DNA of 64,000 nt, from NCBI GenBank assembly GCA_029204225.1, contig CM055097.1, forward strand, positions 14,579,221-14,643,220. The letters are read 5' to 3'. Position numbers and translations under genes: made by a program. This stretch comes from Diphasiastrum complanatum (lineage: Eukaryota > Streptophyta > Lycopodiopsida > Lycopodiales > Lycopodiaceae). The notes under the pieces are model-generated. The model ran no database searches. It was not told where the DNA came from and saw only the letters and a list, made by a program, of their open reading frames with translations. Positions 1 to 64,000 of the stretch are shown here, in pieces; position 1 is the first letter of the stretch, and each line of letters begins with the position of its first letter.

Positions 1-1716
1 TGATATGCAATTTATAATCTGGCAACACATGTTTGATCATCCTTTATCCTTGGATGATTGATATTTTATATGTTCTCTTTGAGGTGCAAACCATAACGAT
101 TCACTTACATATATTTTGCACATTCCTGCTAAATGAGGAGACGAGGTACGTTGCTGGAATAGCTTGCTCCTCCGAAGGTGACTGAAAAGTTAGCAATGAG
201 AGGCTGAAAAAGGTCATCAAATAACAAAAATGTACACCTAATGCACTCGATTACTTACCCAAAGAAGATAGGTAGAAGGAACATGTAACATGCGCATAAC
301 AAAAACTAATCAACACCAACTGACAAAGTATGGACAAACATAATGTGAAGGAATCTGCTGTGCATTGGTATTGCAAAAGTTACCAGTATTTTCCAAGAGA
401 CATCAGAACAGACTAATACAACTTCACAATAAAGGAAAATTCTGACACCAGACATATTGTGCAATGAATTTCTTTCTCAATGAATAGGCAAGTTTGGCTA
501 CTCACTTACTCATCTGCGCTAGTCTTGATCTTAAATGTATAGAGCCAGTCTTTATCCTAAATGCATGATTCTATATTCTCAACTCTATCTTAGCTCAAGT
601 TTGTGTGCATATGAAAGTTCTAAATCAAACCTTTCACTTTTCATGGTGCTTGAACAATAATTAAGGACTTCCAAGTTCTCAATACTTCCTCGAAAATCAG
701 AAATTTAAAAGAGTTTAAGGGCATACCTAGCCACTCTGCTCAATGGTCAATTTCACAGAATCACAAGAATCCAGTATGAGCAGACAAAATAAGGGAGCAG
801 GATGGTGCACCCTTTACTACCAAGAAAGGCTGGCTAGAGGCAATTAGCAGTGGAAGTTTGTCATAGTTTGCTGCGCTCATGACCATATGCTCAATAATGT
901 TTGATTTATGATTTCATTATTGAAGAATTTAATGAGCCTCAACAGTATACATCAGAAAACATATCGAACTCTCCTCATGCAATCTCGTAAATGTTTGACA
1001 GATAATATCTATCACTTATTTTAAATACTGGATCAGGTATCTATGTCAAAAGTTGAGTGCAACTTACATGATGCATGTTATGGTCAAGCCCGTTTCTTTC
1101 ATGAGATGATTAACAATATATAGATATCCAGCTCACTTGTCAATAAAACAAGGTTGTGTTTATCCCAGTTCAAGAGGAGCTACTTACTTTCAACCTAATT
1201 GCTTTTAACAACTCAAAGCTGAAGAAAAATGACTACGTGTAATACAACACCCTCATAAGATCAGTTGACCAGTAACAAACTTGATGACAAAATCCCTGGC
1301 AGGACTAAACATGTAATTTTCACAGTGAAAATTTAAAATATTGCTGCTCTTAATCTTCTTCCTGGCTCTTTCATATTTGGCACAGAGACAAAAAGATGCT
1401 GTATACAAGGTTGAGAAAAACAAGAGGCCCAAGTTATCTAGATAGCAATGTTACCATGACACTAGTCATGGCGCTTGCAGCTCAAACTGAAAGATTTACC
1501 ATGGACCCTTGCATATTAGAGTTTCAGATAACGGAAGACTACAGCTTCACTTGCCTCAATTATCTGCTTTACAGACCCAAAGCATTGTGTTTTGGTTCTG
1601 GATGCAAAGTTCCTCATCATGGACTGCTATTGACTAGATCATTTGCTAAGTACCATTGTCAGCAACTCAACAGCTCAAAATTTATATTAAGTGATGAAAC
1701 AAATGAAATTCCCACC
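1..1716. other. 3' flank of the DDT-domain gene; nothing recognised
   Basis: AT-rich sequence downstream of the minus-strand stop codon at 1717-1719. The 3' UTR and polyadenylation site should lie in the first few hundred bases to the left of 1717, but I cannot place them. The only sizeable plus-strand open frame (1396-1773) overlaps the last exon antisense, has no recognisable motif and is treated as a shadow. No transposon hallmark was seen. Confidence 0.5.
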
Positions 1717-1858
1717 TTAAGTATTTCTGTACCGATTCACGTAAGTCAAAAATGGCGCTGGCTTTGTTACTAACCGAACACGAACAGAACGGCGCAGAGA
1801 AGCTTCCTCTATACAAACTTTCAGCGCAATGTCCTTCGATCGTTTTTGTAGTGCACTA
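1717..1858 (-). CDS. Exon 11: C-terminus
   Basis: Acceptor TAACAG at 1859. Encodes [13 protein letters not shown], then [12 protein letters not shown] and a final [11 protein letters not shown] before TAA at 1719-1717. The RRS.RVR..P...FL.YVN ending is characteristic of this plant family and confirms the 3' end of the gene model. Confidence 0.9.
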
Positions 1859-4800
1859 CTGTTATAAGAAAATGAAAATGTAGAGCAAAACGTGAGCAAG
1901 CGAGTCAAATTCTCATATCAGCAAAAAAACTAATCCTAGACAATTTGAGCAACTTATAACAGGAAAACAGAATAACGGCATAATATACACAAAGCAGAAT
2001 CAACTTCAGAAAACTGGAAGCAAAAGCAGGAAAGTAGCTATGTCATTCTAGCTCACCTTATACTCACATAACGTTTCTCCAAATGTCTTTTTAAAGCTTT
2101 CTCTCTCACTCCCTTGATATTCAGTGAGCCAAGCAACGCATCCAGCTGCTTAAGAGTGAACAAATCAGTCTTGAATTGTACGTACAGTTATCGATTTAGA
2201 AAAAAAAATTGATTTCTTGATTCTACATTTAGGTCCCTTCACCAAGACACTGATAACTGCTGTGCTTACAGAACAGAATTTCAGACACTATAGAAAAGAG
2301 TACTAGCCAGACAATTTAATCAAGACAAAATTTTAACTGAGATGGAAAACTGCATAGACAGAGTACTACCAACTACCAAACATAATCCTTTACCTCTTCT
2401 TTCGAACCATAATAGCCCCATTTGGCTGAGTCTTTGCTTTCAATAAATATACGGTCTTCTCTATTGAAAAACCAATACTGGTTAAAATTCCGATCTTTTC
2501 CCAAAGAGCTAGTTCGTATTGAATGTTTCTCCATCTCTCGTTCAAAGTGCTCTTCCTGCATGAAACATTTTGCCAATTAGAACATTAACTAGCTGAGTAA
2601 GATGGGAATATAGGATGGTTCCTTCCCTCCCTCTCCATGATGATAGTCCATCCAGTAAATGTGAGATGGAGACCCAGCACTTTAGTTTACAACACTATTC
2701 CTCGACATCTGTAGATCCCATTTGTAAGGGTTATTTTGAAATCTCTTGTTCGTTCCAAACATGCATAGAAACTAAGCTTGAGTCTCCCCCTCTATTAACT
2801 TTCTTTATGTACTTGTTTTGCTCAAATCTTGGTGTTCTAGCACCTTTGGAAGTGGACTAACTACTCGACAACCTTTCACACACCAAAAATTAGTTAAGAG
2901 CAAGGTACTAGAATGTCGATAATAATTTTCCGAGATTTAAGAAGCTTATTAGATAGTTTTGACTTTCTGTGGCAGGAACAGGCCAAATTCACATCTCACT
3001 TTTCCTTCAGGAGTTAATGAAAATCCTTGTAGTAGCTGCGAATCATGCATAAAGACGTCATTGTACAGAAGTTTTCGGCTTCCAGATGCTAGCAGGTTGC
3101 CAGTGGTCCAACTCATTTTGCAAGTTATTAAAGACAAACTAGCGTACAACAGAGAAATCTTCTCAACAATCTACAAACTGAGAAGTTGTTATCCAGCAGT
3201 TCAACTTACCCTAGGGAAAATTGCTAATAGATCTCATTTCATGCTTGTGTGCGTGCTATTAGGAAAAAAATCAGATTTGATCTACACCTTATTTGGGGCT
3301 TGATCACACTTGAAACAACATAATTGTGGCCTGTTGCCTAAAGAGGACTAGTGTCTGGACATCATCGGTGAGGATTACCTATTATCACCACACTGATAGC
3401 TTGTGGATCGAGGCTATAAAGCCTAGAGGTCATAGAACTAGTGAGGTAGGCAACATATCAGTTCTATGTTAGTAGTACAAATCTGAACCCACAAATCATC
3501 TAAGACTTGGCTTTAGAAAGTGATTGAAATGCCTCTTTCTAGGCTCGCTTCTCCACAATCCTTAAGCAGCCCTTAACCCAAACCCTTCCTAACGTTGCAC
3601 ATGGCAGATGCCATGCACAACCGACACTTGCCACTTAACAGTGGCCTGACACATAGGCAAGCAACTAGAAGGACCGTCCAACAAGTGTCACTAATCAACT
3701 ACACCAAGTGCCCAATGAGCATACGACACATGTCATGTTGACCGATCAACTCCTATTTTTTAGGAGGTCCATCCAACCAATCCTAGTTAATAACCCAATA
3801 CCCCAAGCAAAAGCTAAGCAGGACTCTATAAGATCTATATCAGCTATTTACAATGTAATTGCAAAGGTCACCACAGGCCGGTGCTCAGTAATAACTACAA
3901 ATTTACAGTTTATTGTCATACATATTTACATATGGGACACGGAGTAAAAGCATTTGGCATCTCTTTCCCCTCAAAAGACATTGTCGGCTATGACAAATCC
4001 AAGGTATTGTGCACACAAATTGTGCGTCGTCTCCTAGCTAGCAACAATAAGAGGCCTACCCTCTGCCAAGCGACCAAGTATCCATGGATCGGCCAGTGGC
4101 GCAAACACCTCTCCCATTGGTCTAATACCCTCACCGGCCCATGGATCACATCCCCGTGCTCTAGAATGCAAACAAGCCATCAGGCCTACTTTGAACTCGC
4201 TTGGTGTGCAAATTTGATCAGCATAGGCTTTACCTCAACCCATCTTTTTCCTAACTCAAGCATATCACTCATTTGAGTTAGAAAATTAGCCGCACTAGGC
4301 ACCTTTTGAGCAATTTCTATCGTAAGAGGACTTGCAAACTTAGAACTATAATTTAGCTAGAAAGGACTCATTTTAGTAGTAACATTCTCTTATCATTATA
4401 AGCAAATTTCAACAATGGCAAATACGTTTCCCACTGAGACCACTTATTGCCCACTAATGCCCTCAACTTATCCTCTAAAGTCTAGTTGACTCTCTCTATT
4501 TGGTCATCTATTTCAAGATGCTTTGTACTGCTCATTCTCGACTAGACTTCTAGCTTGGCCATGGCTACAGATCAAAAATCACCCATAAAACAAGTATCTC
4601 TATCAAACATTGTCAATGATGGTAACCCATGAAGTCTAAAACATGCTTGATAAACATATTAGCTACTCTTAACACAAATATTTTTACTGAGTCATTTTTG
4701 TAAGTTTGCCAACCACAACCAAGATAGAATCATGTTGTGATGGTGTTCGAGGCAAATATGTGACAAAGTCCATAGAAATACTTTTCCATCTTGCTCTTGG

Positions 4801-7800
4801 AACAAGTAGTGGGTGTAACAAGCCAAGGACTTTAATCCTTTTGACTTTATTGACCTGACACTTAGACAATGTGTCACATAATAGTAAACTTCCTTTCTTA
4901 ATTTAGGTCACCAAAAGTTACGCAGGATCAACTCATAGGTCTTATCCACACCAAGATGACTTGCACTAGGGCGATCTTACATAAATGCAAAATCTTTTTC
5001 GCGGCTCCTCGCAAGCTAGAATTAGAAGTCTACCACTTCTTTTCACTGTACCATCCTATGGTATACTTAAGGAAAGTGCGAGCAAACAGACCAGAGCTCT
5101 CCTCCTGAGACTCTACTTGTCGCAGGATTTGTCTCACACACAACTTCCTTACATGAGGATCCTCCTGTTGAGCCTGTCTAATCTCAACAATCAGATCATT
5201 TTTTATGACCACAAAAGACATCTAATACAATATCCGAGATATCATTAGCTCAACTCACCTGGCCTGCTACCCTCTCCAACTGGTCGCAAAATTACTTCAA
5301 AGTGTTATGGTCGATATATACATAAAACTCCATAGCATAGAAATATTGCCTCCCCTCTTTCAAAGCGCGAATTATAGCATACAACTTATTTGCATGGATC
5401 AGAAAATTATTTTGAGTAGGGTTGAGCTCCTTGCTCTCAAAGGCCAGTGGCCCACCCTCTTGCACCAAAACTACCCCAACGGCAATATCATTTGCATTCG
5501 TCTCTATGACTCATGAGAGTCAACAATTTTTTATGTGACAAAATTAGCTACAACATAATTCAAAGCATAAAACCTTTGATGTTGAACTTATGTCTGTTCC
5601 ATTTATTCTTTTGTAGCATATCATTCATGCCTTTATGATAAAACACATCCAATACAAGAAAGTCTCTTAATGTTGTTAAGTCTGTGTTGGAATATCAATC
5701 CACACTCTAGAGAGAACTATCAAACAAGGCGGATAGCTCAGTGGTAGAACATCCTATCCGGTATGAGGGAGGTCCAGGGTTCGAATCCTAGTCTGTCCAT
5801 CCATATTATGATTTATGGATTTCTAACATGGTATCAGAGCCAAGTTAGACCTAACAATTCATGGTGTCAAAGCCATGGTTAGGTGGCCCAAGTTGTGGGG
5901 CAGGTGACAGCTAGGACCCCAACCAAGTGTGGCTTGAGGGGGGGTGTTGGAATATCAATCCAAACTCTAGAGAGAACTATCAAACAGGGCGGATAGCTCA
6001 GTGGTAGAGCATCTCATCCGGTATGAGGGAGGGTCCTGGGTTCGAATCCTAGTCTGTCCATCCATATTATGATTTATGGATTTCTAACATGGTATCAGAG
6101 CCAAGTTAGACCTAACAGTTCATGGTGTCAAAGCCATGGTTAGGTGGCCCAAGATGTGGGGCAGGTGACAACTAGGACCCCAACCAAGTGTGGCTTGAGG
6201 GGGGGTGTTGGAATATCAATCCACACTCTAGAGAGAACTATCAAACAGGGCGGATAGCTCAATGGTAGAGCATCCCATCCGGTATGAGGGAGGTCCTGGG
6301 TTCGAATCCTAGTCTGTCCATCCATATTATGATTTATGGATTTCTAACAGTCTGCAGGTACATGCCAATCAAAAAGAACTACAAATTTCTTTGAATTCGA
6401 TTTTACACCTTCAACGGACACTATGAAACCCAAATATGTTATGTTCTTTTTTTGTTTTTGAAACAATTCACTTTTTTTTTTGTTAGCTGACAAAACATTT
6501 TTAAGGTGAGTTAAAAGTGAAGCATCACCACAATTGTAAACAAGTACATCATCAACAACATTCAGCACAAATTTGCCCATATAAAGTTTACGCACATCGT
6601 TCATTAACATCATGAATGTTGTTGGGGCATTATTACCAAAAATTCATAGTGACCAGAACGAATTTCAAAAGAAATTTTATTTACCTCTTCTTCATAAACT
6701 CTTACTAATGCTTCCTAATCTTCAAATCAACCTTACTAAACATAGTAGCACCATGAAAGGCATACAACAGATCAATACGTGAAAATAGGATATCGAAGCT
6801 TAACAATAATCTTTTCAAGCTTCAATAATTCACACATTCTCCAAGGCTACCCATCCTTCTTCTTAACAAAAATAAACGAAGAGGCAAAAGAGAAGAAGCA
6901 AGGCCCTATTTGCCCTCTGCAAAATAATCCTCAAACTTGCTTCTCACCTCTTTCTCCTCTTTCAGACTCAATTTATAAGATTGTCTATTAACAAGAGACG
7001 ATCCAAGAATCGATTCAATCTTATGTTCCACATTTCTTTTAGGGGGGAAAATACATGGAAGCTTCTCACATACAGTAGTCAACATATCAAACAAAAAACA
7101 AACATGCATATACTTATAGCAAACCTTACACAACTGAATAGTTGTGATCAATGGCCATGGAAAAACATCAAGCTCACCACGATGTGTGAATGGATCCTAC
7201 CATCATATTAAGTCTCGTACACATGAATATCCCACGTGATATAGGGCCTCCTCGTTACATGCCAACGAATCCCAAGCACCACATCGAAACACACCAAACA
7301 GATCATCTCAATATCCAACTCATTTAGGATATATAGACTGCATAGCGCCTGTGCATGTGCCATGCAACCCTAGTACACCCCTAACCCCAACTATTGATAC
7401 CCCTGGGCCCTCACCGTGCATACACCATGAACTGCATCACATGTCACAATTGGAATGCCTGGGCCCTCTCAAGGTTATTAATTACAAATCTGGCCTTGAA
7501 TGGAATTTTGAGGCATTCTTCTCCCCTTGAACTACTTCTATCCTTAAAACTGAAAATTAGGAAGGTTCTTTTTTATGCTTTTAGCTCTTTCTCAAAAATC
7601 ATCATCCTTAGTCCAACTTTTTCATGTGAACAAGCACTTGGAGATGAAACAATCTCAATTGTTTATCTCTAGTTTTGAACATTTTCTCAAGTTCCATGAG
7701 TACTAAGTGATAAATCTTCCAATTGAATTAGATCTTCAAATCCAAGCATTTCAATTTCATGTGAACTTAAATTTAACCGGCTTACATGAAATATTGGATG

Positions 7801-10800
7801 AGTAGTGGATCTGCCTTGAAGATCAAGTTCGTACGCTAAAGAACAAATTTTCTTTATAATCCAAAATCCCCCACAATATTTTGTGGACAAGTAGTCATGC
7901 TTCCCCATTTGCATAGTCTTGAAATCTTTTAAAGTTCTAAGATATACCCAATCATGAACTATAAAATCGCGAGATCTCTTAGGATTAGCATAATGCTTAG
8001 CCCTATATTGAGCGATACGAACACTCTCAAGAGCTAATTCCAATGTTTCTTGCATTTTATGCAAGAAATCTGCAACGTTCTGAATCTTAATAAATTTCGT
8101 CTCCACATTAACCAAACATCTAGGTTGAAAATTGTACATAAGCACAACGAAAGAAAGTTTTCTACCATTATAAGCAAACTCTATCCAAGGAAGGTATTCT
8201 TCCCAATGAGATTGCTTGTGAAAAACATACATCTTCAACATATCCTCCATATTCAGATTACTTCTTTCAATTCGTCCATCTAACTCAGGATGATCAATAC
8301 AACTAAAACTACTAGAGGTCTCAAGTTTATCGAAAACTGTAGACCATAAGTGACCTGTGAACTTCGAATCTATATCCTTAATGATATCGCTTGTTGGCAG
8401 TCCATAAGACTTGAATAATCTTTCAACAAAGGTGTGGGCTGAATCTAAAGCCTTTGCAATTCACTTAATTGGAATGACCGTAGCTATCATGCCCACGATT
8501 GAATTGATCTCAAATTAATATCCCGTAAAGAGGTCACTAGGCATATCTCAACCTGTAGATTAATTATGGTTATGAGGAGTGGGGGCCCTCATGGTGTTAA
8601 AGTCATAATAAATGGTATAGAGGACTAAAACTCAAGATGGTGGAGCTATATGGAACTAGCATTGACTCATAGGGGAGTGGGTGAGGTGGCCCAGTTAGGC
8701 TGTTGATGTGAGGTGTCACAATTCACTCCTAGATGGGGTGAAGCTTTGGAGGAAGTCTTAAAAGTGGTATCAGAGCCAAGTTTCGATAGAAGTTCCCTCC
8801 ACCAGGAGGAAGCCTTCCATTCGAGAAACAAGGACTCATGATATACGTTTATCTTCTGGAACATTGTGCAAGCTAAAATAGTTTGACCATCTATTAATCT
8901 AGTCTTCGACAACTTCGGAACATTTAATTTCCTTTCCCCCAATAAAAGCTTCCGGTTGATAGTCCAAGTTGTTGGAGTTAATAGATTGTAATTGATTAAA
9001 TAAATATTGCATCTGAATCATGATCGTCATGTTATTTGCTACGTAGGTGGAGTTCAAAAACCACTTTACTTAAGAGTATCTAGTAACTGGTTGGATTCGA
9101 TTGGTCCCCCCATTGCGGGAGAGATGGGTCGAGTTTCGAGAGAAGAAATTTGTCCCTCTCCAATGACTGGAATCTCCTCGTCATGGTATTCACGGTTGTC
9201 AGAACCGTGGGGTGGACCGTACCACGATCCATGAACCGTGGTACAATTCATCATAATTAATTAATTAATTACTCAATGTTTTGGCCTCATTTCAGTAAAA
9301 ATAAACTTAAAAAAAATTAATTAATTAATTATTAATTAAACGGTTCACCACTGTTCTGGCCAAAAAAATTTGAGAACCGTACGATTCTCAAAACCGTGGT
9401 GAAACATACACGGTTCATTGATTCTATGCTCCTCGTGTGCCATTTTCCTACGGGAAATGGAATGATTGCCTCAATTAGATAATTTGCAATATAAAAAACA
9501 AAGAATAATTCATAAAAAAATCACGAATTTCATGAATTAACATGCTTAATAATGTGGTGCATTAAGGCTTCCAAATTTCAGAAGTAACAAGATAATGCAG
9601 TATTTTAATCACAAGAAAACTTTTAGCATTTCAATCCCCATTAAGTGCTTTTATTGTGCCAAAGCCCAATGAGAACGTAATGGCTTTTATTCCATTAAAA
9701 GGAGCAAGTGAAAACGAAAACATGAGCCCCCCTCCCTTAAGCACACATGGACATACAAGATGAAAACCTTTCCATAATCTTGTAGGAAATCAAAGTGCCA
9801 AGATCCTTCTAACATTCAATCTCCATATACCAGAAGAAGAGGGAGAGGGTTAGGCGCCCTCAAGGAGAGAGAAAGTAGTAGCAATGCTTGAAAGGGAATG
9901 AATTACAAATGAACAATGAGTACATATAAATAGGCCTAGACTCTTCCAAACCCTAAGTTCTAGAACCTACCAGTTATAGGGCACCCCCAAAAGTCAAGAT
10001 AGGGTCCCTTAACATAATTAGACTTTACTTGGACCCACGAGTTACTACTAGACCAAAATTGGGTCCAACTTAACTAAAATTGACTTAACATGGTCTAAAT
10101 AATAAATCTAACCCATGGTTACACAAGTCTCGACCTTTTGGGTCAAAGTAACCTATGGGAAACTAACATTATCATTTATTATTTCTAACACCCTCCTTAA
10201 ATGATAATGTAAAAAACATAACATGACATGAAGCATGAAAAATTGCAACAAAAATGCAAAGTGTTGCATGCTGCCCAAAACTCCATGTAGCCGAAAAACA
10301 AAAGATGTAGCTTGCTGTCCAAGCTTAATGCCGCCAAAAAAACTTCAGCTTGAAGTAGTCGAAGCAGCCGAAATCTTAGCCCCAATCATGGCCGATGTAG
10401 AAGAGATGTAGAATACGAAGTGTGGTAGCATCAAGTCGAAGAGTGAAGACAAGCATGCTCCATCCAAAGTAGGTAACCAAAAAACCAGCCACAAGCCGAA
10501 ATATGGATTTGCAATCCATCAATGGTTCCCACATGATTCCATAAATATTCTTACCACAAGAAACATAAAAAAGAGTATAATACTCTTTTACCATCACATC
10601 CTCCCGAATCTTACGATCAATGATCTGCTCACCAATACTAGGTAAGGCAACACCGCCATCATAAGAAGTAAGCATCAAAACAGGAAAATCAGTATAAGGT
10701 ACTGATATTGGTGAGGCACGTGTGTTTCCTACAAAGTAAAAAAATGCTTTGCTATCCCGCAAAGACTCGGACAGCCAACAAGAGGCTGTAGCAGGCTGTC

Positions 10801-13800
10801 CAACAGCCACAAAATCACCAACACTTTGCTGTCCAAAGTGTTCCAAATGTGGACCTTGCTGTCCAAAAACCTTCCGCAGGCCATTCCCGATGCATAATAG
10901 GATGCTCACGATGTAACATAGGCTGAAAATGATCAAAAAACCATGGCTGAATCTGCTGTCCACCATCTTCAAGAAAAAAACCAGCAGCTTGCCACTTTGA
11001 ACACCCAAAAAATCCAGCAACACGCCACTTTGAACCAATGTACTAATTGACATGATTTTTTCCCCTCCTCCATTAGTACAAAATGGCTTCAAAGAATGCT
11101 TGATTTCAGCCTTTTCCAAAACATTAACTTGAGAAGCTTGCTCATAAAGTTCTTCACTAATGCATCCATCATTTGCAACAAATGGCTCAAGAAAAGACGA
11201 ATGCTCTACCATACCAACATTCTGATGCAAACTTGTACTTGTAAAAAGACAATGATCAAACTTTGCATGCCTTTGCTCTTCTACCTTCAAAGAGGATGAA
11301 GTAGAGAGGAGAAAGCATGACGATGAATCCGTTATTTGGTACATCTTTAAAAGTGTTTCCCAAGCACTTTTAAAGTCTTGCAAAATCTTAAATGATATAA
11401 GATAGATCTTGTTACCGATAAAATCTTGATCATCACGTCGATGCCAAACCTCAGCTTGCAACTCCATGAAGAATAGTTGGTGCCATCCAACATATCTTCG
11501 CCCGAACAAGTACGAATTGCTCCCAAATCTCTTGCCATAAGAACTAGCCAAGAAGATAAACTTTTTCAAACCCTAAATGTGGCCTAAAAGACACAAAAAC
11601 CAACAAGTATCAAATCTGAAAAATCAGCACCGGAATGTGTCGAAACCACACATTAGATGGATGTAGGAACTCATCTACAAGCCTTGTGCGCTGAAAATTT
11701 CAGCCTGAAATTGCATTACAAACTCAAAAAACCAGCAAGCAAAGAATTAAGTTAGCCTCCAACAAAGCTTTTTTCCGGAACCCTTCTTTCTTGCCAAAAA
11801 GTGTGAACAATACACACACGGATAGGGTTGTTGCAACACCCTACAAATGGTAATATGCTGTCCAATTTTCAGTCTCGGAATGTGATCGGATCATCACAAA
11901 AAAATTAGCCCCTTCTTCCACACCTGGAAACAAGCAAAAATAAGCAGATCTTCACTTTGTAAAATCAGCAACAGTGCTGATTTTCCAGCCAAATCAGAAG
12001 AATAGAAATTGCTTGTAGATGGGCGCCCTCCTGCAAAGGAGCAAATCTGAAAAATAGGGCAGCAGCGGACCAACGGAAGTAGGATAAACCTACACGGATG
12101 TGGGCGACCTAAAAGAACCCCCGAAGAAGATAACTAATGGCGCCTTCCTGCAACCTGAAAAATCAGCAAACAACAACCTGATTTTTGGGCGCCCAAAATC
12201 CTGTTATCTTCTTTGATGTGTGGCGCCCTCCTGCAAAACGGAAAAGAGTCAAAAACCGGATCTTCACTCCAAAAAATCAGCAAAGGTGCTGAATTTTTGT
12301 GATTCCTAAGTGAAGACGATCTCTTTTGGTAGGGCGCCCTAAATCAAGCATAGAAGATCCATGGCTCTGATACCATGTAGGAAATCAAAGTGCCAAGATC
12401 CTTCTAACATTCAATCTCCATATACCAGAAGAAGAGGGAGAGGGTTAGGCGCCCTCAAAGAGAGAGAAAGTAGTAGCAATGCTTGAAAGGGAATGAATTA
12501 CAAATGAATAATGAGTACATATAAATAGGCCTTCCAAGGGCCTAGACTCTTCCAAACCCTAAGTTCTAGAACCTACTAATTATAGGGCACCCCCAAAAGT
12601 CAAGATAGGGTCCTTAACATAATTAGACTTTACTTGGACCCATGAGTTACTACTAGACCAAAATTGGGTCCAACTTAACTAAAATTGACTTAACATGGTC
12701 TAAATAATAAACCTAACCCATGGTTACACAAGTCTCGACCTTTTGGGTCAAAGTAACCTATGGGAAACTAACATTATCATTTATTATTTCTAACAAATCT
12801 TGTCAGTCAGATTGTGGATTTATAAAAAGGGCCACAAGGAATTTCGTAAATTCTAGGATGGATTCCAAGAAACAATTCCAAGCAAGCACACTACAACCTT
12901 GGGGTGGACAAACGATACATAGTGCAGAATTTCCTGTAGCCAGAATTCAAATGGAGTGATTGCAGAAAAGACCACCCCTAGTAGAGGTGACTTTTTAAGT
13001 GTCTTACCCTCTTTTGTTTGTCAACTATTGCCAGCTCCTTTTGTTCATGTTCTGCTAAAAGATCTACTGGCTCTTTCTTCTTTTCCTGAATCTTTCTTTG
13101 TTCCTCACTCATCTTCACTGTGTCCTTGTCCTCAATATGCTTCACTGCTATCTGTTTATGCGGCCTGAATTGCACAAAATGGTTAATACAAGCCTATTTT
13201 GAGCTCAAGTTTGACGAAAAAGTTACGTGATAAAATTCAAAAGAGAGAGGAAAAAGCAATCTCCTCGAAACACCACTAATTGGACATAAGACAATTCAAC
13301 ATCACAAATGCAAAAACATCAACCATTCCTAGCTCACCCCTTTTTGGTTCAGATAATTTCCATTTAACAGCGTTGCAAGTTGCAGCTTACCTTCCATCCA
13401 GTTCTCTGTTTTCAGCATCGGAATGCGCTTCCTGTGTCTCATATCTGTGTACCTCCATCAGTCTTTGCTTGTTATTAGGGCATATTCCGTCAAGCTGTCC
13501 TACACTTTCTTGAACTGCCTCTCTGTCAGGACCTAAATTTAAATCTGCAGGACGGTCCTGTTCATCTTTCTTTTTCTTACTCTGTCCTACCACTTCCTCT
13601 CGCTTTCTAGCTGCTATGGCCTGATGCTCATCAATATTTTCCTCCAATTGATTTCTAACAACTGTGGAACTGAGTGATCGTTCAACTAGCTCGTGTAAAA
13701 CTTCTAGCTTTGATGAAGGGTCTAATTGCTTGTAAGAACCTTGCCGTATTACTGATGATAGGGATTTGAATCTTTGAGATTCTCCAGATTCTAGAATGTC

Positions 13801-16800
13801 ACACAAGTCACCCTTCCATGTTTTCATCGACATCTGTAGTTCAGCAACCATAAATAACTTCATCAACACCATTTAAAAATTCTTACATATCCACAAAAGA
13901 CTTCTAAGTAATAATGACAAAGGATATATTAAACTGTTGAAGCACTATACACCTCAGATTTTCTTTTCCTTTTGAGCATAAACTCTTCAATGATCTCTGG
14001 ATCACTACAAACTGTCCGAAGAAGAGCATAATAAGCTTCTGTCAACAATGACACCTCACCATCCTTGTAGCATAAGGCTTTCTCAAAGTCCTCCGATGAA
14101 AAAGGCGATAAATGTATTGCTTTGCCGAATGAAATAAAAAAGTTCCAAACCATCAAAAACTTCCCTATGCATTCCATTGGAAGTGCAAAATTTGTTGAAG
14201 GAACAGGGCGCTCTGTAAATGTTGGATCATCTGGAGATGGTTGAACCAGAAGATCATCTATTGGGTAGCAAATTGGTGGAGGTGGTTCAGGAATTGGAGC
14301 TGCAATGATGCACCTGCAATAGTCAGCCTACAGCTACAGATAACATGAAAACTTCTTGAAGACCTACAAGCGTGCAGAAAATGTTGTGAAATAATAAGCC
14401 TGTATAGGCACGGAGACACCAAGGTGCAACAAAGAATCTACTGGGTACAGGACATTGTAAACTTCGAAGACATACCTGTCTTTTTCTCCTTGACAATTTT
14501 TGACTTTGAATGATTGTCAATGTTTTCTATCTTCTTTGTATTGCTCTTTGCTGACCCAGATTTTTTTTTTCCTCCTTCCATTTTTTCGAGTTTCTTCTTA
14601 CACTTGTCTACAAGTGGGTTTGCATTGACATGATTCTTTTTGTTAGTTTTTTGTCCATTACGTGACTGTTGCTTCATTTCATCTATTTTCAAAGTCTCAC
14701 CATCCTTTTTCCTCCGTTTGTGGACACTTTTCTCTCCGTTTGCCAAGCTCTCATCTTGTGTACTTGATGTTATATCCTTACGCTTTCGAGAACTCAATCC
14801 TCCAATTTCAAGCACGATGTGCTGGCCACAACATTCACAACATCTAGAATAAGTCAACGTTACAGTCGAACTGCATCCAGAAAAAATTTATACAACTAGC
14901 AATAACTGAAACACCTGGAAAACAAAAATCAAAACAGTGAAAAACTGACTTTTGTCCTGCTCTTCTTCACAGCAACTGGGCGCTGGCCTGGATCCTCATT
15001 TTTACGCTGCCAAAGGTGGGTAAGAAATAAATTGTTTATACTTTCAAGAAAAAGTTTATAAATATGAGCTCTACATTGCTAGAATCAACCAAGCACAAAC
15101 CTACCACAGGCTTTTGGCCATTCTCTGTAGATTTTCTGTTCTCAGGATTCTGTCCTAGAAAAGCTTGTCTCAACTCCTCAGAGGGCTCCATATGAAGTTT
15201 GAATTTTCGAGCAAGTTTATCATGTACCAACCATGGTGAATTCCTTGTCAATCCTGCAAATGCTGATTCTCGAATAAAAGACTTTAGAAGTCCCTTAGTA
15301 AGTGGATATCTTTGGCGTGATAACTTCTCAGAACTTTCTCTAGAGACGTCCATCCTTTTACCGCTCCCATTCAACCAGCAGACCTCATATTCACAACTTC
15401 CAGATTGATCATTCAACTCAAAAACCTTCATGATCTTGCACTGAAGAAGGGAATCACCATGAATACCAGCTACTATTTCACCTATAACGTACTGCTCTTT
15501 GAAGTTTTTATGAATCCTATCCACCAGCTCATGAATGCCAAGTACACCTGCATTAACATCAATACAAAGCAAAAGCACAGAGTACCTGTTATCTTACAAT
15601 GTCAATTTTCAACTTGACTATATGGCATGAGTCACTCTCTAGCTAAACTGAATAACCAAATATCATAACTAGGAAGTTCTGAAAAAACGTGTTAGCTTCA
15701 AAAGTACAATTCTACTCAGCCTTCTGCGGATCTTCTGTGCCATTCTATTATCTAACATCATGCTAATGCAGACCAAGTTTCAAGGTTGCGTTATGATTTA
15801 TGGCCTGGTATACATTGTATACTGACTGAGGGTATTTTCTTATCTGTACGATTTACAGCTGAGCTTAAACACCAATGTAGTCTTCGTAAAGGTTAGAGAA
15901 GGTTTCTCTAGAGAAACAGCACAAAAAGAGGCTATAAGCTTGGCTTTCTATAGATCCTTGTATTTGTTCTAAGGTTCGCCACCCTTTAAAGTATATTTCA
16001 GTTCATGAAGTTTTTTATTAGTTCACGCTTACCTTGGAACAACCTTCATACTGATTCACCCTGTGAACATGAACAGATAGCTAATAGACACTGAAACTAG
16101 GCGTGCTCATCTAGCACCTGAACTGACACTTTTTAGAAACTCTAATGAATTTGTTGATCCCCCCTCAATAGATACTAGTAGAGATGCAACACTGATGGTT
16201 CTTACCATAAGGTAGGGACTTTTCTGAAGACAACCGTACATCTCTAAGAAAAAAACCTAAAGACAACGGAGGCTGGCAACAGGTTTTCCATATCACCTCT
16301 AGAATGGCAAGATAAACTGCTTCAGAGAAGAGTCTTGTTCGTTAGCTTCACAAGCAGCTCTTTGTATAAAAGGCAAATATACTTATGAAAAGATGGAAGT
16401 TGGAACAGCTATAACGCCATGATTTGAGCAAATACATTGAGCCTGCTAACTCCCCTGAAAGTACACCTTTGTTGGACCCAACAGAAAATACTACCTGAAC
16501 TTAACACAAGATATCTGTTGAGGATGGGCTTTGTGAAGATGTGCAAATGATTACACCATTGGGCACACTCAAGGAATTATCACCTCAAATGCATCAAGAG
16601 CGTGGATATGATATAGCGACTGCTACCCACCATGATTGAAGGTTTCAATGTTGGCCTATCCTGTATTTCTCAATGTTGAAGTATAATATTTGCAGTTACG
16701 TATTCAATTCCATAGCAGACCCTTATTTTCGTCACCTTTTGTCTTCCCTACTATCCAGGTGCCAACCGCTCCAATCTTTGATGCGTCTCAACCCGTTGCC

Positions 16801-19800
16801 CCTATCTTTATGCTGATACAAACTCTGACTCAGTCAAGCAGTCGTTTTACATTCACTCTCCATGCAGTGGAATGACTTTTTTCCCATCCAAATCCACATC
16901 CACCCTTCAATACCAATGAAGCAAAGAAAGATGTACCCAGATATATTACAAAAATGCCCCACTCTTTCCTCCATCCATATTATGTCATCCATTGCCTTAT
17001 GTCCCACACATAAGTGGGGCCATTAAAGCATCAACAGCTGGTTTTCCTCATGATGTACGACGATAGAATAAAATACTCATTCTATTGCAGATAAAATTTC
17101 ACAACTCCTGATAAAACATTCATAATTTCTTCATCACTTATGAGCTACCAAACCAGAATACAGACTCCCGACTACGCTATACAGGTTCAATAGTGCTCAA
17201 CTATGGTTCGTAGTACCAAAAGTAAGTCTGACTTTTCCTTATTTTGACGTACTTACGAAGTCTGAGATAACATTTAGTTGGTTGTCTTCAATGTAGAGTG
17301 CCATAGCTGCAGGAGATTGGCTACATATGAAAAACCTTTGTAATAGCCTACTATTAACATCTGCCTCAGCTTTGAATGTTGGTTAATTATGAATGCTCGA
17401 GTACAATTTGAATTTCCTCCTAGTCCGATGGTCACCCAATTGAGGTAGTCGACTCCTACACATACTTGGGTATTGTATTCTCTGGTCCCACTTTCAGTAT
17501 GAGAGAAGCAATTGTTTCCCGATTACGGAAGTGCTATGCCTCATTGGTAGATCTGGAGAGACTGCTTCAACTCACACATCAGAGATGCGGCCAATAAGTG
17601 CCGACTCGTCCCCTCAGCCATGTACGCAGCTGAGGTATGGAGCACTGGCCTAACAGCCACTGACTGGGCATGCATCTTCCGCCTGCAGATCCATATGCTC
17701 TCTCAGATGATACGGGCTAAGCCCTCTGTACCAAATCAGATTATATTGGCAGAGTTTGCTATCCTCCCCATTCAGATTGAGGCCTTGTTCCACATTGTCA
17801 CATTCTGAAAAAACATTAAGTTTCTATTTTTAAAGCCTTAGTATTTTTCTTTGTTTTTTTTTACTGCTGCATATTTTTAACTAGTTTTTGCACAGTTTGC
17901 ATATTTGAACTGTTTTTCACACAGTTCACGTTTTTTGCATTTTGATAGAAAGCGACAGTAAGTCTAAAATGACCCAGGATTAAGTTTCAGCCAACCTTCA
18001 GCTTGTTCGCCACATACTCAGAAGACTGACAGTTCGGGTCAAGCCGACACTTCCGAGTATCCATATGCAAGCCAGGGCATGGACGAACTATTGGACCTCA
18101 GCTACTCGGGCGTGAAGTCTTTCAGACTATCACGATGCACCGCCGCCATGCAACGTTAACAGAAATGTACTTAAATGGATGCTTAGCTTAAACTTAGCTA
18201 ATCAATCTTGTAACCTAATCCAGCATGATATATGTATTGGATCAGAGAGAGAGAAAGATATATAGAGAATCCTGAACGCAACACTCAGTGAGGTGCGTAT
18301 CAAGGAAGTAAGACAGTTCTAGCAGTAGCTAGCTCCATTCGTGAGAAGAGAATAACTCTCTCACGCCAACGCGCTGATCTGGGAAACAGGCAACGCTCAA
18401 GAAAAGATCTCTGATGTACACTCGTTTTTTATAATATAAACGAGTTACACTTTTCTGCTCAATGCGCGATCTCTGAATGTTGTGATGCTTGTTAAATCTT
18501 GTCAGTAGATATATTTCCGCTGTCACTAGACATTATCTGCTGTTTAATAAACTCATTGTCAGATTAGTAACATCTCTCTGTTGTCCGGAAGATGACTGAT
18601 CGCGGCTTGAGGCAGTAGCCTTTTCTGACAGATCGGCTACATCTGAGAATAATCCGGAATCTTTGTCGCACCCGACGACTGCCCCTCTGATTTCCCAATA
18701 GTGGTATCAGAGCTACGCCGATATCCCAACAGTGGTATCGAAGCTCCTAGGCGAGATTCCAACAGTGGTATCAGAGCAAGCTGGCTTAATCAGAGCCTTC
18801 GTCACTGAGACTATGGCTTCCATTCCAGCATCCAATCAAAGATATGCATAGTACTTGAAGCAGACGGATCAAACTTCCTTGCCTGAAAGGTGAAGACATC
18901 ACTCATCCTAAGAGGAGAAGCGTTATGGCCGTGGGCGGATGGCACTGAAGAGATGCCAGCCAGCACAGGCAAAGATCTTCGGGCGTGGAAGGAGAAGAAC
19001 GACAAAGCAGTAGTTGTCATCGCAGGGAGCAACTCTGGGTCAGCCACATAAGGAGCGGTGCAAAACCGGAGAACGCCCTCCGAAATGGTGTTCTCCCCCG
19101 CCACAAGACATGGCCCGTAGGTGTCCGGTAGTCGCTACCTGTCGGGGACGGACATGCTGCCACAAGGGGCAGCATTTAAGGTGCCACCTAGCTAAATGTG
19201 AGACTGAGCATTTGCTTTTCGATGTTATAACGAAAGATCATTGAGTACTTTTTAATCCTGCATTCTATGTCATTATTTGTTTTACTATCCCAGCCTTGAT
19301 CCACGAGATCTAACAAAGTCTCATATGATAAACCCTTGCAAACAAATAAAGTTGGTGTCGAGCAGGTGGCCTTTAAGGCGAGTGAGGGACGCAGCAGATT
19401 CGACGAGGCAGTATCGGCAACGCACGATCTTCTGACCGGTCTTGTTGCTCTTGTCGACAACCCGCCTGACAATGTCTACCTCGTCCCACAGACCGGAAAG
19501 GTCGGATTGCACCATTGCGATGGAGAAAACTAGGGAAAAAATGCAGATGAAGGTAAAGCTAGAAGGATGGATTGCTGGAAAAAAAACAGTCGGGTTCACT
19601 GTTGGAGAGACGCTAAAAATGGGCGAAGGCAGGGCGAAGCAAGTCAGATGCAGGGCAAGGCGATGCGTGGGCGAAGGGCGACGCAAGGGATCGAAGGCAG
19701 ACAGGCAAAACAGCAGCAATGGCAGGGTGGAGGAGGGCGCAAAAAAAAATTCAGATGGAATGCGAGGGGGGCGGGTAGGTTTAGGTTATAGCCACAACTC

Positions 19801-22451
19801 GTTTCAATGTGTCGAAGCTTCATCATTGGACTTCAATCTTCGACCCACTTTCCCAGTTTATTCTTTTGCAACATATTTGTCATAGGCATCGCTATCCTGG
19901 AATGTTCATTAATACACGTTCTATAAAAGTCAACCAATCCCAAAACAAGCTCTCAATGTTGTAACATCAATTGGCATGTCCCCTAACAATAACGACTTTT
20001 TGACGTCTCACTCCCCCAAGCAACACAAAATGACCTAGATATTCAATCTCCTTCCTAAATAATTCACTATTTTTACTATTAGCAAACAATATGTGTTTCT
20101 CATAATTGACAACAAATTTCTAAGGTGGGTCACATGCATCATGTCCAACACTTTTAAGTCAAGATGTGATGAATAAAACCTACAAAAAATTACCCATATA
20201 CAATTTGAGTACATTGTTCACCAACAACATAAATCTTGTCGATGGTCTAAAAGGCATGACAGCAGATTTATAGTGACAAAACCGAGTTCTTAAGGTAATC
20301 TTGTGTTCATACTCTTCATTGACTCTAACTTGATGGTATCCAATCCTTAAATCAACCTTACTAGCATCTAGCAAATGATCAATACGTAGCATAGGATATC
20401 TATGCTTGACATTGATATTGTTCAAGCCTATGTATAATTCATAAGCATGCACCATGATTCATCCTCGTTGTTCACAAGAATGATTAAGGAGGCAAAATGA
20501 GAAAAATTGAGCCTCTTAGCCAAATAATGCCCGATTATAGTTCTAACTTCCTCTTCCTCTCTGAAACTCATTTTGTGAGAGGATGTCCATTGATAGGACT
20601 AGATCCAAGAATCAACATTCCTATTAAGAGACAAAGCAACCATAAAATCGTCAAAAAACACAAATCCTAATTTGTTGATCCAAACTATTCATGGTACCAA
20701 TTTACAACCCCCAGATGGTACTCTCAATACTACTAGTAAGCATACCAACCAAAAAATAGATATAGAAATACTCAATACATCTTATACAACTTGCAATCGA
20801 AACAAGTGGCACAACAGACATCCCACTCACCACAAATGAATTCAAGACTACGAATGAGTTGAAACTTTAACGCATGAGTATATGCATCGTGTGCCAACAA
20901 ATGCTGAATACATCAAAATACCCTAGCCTTGCCGTTTGAAAGTCCGTCTCTTTAGTGTGGCTCTAAATAGTTAATGGACCCTTGTATCCCAAACCTTTGT
21001 ACCCTTTCCATCAGCCATTTCAATTGTGGACGAGTATTGGGATGGTCTTGCTAAAAAGACTTTGACAAAGTGTTGAGAGACTCATGTCCACCTTCCTCAC
21101 CATTGACACATTAAATGAACATGGATGATACATTTCTTGTTCAATCTCTTCCACGTGCATGCCTCAATCACTTGATCAACCTGAAAGTTATACCTATCGA
21201 GTCTTATGTTTAGGGAGGTTAGTCCACAAAGTCTTTTTGAGGACCCATATAGGTATCTAAGTACAAGCACATCACTTCAAGCCACTAGCCTTGCTATATG
21301 GATTAACAATCTTGTCAACTCAAGGGTGGCCTTGCTATATGGAAAAACAATCTTGTCAAGTCAAGGGTGACCAAGCCATTTTTACAATTAGTATGCATAC
21401 TTTCTGTGAAGCAAAGATATAACGGCATGTAACATGAGCATACATGAATCATTAAAAACAAATAGCAAGCGTGTTAACTCATGTTGATAATCTTCAGCTC
21501 TTTTATTAAGAAAGTATTATTAGTAATGTATGGTACAGCAAAAGGTGCAAGATTCAGGGAATATCAAAACTTATACTAACTTTAGAAACGGGTTAGAAGT
21601 TATGGAACCTATTTTTCTGTTTTTTAAGATATATACAACAAACAAGCTACTGTGAGATTTACTGAATAAGTAGATACATGACAGAAAGTGCCAGCACCAA
21701 TAAATCGTGCTTGATATCAACATATGTTCAATAAAACACAAAAGCTAACATTAACTTGTGGTGACCTGGGATAAATCCTCATTCTCAGAGCTGGCAAAAT
21801 ATTTCACTCCATCCAAAGGTAGCTGACTTTTATGGTAAAATCTGCTAAAGAAATCCAAAAATCCCTATGCTCTTTGCCCATTCAATCACGCAAAGTTCCT
21901 TGATCCAGACTATGTATTGATTTTTTACTTGTATCACAGCTTGATTCATGAATTGCATAGCAGGAAAAACTTACTGAATTGTACCATGTGCAACACAGGA
22001 CCCATAAATTCTTTTGGAAACTGCTGAACCTTCTCAGTTGCTTTGCTTTCAGATAGCAATGCCTGTTCATACGTCAAGCTTTGTTTCCCTGTAACCTTGC
22101 AGGTCCAAACTTTCTGTCTGTACAGGTTGATACGATGTAGATACTCTCTGATAAACCTGATCAAGAAAAATCTAACGCTTTGCAATTTTCAGCCTACAAT
22201 TCGATGCAAGTTGCAACTCGTAGACAAAAACCTTGTGAGAGCTGATTAGTGCATTTTGAGCTGGCGTGATGTATATCATAAATTAACACTGCACACCATA
22301 TAGCATGCGCAGTAATCTGAAAACTTCAAAAAGGATACTGGTATTCTCTGATGACCTCCTTGGTGAAGCGTATATGGAAGACAGGTTCATCCGGTTTCAA
22401 ATCCGCAGGTGGTTGAAGCAGCTGAAACGCTGTACGTTTAAACAGTGGCAT
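1717..22451 (-). CDS. WAC/DDT/WSD-domain protein, ISWI-partner type (11 exons)
   Basis: Exons in transcript order: 22451-22339, 22147-21975, 15547-15105, 15006-14950, 14821-14476, 14299-13953, 13833-13391, 13164-13008, 2555-2394, 2145-2057, 1858-1717. All introns are GT-AG, phases match at every junction, and the sum is 2,472 nt (823 aa plus stop). Residues ~23-120 form a WAC domain ([18 protein letters not shown]). Residues ~419-480 are a DDT domain ([20 protein letters not shown]). Residues ~497-570 match WHIM1 ([15 protein letters not shown]). Residues ~694-770 are the WSD/WHIM2 motif ([22 protein letters not shown]). The tail is RRSVRVR..FLTYVN, as in plant homologues. Known of the family: plant DDT proteins are nuclear accessory subunits of ISWI remodelling complexes that help position nucleosomes. 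Inferred: this gene does the same. Length and N-terminus ([12 protein letters not shown]) agree with full-length plant homologues. Only the exon 4/5 junction is uncertain. Introns 2 and 8 are swollen by transposons. Confidence 0.9.
2057..2145 (-). CDS. Exon 10: WSD continuation
   Basis: Encodes [20 protein letters not shown], the conserved block after GSKEE in plant homologues (LDAL...LN.KG.RE..L). Acceptor AAGCAG; donor GTGAGC at 2056. Too short for a usual ORF list; found by homology and phase. Confidence 0.88.
2394..2555 (-). CDS. Exon 9: WSD/WHIM2 motif
   Basis: Encodes [20 protein letters not shown] then [20 protein letters not shown] and WGYYGSKEE. The LGKDR..N.YW and WGYY signatures define the WSD (WHIM2) motif, which contacts linker DNA in the ISWI-partner fold. 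Acceptor CATGCAG; donor GTAAAG. Exactly 54 codons. Confidence 0.92.
2556..4149. other. Left part of intron 8, unassigned
   Basis: No coding motif on either strand. The TTTATAGCC-type string near 3410 (minus) could belong to a degraded LTR of the adjoining Ty3 element, but no terminal dinucleotides or repeats were found to prove it. Confidence 0.35.
5680..5684. repeat. Target-site duplication GTCTG, left copy (right copy 6350-6354)
   Basis: Five identical bases flank the TRIM. Removing the element plus one copy rejoins the Ty3 RT reading [16 protein letters not shown]. Confidence 0.9.
5685..5828 (+). repeat. TRIM LTR 1
   Basis: 144 bp, TG...CA ends. Contains a tRNA-like sequence at 5727-5799. 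Differs from the other two LTRs at several scattered bases, including A for G at the first acceptor position and GAACA for GAGCA in the D arm. Confidence 0.92.
5727..5799 (+). tRNA. tRNA-like sequence in TRIM LTR 1 (function not claimed)
   Basis: Has an A box (TAGCTCAGTGG) and B box (GGTTCGAATCC) at normal tRNA spacing. Acceptor, D and T arms can be drawn, but the first acceptor pair (A-C) and one T-stem pair are mismatched. The anticodon loop reads TCCGGTA, with C instead of the usual T at position 33, so a decoding role is unlikely. Confidence 0.6.
5829..5944 (+). other. TRIM internal unit 1 with primer site and polypurine tract
   Basis: 116 bp, non-coding. TGGTATCAGAGC at 5829-5840 is the primer site; GAGGGGGGG immediately precedes LTR 2. 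The second unit at 6090-6205 is nearly identical and has the same length. Confidence 0.88.
5945..6089 (+). repeat. TRIM LTR 2 (central)
   Basis: 145 bp. The tRNA-like sequence is at 5987-6060 and has one extra G in the variable region. It serves as the 3' LTR of the first unit and the 5' LTR of the second. Confidence 0.92.
5987..6060 (+). tRNA. tRNA-like sequence in TRIM LTR 2 (function not claimed)
   Basis: Acceptor stem GGGCGGA pairs over seven bases with TCTGTCC, including two G-U pairs. D stem GCTC/GAGC, anticodon stem TCTCA/TGAGG with one wobble, T stem CTGGG/CCTAG around TTCGAAT. This is the best-paired anticodon arm of the three. One extra base in the variable loop. Confidence 0.62.
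6206..6349 (+). repeat. TRIM LTR 3
   Basis: 144 bp. The tRNA-like sequence is at 6248-6320. Followed directly by the GTCTG target duplication, which fixes the element's right end. Confidence 0.92.
6248..6320 (+). tRNA. tRNA-like sequence in TRIM LTR 3 (function not claimed)
   Basis: 73 nt with intact acceptor, D and T arms and both internal Pol III boxes (A box here AGCTCAATGG). The anticodon stem TCCCA/TGAGG has a mismatch. The three copies share the same arm boundaries, so the tRNA-like unit belongs to the LTR and is not a chance insertion in one copy. Confidence 0.62.
7301..7686. other. Spacer between Ty3 fragments
   Basis: No reading frame with recognisable motifs. It could be the gag or LTR side of either neighbouring Ty3 fragment. 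Confidence 0.3.
7687..8480 (-). pseudogene. Second Ty3/gypsy integrase fragment
   Basis: The first part of the integrase core is read at ~8480-8250 ([38 protein letters not shown]). It continues as a 187-residue open stretch ([36 protein letters not shown]), the Ty3 integrase C-terminus. An in-frame stop near 8463 and altered residues (HPELDGR for HPQTDGQ) show decay. It lies upstream of the RT of the first Ty3 remnant, so it must come from another element. Confidence 0.85.
8500..8945 (+). repeat. Possible LTR end with tRNA-Met primer site
   Basis: TGGTATCAGAGCCAAG at 8765-8780 is a plant retroelement primer site on the plus strand. The sequence to its left (GGTGAAGCTTTGGAGG, GTCTTAAAAG) resembles the region left of the primer site at 39032, so the two may be related LTR remnants. 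LTR limits were not found. Confidence 0.35.
9172..9425. repeat. Inverted-repeat-rich AT segment
   Basis: CCGTACCACG / CCGTGGTAC and later GAACCGTACGATTCTC and ACCGTGGTGAAAC form several short inverted matches on both sides of a TTAATTAATTAA-rich centre. This could be a decayed foldback transposon; no target duplication was found. Confidence 0.3.
9781..10190 (-). repeat. 3' LTR of the non-autonomous copia element
   Basis: Matches 12376-12795 almost base for base. Lies next to the polypurine tract at 10191-10201. Confidence 0.92.
10376..11569 (-). CDS. Gag-like frame of the non-autonomous copia element
   Basis: The start shows [16 protein letters not shown] followed by LDGTNYSSW at 11538-11440, the typical beginning of copia Gag. 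Further gag-like sequence ([17 protein letters not shown]) follows in another frame of the same strand, which stays open for 397 codons (11569-10376), so one frameshift is needed. The remaining ~200 residues ([20 protein letters not shown], hydrophobic ending) resemble no copia domain I know; they may be non-coding or captured sequence. GCTGTCC words recur through this part. No zinc knuckle was found. Confidence 0.55.
   Translation of the reverse strand: MKKFIFLASSYGKRFGSNSYLFGRRYVGWHQLFFMELQAEVWHRRDDQDFIGNKIYLISFKILQDFKSAWETLLKMYQITDSSSCFLLSTSSSLKVEEQRHAKFDHCLFTSTSLHQNVGMVEHSSFLEPFVANDGCISEELYEQASQVNVLEKAEIKHSLKPFCTNGGGEKIMSISTLVQSGVLLDFLGVQSGKLLVFFLKMVDSRFSHGFLIIFSLCYIVSILLCIGNGLRKVFGQQGPHLEHFGQQSVGDFVAVGQPATASCWLSESLRDSKAFFYFVGNTRASPISVPYTDFPVLMLTSYDGGVALPSIGEQIIDRKIREDVMVKEYYTLFYVSCGKNIYGIMWEPLMDCKSIFRLVAGFLVTYFGWSMLVFTLRLDATTLRILHLFYIGHDWG
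12376..12795 (-). repeat. 5' LTR of the non-autonomous copia element
   Basis: Adjoins the primer-binding site (12363-12375) and is followed by the AATCT duplication. Contains a TATAAATAGG-like string on the plus strand shared with the other LTR. Confidence 0.92.
13008..13164 (-). CDS. Exon 8: charged coiled-coil segment
   Basis: Encodes [31 protein letters not shown] and [15 protein letters not shown], a Glu/Lys-rich helix expected between the WHIM1 and WSD motifs. Acceptor ATTCAG; donor GTAAGA at 13007. Ends in phase 0. The next exon is 10.45 kb downstream, across several transposons. Confidence 0.88.
13391..13833 (-). CDS. Exon 7: WHIM1 region
   Basis: Acceptor CTACAG at 13834; donor GTAAGC at 13390. 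Encodes [33 protein letters not shown] and [20 protein letters not shown], the helical WHIM1 segment that follows the DDT domain in ISWI-partner proteins, then a [17 protein letters not shown] linker. Confidence 0.9.
13953..14299 (-). CDS. Exon 6: DDT domain
   Basis: Begins [19 protein letters not shown] and contains the DDT helices ([42 protein letters not shown]). Two AG sites lie 14 nt apart (TTGCAG twice); only the downstream one keeps the frame. Donor GTGTAT at 13952. Confidence 0.92.
14476..14821 (-). CDS. Exon 5: lysine-rich linker
   Basis: A charged low-complexity segment ([31 protein letters not shown]) that probably includes nuclear-localisation signals. The donor GTATGT at 14475 is clear. 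The acceptor (GGCCAG, 14822) is the phase-compatible choice but less certain. Confidence 0.7.
14950..15006 (-). CDS. Exon 4: short basic linker
   Basis: Nineteen codons ([15 protein letters not shown]...) between GGCAG and a GTCAGT donor at 14949. The donor choice is inferred from phase, because the linker is poorly conserved. A later donor paired with an alternative acceptor near 14846 would add a few cysteine-rich codons. Confidence 0.6.
15105..15547 (-). CDS. Exon 3: end of WAC domain and following conserved region
   Basis: Acceptor TGCAG at 15552-15548; donor GTAGGT at 15104. Encodes [19 protein letters not shown], then CKIMKVFEL, then [17 protein letters not shown] and [16 protein letters not shown]. 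These blocks are typical of full-length plant DDT proteins. The 443-nt length closes the phase to zero. Confidence 0.9.
15548..17423. other. First part of intron 2, unassigned
   Basis: Neither strand shows a family I recognise. It is intronic to the host gene, to the left of the LINE fragment. Confidence 0.4.
17424..18150 (+). pseudogene. LINE (non-LTR) reverse transcriptase C-terminal remnant
   Basis: Frame one reads [20 protein letters not shown] and [18 protein letters not shown] to a stop. A shifted frame continues with [16 protein letters not shown] and [19 protein letters not shown]. The YLGI.FS, Y.AEVW and IILAEF motifs are those of the region after the RT domain in plant LINEs. At least one frameshift and one stop break it. 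Weak continuation runs to ~18150. It is antisense to the host gene, inside intron 2. Confidence 0.75.
18160..18701 (+). repeat. Copia LTR remnant before the primer-site cluster
   Basis: Placed directly left of primer-binding motifs and a copia gag start, this segment occupies the position of a 5' LTR. Its left end and any 3' partner were not found, so the limits are approximate. Confidence 0.45.
18702..18780 (+). repeat. Triplicated primer-binding-site motif
   Basis: Three units of 31-33 bp each contain CAA(C/T)AGTGGTATC. TGGTATCAGAGC occurs at 18702, TGGTATCGAAGC at 18733 and TGGTATCAGAGC again at 18766. One such site is normal next to an LTR; three in tandem is not. Confidence 0.8.
18813..19045 (+). 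pseudogene. Copia gag N-terminal remnant
   Basis: An ATG 47 bp after the third primer motif opens [12 protein letters not shown] and hits a stop. After frameshifts it reads [12 protein letters not shown] and [16 protein letters not shown], the conserved start of copia Gag. No further pol sequence follows. Confidence 0.7.
19350..19515 (-). pseudogene. BED-type zinc finger fragment (hAT-like transposase N-terminus)
   Basis: Reads [30 protein letters not shown] and [14 protein letters not shown] plus LKGHL is the first half of a BED finger as found at the start of hAT transposases and related host proteins. The rest of the transposase is missing. Confidence 0.5.
19970..20640 (-). pseudogene. 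Ty3/gypsy reverse transcriptase fragment
   Basis: An open stretch at 20455-20180 reads [33 protein letters not shown] and [12 protein letters not shown], the fingers and palm of a Ty3 RT. The upstream side (20640-20460) shows a [12 protein letters not shown]-like start. The catalytic DD motif lies past the break and is not recovered. Sense to the host gene in intron 2. Confidence 0.8.
20641..21974. other. Intron 2, last part, unassigned
   Basis: Probably includes more of the adjoining Ty3 element, but I could not recognise any domain. Confidence 0.35.
21975..22147 (-). CDS. Exon 2: core of WAC domain
   Basis: Encodes [20 protein letters not shown] and [19 protein letters not shown], the most conserved stretch of the WAC (Acf1 DNA-binding) domain. 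The acceptor is CAG at 22150-22148 and the donor is GTAAGT at 21974. It ends in phase 1, and the next exon lies 6.4 kb away. Confidence 0.92.
22339..22451 (-). CDS. Exon 1: start codon and beginning of WAC domain
   Basis: The ATG at 22451-22449 opens [12 protein letters not shown], the usual start of the plant family, followed by [14 protein letters not shown]. The donor GT is at 22338-22337. The exon leaves two bases (CA), completed to CAA (Gln) by exon 2, which restores the conserved REYQEYL string. Confidence 0.9.
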
Positions 22452-23250
22452 TGCGAAGTTGAGGGTGTGGGGCTAGAAGTCACAACGAAATTAAGAGCTT
22501 CACCTTGTTCCGTGTCCACTCTAATTTACCCCATCAAGTGCATGCGAACACAGATCACTTAGAAGTCCACACAATCATGAAGAATGCAAACCCTTAGTAC
22601 TGGATGAAACATCAAATCTTCAATGGAGGAGGTAGGCGATGTATTTGTGCTTCCCGTTGGCTGAAACTCCATCTCGATCATTGAGATAGAAAATTCTTCA
22701 ATTCGGCTAGATTAACACTTTAGTATGCCGCCTTTGTATGTCTGCTTCGATTAGACAAAAATGCCTGAACCACTCACCTTTGCAACAATGAAAAACTATA
22801 TCTCCACAAGCACAAAATTTGTTCCGTCAAAAAGCTCCTGCATTCCAATTTCCAACAAATTCTATAAAATCTCAAATCACAATGGAAAATTTTCTTTCTG
22901 GAATTTTTTGTGAAAAACGAAACTAAAGAAGAAGGAGTTACACGGAAATGCTTAGCACATGATGATTGCAACCCCGGGGATTGCAGCCAAACAAAATCAT
23001 CGCAGCAATGTATTAGCTCAGAACTCAATCGCACGGTATCATTGCAGCTGCACAGTAACTAACACCTAACCCTTCCAATGTCATAAACGAAAGAAATACT
23101 TAATGATCTACCGTTGCTCCAGCCTCCTGCGAAGCTGCACTCAATCCTGCGAATGCGTAAGAAAGAAATGGAGAAACCTAGACCATCATCTGATCACTAT
23201 CTGTTTGAGAAGAAAGGCAGGAAAGGAGCGAAGGAAGCAAGAGTGTGATC
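22452..23250 (-). promoter_or_regulatory. 5' leader and proximal promoter of the DDT gene
   Basis: Between the start codon and about 23.2 kb I see no coding signal. A strong donor (AAAG then GTGAGT, GT at 22777-22776) and an acceptor (TTCTAG ending at 22473) could define a 5'-UTR intron of about 305 bp just upstream of the ATG. The transcription start is probably between 22.8 and 23.25 kb; no convincing TATA box was fixed. Confidence 0.4.
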
Positions 23251-23390
23251 GACAACACAAATGCAGGAGAAGAGAATAGCAATGAAAGAGCTTCTCGACG
23301 AACGTGAAGGAAAAAGGAAAATGGCGGGCCGAAAGAGAGGACGAGAAAACATGAACGAAAACTCTAGAATCAAAAAGAAAGCATTTTGGC

Positions 23391-23520
23391 GAGGGCCACG
23401 CCTGTCAATATGAAAGTCTGGGCAATTTCTCGCCATCCCCACGACTTAAACAATTGCCTGAATCTCCCTTCAAATGAAGGGCCACGCCAGTCAATATGGA
23501 AGTCGGGGTAATTTTTCGCC
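23391..23520. repeat. Direct repeat upstream of the host gene
   Basis: GGGCCACGCCTGTCAATATG near 23393 recurs as GGGCCACGCCAGTCAATATG near 23480, continuing to TTTCTCGCCATC / TTTTTCGCCATC. Unit about 48 bp, spaced about 88 bp. Confidence 0.75.
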
Positions 23521-23959
23521 ATCGAAGGCTTCTCAGATCCTCCTCACATCTTTCTGTAAATGAAGCCTGAGTTTTATTTCCTTTTGAAATGCGAAGAGCT
23601 CTCTGAAAGGCAGTGCTAGAAGTTTTAAAGCCGAAAAGGTCGGGCTGCCGATCATCCGGTATCTCTTTGTAACCGGTGGTTACTAGCGCGTACCTACGGA
23701 TTTGAATCTTTCAATTCTCGAATATCGGGGACACTGAATATCCTGGTATCTTTGTGACAGTGAAAGGCGTTGGCGGTGCACGGAAGGGGTCGTATTTTAA
23801 ATTTTGGCCTTGTTTTCCAAGCACCATGTGGCATGTCCCACATGTGCCATTGTTCATGTGGTGGTGGTTACATGTGCGATTTTTTTAGGAGCTTATGCTT
23901 AGTTAGGCTTCTAGCATTTTTATGCACAGATGTGCTTGTGGAATGAGGGTTAGGTAAGA

Positions 23960-24330
23960 GTCTCAACTCGAGCACATAGCTCAAGTTTTGTCCACATAAA
24001 ATGCAAGTTAATGTCGCATGAAGTATCAATGAGGATACAAATTGTGGACACTCTCGCCCACTTAGGTTAGTGTCTCTACGTCCACATAAAAGGTGAGTTA
24101 GAGTTAATAATACACAAAGTATCCAATGAGGATACAAATGTGGTTGTGCTTGAACTCTTGCCCACTTAGGTTGGAGTCCCTGCATGTGCATAGTGTTTGG
24201 CTTTGCCTTGAAAAGTCAATACTATGTGTTGAGGTCCTTCAATGGAGGAGTTAAAGGATATTATTTGGATGTCTAAACTTGAAAGGCTAAAACCTTTGTT
24301 GAGGGCCCAACTAACATGCATTAGTTGGCA
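23960..24330. repeat. Diverged tandem repeat, part of a dispersed family
   Basis: TCCACATAAAA...GTATC(C)AATGAGGATACAAAT...GCCCACTTAGGTT occurs twice about 110 bp apart. Its core (AGTATCCAATGATGATACAA) recurs at ~61046. The right part (24190-24330) matches 36150-36270 in inverted orientation (CCTCAACAAAGGTTT, AATATCCTTTAAC). This identifies a dispersed repeat of unknown class. Confidence 0.65.
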
Positions 24331-24482
24331 ATCAAAAATTCCTAGGAAGGGTGCATGCAAACAATGCAAGATCGATAAGGCCCAAAAAGCAAAAGCAAAA
24401 GCTTAAAAAAAAACGGGCAAATGCAAAGAATACATTATCCATAATGCCCAAAAAAACATCAATCTTTTCATAGATTTTTTTG

Positions 24483-24526
24483 TCAATCGATCGATTGATC
24501 ATCGATCTATCGCCTCATAGATCGAT
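24483..24526. repeat. Adjacent perfect palindromes
   Basis: TCAATCGATCGATTGA at 24483-24498 is a perfect 16-bp palindrome. Directly after it, ATCGATCTAT at 24501-24510 pairs perfectly with ATAGATCGAT at 24517-24526 around a 6-base loop. They end a few bases before a probable LTR terminus at 24531. Confidence 0.85.
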
Positions 24527-24530
24527 CTTT

Positions 24531-25108
24531 TGTTGGGATTCTATGGTCTATGTGTCATGACACAGAAGCGAGCGTGGAATCCTCGGTGCATGAAAGTACG
24601 TCTATCGTATTCAGACCGACTTCGATAGTTCGAAGTCCGCCCTTCATAAATCTTCAGAGATTGAAAAACTTTTCCGCCCTACTTGATCACAGCTTTGAAG
24701 TCACTGGATCGATACAATCGATTCCATAGCCATGCACAAATTAATTTGGTCTTAGATTTACCTTTGCGGAGCGGCAAATCGACACGGGCTATCAGTCATA
24801 CAGATAATTTAATCTACAAATAAATTTATCTACAAGCAAGAATCGATCTAAACATTAATAAAATGTGCTGGGGAAAGCTGGAATAGTCCGACAACTCGGG
24901 CCTGGCCGAACAATTGGATCGGGACGATCCTACTACTCCTCGAAGGCAGTGTTCGACAAATTCCCTCGGTGCGTGCACTACTGATAACTAAGTAGGCAAA
25001 CACAAGAATAAATTAGAGCTTGATTGCACGGTGGTTGCGGAAGCAGCAGACAATCAGACAAGATGATCAAAAAGTCAGACAGAAAGCAAAGAGCATGCAA
25101 TACTAACA
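24531..25108 (-). repeat. Probable copia LTR
   Basis: On the minus strand it starts TGTTAGTATTGC and ends GAATCCCAACA, 578 bp, next to a copia integrase remnant. No second copy was found to prove it. Confidence 0.4.
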
Positions 25109-25131
25109 AAATTTGAACGCAAAACCTGACG

Positions 25132-26010
25132 TTAGTTGTGTGCATTAATTATCGGCACGCTTGAGCCAGAGACTCGGATTGTCGTGTCGGAGGCAGGTGT
25201 TGAAGGTTCACGTGGAACTTTATCCTTGCCTTTGAATTTGATAAACGGATCCTTGATAAAGACTGTATCCCTACTAAAAAAAGTTTGCTGGGTATCGGGG
25301 TCATACAGCTTGTAGGTGTTGTCAGATGAAGTGTATCTGATAAGGATGGTCTTGAGACCTTGGAAGTCAAAGTTCTTCCTTGTCTCCTTCGAGATCTGCG
25401 CATAGGCGATGCATCCAAATACTCGAAGGTTCTTCAATGAAAGCTTAGAGTCTATCCAAACTTCATTTGGTGTTTTGTCTGAGAGGGCCTTTAAACATCT
25501 ATTCTGGATGTAAGTTGTAGTGGAGACAACTTCAGCCCATAAGCTCTTTGGCAAAAATGCGTGTGCCAGCATGCACTTGGCTAATTCTACGATTCTTCCT
25601 CTCGGCTAAGCCATTAGACTAAGGTGAATAAGGAGTGATAAACTGATGTTCAATGTCTTGGCTCTGGCAGTACTCCTTTAATTCAGTAGACATGTATTCT
25701 CCACCATTGTCGGACCTCAAGGCTTTGATTGTCTTACTAGTTTCTTTCTCTGCACGCTCCTTGAAAATTCTGAAGCAATTGAAGGCTTCTGATTTCTTCT
25801 TGATAAAATAAACCATAGTCCTTCTGGAAAATTCATCAATAAAATTAATAAAATACTTTGCATCCTTCAATGAAGGATTCTGCATTGGGCCACAAATGTC
25901 TATATATACAACATCTAATAATTCTCTAGCAATATGCTGATGGCTTGATCTAAATGGTTTCCTAACTTGTTTATCGACTAGACAATATTGACAGACATGT
26001 AGTTCGATTA
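25132..26010 (-). pseudogene. Ty1/copia integrase fragment
   Basis: From right to left: pre-integrase end (VDKQVRKPF, VVYIDICGPMQN), core with KALRSDNGGEYMS and FITPYSP, then LPKSLWAEVVSTTTYIQNRC, KTPNEVWIDSKLSLKNLRVF and GCIAYAQISKETRKNF. One frameshift occurs near 25600, where GQAERKN-like sequence is broken. Protease, RT and RNase H are absent. The right edge abuts the 26038 repeat block. Confidence 0.85.
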
Positions 26011-26037
26011 TCAGGCTATAGAAATAGCTCTGATTAC

Positions 26038-29030
26038 GAGGCTTACACAGTTTCTACTTGACAGTACTGACTAGTATTCCTCTGCTCTCATACTCGGCTC
26101 TCAGTCTTCGTTCGTCTCGTCTTCTCATAGACCTCCTCGGTCTAAGGTGAGAGGTGCTCTTGGGTAGCTCTGGCTGAGCATCTTGGGGAATCGGCCAACA
26201 TCATCCCACCCCTAATGTGTTGCAGGACCCACTGCAACTCATATTGAATGATGTCGCTCTACTTTGTATTGACATTTTCGATTGTCACTTGGAAAAGCGT
26301 AGATCCTCGTTCGCTTGCATAAAACCGGTCTTTATCAAAAATTGTTTCCGCAACTTGCCGCAATGTAATCAACATATCTTATTGTTGCAAGTGGTTGACA
26401 TTCTCAAAATTGGAGAGCTCCCATCAGCTTCACGACTTACATGCTCGAGTGCTTTCCTCGCGTCTCTTTGTTTTATCACTTGTGGTTTCATCTTTGGTTT
26501 CTTGGCATATTCTAACTTTTGGGAGGTCTGTATTCTCCATTTACTTCTAGGTGTGTCCGTGGTTCTTCTCTCAGTTGAAGTTCCAATCTAAAAAAAAAAC
26601 CTTCGTTCTGCAGGTTGCACAAACTTCGATTATCAGTCTCAAGGGAATGGGCTCATCAAGAAATTAGTGGTAGGAACATATTTGGGTGGACGGTTGGGTA
26701 ACGGTAAGGAAACATGATGAAGGCTTGGTGAGTGGGTGAAGGAACTGATAGTTCTACAGTTGCAGTCTTGGACCCTGGCAATGTCGAGCTTTGACCACCA
26801 CTTGCTGGGTGAGGAGCTCGCTTTATTTGTAGGTTCACGGTTGTCTTCATCTTTTTTTTCTACAACTCTTTCTTTTGATCCATTGCTTTTGGATCTCTTT
26901 GGGCTTCATAAGAGGGGATTCAACTATCATTGCTCCAGAGAGTCTCTTTTGATCAAGATCGATCTAGCTCATCTGTTGCTTAAGTTTTGTCCTTTCCTCC
27001 TCAACTTCTTTGCTTAATTTCTTATGTCTTCTAGCTGCTTCGCCTGCTTCTTAGATCTTCTTTTGGCTGATCAACCATTGTAGGTGGTAGTTAGTCTCCA
27101 CAAGACATTTGCAATGATATTTTAGCCGCTTCGGTAAGACTATCAAAAACTGAAAATTTCTCAAAAGAACAATGAATTGATGATAAACAAACAGATGGAA
27201 GGTTGGGTGGTGGTGGTAGTGACAACGGTAGATGGTGTGGACGATAGGCATGATAATGGGCGCAGCAAGAGGCCAGTTGAATAAGGAGATTGATTTCCCA
27301 ATGCTTGTGTTTCCCTTTCTGAAGGATCTTCGCCGTGACTGGGATACTTCTTCTGATTGAGTCGCATTGGATTGCCCACCTGCTTGCTTAGCCTCGTCGT
27401 TATCGTCTTTGATTCATGACCTTGATGTTGCTGGCAATGTGGCTGCTCCAGTGGATCCAAGCAGATCCACTCTCTCCGCCCCCCCAAAAAAATCTGTTGG
27501 TGGGAATGTTGTTGCTGGTAACTGTTCATGCTCAAGATTGGATCAGCGTGTGGAACACGTAGTTGAAACACGTTGAACATGTGATTGGACTAAAGATTGA
27601 ACAAATTTTAACTAAATTTATTTTGATCTTGCTGTAGTTGACTCAAAAATGAATATGACGATGAGATGCAAGAATCAACTCTAACGTGATATGTACTTTG
27701 CAAATTTTCACTATGCTCAAAGATCGTAAACTCTGTGCAAGGTGAGCTGAATATGGATAGGTGAATGAAATGTGTTCTTGAGATCCTATGGAGGACTCTC
27801 GTGCAGTAGCTATTTCTCATGCAAAAATCAATCACACACTAGGAATGAAGAGGAACAAGGAGATAAATGAACTGTACAGAGAGTGAGGACTGTATAGCAC
27901 TTGTCGAACAAAACTTGCATTCATCAACATTGATAATTCACCTTGACAATTACAATATTCCATTTGTTTTGTAGAGTAATGAGGCTTACTCTGATATGCC
28001 TTTGTCAAAAACAAAGCAGGGTTGGTGACACTAAATCTACCATCGTTGATAGTAGATGTTGTAAGATATAGCTTAAGATGCAGTTATAGTTGAGGTACTA
28101 TGTACTGAGTACTTCTCTGAGCCAGAGATTCAGAACTGAATCTCGATGTGGATTTTCGATTGCTAGATTTATTGTGTATTGGTACGTTGGAAATCTTATC
28201 AGCATGTGGAAAGACAAATAGATTTGAGGTTGTAGAAGGGGAGAAAAACAGTCAATCCCTGTGGAGGTTGCTTTTGGTTGGACATTGTTGTAGATGACGG
28301 AATATCGGTTTCACTTTCTTCCTACAAGGACTCAATTCGGATTGGTGTCTTTTTGCATCATGGAGCTGGTGAATTGCGTGGTAATGTAGAAGTTTGCAAG
28401 AAACTTCTCGAGTGAGCAGCAGATTGAGCGGTTGGTTGTTATGGTGCTCGTGTGGTGTGGTGTGCTTGTGTAGTCATGAGAATCCTATCAAAAGTCATAA
28501 CTAACGTGTCGAGTAGGTAGGATCGTGTTGGGTTGTTTTGGGAAGTCTTTGAAACTGTGTTTTCTGACACAGTCGGGACACTCGGCATGGTACTTGGTCT
28601 TGACTGGACAATCAACCATGAAGTGGCCGGTTTCACCACAGATGAAACATCTGTTGTTCAATGGCTCTTGTATAACGGCATAGCTATCTTGTATGGCTAA
28701 TGGTTCTGGACTTTCAGGTGGATATTCATGATAAGTTAGAGAATGTCCAGATTGTGAGGGTTGTTCTTCATATATTTGGATGGCATGTGCTTGGATAGGC
28801 TGATATGAAGGACAAACATTCGTAGGATGCGTAGCCCGGCAGTGTGGGCACCATATTGGTTTTTGTCTATAAGGTACCTGTGCAGGGTTTGGCTGACCAT
28901 ACACACTTCTTTGGATAGACTTCAGGGTAGTTTAAAACTCATTGGTGGGTTCCTCCATCTGTAGTTGATGTTGCTTGTTAAGCAACTCCAACTAGGATTT
29001 CCAAATCTAATCATGGGTATCCTCGATCGG
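26038..29030 (-). repeat. Large direct repeat, left copy (Ty3 gag plus downstream non-coding)
   Basis: Matches 31423-34345 over nearly its whole length with scattered substitutions and small indels. Starts at GAGGCTTACACAGTTTC. On the minus strand it contains the gag C-terminus (28904-28488), then about 2.4 kb without pol motifs. About 100 bp at ~28452-28545 is missing from the other copy. Confidence 0.85.
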
Positions 29031-29887
29031 CTTCAACTCATGGACAAGAGCACGTGGTGCTCTCCTTTCTCTGGATTCATCAATATCTGATTCTTCATCT
29101 TCCTCCTTGATGGCATCAGTCATAGCTAGCTTTAGGCTCGTATATTCGTCATTGGATTTAAGCTCGCGTCTGATCAATCTTGGAAGGCCGACTAAAAACC
29201 AGATGATGAGCATCTGTTCAGAGGGCTGTTATTGTACTTGACTTTTGAGGCGTTTGAAATGCTCGATATAGTCTCGTACACGTTCATCTTTTGCCATTTT
29301 GACGTTACTTAATTTGACAAAAGGATTCTCGATCAAGCGAAAGGGCTTAAAACGCCTGATAAAGGACTCTTTCAAAATTGACCAGTCTATCTTATCTTCA
29401 CGACCAAGGTTGAAAAACCAATTACGTGCTTTAGCGATCCTGGTCATTGAAAACAATTGGACCATAGCATCGGGAGATGTGTCGCCATACACATCACATG
29501 CATTCTCAAAGATTTGCAAAAATCTTTGAGGGTCCGAACTACCGTCAAACTTGGGTAGATCTAGCTTGGGTGTTCTCTTCTCATGATGAGCACCGTGGAT
29601 AGCAAAAACGCCATTAAGGTGGAATATGGCCTGCGAGGGTTCAATACCATAAAATGGGCTCGTGCTCGTGAAGACTCGGCTCTATCAAGTTCTTGTCCCT
29701 CGAATGGATTTGCGGATGATCCATGTATATGGGCCCGCATTCGGTAGAACCTATGGCGTCTGATTTGTTCAGCTGTAGGGGACCTGATCTCGTATGGATA
29801 ATCTTTTGGAATTTCAAAATCGCAATTGATCCGGTTGAGAATTGACCTAATTGCCTCAGTCGAGATCTGATCGCATCCTTCAGTCAA
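28488..29887 (-). pseudogene. Ty3/gypsy gag (left copy)
   Basis: Right to left: N-terminus with EIPKDYPYEIRSPTAEQIRR at 29887-29780, a retrotransposon-gag domain at 29519-29229 (IFENACDVYGDTSPDAMVQL, RNWFFNLGREDKIDW, KDERVRDYIEHFKRL), an acidic stretch (KEEDEESDIDESRERRAPR), and a C-terminal region with an intact zinc knuckle CFICGETGHFMVDC followed by CPDCVRKHSFKD. Frameshifts near 29560, 29220 and 28990 split it. No protease or polymerase follows, so the parent may be a gag-only non-autonomous element. Confidence 0.8.
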
Positions 29888-30410
29888 GATCTAAACCAGA
29901 ACCTTTGGTTGAGATGCTAACGGAAGCCATCGATCGAAATTCTTACGGAAGCCATCGGTCGAGATGCCAACGGTAGCATTCGGTCGAGATGTCAATGAAA
30001 GCCTTCGATCAAGATCTAACACAAGGTCTTTGGTCGATATCTAACGCAAAGCCTACGGTCGAGATCTGACAAAAGTCTCCGGTCGAGATTCAAATGGAAT
30101 GCTCCGGTTGAGATCTGATTGGAATGCTCCGATAGAGATCTGATTGGAATGTTCCGGTTGAGATCTGAGTGAAGAGCTCCAGTCGAGATCTGACGCAAAG
30201 CCTCCTGTCGAAATCTGACGCAAAGCCTCCAATCAAGATCTGACACAAAGCCTTCGGTCGAGATCTCACAGAAGTCTCCGGTCGAGATTCAAATGGAATG
30301 CTCCGATTGAGATCTGCTTAGGATGCTCCGATTGAGATCTGACTAGAATGCTCCAGTTGAGATCTGATGAAGCGCTTCGGTTGAGATCTGATGAAGGGCT
30401 TCGGTAGGAG
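29885..30410 (-). repeat. 25-bp minisatellite before gag
   Basis: About 20 units of 24-25 bp with the core GGTCGAGATCTGACGCAAAG or close variants. On the minus strand one frame stays open for 76 codons through several units (DLDRRLCVRFR-like peptides). The last units run into the Gag N-terminus (DQISTEAIRSILNR), so the array lies in the leader or start of gag. Confidence 0.85.
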
Positions 30411-31422
30411 GATGTAGAAGGAGCTGAGGATGTGTGGAGGGTGGGTGCAGGTCGTTTTGATCTATGAACGGATCTGGAAATGTTTCAAATTGCTTGTATG
30501 GATCCGATCAAAGGTAGTGTTGCAGCATATAGCGTTTCAAAATGTGAGTGGTGCAAGCGACAACGGGTCAAATATTGACAGATCCTTTGCCTAGGAGGAT
30601 TTGTTTACTTCTTCTTTCTCTTACATCTTGTTCACCGAATTATTTTTGCCTGCTACCAGGCTTATTCATGATTTATAGATGTTTTCTTGTTATTACAACC
30701 AAGCATGCATGCCAAAAACGTTCAACCATCATATCAACATGCAAATTCGTTGAACAATGACTGAACTCCTACTCTAATGCTACAAAAATGAACTGAAATC
30801 AGATCCTAACACTACTATACTTGCATAAATCCACAAAAAAAGTCTAAGAATCAAGAAACCAACAGTCTTTTGATTCTTGGACATCCCAAGAACATCAAGA
30901 ATACGGTTGTAAGATAATATGCAGGAACTACACCACAAACCCAGTCTATTTAGTTTATCTGAATGCTGATTCCTACATTAATTCACAAACAATAAATGAA
31001 AACTAATCTACTCTAGGAAAGCATGAAATCTAATCCACTCTACGAACCACAACCACACACAAAGGAGAGAAGGGCAAGATCATGAATGCATTCACTCAAG
31101 AAACAAGCACGATCAAGGAGCTCAATGGATGCATCAAAACTCATGGAGGCTCTTCACATTTCAGCATGGAGTAAGTACATTTCACAAAAAACTCCTCTTC
31201 ACAAAGAGGGAGTCTCTTAAATAAGCAAGAGAGCTCCTTAGGTGGCATCCTAGTGGCACTTCCACATTACACAAATTACAAGTGGAATAATGCTCTCCAC
31301 TAGAGGTCACCATCAAAAGGTGGCTCACTCTATTTTCTTTAAGAGGGGTCTACTTGCATTTATTACTTTGCCTAGAAATACTAGTTCCTACATGGTGGTT
31401 TCCATGTTCCAGGATTCACCAT
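30411..31422. other. Unassigned spacer between repeat blocks
   Basis: No recognisable coding sequence. It may include the 5' part of the gag element. Confidence 0.35.
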
Positions 31423-34345
31423 GAGGCTTACACAGTTTCTACTTGACAGTACTGACTAGTATTCCTCGGCTCTTAGTCTTCGTTCATCTCGTCTTCTCAG
31501 AGACCTCCTTGGTCTAAGGTGAGAGGTGCTCTTGGGTAGCTCTGGCCGAGCATCTTGGGGATTCGTCAGAATCAGCCACCCCTAATGTGTTGCAGGACTC
31601 ATTGCAACTCATATTGAATGTTGTCGCTCTGCTTTGCATTGACATTTTCGATTGTCACTTGGAAAAGCGTAGATCCTCATTCGTTTGCATAAAACCAAGT
31701 GTTTAATGTTGCCAATCTTTATCAAAAACTGTTTTTGCAACTTGCTGCAATGTAATCAAAATATCTTATTGTTGCAAGTGGTTGACATTCTCAAAACTGG
31801 AGAGCTCCCACCAGCTTCACGACTTACATGCTCGAGTGCTTTCCTCACGTCTCTTTGTTTTATCACTTGTATCTATCATTGACGGTTTCATCTCTGGTTT
31901 CTTGGCAAATTCTAACTTATGGGAGGTCTGTATCCTCCATTTGCTTATGTGTGTTTTTCGTGGTTCTTCTCTCAGTTGAAGTTCCAGTCTCAAAAAAAAC
32001 TTTCATTTTGCAGGTTGCACAAACTTCGATTATCAGTCTCAAGGGAAATATGGGCTCATCAAAAAATTGGTGGTAGGAACAAATTTGGGTGGACGGTTTG
32101 GTAACGGTAAGAAAACATGATGAAGGCTTGGTGAGTGGGTGAAGGAACTGATAGCTCTATAGTTGCAGCCTTGGACCCTTGCCATGTCGAGCTTTGACCA
32201 CCACTTGTTGGGTGAGGAGTTCGCTTTATTTGCAGGTTCACGGTTGTCTTCATCTTTCTTTTTCTGCAACTCTTTCTTTTGATCCATTGCTTTTGGATCT
32301 CTTTGGGCCTCATAAGAGGGGATTCAATTATCATTGCTCTAGAGAGTCTCTTTTGATCAAGATCGATTTGACTCATCTGTTGCTTAGGTTTCGTCCTTTC
32401 CTCCTCAGCTTCTTTGCTTAATTTCTTATCTCTTCTAGTTGTTTCACATGCTTCTTAGATCATCTTTTGGCTGATCAACCATTATAGGTGGTAGTTAGTC
32501 TCTGCAAGACACTTGCAATGATCATTTACCCACTTTGGTAAGACTATCAAACACTGGAAATTTCTTAGGAGAACAGTGAACTGATAATAAACAAACAAAT
32601 GGGAGGAAGGGTGGTGGTGGTAGTGACAACGGTAGATGGCATGGACGATAGACATGAGAATGGGCGCAGAAGTATGGCAAGAGGCCGTTTGAACAAGGAG
32701 ACTGATTTCCCAATGCTTGTGTTTCCCTTTCTGAAGGATCTTTGTCGTGACTGAGATACTTCTTATGATTGAGTCACTTTGGATTGTCCATCTGCTTGCT
32801 TAGCCTCGTCGTTATCATCTTTGGTTTGTGACCTTGATGTTGCTGGCAATGTGGCTGCTCCAGTGGATCCAAGCAGATCCACTCTCTCCCCCCCCCCAAA
32901 AAAAAAAAATCTATTGGTGGGGATGTTGTTGCTGGTAACTGTTCATGCTCAAGATTGGATCGACGTGTGGAACACATAGTTGAAACACGTTGAATATGTG
33001 ACTGGACTAAAGATTGAACAAATTTTATTAAAATTTGTTTCGATCTTGTTGTAGTTGACTCAAAAATGAATATGACGATGAGATGTAGGAATCAACTCTA
33101 ACGTGATATGTACTTTGCAAATTTTCAGTATGCTCAAAGATCGTAAACTCTGTGCAAGGTGAGCTGAAGATGGATAGGTGAATGAAATGTGTTCTTGACG
33201 GAGGACTCTCGTGCAGTAGCTATTTCTCATGCAAAAATCAATCACACACTAGAAATGAAGAGGAACAAGGAAGTAAACGAATTGTACAGAGAGTGAGGAC
33301 TGTATAGCACTTGTCAACGAAAACTTGCATTCATCAACATTGATAATTAACCTTGACAATTGCAATATTTCATTTGTTTTGTAGAGTAATGAGACTTACT
33401 CTGATATGCCCTTGTCAAAAACAAAGCAGGGTTAGTGACACTAAATCTACCATCGTTGATAGATGATGTTGCAAGATATAGCTTAAGATGCAGTTATAGT
33501 TGAGGTACTATGTGCTGAGTACTTCTATGAGCCAGAGATTCAGAACCGAATCTCGATGTGAATTTCCAATTGCTATCTTTATTGTGTATTGGTACATTGG
33601 AAATCTTTTCAGCATGTGGAAAGACAAATAGATTTGAGGTTGTAGAAAGGGAGAAAAATTGTCAATTCCCTATGGAGGTTGCCTTTGGTTGGACATTGTA
33701 TCAGATGACGGAATATCGGTTTCACTTTCTTCCTACAAGGACTCAATTCAGATTGGTGTCTTTTTGCATTATGGAACTGGTGAATTGCGTGGTAATGTAG
33801 AAGTTTGCAAGAAACTTCTCGAGTGAGCAACAGATTGAGCGGTTGGTTGTTATGGAGCAATCTTTGAAACTGTGTTTTCTGACACAGTCAGGACACTCAG
33901 CGTGGTACTTGGTCTTGACTGGACAATCAACCATGAAGTGGCCGGTTTCACCACAGATGAAACATTTGTTGTTCAATGGCTCTTGTATAACGTCATAGCC
34001 ATCTTGTATGGTTAATGGTTCTGGACTTTCAGGTGGATATTCATGATAAGTCAAGGAATGTCCAGATTGTGAGGGTTGTTCTTCATATCTTTGGATGGCA
34101 TGTGTCTGGATAGGCTGATATGAAGGACAAACATCAGTAGGATGCCTAGCTCGACAGTGTGGGCACCATATTGGTTTTCGTCTATAAGGTACATGTGCAG
34201 CGTTTGGCTGACCAGACATACTTCTTTGGATAGACTTCAGGGTAGTTTGAAACTCATTGGTGAGTTCTTCACCTGTAGTTGATGTTGCTTGTTAAGCAAC
34301 TCCAACTGGGATTTCCAATGCTGATATTGGGTATCCTCGATACCA
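31423..34345 (-). repeat. Large direct repeat, right copy
   Basis: Second copy of the 26038-29030 block, same orientation, about 5.4 kb away. Begins at the same GAGGCTTACACAG word. The homology breaks at about 34345, within gag, where an inverted piece follows. Confidence 0.85.
33850..34219 (-). pseudogene. Ty3 gag C-terminus (right copy)
   Basis: Contains PIWCPHCRARHPTDVCPSYQ and the intact knuckle CFICGETGHFMVDC with CPDCVRKHSFKDC. Equivalent to 28904-28540 in the left copy. Confidence 0.8.
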
Positions 34346-34489
34346 ATAGAAAGCTCTTTTCATACTGAGTCTTCCCCTTGACTTCTTTAAAAACCCTAAA
34401 AAATCCAAAAACACCAAAACCCCTAAACAATTCAACATGAAAAAGACACAACAGTTTCCAATGGACCAGCATACAGATTCTGAAATCCC

Positions 34490-35285
34490 ATAAGATTATC
34501 CATACAAGATCAGGTCCCCTATAGCTGAATAAACTAGATGCCATAGGTTCTACCGAATGCGGGCCCAAATACATGGATCATCTGCAAATCCATTCGAGGG
34601 ACAAGAACTTGATAGAACCAAGTCTTCACAAGCACGAGCCCATTTTTATGGTGTTGAACCCTCACAGGCCAGAACCCATCTTAATGGCATTTTTGCTATC
34701 CACGTTGCTCATCATGAGAAGAGAACACCCAAGCTAAATCTACCCAAGTTTGACGGTAGTTCGAACCCTCAAAGATTTTTGCAAATCTTTGAGAATGCAT
34801 GTGATGTGTATGGCGAAACATCTCTCGATGCTATGGTCCAATTATTTTCAATAACCACGATCGCTAAAGCACGTGATTGGTTTTTCAACCTTGATCGTGA
34901 AGATAAGACAAACTGGTCAATTTTGAAAGAGTCCTTTATCAAGCGTTTTAAGCCCTTTCGCTTGATCAAAAATCCTTTTGTCAAATTAAGTAACATCAAA
35001 ATGGCAAAAGATGAACGTGTACGAGACTATATCGAGCATTTCAAATGCCTCAAAAGTCAAGTACAAGAACAACCCTCTGAAAAAATGCTCATCATCTAGT
35101 TTTTAGTCGGCCTTCCAAGATGGATCAGACGCGAGCTTAAATCCAATGATAAATATACGAGCCTTAGGTTTCTTTCTAGTAAAAGCTTCGTAAGGTGTCT
35201 TACCCTCCACGGACTTCGTAGGACACCGAGGAAGATGAAGGATCAGATGTTGATGAATCCAGAGAAATAAGAGCACCACGTGAGG
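34490..35285 (+). pseudogene. Ty3 gag N-terminal half, inverted
   Basis: A 180-residue open stretch (34557-35099) reads NPFEGQELDRTKSSQARAHF, NLPKFDGSSNPQRFLQIFEN and KDERVRDYIEHF, then FLVGLPRWIRRELKSNDKY in another frame and EDEGSDVDESREIRAPRE at ~35226-35282. It is the same gag as at 28488-29887 but runs plus, head-on against its own C-terminal half at 33850-34219. A 58-bp copia segment interrupts it at ~35167-35224. Confidence 0.82.
35167..35224 (-). other. Copia integrase filler inside gag
   Basis: On the minus strand this short piece reads RCPTKSVEGKTPYEAFTRKK, a signature of copia integrase. It replaces about 35 bp of gag (the part corresponding to KLAMTDAIKEE). Confidence 0.75.
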
Positions 35286-35660
35286 ATATAGCCTTCTGGT
35301 TGGATCCAATAAATGTCCTCCTCGATAACTTCGTTGAGGAATGTTGTTTGTACATCCATCTAGTGTAACTCAAGATCTGTTGCAGCATATGATAGTAGCA
35401 GTCGAATGGAAGTGTGCTTGACAACCAAACTAAAAGATTCGAAGTAGTTGATATTGGGAATTTGTGAACATCCCGTTGCCACAAGTCAAGTCTTCCTTCT
35501 GTCGATATTGTCGTCTGCTTTGTATTTGACCTTAAAAATCCATTTGCAGTTGATTACCTTTCTGCCTGTTGACAACTTAGTGACAGTCCATGCTTTTTCC
35601 ACAATGTTGAGTTCCTGCTTTGCTTTCAGTACATATAGTTGTGTTGTTGCAAGAGAGCCC
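35285..35660 (-). pseudogene. Ty1/copia reverse transcriptase fragment
   Basis: Minus strand: TKLSTGRKVINCKWIFKVKY, KADDNIDRRKT, SLVVKHTSIRLLLSYAATD, MDVQTTFLNEVIEEDIYW and IQPEGY. These are the N-terminal motifs of the copia RT domain (RVT_2). In-frame stops show decay. Both ends are truncated. Confidence 0.85.
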
Positions 35661-35842
35661 ATTCTACTGCACTAGGTGAGGATTTGCTTCCACAAAGAAA
35701 CAATTATTGCAGAGACATCTTTGTGAGCTATCTTTGTTCATTCTTCTAAAATCTCAGCTCAACTATAGTTCTAAGATAGATAGTTAGAGAAAGAGAGACA
35801 TCATACTAGAGCAACAACAACGATGGTTTTATTATACACGAC

Positions 35843-36010
35843 ATCTTCTCCCTGCAATTTCAAAAACACATCAATAATATTCTCATCCTCCTTTACATCT
35901 CCTTTGAGAACACCTTTGTTGCTCTCACGATGCTCTTTGATGAAGACCTAAATGATCTTGTCTAGCCACCACACCTATAGCTTGATTGCATATCTTATCG
36001 TCGATCGGAA
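35843..36010 (-). pseudogene. Possible cytochrome P450 fragment
   Basis: One frame reads FIKEHRESNKGVLKGDVKED followed by ENIIDVFLKLQ, resembling the F-G region of plant CYP71-clan P450s (EHR..KKG...ED..DVLL.LQ), with an in-frame stop just before it. The heme-binding loop and other P450 motifs are absent. Tentative. Confidence 0.35.
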
Positions 36011-36359
36011 CTCCATAGACTCAACATCCCATGATTTTCTTTCTCTATATTATTTTGGTCATGCAAACAAAAAAGCTTTTTGCTTGTGCTTATGGCTCGT
36101 GCATTGTTTGCTTGACTTTGTAAAAACTTTTTAATGGCAACACATGCATGTTAGTTTAGCCCTCAACAAAGGTTTCAGGCCTAAAAGTTAAGATAACCAC
36201 CACATAATATCCTTTAACGTTGACTTTTTTTAAAACTCCATTGACCGAACTCAACACACAACATGTCTAATGTCCAACCGAGCAACTAATAAGTTGCTGG
36301 ATATATACACATGGCTAACTAATTAAAAGAATGTTTAATCTATACTTTACAATTAGGGT

Positions 36360-36600
36360 AAGACACTACGTGTTGTTGGCAGTCGCCTTCGGACAGTATC
36401 TGATTCAGTTAGAGATTTTGTCCGGGCGTGATTCAATATACTTGTTGATTCGTCGATAGTCGGATTGTGGCCGATTGTTCGAGGATGGCCGAATAATTGA
36501 ATCTAGTCATATGGTCCGAGATGGTTGAACTGTCGAGGATGGCCAAATAATCAAAGATGACCGAATAGTCGAAGTTGTCCGAACAATCGAGAAAACAATG
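36360..36600. repeat. Degenerate short repeats with CCGAATAATCGA core
   Basis: Variants such as GGCCGAATAATTGAATC, GACCGAATAGTCGAAG and GTCCGAACAATCGAG recur roughly every 23 bp. Similar words occur in the probable copia LTR near 24890, so this may be a diverged LTR. Confidence 0.5.
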
Positions 36601-36899
36601 TTATTGATTCTTTTGTATTTATGCAGACTGTCAAAAAACAAGTGTATTTTTGTAGAGTATGCGACTATACAAGTATTTACAACAACAAGTGAATGGATCT
36701 AGATTAGTAGAAAGATAGGGATGGAGAAGATATAAATTTAACACTTTTCTCTGGTGGTGGCTTGAAATTATCGCTTTATTGGAGCCGATCTGGATTTGAA
36801 GGATTCATCTCTCTCTCATCTCATTTGTATATTTTGGAGTTGGAGCACTTGAACCTTTAATTGTTGATGGTCGTTTGATTTGGATTAGTCTCAATCATG

Positions 36900-37270
36900 C
36901 ATGTATATTGTCTGGCTTCTTTCATATTTTGATTGTTGCTTTGCATCTTCATTCTGGTTGTAAATAGTCTCTACATTGTGTTTTGCATCTTTGTACTGCT
37001 TTTAAGTTGTCTCTCATTTCTATTTTGCATTGTCATACCATTTTGCATCATCATACCGCTTTTCAACATTATATTAATTACTCTTGGTGCATCTTTATTA
37101 TTGTTTTAAATTAGTCTTTTAATTATGTTTTGCATCCATTTTTCTAATTTCAACGTTGTTCTGCATATTCATACAACTTTTCAATAGTATTATAGTACTC
37201 TTTTGCATCTTTACATTCTTTTGCATGTTTACCTTCTTTTGCATCTTTCAATACTCTGTTGCATTTTCAG
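36900..37270. repeat. Degenerate TTTTGCATC repeat region
   Basis: TTTTGCATC or TTTTGCATT appears about a dozen times, often spaced 25-40 bp and followed by TACC.CTTTT or ATTCTTTT. No coding potential is evident. Confidence 0.6.
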
Positions 37271-38175
37271 ACTTTTTCGTACTTGCATAAGTTTCAAGCA
37301 TGCGGGTATATTGGCAGACTTTTGGCATATTGTAATATTGTTTATCACCGGTTGCTCCATTGCAGGCTTGCTCTTATCGCATTTAGTCATCATTTGTCAT
37401 CCTTATGGTCTGAGTCACATATCATTTCACATCTTGCAATGTTTTGTTCATGTTTTAGTTGAGGTTCACTTTGTGCTTCACTAATTCTTCTAGACATGTG
37501 CATATGTTCTCTTTTTGTGTCGTGTATGTGAACATTGCCTTTGATATTGTTTGTAGTAGCCGTATATTGACTTATCTTTGTTTTATTTGCATTTTTGTGA
37601 CCGACAATTTATCTGGTGTTTTATTATTTGTCGAATCTCTTCTTTCACCTTCTCGGGACATCTTGACAGAGTTTGTGTATGATGCCTTAACCCTATCCCT
37701 CTCAAAGAGACTATGCGGTGTAGTGTGTCAAGTGCAATGTGTCCTTAGCCAAAAAAATCAATAGTTGTACATTTCATGAACAAGCATTATTACCGTATTG
37801 CTAGTGGCTTTAAGAGGCCAATTTGTGGAAAACCAACTTCAAAATTTTAAAAATCAATCTCAAGCTAGTACAATCAAAAGATACCAGCCTATCACACTTT
37901 TGGTTTGAAGTCTAAGAGAGTTGATGCTATGCCTTCAAAAGTAGCAGCAACTAAGTTGACCTTAGACACCCCAACGCACCTTTCTTTTTTACCAACTGCC
38001 TTTGTGCATATCGAAGATTTCTCAGCACAGTGGTGGAGCATGGTGCATAGCTCAGATCAAGAAGGATCAGATGTATTGTTTGATGACGGTCTGGAAGACT
38101 TCATTTTTCAAGAAGCTGAAGTAGACGATACGTTCCACATTTGCTTGCTCTTTCCATTTGTTATTGCAACAACTT
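37271..38175. other. Unassigned region with short open frames
   Basis: The frame at 37905-38180 (91 codons, plus) is acidic near its end (GSDVLFDDGLEDFIFQEAE) and matches no family I recognise. I do not call it a gene. Confidence 0.3.
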
Positions 38176-38345
38176 CATGAAGTATGTGACGCACTAGAAT
38201 TTCACCATGATGATACTTTTAAATTCTTGGGTCTGTTCTCTACAACAGAGGTTTGTTATTGAGACAAATTCATGAAGTACGTGAAGGCACCATAATTTCA
38301 CCATGATGATACTTTTAAATTCTTGGGTCTGTTCTCTACAACAAA
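38176..38345. repeat. Tandem duplication, unit about 89 bp
   Basis: TTCACCATGATGATACTTTT followed by AAATTCTTGGGTCTGTTCTC occurs twice, with CATGAAGTA(T/C)GTGA preceding each. Confidence 0.85.
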
Positions 38346-38508
38346 GACATTTTTCTGTGGAAACTTGAATCACAATAAATTCCTACTTTTAATTGATCAC
38401 ATGTTCACACTCTCTGCCAATACATTAATTTTTTGATTCAGTACAACAATTTCACTTTTTTTTTAGAGTATTTTTATTCTCTATAGTTCTACCTCATCTA
38501 CTATATTT

Positions 38509-39045
38509 GTTAGAAAGGCTTGGTGTCATGTCCACGACCAACACATAGGATTCGGTATACTCCTAGTCTTGGATACACGTTACTCCAGTGAAACAAGTTG
38601 TTAGTTATACCACGTCATACTGGACATGACCCAGAAGTAACTAATAACCTTGTGAGGCCCATAACACACTAAATGGAGTTAGTACAAGGTTTGGGACAAT
38701 TTATGCATGTGTAGAGTTATCAATAACAATTCTATGAATAGAGGATCCATGCATAGAGACTCTATTCTAGATGAATCTATGGATAGGGGAGTAGGACCTT
38801 GCATGTCTATGTGCACAGGTGGTTCTAGGCTCTATATAAGGAGGCCAAACTTGCCCTAGTAGTCTCATTTTGTTGTTGATTCATTGCCAGGCTCTCACTC
38901 TACTTTCATGCTTCCTCATCCTTGGCTTGGGGGTGAAGCTTCTAGAGGTTGTTGGTTGCATTTACTTGGTTGGGTGGTTTCTCCATTGTGTTTGTCTTGT
39001 AAGCAAGATCTTGAGGAGCTTTCTCTTATAGTGGTATCAGAGCAA
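38509..39045 (+). repeat. Copia LTR remnant with primer site
   Basis: Begins TGTTAGAAAGGCTTGG, contains a TATATAAGG promoter-like string near 38833, and is followed by TGGTATCAGAGCAAGG at 39032-39047. The LTR does not end in an obvious CA, and gag does not follow. Confidence 0.5.
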
Positions 39046-39957
39046 GGCTTACGAAGATCGGGAAACTTGGAGAGGTGGTGCTTTTCATTGGAATGTTGGT
39101 GGAGATCAACTAGTATTCTCATCCAGGTGGTGGAACAAGTGTCATCTCTTTGGTTATCCTTATGCTCAAAATATATTAACACTTTTCATGTTTGATAGAA
39201 ACTCCTTACATCGTGGCCACTCTAAACTCATCGAAACTGTATGAATACATAAACAAATAAGTTTCAAATCCCCATCAGCATTATCATAACATGATTATGA
39301 GGCAAACCAAGGGTTTATTGGGCGGCCCTCTGCAATTTACTATAAGATGTGTTTGAGCAGAATATAGATTAACTAGAAATCCTCAAAAAATCGTATGCCA
39401 ACGGTACACATTTTCTCCAAAAAATAGCAAGCAAACTTCTCATAGATGGGCGACCATTTGTTCATTAGGCAGAGTGCCAAAGAACAAATATAATTCAATG
39501 CATAAAGCAATCTACATTGCTTGTAGAAGTGCAATCTACTAGCCAATAGCTAGTCGTTGGCCAGCGGCCCACAATCCCTATCAAAAACTTGACATAATAA
39601 ACACATAAATGTGATTTACTACCAAGTAGCTAATCGATGTTCAGTGGCAATAATTTTGGAATAAATATGAGTATCATACCTCACGGAATGAAGTTGAGGC
39701 AACGCCTAATCGTGGACACTTCAATTGCTCTTTTAGAAACAAAAATTCTATACCAATCAACAATCACCATCATCAATGTGAGCTATTCACATCAAGCATT
39801 CTAGCAAGCTTAAAGCATTAGTGTGTAGGCAAGAATTATGTAAAGGATTTGATAGTAAACTTACCTTAGGTTGTAGCACTTCCCCTTGCAAATACTCTTC
39901 CAATAGCATAAGCAAGTCTCCACTTTGCAAGACGGATTAGGTTGCAGTAGAGAGATG

Positions 39958-40132
<175 letters not shown>

Positions 40133-40639
40133 TGAGGGTTGTGTCATCTCTCTTTTTATAGAAACCAAAGTTCACTTTGGTGCACTGAATGTTTGATAAT
40201 GTCCACCGTTAGATCGAATCCCTACTATGTGCACTCATCTTAGCCGTTCAAGGAAATCAAGTTTCCCTCATACCTGAATGGTTGTAGACGTAGCTTCTTG
40301 AGAGGCAGCCATGGTTGTTTTAAGCGAGGGTTCTTTCTCTTTTAGATTATAAAAAAGCCAAAAGTCACACTTTTTAGCATATAGCTACTTACAAAGCATT
40401 ACGGAAAGAATGTTTACAAGACATATTTGGAGTACGATAGCTAACTTGCTTTGTGGAAATTGGTGCCATACCTTGAGATAACTGGTATTAGGTTCAGATA
40501 TGAACCAAGATGTACCCTGGAGAAGCCGGAGCAATACGATGCAACTACAACATGAAATATCATTAGTTTCGTACTGTGAGACCGAAGATAAGTGAACACT
40601 TTAAAGAGAGTCAATATGCCATCAGTATTGAGCTTAACT

Positions 40640-41125
40640 ATATCCGACCATCCATCGCTGGACAGAGGAGGATATCTATGCAAAACATATTCGAAACGAT
40701 AATTACAGTTTGTAGTCCATCGTTGGACAGTCAACCATTAATCATTATAAATTATCAGAGCATAAGAGGAAAAAGCTCCTCTTGTCCATCGCTAAACAAC
40801 ACAGTATATAGAGTGTATGATGGTGAGTAAACGTGCTTCGAACAAGGACGTGTAGTCCATCGCTGGTCAACACCTTACACTATTCATTATCAGCAATTTC
40901 TATTGAGAAAGATGGCCGACGACAGCTAGCTTCTTGATAAAGGAGTGAGCAATAAGCGAGTAAACAGAGGAGCCGCCCTCCATCACTGCCTATCCAAGCA
41001 AGATAGAGCAGTTGAGTATTCAGATAGGTGGTCAGTATGCCATCATTATCATCCAAACTCACAAATTGAGGTAGCGTGGGTAGTTTTACATATCAAAAAC
41101 AGCCATTGAAGTCCATCGCTGGACT
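40640..41125. repeat. Recurring near-palindrome GTCCATCGCTGGAC
   Basis: Copies or variants start near 40648, 40713, 40780, 40854 and 41111. GTCCA and TGGAC are complementary around TCGC. Flanking words (ATTATCAGAGCAT, CATTATCAGCA) also repeat, giving a diverged tandem array of 65-75 bp units. Confidence 0.75.
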
Positions 41126-41641
41126 CTCATACCTCTTAATCCTACAAAGGCTCCTTCACATCTTCATGTGATAAGCAACATATAGACAGAAGTTAAAGAT
41201 TATCAGAGCACCATTACTATGAGAGTAGAGCATAAAGGGAGCAGTGCAAAAGAGGAAGATATGCATACCGTATGATAGCAAACAATCGATCCATGAACTG
41301 GTAGGGTGCACTTTTATAATGTAGTAGAGGAGAGAACTTCTTCACTGGTATTGTGGAAACAAAGTGTCAAAAAAGCCTGCACTTATAGTGTCAAGTTGGG
41401 TAGCAACCAGGAAGGTGTGAGTGGGAGTGGAAAACTCAAATTCCCTCCAAATTTCTAAAAAAAACTCTATAGAGTATTAAATCAAATTTTTGAGTGGGAA
41501 ACCCACTTATTAAAGAATAAGCTTTATTATATGCAAGAGTGGAATGTTTTCAAGGACCTTGAAAGTTTGGAGGAGCGGTACGTCTGTGTTTGCCCACTTT
41601 TTTGTTAGTGAAGTAGGGTAAAATTAAACAAAGGAGCATCC

Positions 41642-41833
<192 letters not shown>

Positions 41834-42049
41834 TTTATTAACGTCTTTTTTCATGCCCAAAGGCATATAAGACGAAACAAGCACATCAAAATGGATGGCA
41901 TCAAGATGGAGCAATGCCGTCAAAACAACAAAACTAAAACTAATCTAACTAAGAAGAGAAAAATATCTCTTCAGTGCTCTAACTCTCAACCTAACTCCGA
42001 ACAATAAGCTTCAATGAAAGGCTCTCACATAGGAGGCAACTTTAAATTT

Positions 42050-42850
42050 AGTCTGAAAATTCTATATTGACTAAAAGCTCTCACGTAGGAGGCGTCACTG
42101 AGTAATGAATTCCGGATGGGGTGACTATAAAATGTCGACCATCCCAAAAAATAACCCTTTTTCCTATTGCATTTGCTTCCTCAATGAGCTGCTTCCATTC
42201 CTTCCATTGTAAGGCAGTTAGATCCTCACAAATGAAAACGTTACTGCCTCTAAGATGTCCATGACGCTTAAGAACTTTATTACGACAATCAGTGTATTTG
42301 AAACAGTTGAAGACAACTGAAGAGTCAAACTTACTGTGCCAAGCTGCTTCTATGACACCTTCCTCTTCCTCATAGGAAAGTGAGGTCAGAAGTTCTTTGG
42401 CTGCAAGCGAGGGGTCAGTTTCAAAAAGACCTCTAACACGGATGTTTTAAGATTTGTATTCTCGTTTGGCTTGTTCTTCCATTGCCTGTGAAACCATCTG
42501 ATTACCTTTTGCTTCGGTATTTTTGAGCACGTCGGCCCAACTTTTTGTCGAGGTCTAAATTTTCTCCTCCAATGCCTTGACCTGATAAGGGTTCACTTCT
42601 GGAGCTTTGCTAAATGCATCCATTTGAGCTTTGAGAGGCTTGCATTTTTCGTTTCAAGTGTAGTTACTCGTTCTTGAAGAGCCAACAGATCCGTGTGCAT
42701 ACTAGTTATGAGAGACATCGGACTGGAAAGGGGCGGCGCACTGCATGTATCGCATAGATTGCCCATGAGTGTCATAGAAGCAGGAGCTGAAGATGAGGCA
42801 GAAAGAGGTGGTGATGGAGCAGTTTGCTTCTTTTCTTTCCGACGGGTAGT
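42050..42850 (-). pseudogene. LINE ORF1-like remnant (coiled coil plus RRM-like domain)
   Basis: Right to left: a coiled-coil stretch (DLLALQERVTTLETKNASL), a linker (SWADVLKNTEAKGNQMVSQA, EEQAKREYKS), one stop, then about 120 codons without a stop: NIRVRGLFETDPSLAAKELL, AAWHSKFDSSVVFNCFKY, CRNKVLKRHGHLRGSNVFIC and EDLTALQWKEW. Coiled coil followed by an NIRV.GL domain and a ..VLRGS..F..EDLT.. segment is the L1-type ORF1 arrangement (RNA-binding chaperone of the LINE particle). No endonuclease or RT was found. It is bracketed by two GA arrays. Confidence 0.6.
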
Positions 42851-42867
42851 AACCTAGTCTGATTCCA

Positions 42868-43167
42868 TTAAGCATAGACTTGCGGGTGGCACAAGATTGA
42901 TTGGGCAGAAAACAGTGCCCTGTTCATCCAAATGTGTGGAAGTGTTTGGCAAACCGCTGCTTCAGGTCCTTGAAAATGCACCCTCTCAACCGAAATAAGC
43001 TGCACCTGAAACACCTGAAACGTGTGGGCTAGAGCGCTACAAAAATACCTGAAAAACGTGCTAGAAAATAGTAAGATAATGCGCTGACATGACTTGGAAA
43101 GATTGCCCCCAATTTGGCTGTAGAAAAATGCATTGATTTGAGAGAGGGTCAGGGCACCATTCGCCAT
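42868..43167 (-). CDS. Small open frame upstream of the LINE ORF1-like remnant
   Basis: A true ATG 22 bp after the CT array (minus orientation) opens a 99-codon frame, MANGALTLSQINAFFYSQIG and onward. It could be the N-terminal start of the LINE ORF1 before a break, since it lies directly upstream on the same strand. No domain recognised. Confidence 0.3.
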   Translation of the reverse strand: MANGALTLSQINAFFYSQIGGNLSKSCQRIILLFSSTFFRYFCSALAHTFQVFQVQLISVERVHFQGPEAAVCQTLPHIWMNRALFSAQSILCHPQVYA

Positions 43168-43187
43168 CGTTATAGGTTCACGAACGC

Positions 43188-43900
<713 letters not shown>

Positions 43901-43904
43901 GGCA

Positions 43905-44102
43905 TATTCATGCCATTCTGTACCTGATGGACCCTATGTACAAATGCTTGGGAAAATCCATGCCATTCAAGTTTCCTTGGAAAAATCCATGCCATTCTGC
44001 ACCCATCAGTACTGGTGACGTTAATTGGTACCTGATGGACCCTATGTACAAATGCTTGGGCAAATCCATGCCAATGAAGTTGCCTTGGGCAAATCCATGT
44101 CA
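43905..44102. repeat. Tandem repeat, unit about 115 bp
   Basis: TACCTGATGGACCCTATGTA followed by CAAATGCTTGGG occurs at ~43921 and ~44030. The shorter word AAATCCATGCCATTC recurs four to five times inside, so the unit itself has an internal repeat. Confidence 0.85.
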
Positions 44103-44699
44103 TTCAGATTAACCAAACATTACACCAATTCATCACATTAAGATGCCAAACAACTATAACATAATACTTTGCTATAGTCCATTATTTTGTTTTGATGCAA
44201 CAAGTGAAAGTGTGTATGTTCTCGTAGGTATCAAGGTACTTCCGTACCATACTGACCCCAAAGACTAGTACCATAGTCTTGTACGAGTGTGGTAGGTACT
44301 AAGCATATCCATGCTTTCCAGTTCCACTATACATACACTTTAACTCGTGAATATGAGCAAGAGTTATTACCACTTATGTAGGTAGGGTTTCTTATATAGG
44401 GTTTATGCTATTAATTTTGGACGATCACTTTTTTTTGCATCATTTTCTCTTGTACTTTATTAGTTACATAAAGTGTCTTACGAAATCTCATAGAGTACAC
44501 ATCTAGCATTTTACATAATCGTAAGCGATTATGGAGTATAAAAGATTTTATTATTCCATATCATACATACAATCCTATCCAAGTAAATGAGTTTCTTTTG
44601 GAGTCATACCTGAATATGTGTAGTAGATTCCTCTTGAGAGGTCGACATGATCGTTACTTCCACTTGGTTTTGGCACAAGTCCTAATATCATTATGATTA

Positions 44700-45050
44700 T
44701 TGAGCCACAAGTTCCAAGTCATCATCATACATCTTTTTGAAAATACAATGTTTCAAGGCAAGCCATAATACTAATTGAATGAGATAAGAGTTGGTTCTAT
44801 CAAACCATGCTCTCGTGGCCTGTTTCAGACCGTAGATTGCTTTGTGTAGCTTGCACACTTTGTGCTCTTGGCCTTTGACTTCGAATCCTTCCGGTTGGAA
44901 GGTGTCAGCTCCTCTTCGACATTGTCGTTGAGAAATGTTGTCTTGACATTCATTTGGTTTATTGCGAGGTCTTCCATGGCTGCTAACGCAATTAGAGTCC
45001 TGATTGACTGCATCAATCCACCCCTTGGACTTGAGTGAATCCTTTATTTG
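44700..45050 (-). pseudogene. Ty1/copia reverse transcriptase fragment
   Basis: Minus strand: [20 protein letters not shown] and [13 protein letters not shown], then a frameshift to [20 protein letters not shown] and [11 protein letters not shown]. These are consecutive RVT_2 motifs. The catalytic YVDD region is not present. Confidence 0.85.
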
Positions 45051-45089
45051 TAGAAATACACGGAGTTTGAAAACAGTGTTGCATTCTCT

Positions 45090-45365
45090 CTCTACAAACC
45101 CGATAGTGTAACCTGTTAGGAATCTCGTGTAAAAATGCAGTGTCGGCTTTTTCGCATTTTTTGCCTATTAGGAATTGCATGTAAAAATAAAGTGTCATCT
45201 TTTTTGTATTTTTTGCCTGTCAGGAATTATGTGTAAGAATGAAGTGTCGCATTTTTCGCCTGTCTGGAATCACGTATAAAAATGCAGTGTCGTCTTTTTC
45301 GCAATTTTTGCCTGTTAAAAATTACGAGTAAAAATGCAGTGTCGCATGTTTCGCCTGTGGCAGTT
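45090..45365. repeat. Tandem repeat with GTGTCGCATTTTTCGC core, next to a CT array
   Basis: Five diverged units of about 55 bp: GGAAT(T/C)(A)CGTGTAAAAATG, CAGTGTCG, then a TTTTTCGCATTTTTTGCCTG-like end. The array runs into the CT tract at 45379. The same family occurs near 58165 and 53100. Confidence 0.85.
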
Positions 45366-45375
45366 TAAGAGGAGC

Positions 45376-45378
<3 letters not shown>

Positions 45379-45434
<56 letters not shown>
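45379..45434 (-). repeat. (CT)n microsatellite 4
   Basis: 56 bp of CT on the plus strand, opposite in sense to the other arrays. Confidence 0.98.
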
Positions 45435-45437
<3 letters not shown>

Positions 45438-45703
45438 TCAGCTCATGCTTATACATTAGTTATCTTTGGGTCATCTATCCATTGGTGCACTATATTGTTG
45501 ATATCTTGCAATTTTGTGTGTAGAATGTTAAATTTATGGTATATTTGGATCCACACATGTGAAATACAGTAGCTTACTATTTTTGTGTGTAGAATGCTAA
45601 ATCTATGGTATATTCAGATCCACACCTGTGAAATACAGTAACTTACTGTTTTTGTACGGACAAAAATTTTGTTTCATGTTTTGATTGACGTTTGATCAAG
45701 ATC

Positions 45704-45844
45704 TATTAGAGTTTGCATCTCATTCATAGTATATTAATTTTTCTACATTGGCAAGATTGGTGATTTATTGTTTTTCTAACCAAAGATCAAAGGGATGTTT
45801 TTGGATCTTAATGATCTGAAATTATTCACATGGTATCAAAGCTC
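45704..45844 (+). repeat. 5' LTR terminus and primer site of the copia element
   Basis: 45704-45830 recurs at 47673-47803 with a few changes and ends in CA. TGGTATCAAAGCTC differs from the usual Met primer site by one base (AAAGC for AGAGC). Confidence 0.8.
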
Positions 45845-46430
45845 TTGTATTTTAGGTTATGAAGTAAGCAATCACATCTATCAAGGATTTGGAGGAGATA
45901 TCAATGCTAGAGCATGCTAGATTGACTTCTACCCAAAAATCGAGTTTCTTGCATATGTAGATTGGATCTTTTGTAGATCAAAACTCAGATTAGATCTATA
46001 TACTTGATCAATTCTGATTTCCCACTTCACATACTGAATTTGACCAATTTTTGATGCATTAGACAAGCCTAAGTGGTGGCTACAAGATTGCATATCAAGT
46101 TTTAGGCAATTGCATGTAGAATTTGAAATATTCAATTTTTTGTGATTTTTTTAAAATCCTAATTTTGATTGGATCTCTATTTGTGAGGTTGCTGAACTTC
46201 ATTTGAGTGTGTTTCAATCTTAGGAAGTGGCAAGAGTCATTAGATTGAGGACAAATCATAGGTTGATCAAGATTTTACTATTCTATTTGTTGATTTGTTT
46301 GATATATGTGCTAGAAGAGAATTGAGAAATTCCATATCTTTGTGATTTCTTTTTAAAAACATTTGTTGTTGTTAAAAGGAGTGCTTTTTGCATTGGAACA
46401 GGTTGGAAGAAAGGATCAGGTCATTGCTAC

Positions 46431-47318
46431 ATGGCTACATCAAATGGATTCATGTTGGAAGGCAATGATAGGCTTACCTCAAGCAACTATTCATTGTGGA
46501 AAGTGAGGATGGAATCACTTCTTGAGATGAATGATGTTTTAGATATTGTTGTAGGTTTTGAGGATAGGCCGGCAACACAACAAGATCAAGTGAGGTATGA
46601 CAAGAGAGCTAAAAGAGCTCTTCATATGATCAAGATGAATGTTACTAATGAACTTCTCAAGGAAGTTGGTAAGTGTACTTCATCAAGTGAGGCTTGGAAA
46701 GCTTTGAAGAAGGTTTATGAATCCAAGTCTACATCTAGAGTGTTGACTCTAAGAAGACAAATCTTTCAATGTTTGCAAAAGAGTGAAGAGAGTCCAAATA
46801 CTTTTGTTTTAAGAGTAAAAGCTTTGAATGATGAGTTGGCTTGCATTGATGAGAGCATTAAGGAAGGAGAGCTTGTTCAAGTTATTCTTAATGGTTTGTT
46901 GGATGCTCATTCTAACATTGTACAAAGTATTGCTATTCAAAGGACTTTGACAAGTTTGATGGATCTTCAAGAGATCTTGATCAATGAAGAATATAGGCTT
47001 CAAGCAAGAGGTGGATCTTCATCAACATCTCAAGTTCGAGAGGAGGCTATGTTCATCAAGGGAAAAAGCAACAGTAAGTGGTCTAAAGGGCAAGATCAAG
47101 GGGAGGCTTCTTCAAATGGCAAAAAGAAAGATAGGTCAAAGTTCAAGTGCTTCTATTGTGGCATCAAAGGAGACTTTGCAAGTGAGTGCAACAAGAAGAA
47201 GAGAGATCAAGGAGACAAGCAAGGTAATCTAACTCTTGTGGATGGTTTGGATGTTCAAAATACAAATGATAATGCTTATGTGATGTCTTCATGTATACTT
47301 CTAATGATGGAGATCTAG
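46431..47318 (+). CDS. Copia Gag polyprotein, zinc knuckle altered
   Basis: 295 codons from a good ATG (MATSNGFMLEGNDRLTSSNY, SLWKVRMESLLEM). The UBN2-type Gag domain spans residues ~15-190 (AWKALKKVYESKSTSRVLTL, ILNGLLDAHSNIVQSI). Near residue 245 is CFYCGIKGDFASEC, a CCHC-type knuckle in which the zinc-binding His is Asp. A frameshift at the end diverts the frame to MEI-stop, where the shifted frame continues into protease. Gag would form the particle shell and package RNA; the lost His would be expected to weaken RNA binding. This is the longest intact transposon frame in the window. Confidence 0.85.
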   Translation: MATSNGFMLEGNDRLTSSNYSLWKVRMESLLEMNDVLDIVVGFEDRPATQQDQVRYDKRAKRALHMIKMNVTNELLKEVGKCTSSSEAWKALKKVYESKSTSRVLTLRRQIFQCLQKSEESPNTFVLRVKALNDELACIDESIKEGELVQVILNGLLDAHSNIVQSIAIQRTLTSLMDLQEILINEEYRLQARGGSSSTSQVREEAMFIKGKSNSKWSKGQDQGEASSNGKKKDRSKFKCFYCGIKGDFASECNKKKRDQGDKQGNLTLVDGLDVQNTNDNAYVMSSCILLMMEI

Positions 47319-47672
47319 ATCCATGGTGGATTGATAGTGGAGCAAGTTCACACATGACTTTTCAAAAGAGTACTTCACTTCTTTGTTGGCATATGGAGAT
47401 GACAAGAGGGTGATCTACACGGCCAATGATGGTGAGTGTGCAATCAAAGGGATTGGCACAATTCCTATTTCTCTCTCTACAAATAGGAATGTTTATTTGG
47501 ATTATGTTTTGTTCAATCCATCTATTACCAATAATATACTTAGTGTGAGTCAATTGCTAAGTAAAGGTCTAAAAGTGGAGTTTGATGGAGATGCTTGTAT
47601 GATCAAAAGGAAGGATATCTTGATAGCAAAAGGTAAAAGGCAAGAGAAATTGTTCAAACTAGATGCCTATGT
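47290..47672 (+). pseudogene. Copia protease and following region
   Basis: After a frameshift the sequence reads DPWWIDSGASSHMTFQK, the aspartic protease active site (DSGAS). A second frameshift follows, then YGDDKRVIYTANDGECAIKG, NPSITNNILSVSQLLSKGLK and AKGKRQEKLFKLDAY, standard for copia up to the pre-integrase region. Cut off by the LTR junction. Confidence 0.85.
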
Positions 47673-47803
47673 TATTAGAGTTTGCATCTCATTCATAGTG
47701 TAGATGTTGGTTTTTCTACATTGGCAAGATCAGTGATTCGTTGTCTTACTAACCAAAGATCAAAGGGATGTTTTTGGATCTTAATGATCTGAAATTCTTC
47801 ACA

Positions 47804-50600
47804 ACCAGCTTCTGAACATACTGGACATGAACTTAACACCAAGTTTCTTACATTAATGGAAAACCCACTTATCATCATCGATTTTTGGTACTTCACCTCT
47901 CCCATCACACTCATCGCTTGTCTTGTCACTTCGTGCCTCAAGTGATAGAATCCATGTGATAGCCTTGTTATGGCACTTTACCCATTTTATCGGCTTTTTA
48001 ATGATTAATGCCTATGCCTCACTACATTCTTGAACTGCTCCATGGATATTATAAATATCATTATGTTGTAAATTGGTCAGACAGCTAAAGGCAATATTGA
48101 TGCCTTTCCCATGAAAGACCACTACTCCAAGAAACCTTGATTTATAAGGTATTCTGGTTTATGAGACATTGTTCAAAAACTCAGTTAATCTTTACTTTGT
48201 AAAATCATAAGGCGTAGCCTTGGCCTTGAGACATTATGGAAATATCCTTGACTCTAGACCTGAAATTCGACTTTCTACAAAGTGATACAGGATGAATATC
48301 GACCTTCATGGATTACTAATATGTTGAGTATTATTCAAGATGAGCCAGCAATCTCGATTAACTCTTATGAGGCAATATTTATTTGTATAAGGCATAAGGC
48401 AGAGGCACTTATTCAAACTCCAGTTTGGAATGTAAAAGGAGGTGTCTGGAATTATTCTAAGTGTATGAGGTCATGGCATACCTGCAGCTATGGCTACTTA
48501 TCTGTTTCTTTAAGGCATGAGCTAGGGTCAAGGCCAGCCCTAGGTCTAAGGGTACTATTAATCAACCCTCAAGATGTTAACATATAGAACTACAGTGGAC
48601 TAACTAATTCAATCTTTAAAAGAACTATCAATGATGACAGTTCTCAATTCATGGCAGACTGGTAAAGCTACACTTTAATGCTTCATTTTAGCTTTGTCTA
48701 TTTCTTGCTTACTCTACTAAATCGATCATGCTAAATGTAGCTATACTAAGGCATACAATGTCTTAAAGTCCTATTACCATGTGCTCTATTTTTAAAGGCT
48801 TGGACTCAAGGCAGTCAAACCTCTTATGAAGGATTTTGAACAAGGTAAGCAAAAGACCTAAACACGACTTTCTCAGCCGCCATTGAAGTTCTGTTCTTCT
48901 CGAAATCTTGGGAAACGGGAAATGCTCAGATCGAAGTGATCTAATTCACACCTACATTAGCATTTCGATTCTCTACCATAATTCGATCCAGTACCATATT
49001 GCGATTATTTTGACCTTGGCAGTATTCTGATCTACAACAGAGTTGTTTGATGCATTGCAGCTATTTTGACCCCGGCGCAAAACAGCAGGCTGCAATAAAT
49101 ATTAACCTTGAGACTTGCTATTTTGTTTTATGGCAGCGCGTGACAGTTCAGAACCAGATTTTGATCCCATACACACTTGCACAACATGATAAACTAAATT
49201 GATTTACAGTACAAAATTTGATTCACAGAGGAAATTCGATCCTGAAAAACGAATCGATCCGATCTGGGTCAGGGTCAGATTTATGTCCTATCCATCTTTA
49301 TCAATGTCTTTCAGACCTTGGATACCAGACAACGGATACAACAGAAGATCGATCTTGAGAAATCCGATTTGATTCGATCTGGGTCGCTCGGATCGATTTT
49401 TTATTTTTGACTCAGATCGATTTACTAAATTCGATACTGGACACCCAACAATGATAATCGTTGGCCTTCAACTTCCTTTCGCTTGACTTTCATTTATCTT
49501 CAACTTATACTGCAGCTATACTTCTTGACGATGTATCTATGAGCAGCTGTTAGTCCACAACTAAAAGCGATCCACTGAACCAGACCAAAAATTGATCCAT
49601 CGATCTACAAGAATTCGACCCACAGAAATTCCGACACAATTCGATCTGATCCAGGATCGATTTACTTCGACCCTCTACAATTACTACAACTCAATGTACC
49701 TTCTTCACGCAGCTTTGTCTTCCACGTAACTGCTCAGGCCTTCATCAAATGTGGCTGTCAACGTGATGACCAGGATTGAAGGGTGTGCCTTTCAACATAT
49801 CCTTCAATAGCCATCATGACATATTCAATTACATACCAATGTGGTGGCCTAGTCGTTATAGATTTTTACAAAATCATTCCCCAAAAAAAAGTAATCTCAT
49901 CTTTTGTATGATAAGTGTATGTAGGAAGGAAAATGGAATGTGATGCGTAATCACACAATGAATACTACAACTACATATCTGGTTATCCAAAGATATTTGG
50001 GTAAATTGGCATTCAGGAACAACAATGGTGAAACGATTTGGTCAAGGTCTGTGTTTATAAAGATTACTTTATCTCTCAGGCTCTTCAGATAATAGTAAGC
50101 AATCAAATCAGACAATAACTAGCAAATAGATTCATCAAACAAAATCGTATTGGCTAGTGATTCCTCTTAATCGAATACAATGAATTAGTTCTTATCACAA
50201 GAAGCAAATAGAATAGAGCATCAAACAAGTTCATTATCTGAACACATAACTCATTCAGAATTGAAAGATGTTCGCATATGGTTATGCTTAACAACTTCGG
50301 CTAATTCCCTACACACATTAGTCAGATGTCGTTTGAGATCCGCTACTGCGTCTCTATAGAACGTCGCGAGTTCTAATCTAAATATGAATTTACAAAGTGC
50401 AAATAGGCCTTTACATGAATTTAGGCACTACAGCACATTTACATGTATAAAAATTGAAATTTTTTACTATATAAACAATAATTTTGGATAATGTGAGATC
50501 ATGAGGCTCCACAAATCCCCTTCCTTAGCTGTGCAACGGCTCGCAAACAATTTGCTTACATTCTTCTCTGTCGCTTCCTGCTGGCTGGCTTTCTATGGAA
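47804..50600. other. Non-coding stretch with GATC-rich repeats
   Basis: No gene or transposon domain recognised. Between ~49240 and ~49680 the words GATTCGATCTGGGTC, GATCCGATCTGGGTC, AATTCGATCTGATCC and GGATCGATTTACT recur, suggesting a degraded tandem or LTR sequence. Confidence 0.4.
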
Positions 50601-50696
50601 AATAGCCTTTGCTCGGGTTTCATTTTCTTCATTGACTTGGTCTAAGGTCATCCCTTTTGTAGCAAGGTAATAATTGTTCTTCTGGTTGTAATCTTC

Positions 50697-51425
50697 CTAA
50701 AATGATAGATTTGGATAACCTCCCATTCCTTGATTTTCCAATGGTACAAGGGGGTTTTCGATCAATGTATTATTTTGAAGATGAGTGTACCAACTATATT
50801 CAGAAAAGATTTCAGACATCTCAGCAGAAGGGACAGTTAGTGAGAGAGCTGCATATGTATATTCTGCGAATTTTCTTTTAATGTACAATTGTTGAATGGA
50901 TAAAAGAGCATATGAAATAAGAGAACCAATATTTACATAACTATAAGTATGGTATGGTCTGGTTATTGGATTAGTGGAGCGAAGTATATTATTTGCTTTA
51001 ACTTCCTCCAAATAATGAGAATAGTTAGCTTCCCAATCTGTGTAGATTTTCCACAGATCAGGGAATAACAGCTGACCGGAGATTTTGGAAGGAATTGGAT
51101 TAGGGCTAGGGACAACTTCTTTAACATCAAAAATGTTAATTGAGTCTAGCTTATTCATATACTCATCCAGAGCTGGAAAAATATTGTTTTCAAATGTTTT
51201 TAGGTATTCTAAAATATATATATATATGTACAAAGATCCTGTAACAACATGGATATAGTTAGTTTGCACATTGAACTTATTCTGGAAAATGGCAAGAGCA
51301 ATGATACCTTTTGGTGCATTGTTAGTTTGGCCCAAAATGTGTTTAGGCTAGAAAAAGTCCAAGGGCTTTCCCATTGTTCTTTTGTATAACCAAAAAGTTT
51401 AGGTAAAAGAAGGTAATCCATTCTC
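50697..51425 (-). CDS. Unrecognised open frame downstream of Ty3 pol (second of two)
   Basis: 212 residues without a stop (51335-50697), including PSPNPIPSKISGQLLFPDLW, NYSHYLEEVKANNI and SNTLIENPL-like segments. An overlapping frame to its right (51421-51209, DYLLLPKLFGYTKEQWESPW) may be its start, implying one frameshift near 51340. No family recognised. It lies on the same strand as, and left of, the 259-residue frame, so both may be parts of one transposon protein. Confidence 0.4.
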
Positions 51426-51680
51426 CACTAGAGTTCTGGACTACAAAAAGGTGGAAGAAAAAATATTAGTTCTTACTGGAATGTCTAAAATTCTGTCTTT
51501 ATTAGTGAATACACTACCTTGTTCTTCCTCTTGACAGCTCCACTGTGTGACGCTTCAGCCTGCTACGGAATGATTGCCAGCGTTGCTGGTTGGTCGTTCT
51601 TCTTGTTGTACTGGCTCCTGTTGGATCTCTTCTTGGTTCTACTCCTGGTCAGCAACATTTTCTGTTTCTTCTTCTGCTTC

Positions 51681-52460
51681 TCAGCTCTTTTCTGCACTGG
51701 AAGACAGCTTATATTGTGATGACGAAGAGGACATCCTCACCGAGCTCCCTTGGTGCTGGCTTGATGATGACGATGATGCCTTCTCTATGGTGGTTGTCTT
51801 TGATGCTTGCATTTGAGAATCAACCTCAACTGAAGGGGCTAACTCTGGCAATACTGGTGCAATTATGATATTTTCCTGCACAGTTAATACATCGGCATGC
51901 ATACATAGAATACCCATATGCAAACCAAGTCTAAAAAATTGATTAATCTTTACTAATTTATAGAATTGCTTAAAAATAGTCTGTCCGAAGGCAATGGGTT
52001 CTCCGTTCAGGGCTCTCAGCAGGTATCCCATATTCGTGTTAAAAATTGTATACTCTTGTTCCGGTAAGAATATAGAAGCAAGAGCGAATCGCACAAAGCT
52101 TTTGAGATTGGGATCTCTGATATAAGAGAGTTTATATCCCTGTTTCTCAAGATAAGCTTTTTCTTGAAAAACTCCGCTCTCAGTGATGAAGTCTGGATTT
52201 GTAACAGGCATATTGTCGTCCATAGGCAAACCTAAGGCACGACAGTAAAATCCTTCTGTAATAATGATCTCTTGATCTCGGACAGTGGTGAAAATATGTC
52301 CTTCCTCTGTCTCGTTCAGATTTCGGATCAGCTCATGGCACACATCCGTAAGGATTACTGAAGGGCCAAATTGAAGAAGTCCTTCAATCCGAGCTCGTAT
52401 AACTAATGGTTGTAAAACCGGTAAGACTGGCTTTGGGTGCGTTTTGAACACAATCGCCAT
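51681..52460 (-). CDS. Unrecognised 259-residue protein, possibly transposon-encoded
   Basis: Opens at a true ATG (MAIVFKTHPKPVLPVLQPLV). A globular part with VRDQEIIITEGFYCRALGLP and RFALASIFLPEQEYTIFNTN is followed by a Ser-rich tail (KASSSSSSQHQG, RMSSSSSQYKLSSS). The VRG/VRD..I.....LGLP pattern recalls the 'putative plant transposon protein' domain (Transposase_32) but I am not sure. It is intact although the neighbouring Ty3 pol is decayed. It could be an extra ORF in the env-like position of that Ty3 element or part of a different element. Confidence 0.5.
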   Translation of the reverse strand: MAIVFKTHPKPVLPVLQPLVIRARIEGLLQFGPSVILTDVCHELIRNLNETEEGHIFTTVRDQEIIITEGFYCRALGLPMDDNMPVTNPDFITESGVFQEKAYLEKQGYKLSYIRDPNLKSFVRFALASIFLPEQEYTIFNTNMGYLLRALNGEPIAFGQTIFKQFYKLVKINQFFRLGLHMGILCMHADVLTVQENIIIAPVLPELAPSVEVDSQMQASKTTTIEKASSSSSSQHQGSSVRMSSSSSQYKLSSSAEKS

Positions 52461-52859
52461 GACGCTCGTAATGGTAAACTAGCGATGGCGGAAGAGAGCT
52501 TGATCATAAAAATTCACAAAATCATAGAGCAAGATTGATGGAACAGTGGTGGCAAAAAAAATAGAAGTGTTTGAGGTTTTTGGTATATTGATGATATATC
52601 GGCGGATTAGACAACTATTTAATGAAAGCGTGTCCTTCATTTTGAAGGTACAGACTCAACAATAAAGTATCTAGTCCTAAAAAACAAAAATAAATAAATA
52701 GATGAAAAATAAATGAAAAATAAACAAAATACACAAATGCTTCGCTCAGTTCGCAAAAGTTCAGCTCGGTATTTGTGAGTATTGAACTGCGAAAATAATA
52801 ATAAACACAATCTATGAAACAATGTATGTAATATTGGAAGCGAAGACTGTCGCTCTCTT

Positions 52860-53390
52860 TGTTAAATTGTATGGGTGAAAAAATGTATGAGCAAAAAATA
52901 TATGGGCGAAAAATGTATCGGCGAAAAATGCGAAGGTATTGGGTTTTTTGCATATTTCCAATGTACTGGTGACATGAAAACATGATGAAAACAAAGGTAT
53001 GTAACAAAATAATATGTATCATACTAGCGAAATATTATATTTTTTTGCAAATTTCTCGAAGGTCAAAGATGGAACGAAGGTAAATCCCGAAAAATACGAA
53101 GGTTGAAGTGTCGCAATTTTTCGAAAATTGTGAATCTACTTAACATACCATATTCCAAAATGGTGTCGACTTTTTTGCAAAAATATAGTGACCATGATGA
53201 AGCGAAGGTATTGGCATTTTCGCAAAAAATGCAGCAAAAATAGAAATGTAGCAAAAGTGTCACCTTTTTCGCATATTTTGCGAAGGTAATGGATTGAAAA
53301 CAAATTGTCGGTTGGATGAAATGTGAACAGTGTCGAAAATTTCGTTACAACACGTGGACAAAGAATGCGAAGGTGCAAGTGTCACAAATT
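52860..53390. repeat. GCGAAAAATG-rich region
   Basis: At 52875-52940 GGGCGAAAAATGTAT-type units of about 18 bp repeat four to five times. At 53040-53390 TTTTTCGCA, GCGAAGGTA and GTGTCGCAATTTTTC words recur. The vocabulary matches the arrays at 45090 and 58165. Confidence 0.65.
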
Positions 53391-53400
53391 TCGGTGGAAA

Positions 53401-54590
53401 TTATTGGACCAAAGATGACGGATTTTTAGAAACTGTATAAAATGTGAATAGTATATGGGTTCCCCTATCGCTAACGAGTTCTAAGGGACATCCATATGTT
53501 GTGTTTATGTTTTGGAATAAAAACTTTGCTACAGTCTTAGCATTGTTTTTGACTGTGGCTTCGACCTCTACCATCTTGGTAGCATAGTCCGTGACAACGA
53601 GAATGTAACGTCGACGAGTTTTACGAGTGATCGGTTTGATAGGCCCAACAAAATCTATCCCCCACTTCTCAAAAGGTGCTAAGGGAATAATTAGAGTAAG
53701 CGGCCAATACGTCGCGAAGCTGGGTTTCCCATCCTCTGACATGCCTTACATTTTGAATGAATATTTTAACATCTCTATAGATGGTAGGCCACCAATATTT
53801 AGCATTAAGGATCTTTCTTGCAGTATTTTTAAGAACATAGTGACCCCCCGAATCTTCCTCATGTAATGCACTTATTACATCGGTCGTCTCGATTGGTTCT
53901 AAACATTGGCGGAGACTATTGTCAGCTCCTAATTTATACAATATTCTATTTATAATTGTATAGGGTCCTACTTTTGAAAGGAAAACAGTTTTTTGCTGTT
54001 TATTAAAATGTTCAAGGTAAATCTGGTCCTGTAAAAATTAATAATGTCCATATAAATTGATGTTTTCGATTGAATACACATTATATGTTCATCTGGAAAT
54101 TCATCAAAAATGGGTTCAAACTGATTTTTCGTTTGGAGGCGGGATATATAATTAGCATTTTCTTAATTCTACTTCATAATTAAACTCATCTAATAACAAC
54201 ACCCATCTAGCTACCTTACCCGAAAGCCCTACCCGAAAGATCAGGTTTATTCACTAAATGTTTCAATGCATAGTGATCTACGTGAAAAACGAAAGGGTAA
54301 TCTAAAAGATAATGTCTAAATTTCTTTACTGAATAAATCATTCCTAGTGTTTCACGCTCTGTAGCAGAATAGTTCTTTTCTAATGCAGCGAGTTGCCTAC
54401 CAGCATAATAAACTGGGTAATCTATATTTTGGTCATCTTTTTGACTAAGCACTACACCTATTGCAAATGATGATGTATCTACATATACATGGAACTTTTT
54501 AGCCCAATTTGGAGGTCTAACTCCAGTGGCTTCTGCTAATGACTGTTTCAATTTATCAAAAGCTTGCTGATGGTCCTGTGACCACTACTT
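53401..54590 (-). pseudogene. Ty3/gypsy RNase H and integrase remnant
   Basis: RNase H at 54551-54216: FHVYVDTSSFAIGVVLSQKD, YPVYYAGRQLAALEKNYSAT, MIYSVKKFRHYLL and FHVDHYALKHLV. Integrase at 53941-53401: HEEDSGGHYVLKNTARKI, YWWPTIYRDVKIFI, WGIDFVGPIKP, YILVVTDYATKMVEVEA and GCPLELVSDRGTHI. The zinc-binding C..C is disrupted (FIQNVRHV) and frames shift near 53700 and 53950-54215. RT upstream is missing beyond ~54590. Confidence 0.85.
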
Positions 54591-54659
54591 TTTGTCTAAC
54601 TCTACCTCCCCTAACACTACTCACACTAACTCTACTACCCTAACTAACTTCATCATGAT

Positions 54660-55296
54660 TGTTGGTGAAGAGAAAGGATAGAATAGAAGAGGAAGAAGAA
54701 GGAGAAGAGAGAAAGAGAGAGAGAGATGAGATGGAGGTTAGCTCAAATGCTCAATTTCATTGCTTATGAAAAAACCTTAACTAGCATAAACAAAAAGCAT
54801 GAGAAATGAAAATAACAAGCAAACCACAACAATAGCATAAGCAAGAGTGATTAGCAAATGAGGATGCTTGAGCTCCCAAAATGATAGAGTCTCCTCCTCT
54901 CTATTAAGCATGAAAATAGAGTACAAATATTGCCTTTTTATAAAGTGGGGGAGGCCCTTGCCCCAAAATCCTATTGGCTAATATTTATATTGATTCTATC
55001 CATTCATCTTGGACCCAACTTTATCCAAGGGTCCACAAAAAGTACATTGAAATTCACAAGATTCATGTGAGTTTCAAATTGGACCCAATTCTAAAAAAGT
55101 AATCTCTAAGTTTAAAATTGACTTTAGGCCTCAAGTTTTATTTTACTTACAAAGGTTCCAAGCCTATTATTTTAATTACAACTTAGCTTGCGTGCTCATT
55201 AGGCCATGGGCTTATACGTGCAGGATGCCATGCCCTCGCAACACATTTTATTGGTCGATTTTATTTATTTATAATTCATCGGGAATACCCCCAACA
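54660..55296 (-). repeat. Probable LTR (solo)
   Basis: Minus strand: starts TGTTGGGGGTATTCCC at 55296 and may end at CACCAACA (54660). Contains a TTATAAAAAGG promoter-like string near 54940 and a GA-rich stretch at 54690-54735. Its start resembles 63955 leftwards (TGTTGTGGGTATTTC; GTGCTCATTGGGATGGGCTT vs GTGCTCATTAGGCCATGGGC), which supports an LTR family. Confidence 0.45.
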
Positions 55297-57014
55297 GGAC
55301 CCACGACCTGAAGTAGTGCTGGTCCCTCGGCACTCTGCCGGTTCTAATAAAGCGTCTTCTTTGCCCGCCTCAGGTGGATCAGGTAGCCCGTGACGTCTTC
55401 CATAAAATTGATGCGGTCCAGTTTCTTCAAGTCCTTTGGCATGTGAAGGGACTTGTGGACTCTTGTCAGCCAGTCCTGGTCGACCCATGCTTGGAATCTG
55501 CGCATCTAGGGATTGCCGAGGGAGGCAACTCGGTAATAGACACGAGCGACTGGAAGCTAATCTTCGACTTTGTCGGAAGCTAGCGCCTTATTAGGATCAA
55601 AAAATATGGGGGGGGGATTGTCCCATTTAGTTTCAATCCCCATTAAATGCTTTAAGTCCCGGGCGTAAGTGGCTGCCGCGCAGACTGTTGGATCAGAGCA
55701 GTTGAAATAGTTATTGGTGAATATGGTGAGAGCCCTTCTGGCATCTACATCCATATCCCAACTGTGCTTTGATGGAATGGTCAGCCAATTGAAATTTTGA
55801 ATTGTGATCTTGTCCAGAGGGGTGCCACATTCCACCCATTTGGATCGTTGTGTGCATGGCAGGAAGTGCGCGTTCACCCGTAGTTGTTGCGGACTTCTCA
55901 CATAGGCCTTGATGGCCGCACGGTCTCTTTTAAACAGTTGCTGACGTGGGTGGAGGGCGGGTAATGCTTGCAGCTCCTTGCCCTTTATTGTCTGAGCTGA
56001 AAAAGATATTTGTCAGTCGCCTCTTGATGACTAGTGGGGATACTTCGCTAGGAATTCGTTTATTTTCTCCTCCACGGACTTTGGTCTTCGGAAGGCCCGG
56101 CTGGCAGATATGGTGCGCGAACCTCTGGATGATGTTGTCTGTCCTTCCTCTTGGCTTTTGCTAGGACCTACGCCTTGGCTTTGGTCTCGCATTTCAGCAC
56201 CCATATCTGGTGGTCCTTGGTCTTGGCCTTCGGACCCTTGATCTTGACTGAACCCCCCTGCTGCTTGCTGGCTTTGGTCCTGGCTCGTGCTGGCCTGTGG
56301 AGCATAAAAAACGGGTGGCGGTGAAATCACCACGGGGGTGGGCTAGGCCTTCTTCTCCGTGAACTGTTGGCAAGCCTTGACGGCTTGTTTGGCCTGGGAG
56401 AGCTCATGAGTTGTGCTTGCCTGGTATTTATCGAACTCTGCCTAGTAGTTGTTTAATGTTTGGCTATATACCTGCACCTGACGCCTATAGAGATTCATCT
56501 CTGATTTAGATAGCGGCCTTGAGTCTGGTGTAGGTTGAGCCAGACAGATGAGCTTTTCACTTTGTAGGGCTTTGGAGAGGCTTTGGATGTATAGGTTGAG
56601 GCCATCCTCCTTCTGCTGCAGCTTGGCAATCTCTCGGTGCCCTTCTTGTTCATGTTGTTGAGCTAGAATCAGCTCGTGCTGCAGCTTTGTGAGTTCCGCT
56701 CGCAGCTGTGTGTTGCTTGTCGCCAGGTGGAGTACCTTGCTTTCCAAAATAGCCTTGGCTGCTACTGACTCTAGGATGTATTTGCCCATAGTCTGGTACG
56801 CCGTTGCTAAGTCGGTTGGAGCAGCCGGTACGCTGGCACTGACAGAGGCTTGTGTGCTAGCGGCCCCGACGACTTGTGGAGCTCCGTCATCATTGTCTTC
56901 AATCAGGTTCTCGGAGGACCTGATGTCATCTGGGGCAATGGGATCAGCCCGATCCGGCGATGGTATAAAGATTGTCTGAACAAATGCATCATCAGACAAC
57001 GGTTGGTTGCCAGG
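55269..57014 (-). pseudogene. Nonsense-riddled 580-codon frame, probably transposon gag
   Basis: One unshifted frame runs from an upstream TGA near 57015 to TAA at 55271-55269. It is interrupted by TAG at 56444, 56345, 56033, 55559, 55508 and 55346 and TGA at 56015 (highest base of each). The N-terminal ~190 residues contain a coiled coil (NTQLRAELTKLQHELILAQQ, EIAKLQQKEDGLN). The middle is Gln/Ser-rich (STSQDQSQQAAGGFSQDQGS). The C-terminal part is globular (CGTPLDKITIQNFNWLTIPS, FQAWVDQDWLTRVHKSLHMP, LKKLDRINFMEDVTGYLIHL). Long coiled coil plus low complexity suggests a Gag-like structural protein; I recognise no family. GC content is visibly higher than nearby. Its last codons run into the LTR at 55296. 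Confidence 0.6.
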
Positions 57015-58160
57015 GTATCAGATCAGCCAACGCACTATCATTTTCTATCAGTATCAACCATTTCATTCATCTTTCAAATGGTTGTTCTGAGTAAGCTCTC
57101 AATGCATTTCCTACAGCCTTCTAGCACATTCCATATTGCTGTTTACAAGGATATTGGCTATTTTTCATTGTTCATGGCAGCAAACTTGTCTTCTAACCGA
57201 TTTTAATCTGTGGAAGCATTTTATTGGCTAATGGAAGCCATGTTACACATGTCAGAATACTATTGGCTTATCTTCTTTGAGCACTTGCAGAGCCCTCAAC
57301 CTCTTGCACAGAGTTCTTTGACTATATCATGATAGGCTTATGCCATTGTAAATCATTCAGACACAATGTAGAACAGAAGCATGTGTTGCTCTGTTGGTGC
57401 TTTAATGTAGATTTACTATTTTTGTTATTCATCTACAAGTTTAGAACCTTTGTGTTCTCTGATTCTTGTATAGAGGTGTAGCAATCCCTCTTCTTTGTAG
57501 TGTCTAGACTGTAATACACATATCTTTGTACTCTATAAATGGTGAATACAGATAATGTAAATCGAAGTGTTTTTGAATCACACAAGTTGTTTCTATTGTA
57601 AATACCTTCTGTGCTTTTCATGGTGATTCATTTTGGTAATAGGAAGTTTATGACACTATATTGTTTATGTCTATAGACAGTGATTTGGACTGAAATTGTC
57701 TAGTGAAGTGTTTCTAGCCTACAATCTTATGATTTGCGCAGGTCATATGAGTTAGATTCATGATAAGCTACTGTCAAGATAAAGGAACGATTTCACAGTG
57801 TAGCTTCTTCTTTGCCAAAGTATTTGCTTTCTTGAGTTTCACTCCCATTTGAATCTGAAACTGTAATGAAGTATTCAATATCTTTTGGTGTTTGATTATA
57901 TGTAACCCAAAGGTGGTTTTGGCTGCCTCATTGCTAAAACGTCCGTAGATGACCAACTTAACTGAAATCACTCTCCACTCCATTCATTCTTGGTATTTCT
58001 CTGTTTTGCTCTAATAATGACAGTATTAGACCTTTTATCGCTCTCCTGTAGGAATGATACCCGTTTGTACTACAAATATTAATCATTTTGTTGTTGATAT
58101 GTCGCGACAGGCCATCCTGAACAACTAAGTGTTTTGCGATATTTTTGGAAAAGTGACAGT
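57015..58160. other. Unassigned
   Basis: AT-rich, short frames only. No domain or repeat seen. Confidence 0.4.
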
Positions 58161-58164
58161 TGTG

Positions 58165-58537
<373 letters not shown>

Positions 58538-59880
58538 CCTGCGTTTCGAAGCCTTCACAACCGATTTTTTCCTTCATAGAAATGCATTTTTATTTCAACC
58601 TTTCTCGTGGAAAGTCTGATAATTTAAAAAATCCTTAGAGTGCCCTTCAAATTTAATGAAATCCTTGATAATGAAAGTCCCTTTTGTTTAACCCCTTTCA
58701 CCATGAAAGTATGCACCTGCAGTTCAAAACACTGATCAACTCATGTGCACCTAGAGGTTCATCTTCATCATCAATCAGAAACTCATAAAGGTCTTGGAGG
58801 ACCATGAGTGACTCCACCCTAACCTTCCATAGTAGCATAATTGGTAGAATTCAATCTCTCACTAGTTTCTAGAAGGTATGCTCCAATAGATCTCATCTTA
58901 CTAGTGAATTATACACACAAGAAATAGATTTGATTGACTTGAAACTCACAAAGGTCTCACACTTGTAGTGTTTCACTCAAATTTGATTTCTAATCCAACA
59001 AATGGACTTATAATCACAGTTCTATCACTCCCTCACAAAGTTGGAATGAAGATAAGATGATGTGAAATTTACTTACGATCAAATCTTGCCAATTTTTTCA
59101 CTCTATTGACTACTCTTGAGAAAATCAATGAACACAAAGTAGATTGAACTTCTTGACCCTCCCTAAGTTCTTTTCCATAATTTTTCCACTAGAAACTTAC
59201 TTGAAATGCACAAAGATTCAAGTAGCAATATCTCCATGATCTTGATTCAAAAGAACTTTTTGGAAGGATCCTACAAAACAATGCTCAAGAAAATTGGTTT
59301 TGATTTGGACCTAGAAACTCACAAAGGTTTTACTTTGTCTTGATTACCTCAAATTTGACTTCTAGACCTCTTTTTGAACTTCTATTCACATTTCTTACAC
59401 TCTTTGACAAAGAAGAAATGAAGATTAGATGAGATTCTATCAAAGACTTATCAAATCCTACCAATTTTCACCAATTTTGGACAAAAACATGACTAAATCT
59501 CCCTCACACTTTTTGATGTACTTTCAAGAATTGTAAAACAAGTTTAGAGGACCTGATTTCAGCCTAGATTAATTAGATCTCATGACCCTATGTCAAATCT
59601 AATCAATGGCACTCAACTTGGCAGCTTATCCTAAGATTTCCACCAAAAATTACATCAAAAGCTCACAAATTGAATTTCTTTGGATCAAATGAATACCATG
59701 CATTAAATGCAGGTTCAGAGGTTCTCACACGTGTGGAAAGTACAGATTTGGATCCCTACCAAGTTTGGGATCAAATTCCCTCACCAAAATCAAGATTCTA
59801 GCTTGCCCTCTCAATACTAGTTTTTAGCACCAAAACTTGCTAAAAATGGATTTGCATTAGATCAATGGCTTATGCTCTTG
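58538..59880 (-). other. Interior or flank of an LTR element with a diverged duplication
   Basis: No gag or pol motif. GAAACTCACAAAGGT, CTCAAATTTGA(T/C)TTCTA and GAATGAAGAT(A/T)AGATGA recur about 390 bp apart (58930-59100 and 59325-59480), so the leader appears to contain a diverged tandem duplication. Lies downstream of the primer site at 59881-59898. Confidence 0.45.
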
Positions 59881-59898
59881 TACTTGGATCTGATACCA
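59881..59898 (-). other. Primer-binding site (minus orientation)
   Basis: The reverse complement reads TGGTATCAGATCCAAGTA, next to the LTR end CA at 59899. One base differs from the usual TGGTATCAGAGCC site. Confidence 0.75.
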
Positions 59899-60631
59899 TG
59901 TGAAAGTACTATACTTTAGGACCATAAATGGATCTACAAAAGATCCACAAGAGTGATTGGATGCTTGCTTAACAATCTACCAAAAAACTAGTCATCAAAA
60001 AGTTGATCTAGATTGGCAATTTGACAAACAACAAGCATTAACAATCAAAAGCATTGATCAACATTGAAATCCGAGCCCACACGTGTGTACTACAAGATTT
60101 AATATGGCCTTCAACCTGAGAAACAAGTAGAAATTGATTTGGTTGCGTTTGGATCACAAAAACTCAATGTACATAGTGGAGTAGCTTGAGATTGCCAATG
60201 AGCTCCAAAAATATTCTATCTTCTCCCTATGGGAGCTTAGAATACATAGCAAATTCGACTTCCTTTTTGAAGTTAGGTGGATTTCCAGCATGTACTAAAA
60301 TAAAACCCTAGTCTATTTCCTAGAGTCATGCTTGGTAGATAGCTAGTTGGTCAATTTTCACCTTAAATCTAGGATTTAGGTCCTATAAACTAGGAATCAC
60401 TACCAAAATGACATGACCAACCCTATGGACTTGACCTAACCTACATTAAGACCATATTGCCACGTGGCATCTTGGCCTCACATGTGTGGAATCCACTTAT
60501 GTACAAAATTTACATTATACTACATGGTTTTTGATCAAGCTAGATTTGCCAATTTTTGGCAATTCCTCACACAAAGGTGAGCAAGAGTCTTTTCTAGGAC
60601 AAATTTGTTTGGTTAATTGTGTTTTCTAACA
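59899..60631 (-). repeat. 5' LTR of a minus-strand retroelement
   Basis: On the minus strand it starts TGTTAGAAAACACAATTAAC at 60631 and ends TACTTTCACA at 59899, 733 bp, immediately before the primer site. No matching 3' LTR was found in the window to its left. Confidence 0.65.
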
Positions 60632-61477
60632 CAACGTAATAATAGTCATCAAGAAATATCTTATCAAGTCAAATCTCTTCATGTAAACTCAATAATAAGT
60701 TGCTATTTAGCAATTTTGGATTTACAAGTCCAAACTCGTCTTCCAAAAGATAAAAACGCGAAAGTTGTATCGAACTTTGCTATAATCTATTGAAGTTCTA
60801 AATGTGTGTAATCAAATTATTATTGTGGTATTATATCGTGAAGGGCTTGTCACAATGTTGAAATTGTTGGATTAACAAAAAAAAAAAATCATTTGCCTGT
60901 AAAAGTTAGGAACAACCATCAAAAGTTTACTAAGCTATTTTTCTACATTCTTTTAATCTTCACAAAAAGTTAGAATATAATGATATGACATGGCAAGGCC
61001 TTTGTAGTACCATGCCACATCATTCTTCATATGTGAGTTAACTTTGCAAGAAGTATCCAATGATGATACAAATGTAGTTGGTGGCTCTCGCCCCACCTAG
61101 TTCTACATGAAAATGAGGACATTGATGGTTTAGTTTAAAAGACATCAAATCACCTTTTGGACTAGTTGATGAATTATGGTTTGTTTTCAAAAGACTTAAA
61201 AGTGGCTCGTTGCCTTTCCTACTGGAAATTATTGACTACCCTTTTTCACAATGTGGTTATTAGTGTGCCTTGGCATTTTGCGAGTAAATTTTTTGTAGGC
61301 TTTGCAAGTTTCTCTCTTGCCCATGATTCAACAAAAAGGTACCATTTTTATGCCATTACATGATTTTTTATAAATAAAGATTGTGGTTTGGTACATAGCT
61401 AACACTCTTACCAGCCATCAAATTTAAGTAGGTCCATCAAAATACACTTTGTTGTCCTTTAAAAATAGATTTATTAG
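60632..61477. other. Unassigned, includes one unit of the 24-kb dispersed repeat
   Basis: Around 61040-61110 GTGAGTTAACTTTGC, AGTATCCAATGATGATACAA and CTCGCCCCACCTAG correspond to the repeat at 23960-24200. The rest shows nothing recognisable. Confidence 0.45.
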
Positions 61478-61718
61478 TATTGTGAAAACATTTTCATGGA
61501 GCTATAAAAAGCTAGCACGTTGTCGTGCTAGTCTACAGAAAAAAAAAATTCATTTTCAATTTTTTTTTTTTTGGGAGCCGATTTGGATAGCATGCTAGTG
61601 TGCAAGCCAAATCAGCTAAAAAAATTAAGTTTTTTCTTATAATTTTTTTTTTCTATAGTCTAGCACGCCAACATGCTAACTTTTACAACTTCATGAACAT
61701 TTTTTCATAATAAATAAA
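61478..61718. mobile_element. Foldback MITE, copy A
   Basis: The left arm (TTGTGAAAACATTTTCATGG, CTATAAAAAGCTAGCACG) is inverted at the right arm (CTAGCACGCCAACATGCTAA, TTTTACAACTTCATGAAC, TTTTTTCATAAT). A central hairpin, AGCCGATTTGG with CCAAATCAGCT, lies at 61576-61617. Confidence 0.65.
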
Positions 61719-61800
61719 TTGATAGTCAAAGGGTAACACAAAGAACTTAAATAACTTCAACAAAATACACTTTCCTACTTTCTAAATAAAGGTTCAATTT

Positions 61801-62098
61801 GATTATGAAAAAATGTCTATGAGTTGTAAAGGCTAGCATGTTGACGTGCTTCTTTACAAAAGAAATCCAAAAAAAAAAATCAAAATTTTTGATTTTTAAA
61901 TTTAAGAGTAATAAAATAAATGAATATTTTTTTAGAGCCAATTCGGCTAGCACGCAAGCATGCTAGCCTAATCGGCTCCAAAAAAATTTCATTTTCTAGA
62001 AAAGTTTTGAACTTTTGTTTTTATAGTTTCTTTATAAAAAAAAAGTGTAAGCTAGCATGCTAGATTTTACAACTTCATAGATATTTTTTCATAAAAAT
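61801..62098. mobile_element. Foldback MITE, copy B
   Basis: Same arms as copy A (TTATGAAAAAATGTCTATGA, AAGGCTAGCATG; then GCTAGCATGCTAG, TTTTACAACTTCATAGAT). The central hairpin at 61935-61978 (GAGCCAATTCGGCTAGCA / TGCTAGCCTAATCGGCTC) pairs at 16 of 18 positions. Confidence 0.7.
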
Positions 62099-62493
62099 AA
62101 ACTTACATTTTAAGAGTAGCAAAGTATTTTGTTATGGAACTATATTTAAAATTTGATGAACACTAGTGGCATAAAAAGAGTTTTATTAGCATAATGTCAA
62201 AACCCATTAGTGGCTATGGCTATAAGTTTCACATTCACAAATATGATTGTCAATTTTAGCAATAGTAAATATTTTTTACTACTTTGAATATTGTGAACAC
62301 TTGATTATCGTAGTCTTGGTGGTGCTCTCTCACAGGATATAAGTTAAAGAAAATTGTCTCTCTATCATAACTAAGTTGCTTAGATCTTACTATTCGTCCC
62401 AACCAACAACCTAGGCTATAATCCACACTTGTGTGTTCATGACCACATAATGAGCCTTTAGCTTCAACATGATTGTTACTTGTCTTGCCCTTG
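62099..62493. other. Unassigned
   Basis: AT-rich, no feature seen. Confidence 0.4.
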
Positions 62494-63293
62494 CACTACA
62501 ACAAGACTTGCGATTTTCAACGCTTTTTTTGAGTGTTTTTTCTAAAGATAGAATTGCAAAAGAGGCGCGGAGGGAGCGGAAACATAGAGCGTTGAGTCCG
62601 TAGGTTGGCCTCGGTATAAGCCTTGCAAATTTGAATGTATTTTTAAGAAACTTATAAGGAGGGTTATAAAGAGGCCCATGACATTTCAAAAACCTCTGCT
62701 AATTGAGAGTTATACGGAGGGTTATAAGAAGGGTTATAAGGAGGAGATAGAAGATGGAGTAGAGATGGAACAGGAGAGTGATGGATGGATGGTGGCTGAT
62801 GCGAAAGACTTCTCTGTGGTCTTGTCTTAGTGAGATGGAACTTCAGAGAGCTCTGCAAAAGTTAGTTTTGAGTTTTGAAATTTTTTTCGATTTTTACAAA
62901 GGATTTTTGAAATTTTTTTTGGGTTTTTCTCCGTTTTTTCAAAATCTGCTATAAACTAACTCTCGCAGGCTTCTATGCAGGTCTGGAATAGTTTTCTGGA
63001 GCTGCTATCAATTATGCAAAGGTTACCTCCCACTGGTTTTGGAGAAATCAGATCCGATGTGATTTTTAGCCTCTTTTTTCCCTCCAAAATGTAGATTTGA
63101 GTGTATCTTCTGATTTTTTTGGGTTTTCTGGATTAAAGGAAGGGATTAGGTTCTTGGATCTGATTCCTCCCACCTCACAATCTCTCTCCACAGTGCATAC
63201 AAGCATAAAATCACAAAAAAGTGGCAAATCTAACACTAAAACTCCCTAATCTCACCCACAAAATCCAAGTTTTTGGTGAAAATGAAAGCGTAG

Positions 63294-63294
<1 letters not shown>

Positions 63295-63359
<65 letters not shown>
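63295..63359 (+). repeat. (GA)n microsatellite 6
   Basis: 65 bp, uninterrupted. Confidence 0.98.
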
Positions 63360-63363
<4 letters not shown>

Positions 63364-63476
63364 ATTATGCATCGAGACAAGAGTGTGGCGCTCCCAGGTG
63401 ACGACACCATTGTTGTGTCATCTTCGTAGTATAGAGGTTCGTCACTTGGAGTGGCAACCTCGCCTTCACCTGCATA

Positions 63477-63642
<166 letters not shown>

Positions 63643-63649
63643 ACGCCTA

Positions 63650-63955
63650 GGTCGAGAGAGTCTTTGGCGGCCCGAGCACCTTCCCAAAGCTATTCACACC
63701 CAACCTAGGGGGAGAGAGATTAGACTTTGGCCTTTAACTTGTTTAATATGCTCCTAAGGCCCAAGTCGCTAGGAAACAACTTAATCTTTTTAACTAGTGT
63801 GCTCATTGGGATGGGCTTATACACGTAGGAAGACAGTGTCTCGCACTCATTGATCTACTTTACTGTGGCAGGGCCCACTAGGTAAGGCTTGGCCAACAAT
63901 ATTTTGAGTGGTGGGACCCACTTATTTATTTATGTACAAGAAATACCCACAACAT
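63650..63955 (-). repeat. Probable partial LTR related to 54660-55296
   Basis: On the minus strand it begins TGTTGTGGGTATTTCTTGTA and shares GGGCTTATAC and GTGCTCATT words in the same order with the 55296 LTR. Confidence 0.4.
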
Positions 63956-64000
63956 GTGTACCAAAATAGCCAAAATCCGTTTCATGCTAGATTTTGTAGT

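What the first reader, a model, noticed from the sequence alone, without database searches (positions are those of the whole stretch)
5685..6349. TRIM retroelement whose LTRs each contain a tRNA-like sequence
Seen: three 144-145-bp LTRs with TG...CA ends, each holding a 73-74-nt tRNA-like unit with A and B boxes and pairable acceptor, D, anticodon and T arms, plus primer site, polypurine tract and a GTCTG duplication. Known: Cassandra TRIMs carry 5S rRNA sequence in the LTR. I recall no TRIM family with a tRNA-like LTR. Inference: a Pol III promoter has been captured again, this time from a tRNA or tRNA-derived SINE, giving a Pol III-driven retroelement.
Basis: partly seen in the sequence, partly recalled or inferred. 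Interest (0 to 1): 0.9.

Follow-up and report, generated by a model that had tools for sequence, protein, structure and literature searches.

The report
Clubmoss mini-retrotransposon with tRNA-like ends
A very short jumping element in a clubmoss carries a tRNA-like stretch, probably a borrowed promoter, in each of its ends; this kind of element was described in 2024, but here it has left recombinant copies that point to the larger elements that move it.

Summary
Window 5685-6349 is a TRIM retroelement: three 144-145-nt LTRs, each with a tRNA-like unit, two 116-nt internals with PBS and polypurine tract, and a GTCTG duplication. Rfam's tRNA model scores the units 27.2, 48.8 and 49.8 bits (gathering 29). 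The kind is not new: TRIMs with tRNA-derived LTR sequence are 'Helenus' (PMC10886601), with one plant listed, Selaginella. The host is most likely Diphasiastrum complanatum, another lycophyte. A pattern with exact LTR flanks and a 62-92-nt insert has 954 matches; with a short insert it has 3, all deletion remnants. A second tRNA-LTR family is present. Of 20 fetched contexts of the unit, 19 are LTRs and one is a fragment. The unexpected part: F1 LTRs are joined, at the PBS, to non-TRIM sequence at 46 places (one read case, probably two, is a mere TRIM deletion); 25 places show the reciprocal Copia-LTR/TRIM-internal joint. Three of four TRIM-Copia complexes with both flanks seen have perfect 5-bp duplications. 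This suggests co-packaging of TRIM and Copia RNAs with template switching at the PBS. Pol III transcription is inferred from A and B boxes; no RNA was seen, and no within-family constraint on the unit could be shown.

The parts
5680..5684 (.). target-site duplication GTCTG, left copy
5685..5828 (+). LTR1 (144 nt)
5727..5799 (+). tRNA-like unit 1 (A box 5734-5744 TAGCTCAGTGG, B box 5778-5788 GGTTCGAATCC)
   Evidence: ARAGORN; RF00005 27.2 bits (below gathering 29); box positions read
5829..5841 (+). primer-binding site TGGTATCAGAGCC (initiator-Met type, recalled)
5829..5944 (+). internal domain 1 (116 nt), ending in polypurine tract GAGGGGGGG 5936-5944
5945..6089 (+). LTR2 (145 nt)
5987..6060 (+). 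tRNA-like unit 2
   Evidence: ARAGORN; RF00005 48.8 bits
6090..6205 (+). internal domain 2 (116 nt) with PBS at 6090-6102 and polypurine tract 6197-6205
6206..6349 (+). LTR3 (144 nt)
6248..6320 (+). tRNA-like unit 3
   Evidence: ARAGORN; RF00005 49.8 bits
6350..6354 (.). target-site duplication GTCTG, right copy
9781..12795 (-). copy of retroelement group B (LTR matches at both ends), the family whose internal region is found fused to TRIM LTRs elsewhere; relative of an inferred helper, not part of the TRIM
   Evidence: (86-94% to L074/L078)

Best explanation
A non-autonomous LTR retroelement (TRIM) of the tRNA-LTR type named Helenus, in a clubmoss genome (probably Diphasiastrum complanatum). 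SHOWN: LTR-internal-LTR anatomy, tRNA-like unit in the LTRs, PBS, PPT, 5-bp duplications, over 900 LTR matches, a second related family, and recurrent PBS-exact junctions with Copia internals and Copia LTRs. INFERRED: Pol III starts near the 5' end of the tRNA-like unit of the left LTR and reads through the short internal domain into the next LTR, giving an R-U5-PBS-internal-U3-R RNA; this RNA is packaged in Copia particles, primed at its PBS by a host tRNA that the Copias also use, copied by Copia reverse transcriptase and inserted by Copia integrase. When TRIM and Copia RNAs share a particle, the growing strand sometimes switches template at the shared PBS. This gives TRIM-LTR/PBS/Copia-internal/Copia-LTR/PBS/TRIM-internal/TRIM-LTR complexes and the reciprocal arrangement. 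The same kind of switch between two TRIM RNAs can give three-LTR elements such as the one in the window, which has a single TSD pair.
For: Anatomy. TSDs: of 33 complete F1 insertions in the fetched loci, 24 have perfect 5-bp TSDs, 3 have 4 of 5, 4 were not scored because an end is mutated (3 of these match by eye), 2 have none; one of those 2 (L058) is the right part of the C3 complex, whose outer TSD matches. One pair among the 24 (L070/L071) is a duplicated locus. Copy number: 954 matches; 666 B-box-to-PBS matches, control 0; the listed places, about 100, are all F1 or F2 by eye. Between families: F1 and F2 tRNA-like parts align over their whole length (0 of 1000 shuffles as high), the 5' flanks share only 9 nt (17 of 1000) and the 3' flanks nothing above chance (963 of 1000). 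19 Rfam tRNA hits in 15 loci of both families. Of 30 aligned units 28 keep TAGCTCARTGG and 24 keep GGTTCRANNCC. Co-packaging: one search lists 46 F1-LTR-end+PBS sites followed by non-TRIM sequence (control 0); of 20 fetched, 8 are group A, 5 group B, 2 group C, 4 others, 1 a TRIM deletion; 25 reciprocal Copia-LTR-end+PBS+TRIM-internal sites (control 0). Group A has a Copia gag domain (PF14223, E 1.3e-25) and its own LTR of about 450 nt before the second PBS. Perfect TSDs round three TRIM-Copia complexes: GATAC (L066/L067), TAAGT (L111/L119), GTGCT (L059/L058); a fourth candidate has 4 of 5 (L120/L023).
Against: No RNA evidence. Within family 1 the tRNA-like part is more, not less, variable than the LTR flanks (non-CpG non-majority frequency 0.022 against 0.013 and 0.009; 81 LTRs; 99% of random site sets are as low or higher in conservation), although the sample was picked by similarity and by exact flanks, so it is not a fair test. 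On 30 units the covariation score equals the shuffle mean (243 of 500 reach it); double-changed cells do stand out (9 against 5.0, 6 of 500), but 8 of the 9 come from one pair that separates the two families; RNAalifold does not recover the cloverleaf. ARAGORN calls no unit in 6 of 15 loci, all family 2. Absence of T4 in the F1 unit means nothing (387 of 500 shuffles lack it too), and 10 of 14 family-2 LTRs have TTTT between the unit and the LTR end, which could stop Pol III early. Some junctions may come from DNA-level recombination (for example the inverted L089/L090). Group B, C and the single partners were not shown to be Copia by Pfam: the group B ORF of the window had no match; B is placed by 69-71% similarity of its leader to group A. 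Many loci are duplicated in this assembly, so counts of places exceed counts of events.
Confidence: 0.75

Rival explanations
1. The tRNA-like unit is a passive or structural passenger (RNA packaging, stability, or leftover), and transcription is by Pol II like in ordinary TRIMs.
For: No within-family constraint on the unit or its boxes seen; covariation score not above shuffles; 10 of 14 family-2 LTRs carry TTTT downstream of the unit; no RNA data.
Against: Between the two families the unit is the only part of the LTR that still aligns well; 28 and 24 of 30 units keep the A and B box motifs; D and T arms, which hold the boxes, are 99.2% and 97.3% paired while acceptor and anticodon arms are 86.2% and 84.7%.
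Confidence: 0.22
2. A tRNA-derived SINE landed in one progenitor LTR and the tRNA-like units are mostly independent SINEs or tRNA genes.
For: Capture through a SINE is the route proposed for Helenus and Cassandra (PMC10886601 discussion), and may be the remote origin here too.
Against: Of 20 contexts 19 are LTRs and one a fragment (two near-identical pairs among them); all 30 loci fetched with the unit alone as query (L039-L068, of 40 listed and 1605 candidates) show an F1 LTR, some cut, though these are the hits closest to the window's own unit; no LTR without the unit except 3 deletions; TSDs flank the LTR element.
Confidence: 0.04
3. TRIM-Copia junctions arose by DNA recombination between integrated copies, so they say nothing about packaging.
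For: Some loci are rearranged (L089/L090 inverted; L035), and LTR-LTR recombination can also make arrays (recalled; also PMC1950507).
Against: The shared stretch at the joint is only about 15 nt (ACATGGTATCAGAGC), centred on the PBS, at 46 + 25 places; three complexes have one perfect TSD pair outside both partners, one of the criteria that Sabot and Schulman use for template switching (PMC1950507, whole text read).
Confidence: 0.2

Closest known systems
Helenus (TRIMs with tRNA-derived LTR sequence; 'TRIMp3'), Kojima 2024, PMC10886601
   Same: tRNA-derived unit with A and B boxes in the LTRs, under 1 kb or little more, PBS and PPT, 5-bp TSDs in plants and fungi, tandem arrays seen in one family, Copia as inferred helper of fungal families; a lycophyte (Selaginella) is the only plant listed.
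   Different: Here another lycophyte order (Lycopodiales, if the host is Diphasiastrum); LTR 144 and internal 116 nt (family 2: about 153 and 73) against 120 and 85 in Helenus-1_SMo; helper evidence here comes from junction complexes with TSDs, whereas Kojima used PBS, internal and TSD-length similarity. Words beginning 'chimer' do not occur in that paper's main text. Sequence was not compared with Repbase entries.
Cassandra (TRIM with 5S rRNA sequence in the LTRs)
   Same: Small-RNA-gene promoter in the LTR, TGGTATCAGAGC PBS, short arrays of about three LTRs (PMC7215508, passages).
   Different: tRNA-like, not 5S: Rfam at 5600-6450 finds tRNA and no 5S. Kojima states that there is no indication of the autonomous element that moves Cassandra.
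Template-switching complex elements of Triticeae (Sabot and Schulman 2007, PMC1950507)
   Same: Extra internal LTR, two internals, outer TSD, explained by two RNAs in one particle; the paper also names VejuL and BARE2 as apparent products of jumps between different RNAs.
   Different: Their complexes joined members of one family, modelled through R; here a TRIM and unrelated larger elements are joined through the shared PBS.
SMART and its partner FRetro64
   Same: TRIM paired with an autonomous element (as told in PMC10886601).
   Different: There a part of the internal regions is alike and the LTRs are not; here the likeness, by eye, is in the LTR ends and PBS.

Membership tests
Helenus | tRNA-derived sequence inside the LTRs | tested here: met
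Helenus | TRIM: short LTR element (screened under 1000 bp in PMC10886601) | tested here: met
   665 nt with three LTRs, about 404 nt with two
Helenus | PBS behind the 5' LTR and PPT before the 3' LTR | tested here: met
   666 B-box-to-PBS matches
Helenus | 5-bp TSD (plant and fungal families) | tested here: met
   24 of 33 complete insertions perfect, (one duplicated locus among them)
Helenus | no coding capacity | tested here: inconclusive
   internal domain is 116 nt; ORFs were listed only from 200 aa
Helenus | sequence kinship with a named Helenus family | not testable with these tools
Helenus | functional Pol III promoter | not testable with these tools
   box motifs kept in 28 and 24 of 30 units, no RNA data; not shown for published Helenus either
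Cassandra | 5S rRNA sequence in the LTR | tested here: not met
SINE | stand-alone tRNA-headed unit with own TSDs | tested here: not met
   (20 contexts only)
Template-switching complex element | internal extra LTR with one outer TSD pair | tested here: met
   window element GTCTG; C2, C6, C3 TRIM-Copia complexes
Template-switching complex element | outer LTRs nearly identical | tested here: inconclusive
   window LTR1/LTR3 139 of 144, while LTR2/LTR3 are 141 of 145; outer LTRs of the TRIM-Copia complexes were not compared

The most novel reading that the evidence does not exclude
The PBS acts as a recombination gateway between a Pol III-type TRIM and several Copia families sharing its particles, so that composite elements bounded by tRNA-bearing LTRs carry a whole Copia (internal plus LTR) and insert as units. 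Parasite and helper can thus carry each other, and some composites (group A: 14 of the 46 places, 8 of them read and 6 judged by their first five letters, with at least one duplicated locus) may have multiplied as such.
Probability: 0.3. Interest if true: 0.7.

Novelty: new member of a known kind. Interest (0 to 1): 0.5.

Why it matters
It extends tRNA-LTR TRIMs to a second plant, a clubmoss, with over 900 LTR matches. It also offers a genomic record of which larger elements such a TRIM shares particles with. Helper identity is mostly inferred from likeness, and Kojima states it is unknown for Cassandra. If the junctions are what they seem, the helpers can be named from DNA alone, and the question whether a Pol III RNA is packaged and copied by Copia becomes testable.

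Tried and rejected
Absence of T4 in the F1 unit as a Pol III sign: rejected, 387 of 500 shuffles lack it. Within-family conservation of the boxes: not seen, sample unsuitable. Covariation of the cloverleaf: score at the shuffle mean, cloverleaf not recovered. A strong-stop-like junction (L086) as evidence for the RNA start: only two identical places in the genome, taken as one event, not used. L073 first looked like a long autonomous relative with tRNA LTRs; L074-L078 show that this element has its own unrelated LTR. Standalone SINE origin: not supported. The tRNA isotype of origin was not resolved; anticodon calls disagree. Partners C to G were not classified.

Full report
OBSERVATION. The window element is as described. 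Three LTRs (5685-5828, 5945-6089, 6206-6349) alternate with two 116-nt internals, flanked by GTCTG on both sides. ARAGORN finds a tRNA-like unit in each LTR and nowhere else in the window. Rfam's tRNA model gives 27.2, 48.8 and 49.8 bits against a gathering score of 29, so two of three pass. The PBS is TGGTATCAGAGCC; the tract before LTR2 and LTR3 is GAGGGGGGG.

HOST. The assembly is unnamed: 1.74 Gb, 5176 contigs. A Copia gag ORF of the window (46431-47315) has five database hits, and both that carry a name are Diphasiastrum complanatum. One of these proteins (P0005) was searched in the assembly: five stretches covering residues 1-91, 124-203, 189-236, 234-320 and 317-375 of 451 lie in order on contig C18, at 100, 79, 96, 99 and 95% identity. 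The host is therefore D. complanatum or something very close, a lycophyte of Lycopodiales. The assembly holds near-identical duplicated loci, the window's own among them: L001 and L002 agree at 99.9% over 3.66 kb, 0.54 Mb apart. Counts of places below are therefore upper bounds on events.

FAMILY. A pattern with exact 5' and 3' LTR flanks and a 62-92-nt insert matches 954 places, reversed control 0. With a 0-30-nt insert it matches 3, and each keeps edges of the tRNA-like unit, so they are deletions; two of the three are copies of one locus. An older LTR without the unit and with diverged flanks would escape this test. Of 33 complete F1 insertions in the fetched loci, 24 have perfect 5-bp TSDs, 3 have 4 of 5, 2 have none and 4 were unscored because a terminal dinucleotide is mutated; three of those four match by eye. 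One of the two without is the right-hand part of a complex whose outer flanks do match. Clusters had 1 (1 case), 2 (24), 3 (5) or 5 (3) LTRs.

SECOND FAMILY. Fourteen LTR copies in L037, L004, L083, L084, L087, L091-L093, L096 and L098 belong to a second tRNA-LTR TRIM, with LTR about 153 nt and an internal of 73 nt in L098. Its units score up to 56.6 bits, although ARAGORN calls none in 6 of the loci. Against family 1 the tRNA-like part aligns over its whole length (0 of 1000 shuffles as high), the 5' flanks share one 9-nt block (17 of 1000), the 3' flanks nothing (963 of 1000), and the internals share the PPT region (30 of 1000). I read this as one origin with the unit kept while the rest drifted; two captures of one source cannot be excluded.

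STANDALONE UNITS. The core pattern of the tRNA-like unit has 1509 matches (about 100 are listed). I fetched 20 regions chosen from that list, 16 of them because no partner was listed at the usual spacing, so they favour solitary units. Nineteen are in F1 or F2 LTRs, complete or cut; L086 is a piece of family 2 inside a Copia-like pol region (pol recognised by eye). Two pairs among the 20 (L089/L090, L091/L092) are near-identical loci.

CONSTRAINT AND STRUCTURE. In 30 units of both families the D arm is 99.2% and the T arm 97.3% paired, the acceptor 86.2% and the anticodon arm 84.7%; 91.0% of cells are paired overall, against 28.6-48.7% when the partners are slid. The covariation score equals the shuffle mean (243 of 500). 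Percentage paired (27 of 500) and double-changed cells (6 of 500) are higher than most shuffles, but 8 of the 9 double-changed cells belong to one pair that separates the families. RNAalifold does not give the cloverleaf. Within F1 the unit is more variable than the flanks (sample biased by selection on flanks and similarity). So promoter function rests on the A and B box motifs (kept in 28 and 24 of 30 units) and on the between-family comparison, not on covariation or within-family constraint.

JUNCTIONS WITH COPIA. While checking diverged hits I found an F1 LTR joined at the PBS to another retroelement's internal (L072, L073). That element (group B) has its own LTR of 422-458 nt in the five other loci fetched, L074-L078. 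A pattern for F1 LTR end + PBS + non-TRIM sequence gives 46 places, control 0. Twenty were fetched: group A 8, group B 5, group C 2, four single other sequences, and one simple TRIM deletion, L116. The other 26 were judged only by the five letters shown; one (C686) begins like L116 and may be a deletion too. Two pairs among the 20 are near-identical loci (L107/L108 98.9%, L117/L118 99.9%), so independent events are fewer than 46. The reciprocal joint (Copia LTR end TTTCCTACA + PBS + TRIM internal) occurs at 25 places, control 0.

By position and strand the two lists pair up in two ways. Form (i), about one TRIM unit apart: C10 twice (one duplicated locus), C11 twice, C20 and C682. Form (ii), 2.5-9.4 kb apart: C4, C14 and C17. 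In eight of these nine the letters beside the two joints name the same partner group (A with GC, B with GA); on C17 the first joint is unclassified. C2 is a further form (ii) case whose left PBS is mutated and so is not. On C2 both ends were read: F1 LTR - PBS - group A leader and gag (PF14223), and at the other end reverse-transcriptase- and RNase H-like frames (recognised by eye; the RNase H piece gave no Pfam hit) - a Copia LTR - PBS - TRIM internal - F1 LTR, with GATAC outside on both sides; about 2.1 kb in the middle was not fetched. On C6 the left LTR is preceded by TAAGT and the array at the right end is followed by TAAGT (middle unread). On C3 a TRIM, 1.06 kb of group A leader and gag, and a TRIM array lie between GTGCT and GTGCT, held in full in two overlapping loci. 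A fourth candidate on C12 has GGTCA against GGTCT. C4, C14 and C17 were not read through.

READING. Matching outer TSDs mean these complexes were inserted as units. The joints fall in the roughly 15 nt that TRIM and Copia share round the PBS. Template switching between co-packaged RNAs explains both forms: a minus strand that has reached the TRIM PBS can pair with the PBS of a Copia RNA, copy its LTR and internal, and be completed by TRIM plus-strand strong-stop DNA at the Copia PBS. Sabot and Schulman proposed this class of event for members of one family, and name VejuL and BARE2 as apparent products of jumps between different RNAs (PMC1950507). The three-LTR element of the window fits their scheme too, although its outer LTRs (139 of 144) are not more alike than LTR2 and LTR3 (141 of 145).

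KNOWN OR NEW. The kind is Helenus (PMC10886601). I found no report of Helenus in Lycopodiales or of TRIM-Copia PBS complexes in the searches. These cover only an open-licence library and list only the best-ranked papers, so absence there is weak evidence. For PMC10886601 I read abstract, results, discussion, part of the methods, legends and tables; for PMC1950507 the whole text; for PMC7215508 and PMC10853983 passages only; the others only as search listings.

Noticed in passing
window 5685-6349 and C6:15121094-15121757 (L002): The window's TRIM and its surroundings occur a second time 0.54 Mb away, 99.9% identical over 3.66 kb: a segmental duplication or an assembly duplicate.
   Followed up: partly
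window 9781-12795 (-): A group B retroelement copy with LTR matches at both ends (86-94% to L074/L078), the family found fused to TRIM LTRs elsewhere, 3.4 kb from the TRIM; internal region short for a full Copia.
   Followed up: partly
window 45737-47315 (+): Leader 77-81% like the partner sequence of the inverted TRIM loci L089/L090, followed by a Copia gag ORF (PF14223 E 3.9e-23): that partner is probably Copia as well.
   Followed up: partly
L089 and L090 (C1:89.32 Mb, C1:92.90 Mb): Inverted TRIM pair whose LTRs continue into the same non-TRIM sequence behind the PBS; two loci 98.9% identical, 3.6 Mb apart.
   Followed up: no
L086 (C1:54976214) and C17:35422248: Family 2 LTR end and PBS fused directly to the 5' end of a tRNA-like unit (L086 inside a Copia-like pol region); just these two identical junctions matched in the genome.
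   Followed up: partly
L046: A TRIM inserted directly behind a PBS-like sequence of another retroelement, TSD GAGCC.
   Followed up: no
L004 2163-2950: Cluster of decayed family 2 and family 1-like LTR pieces next to a three-LTR F1 array.
   Followed up: no
window 5829-5890 and 6090-6150: The internal domain holds a second, degenerate LTR-end-plus-PBS-like stretch (CCTAACAATTCATGGTGTCAAAGCC) about 20-30 nt behind the true PBS.
   Followed up: no
window 51684-52460 (-): ORF of 259 aa without any Pfam match at E 0.001.
   Followed up: no
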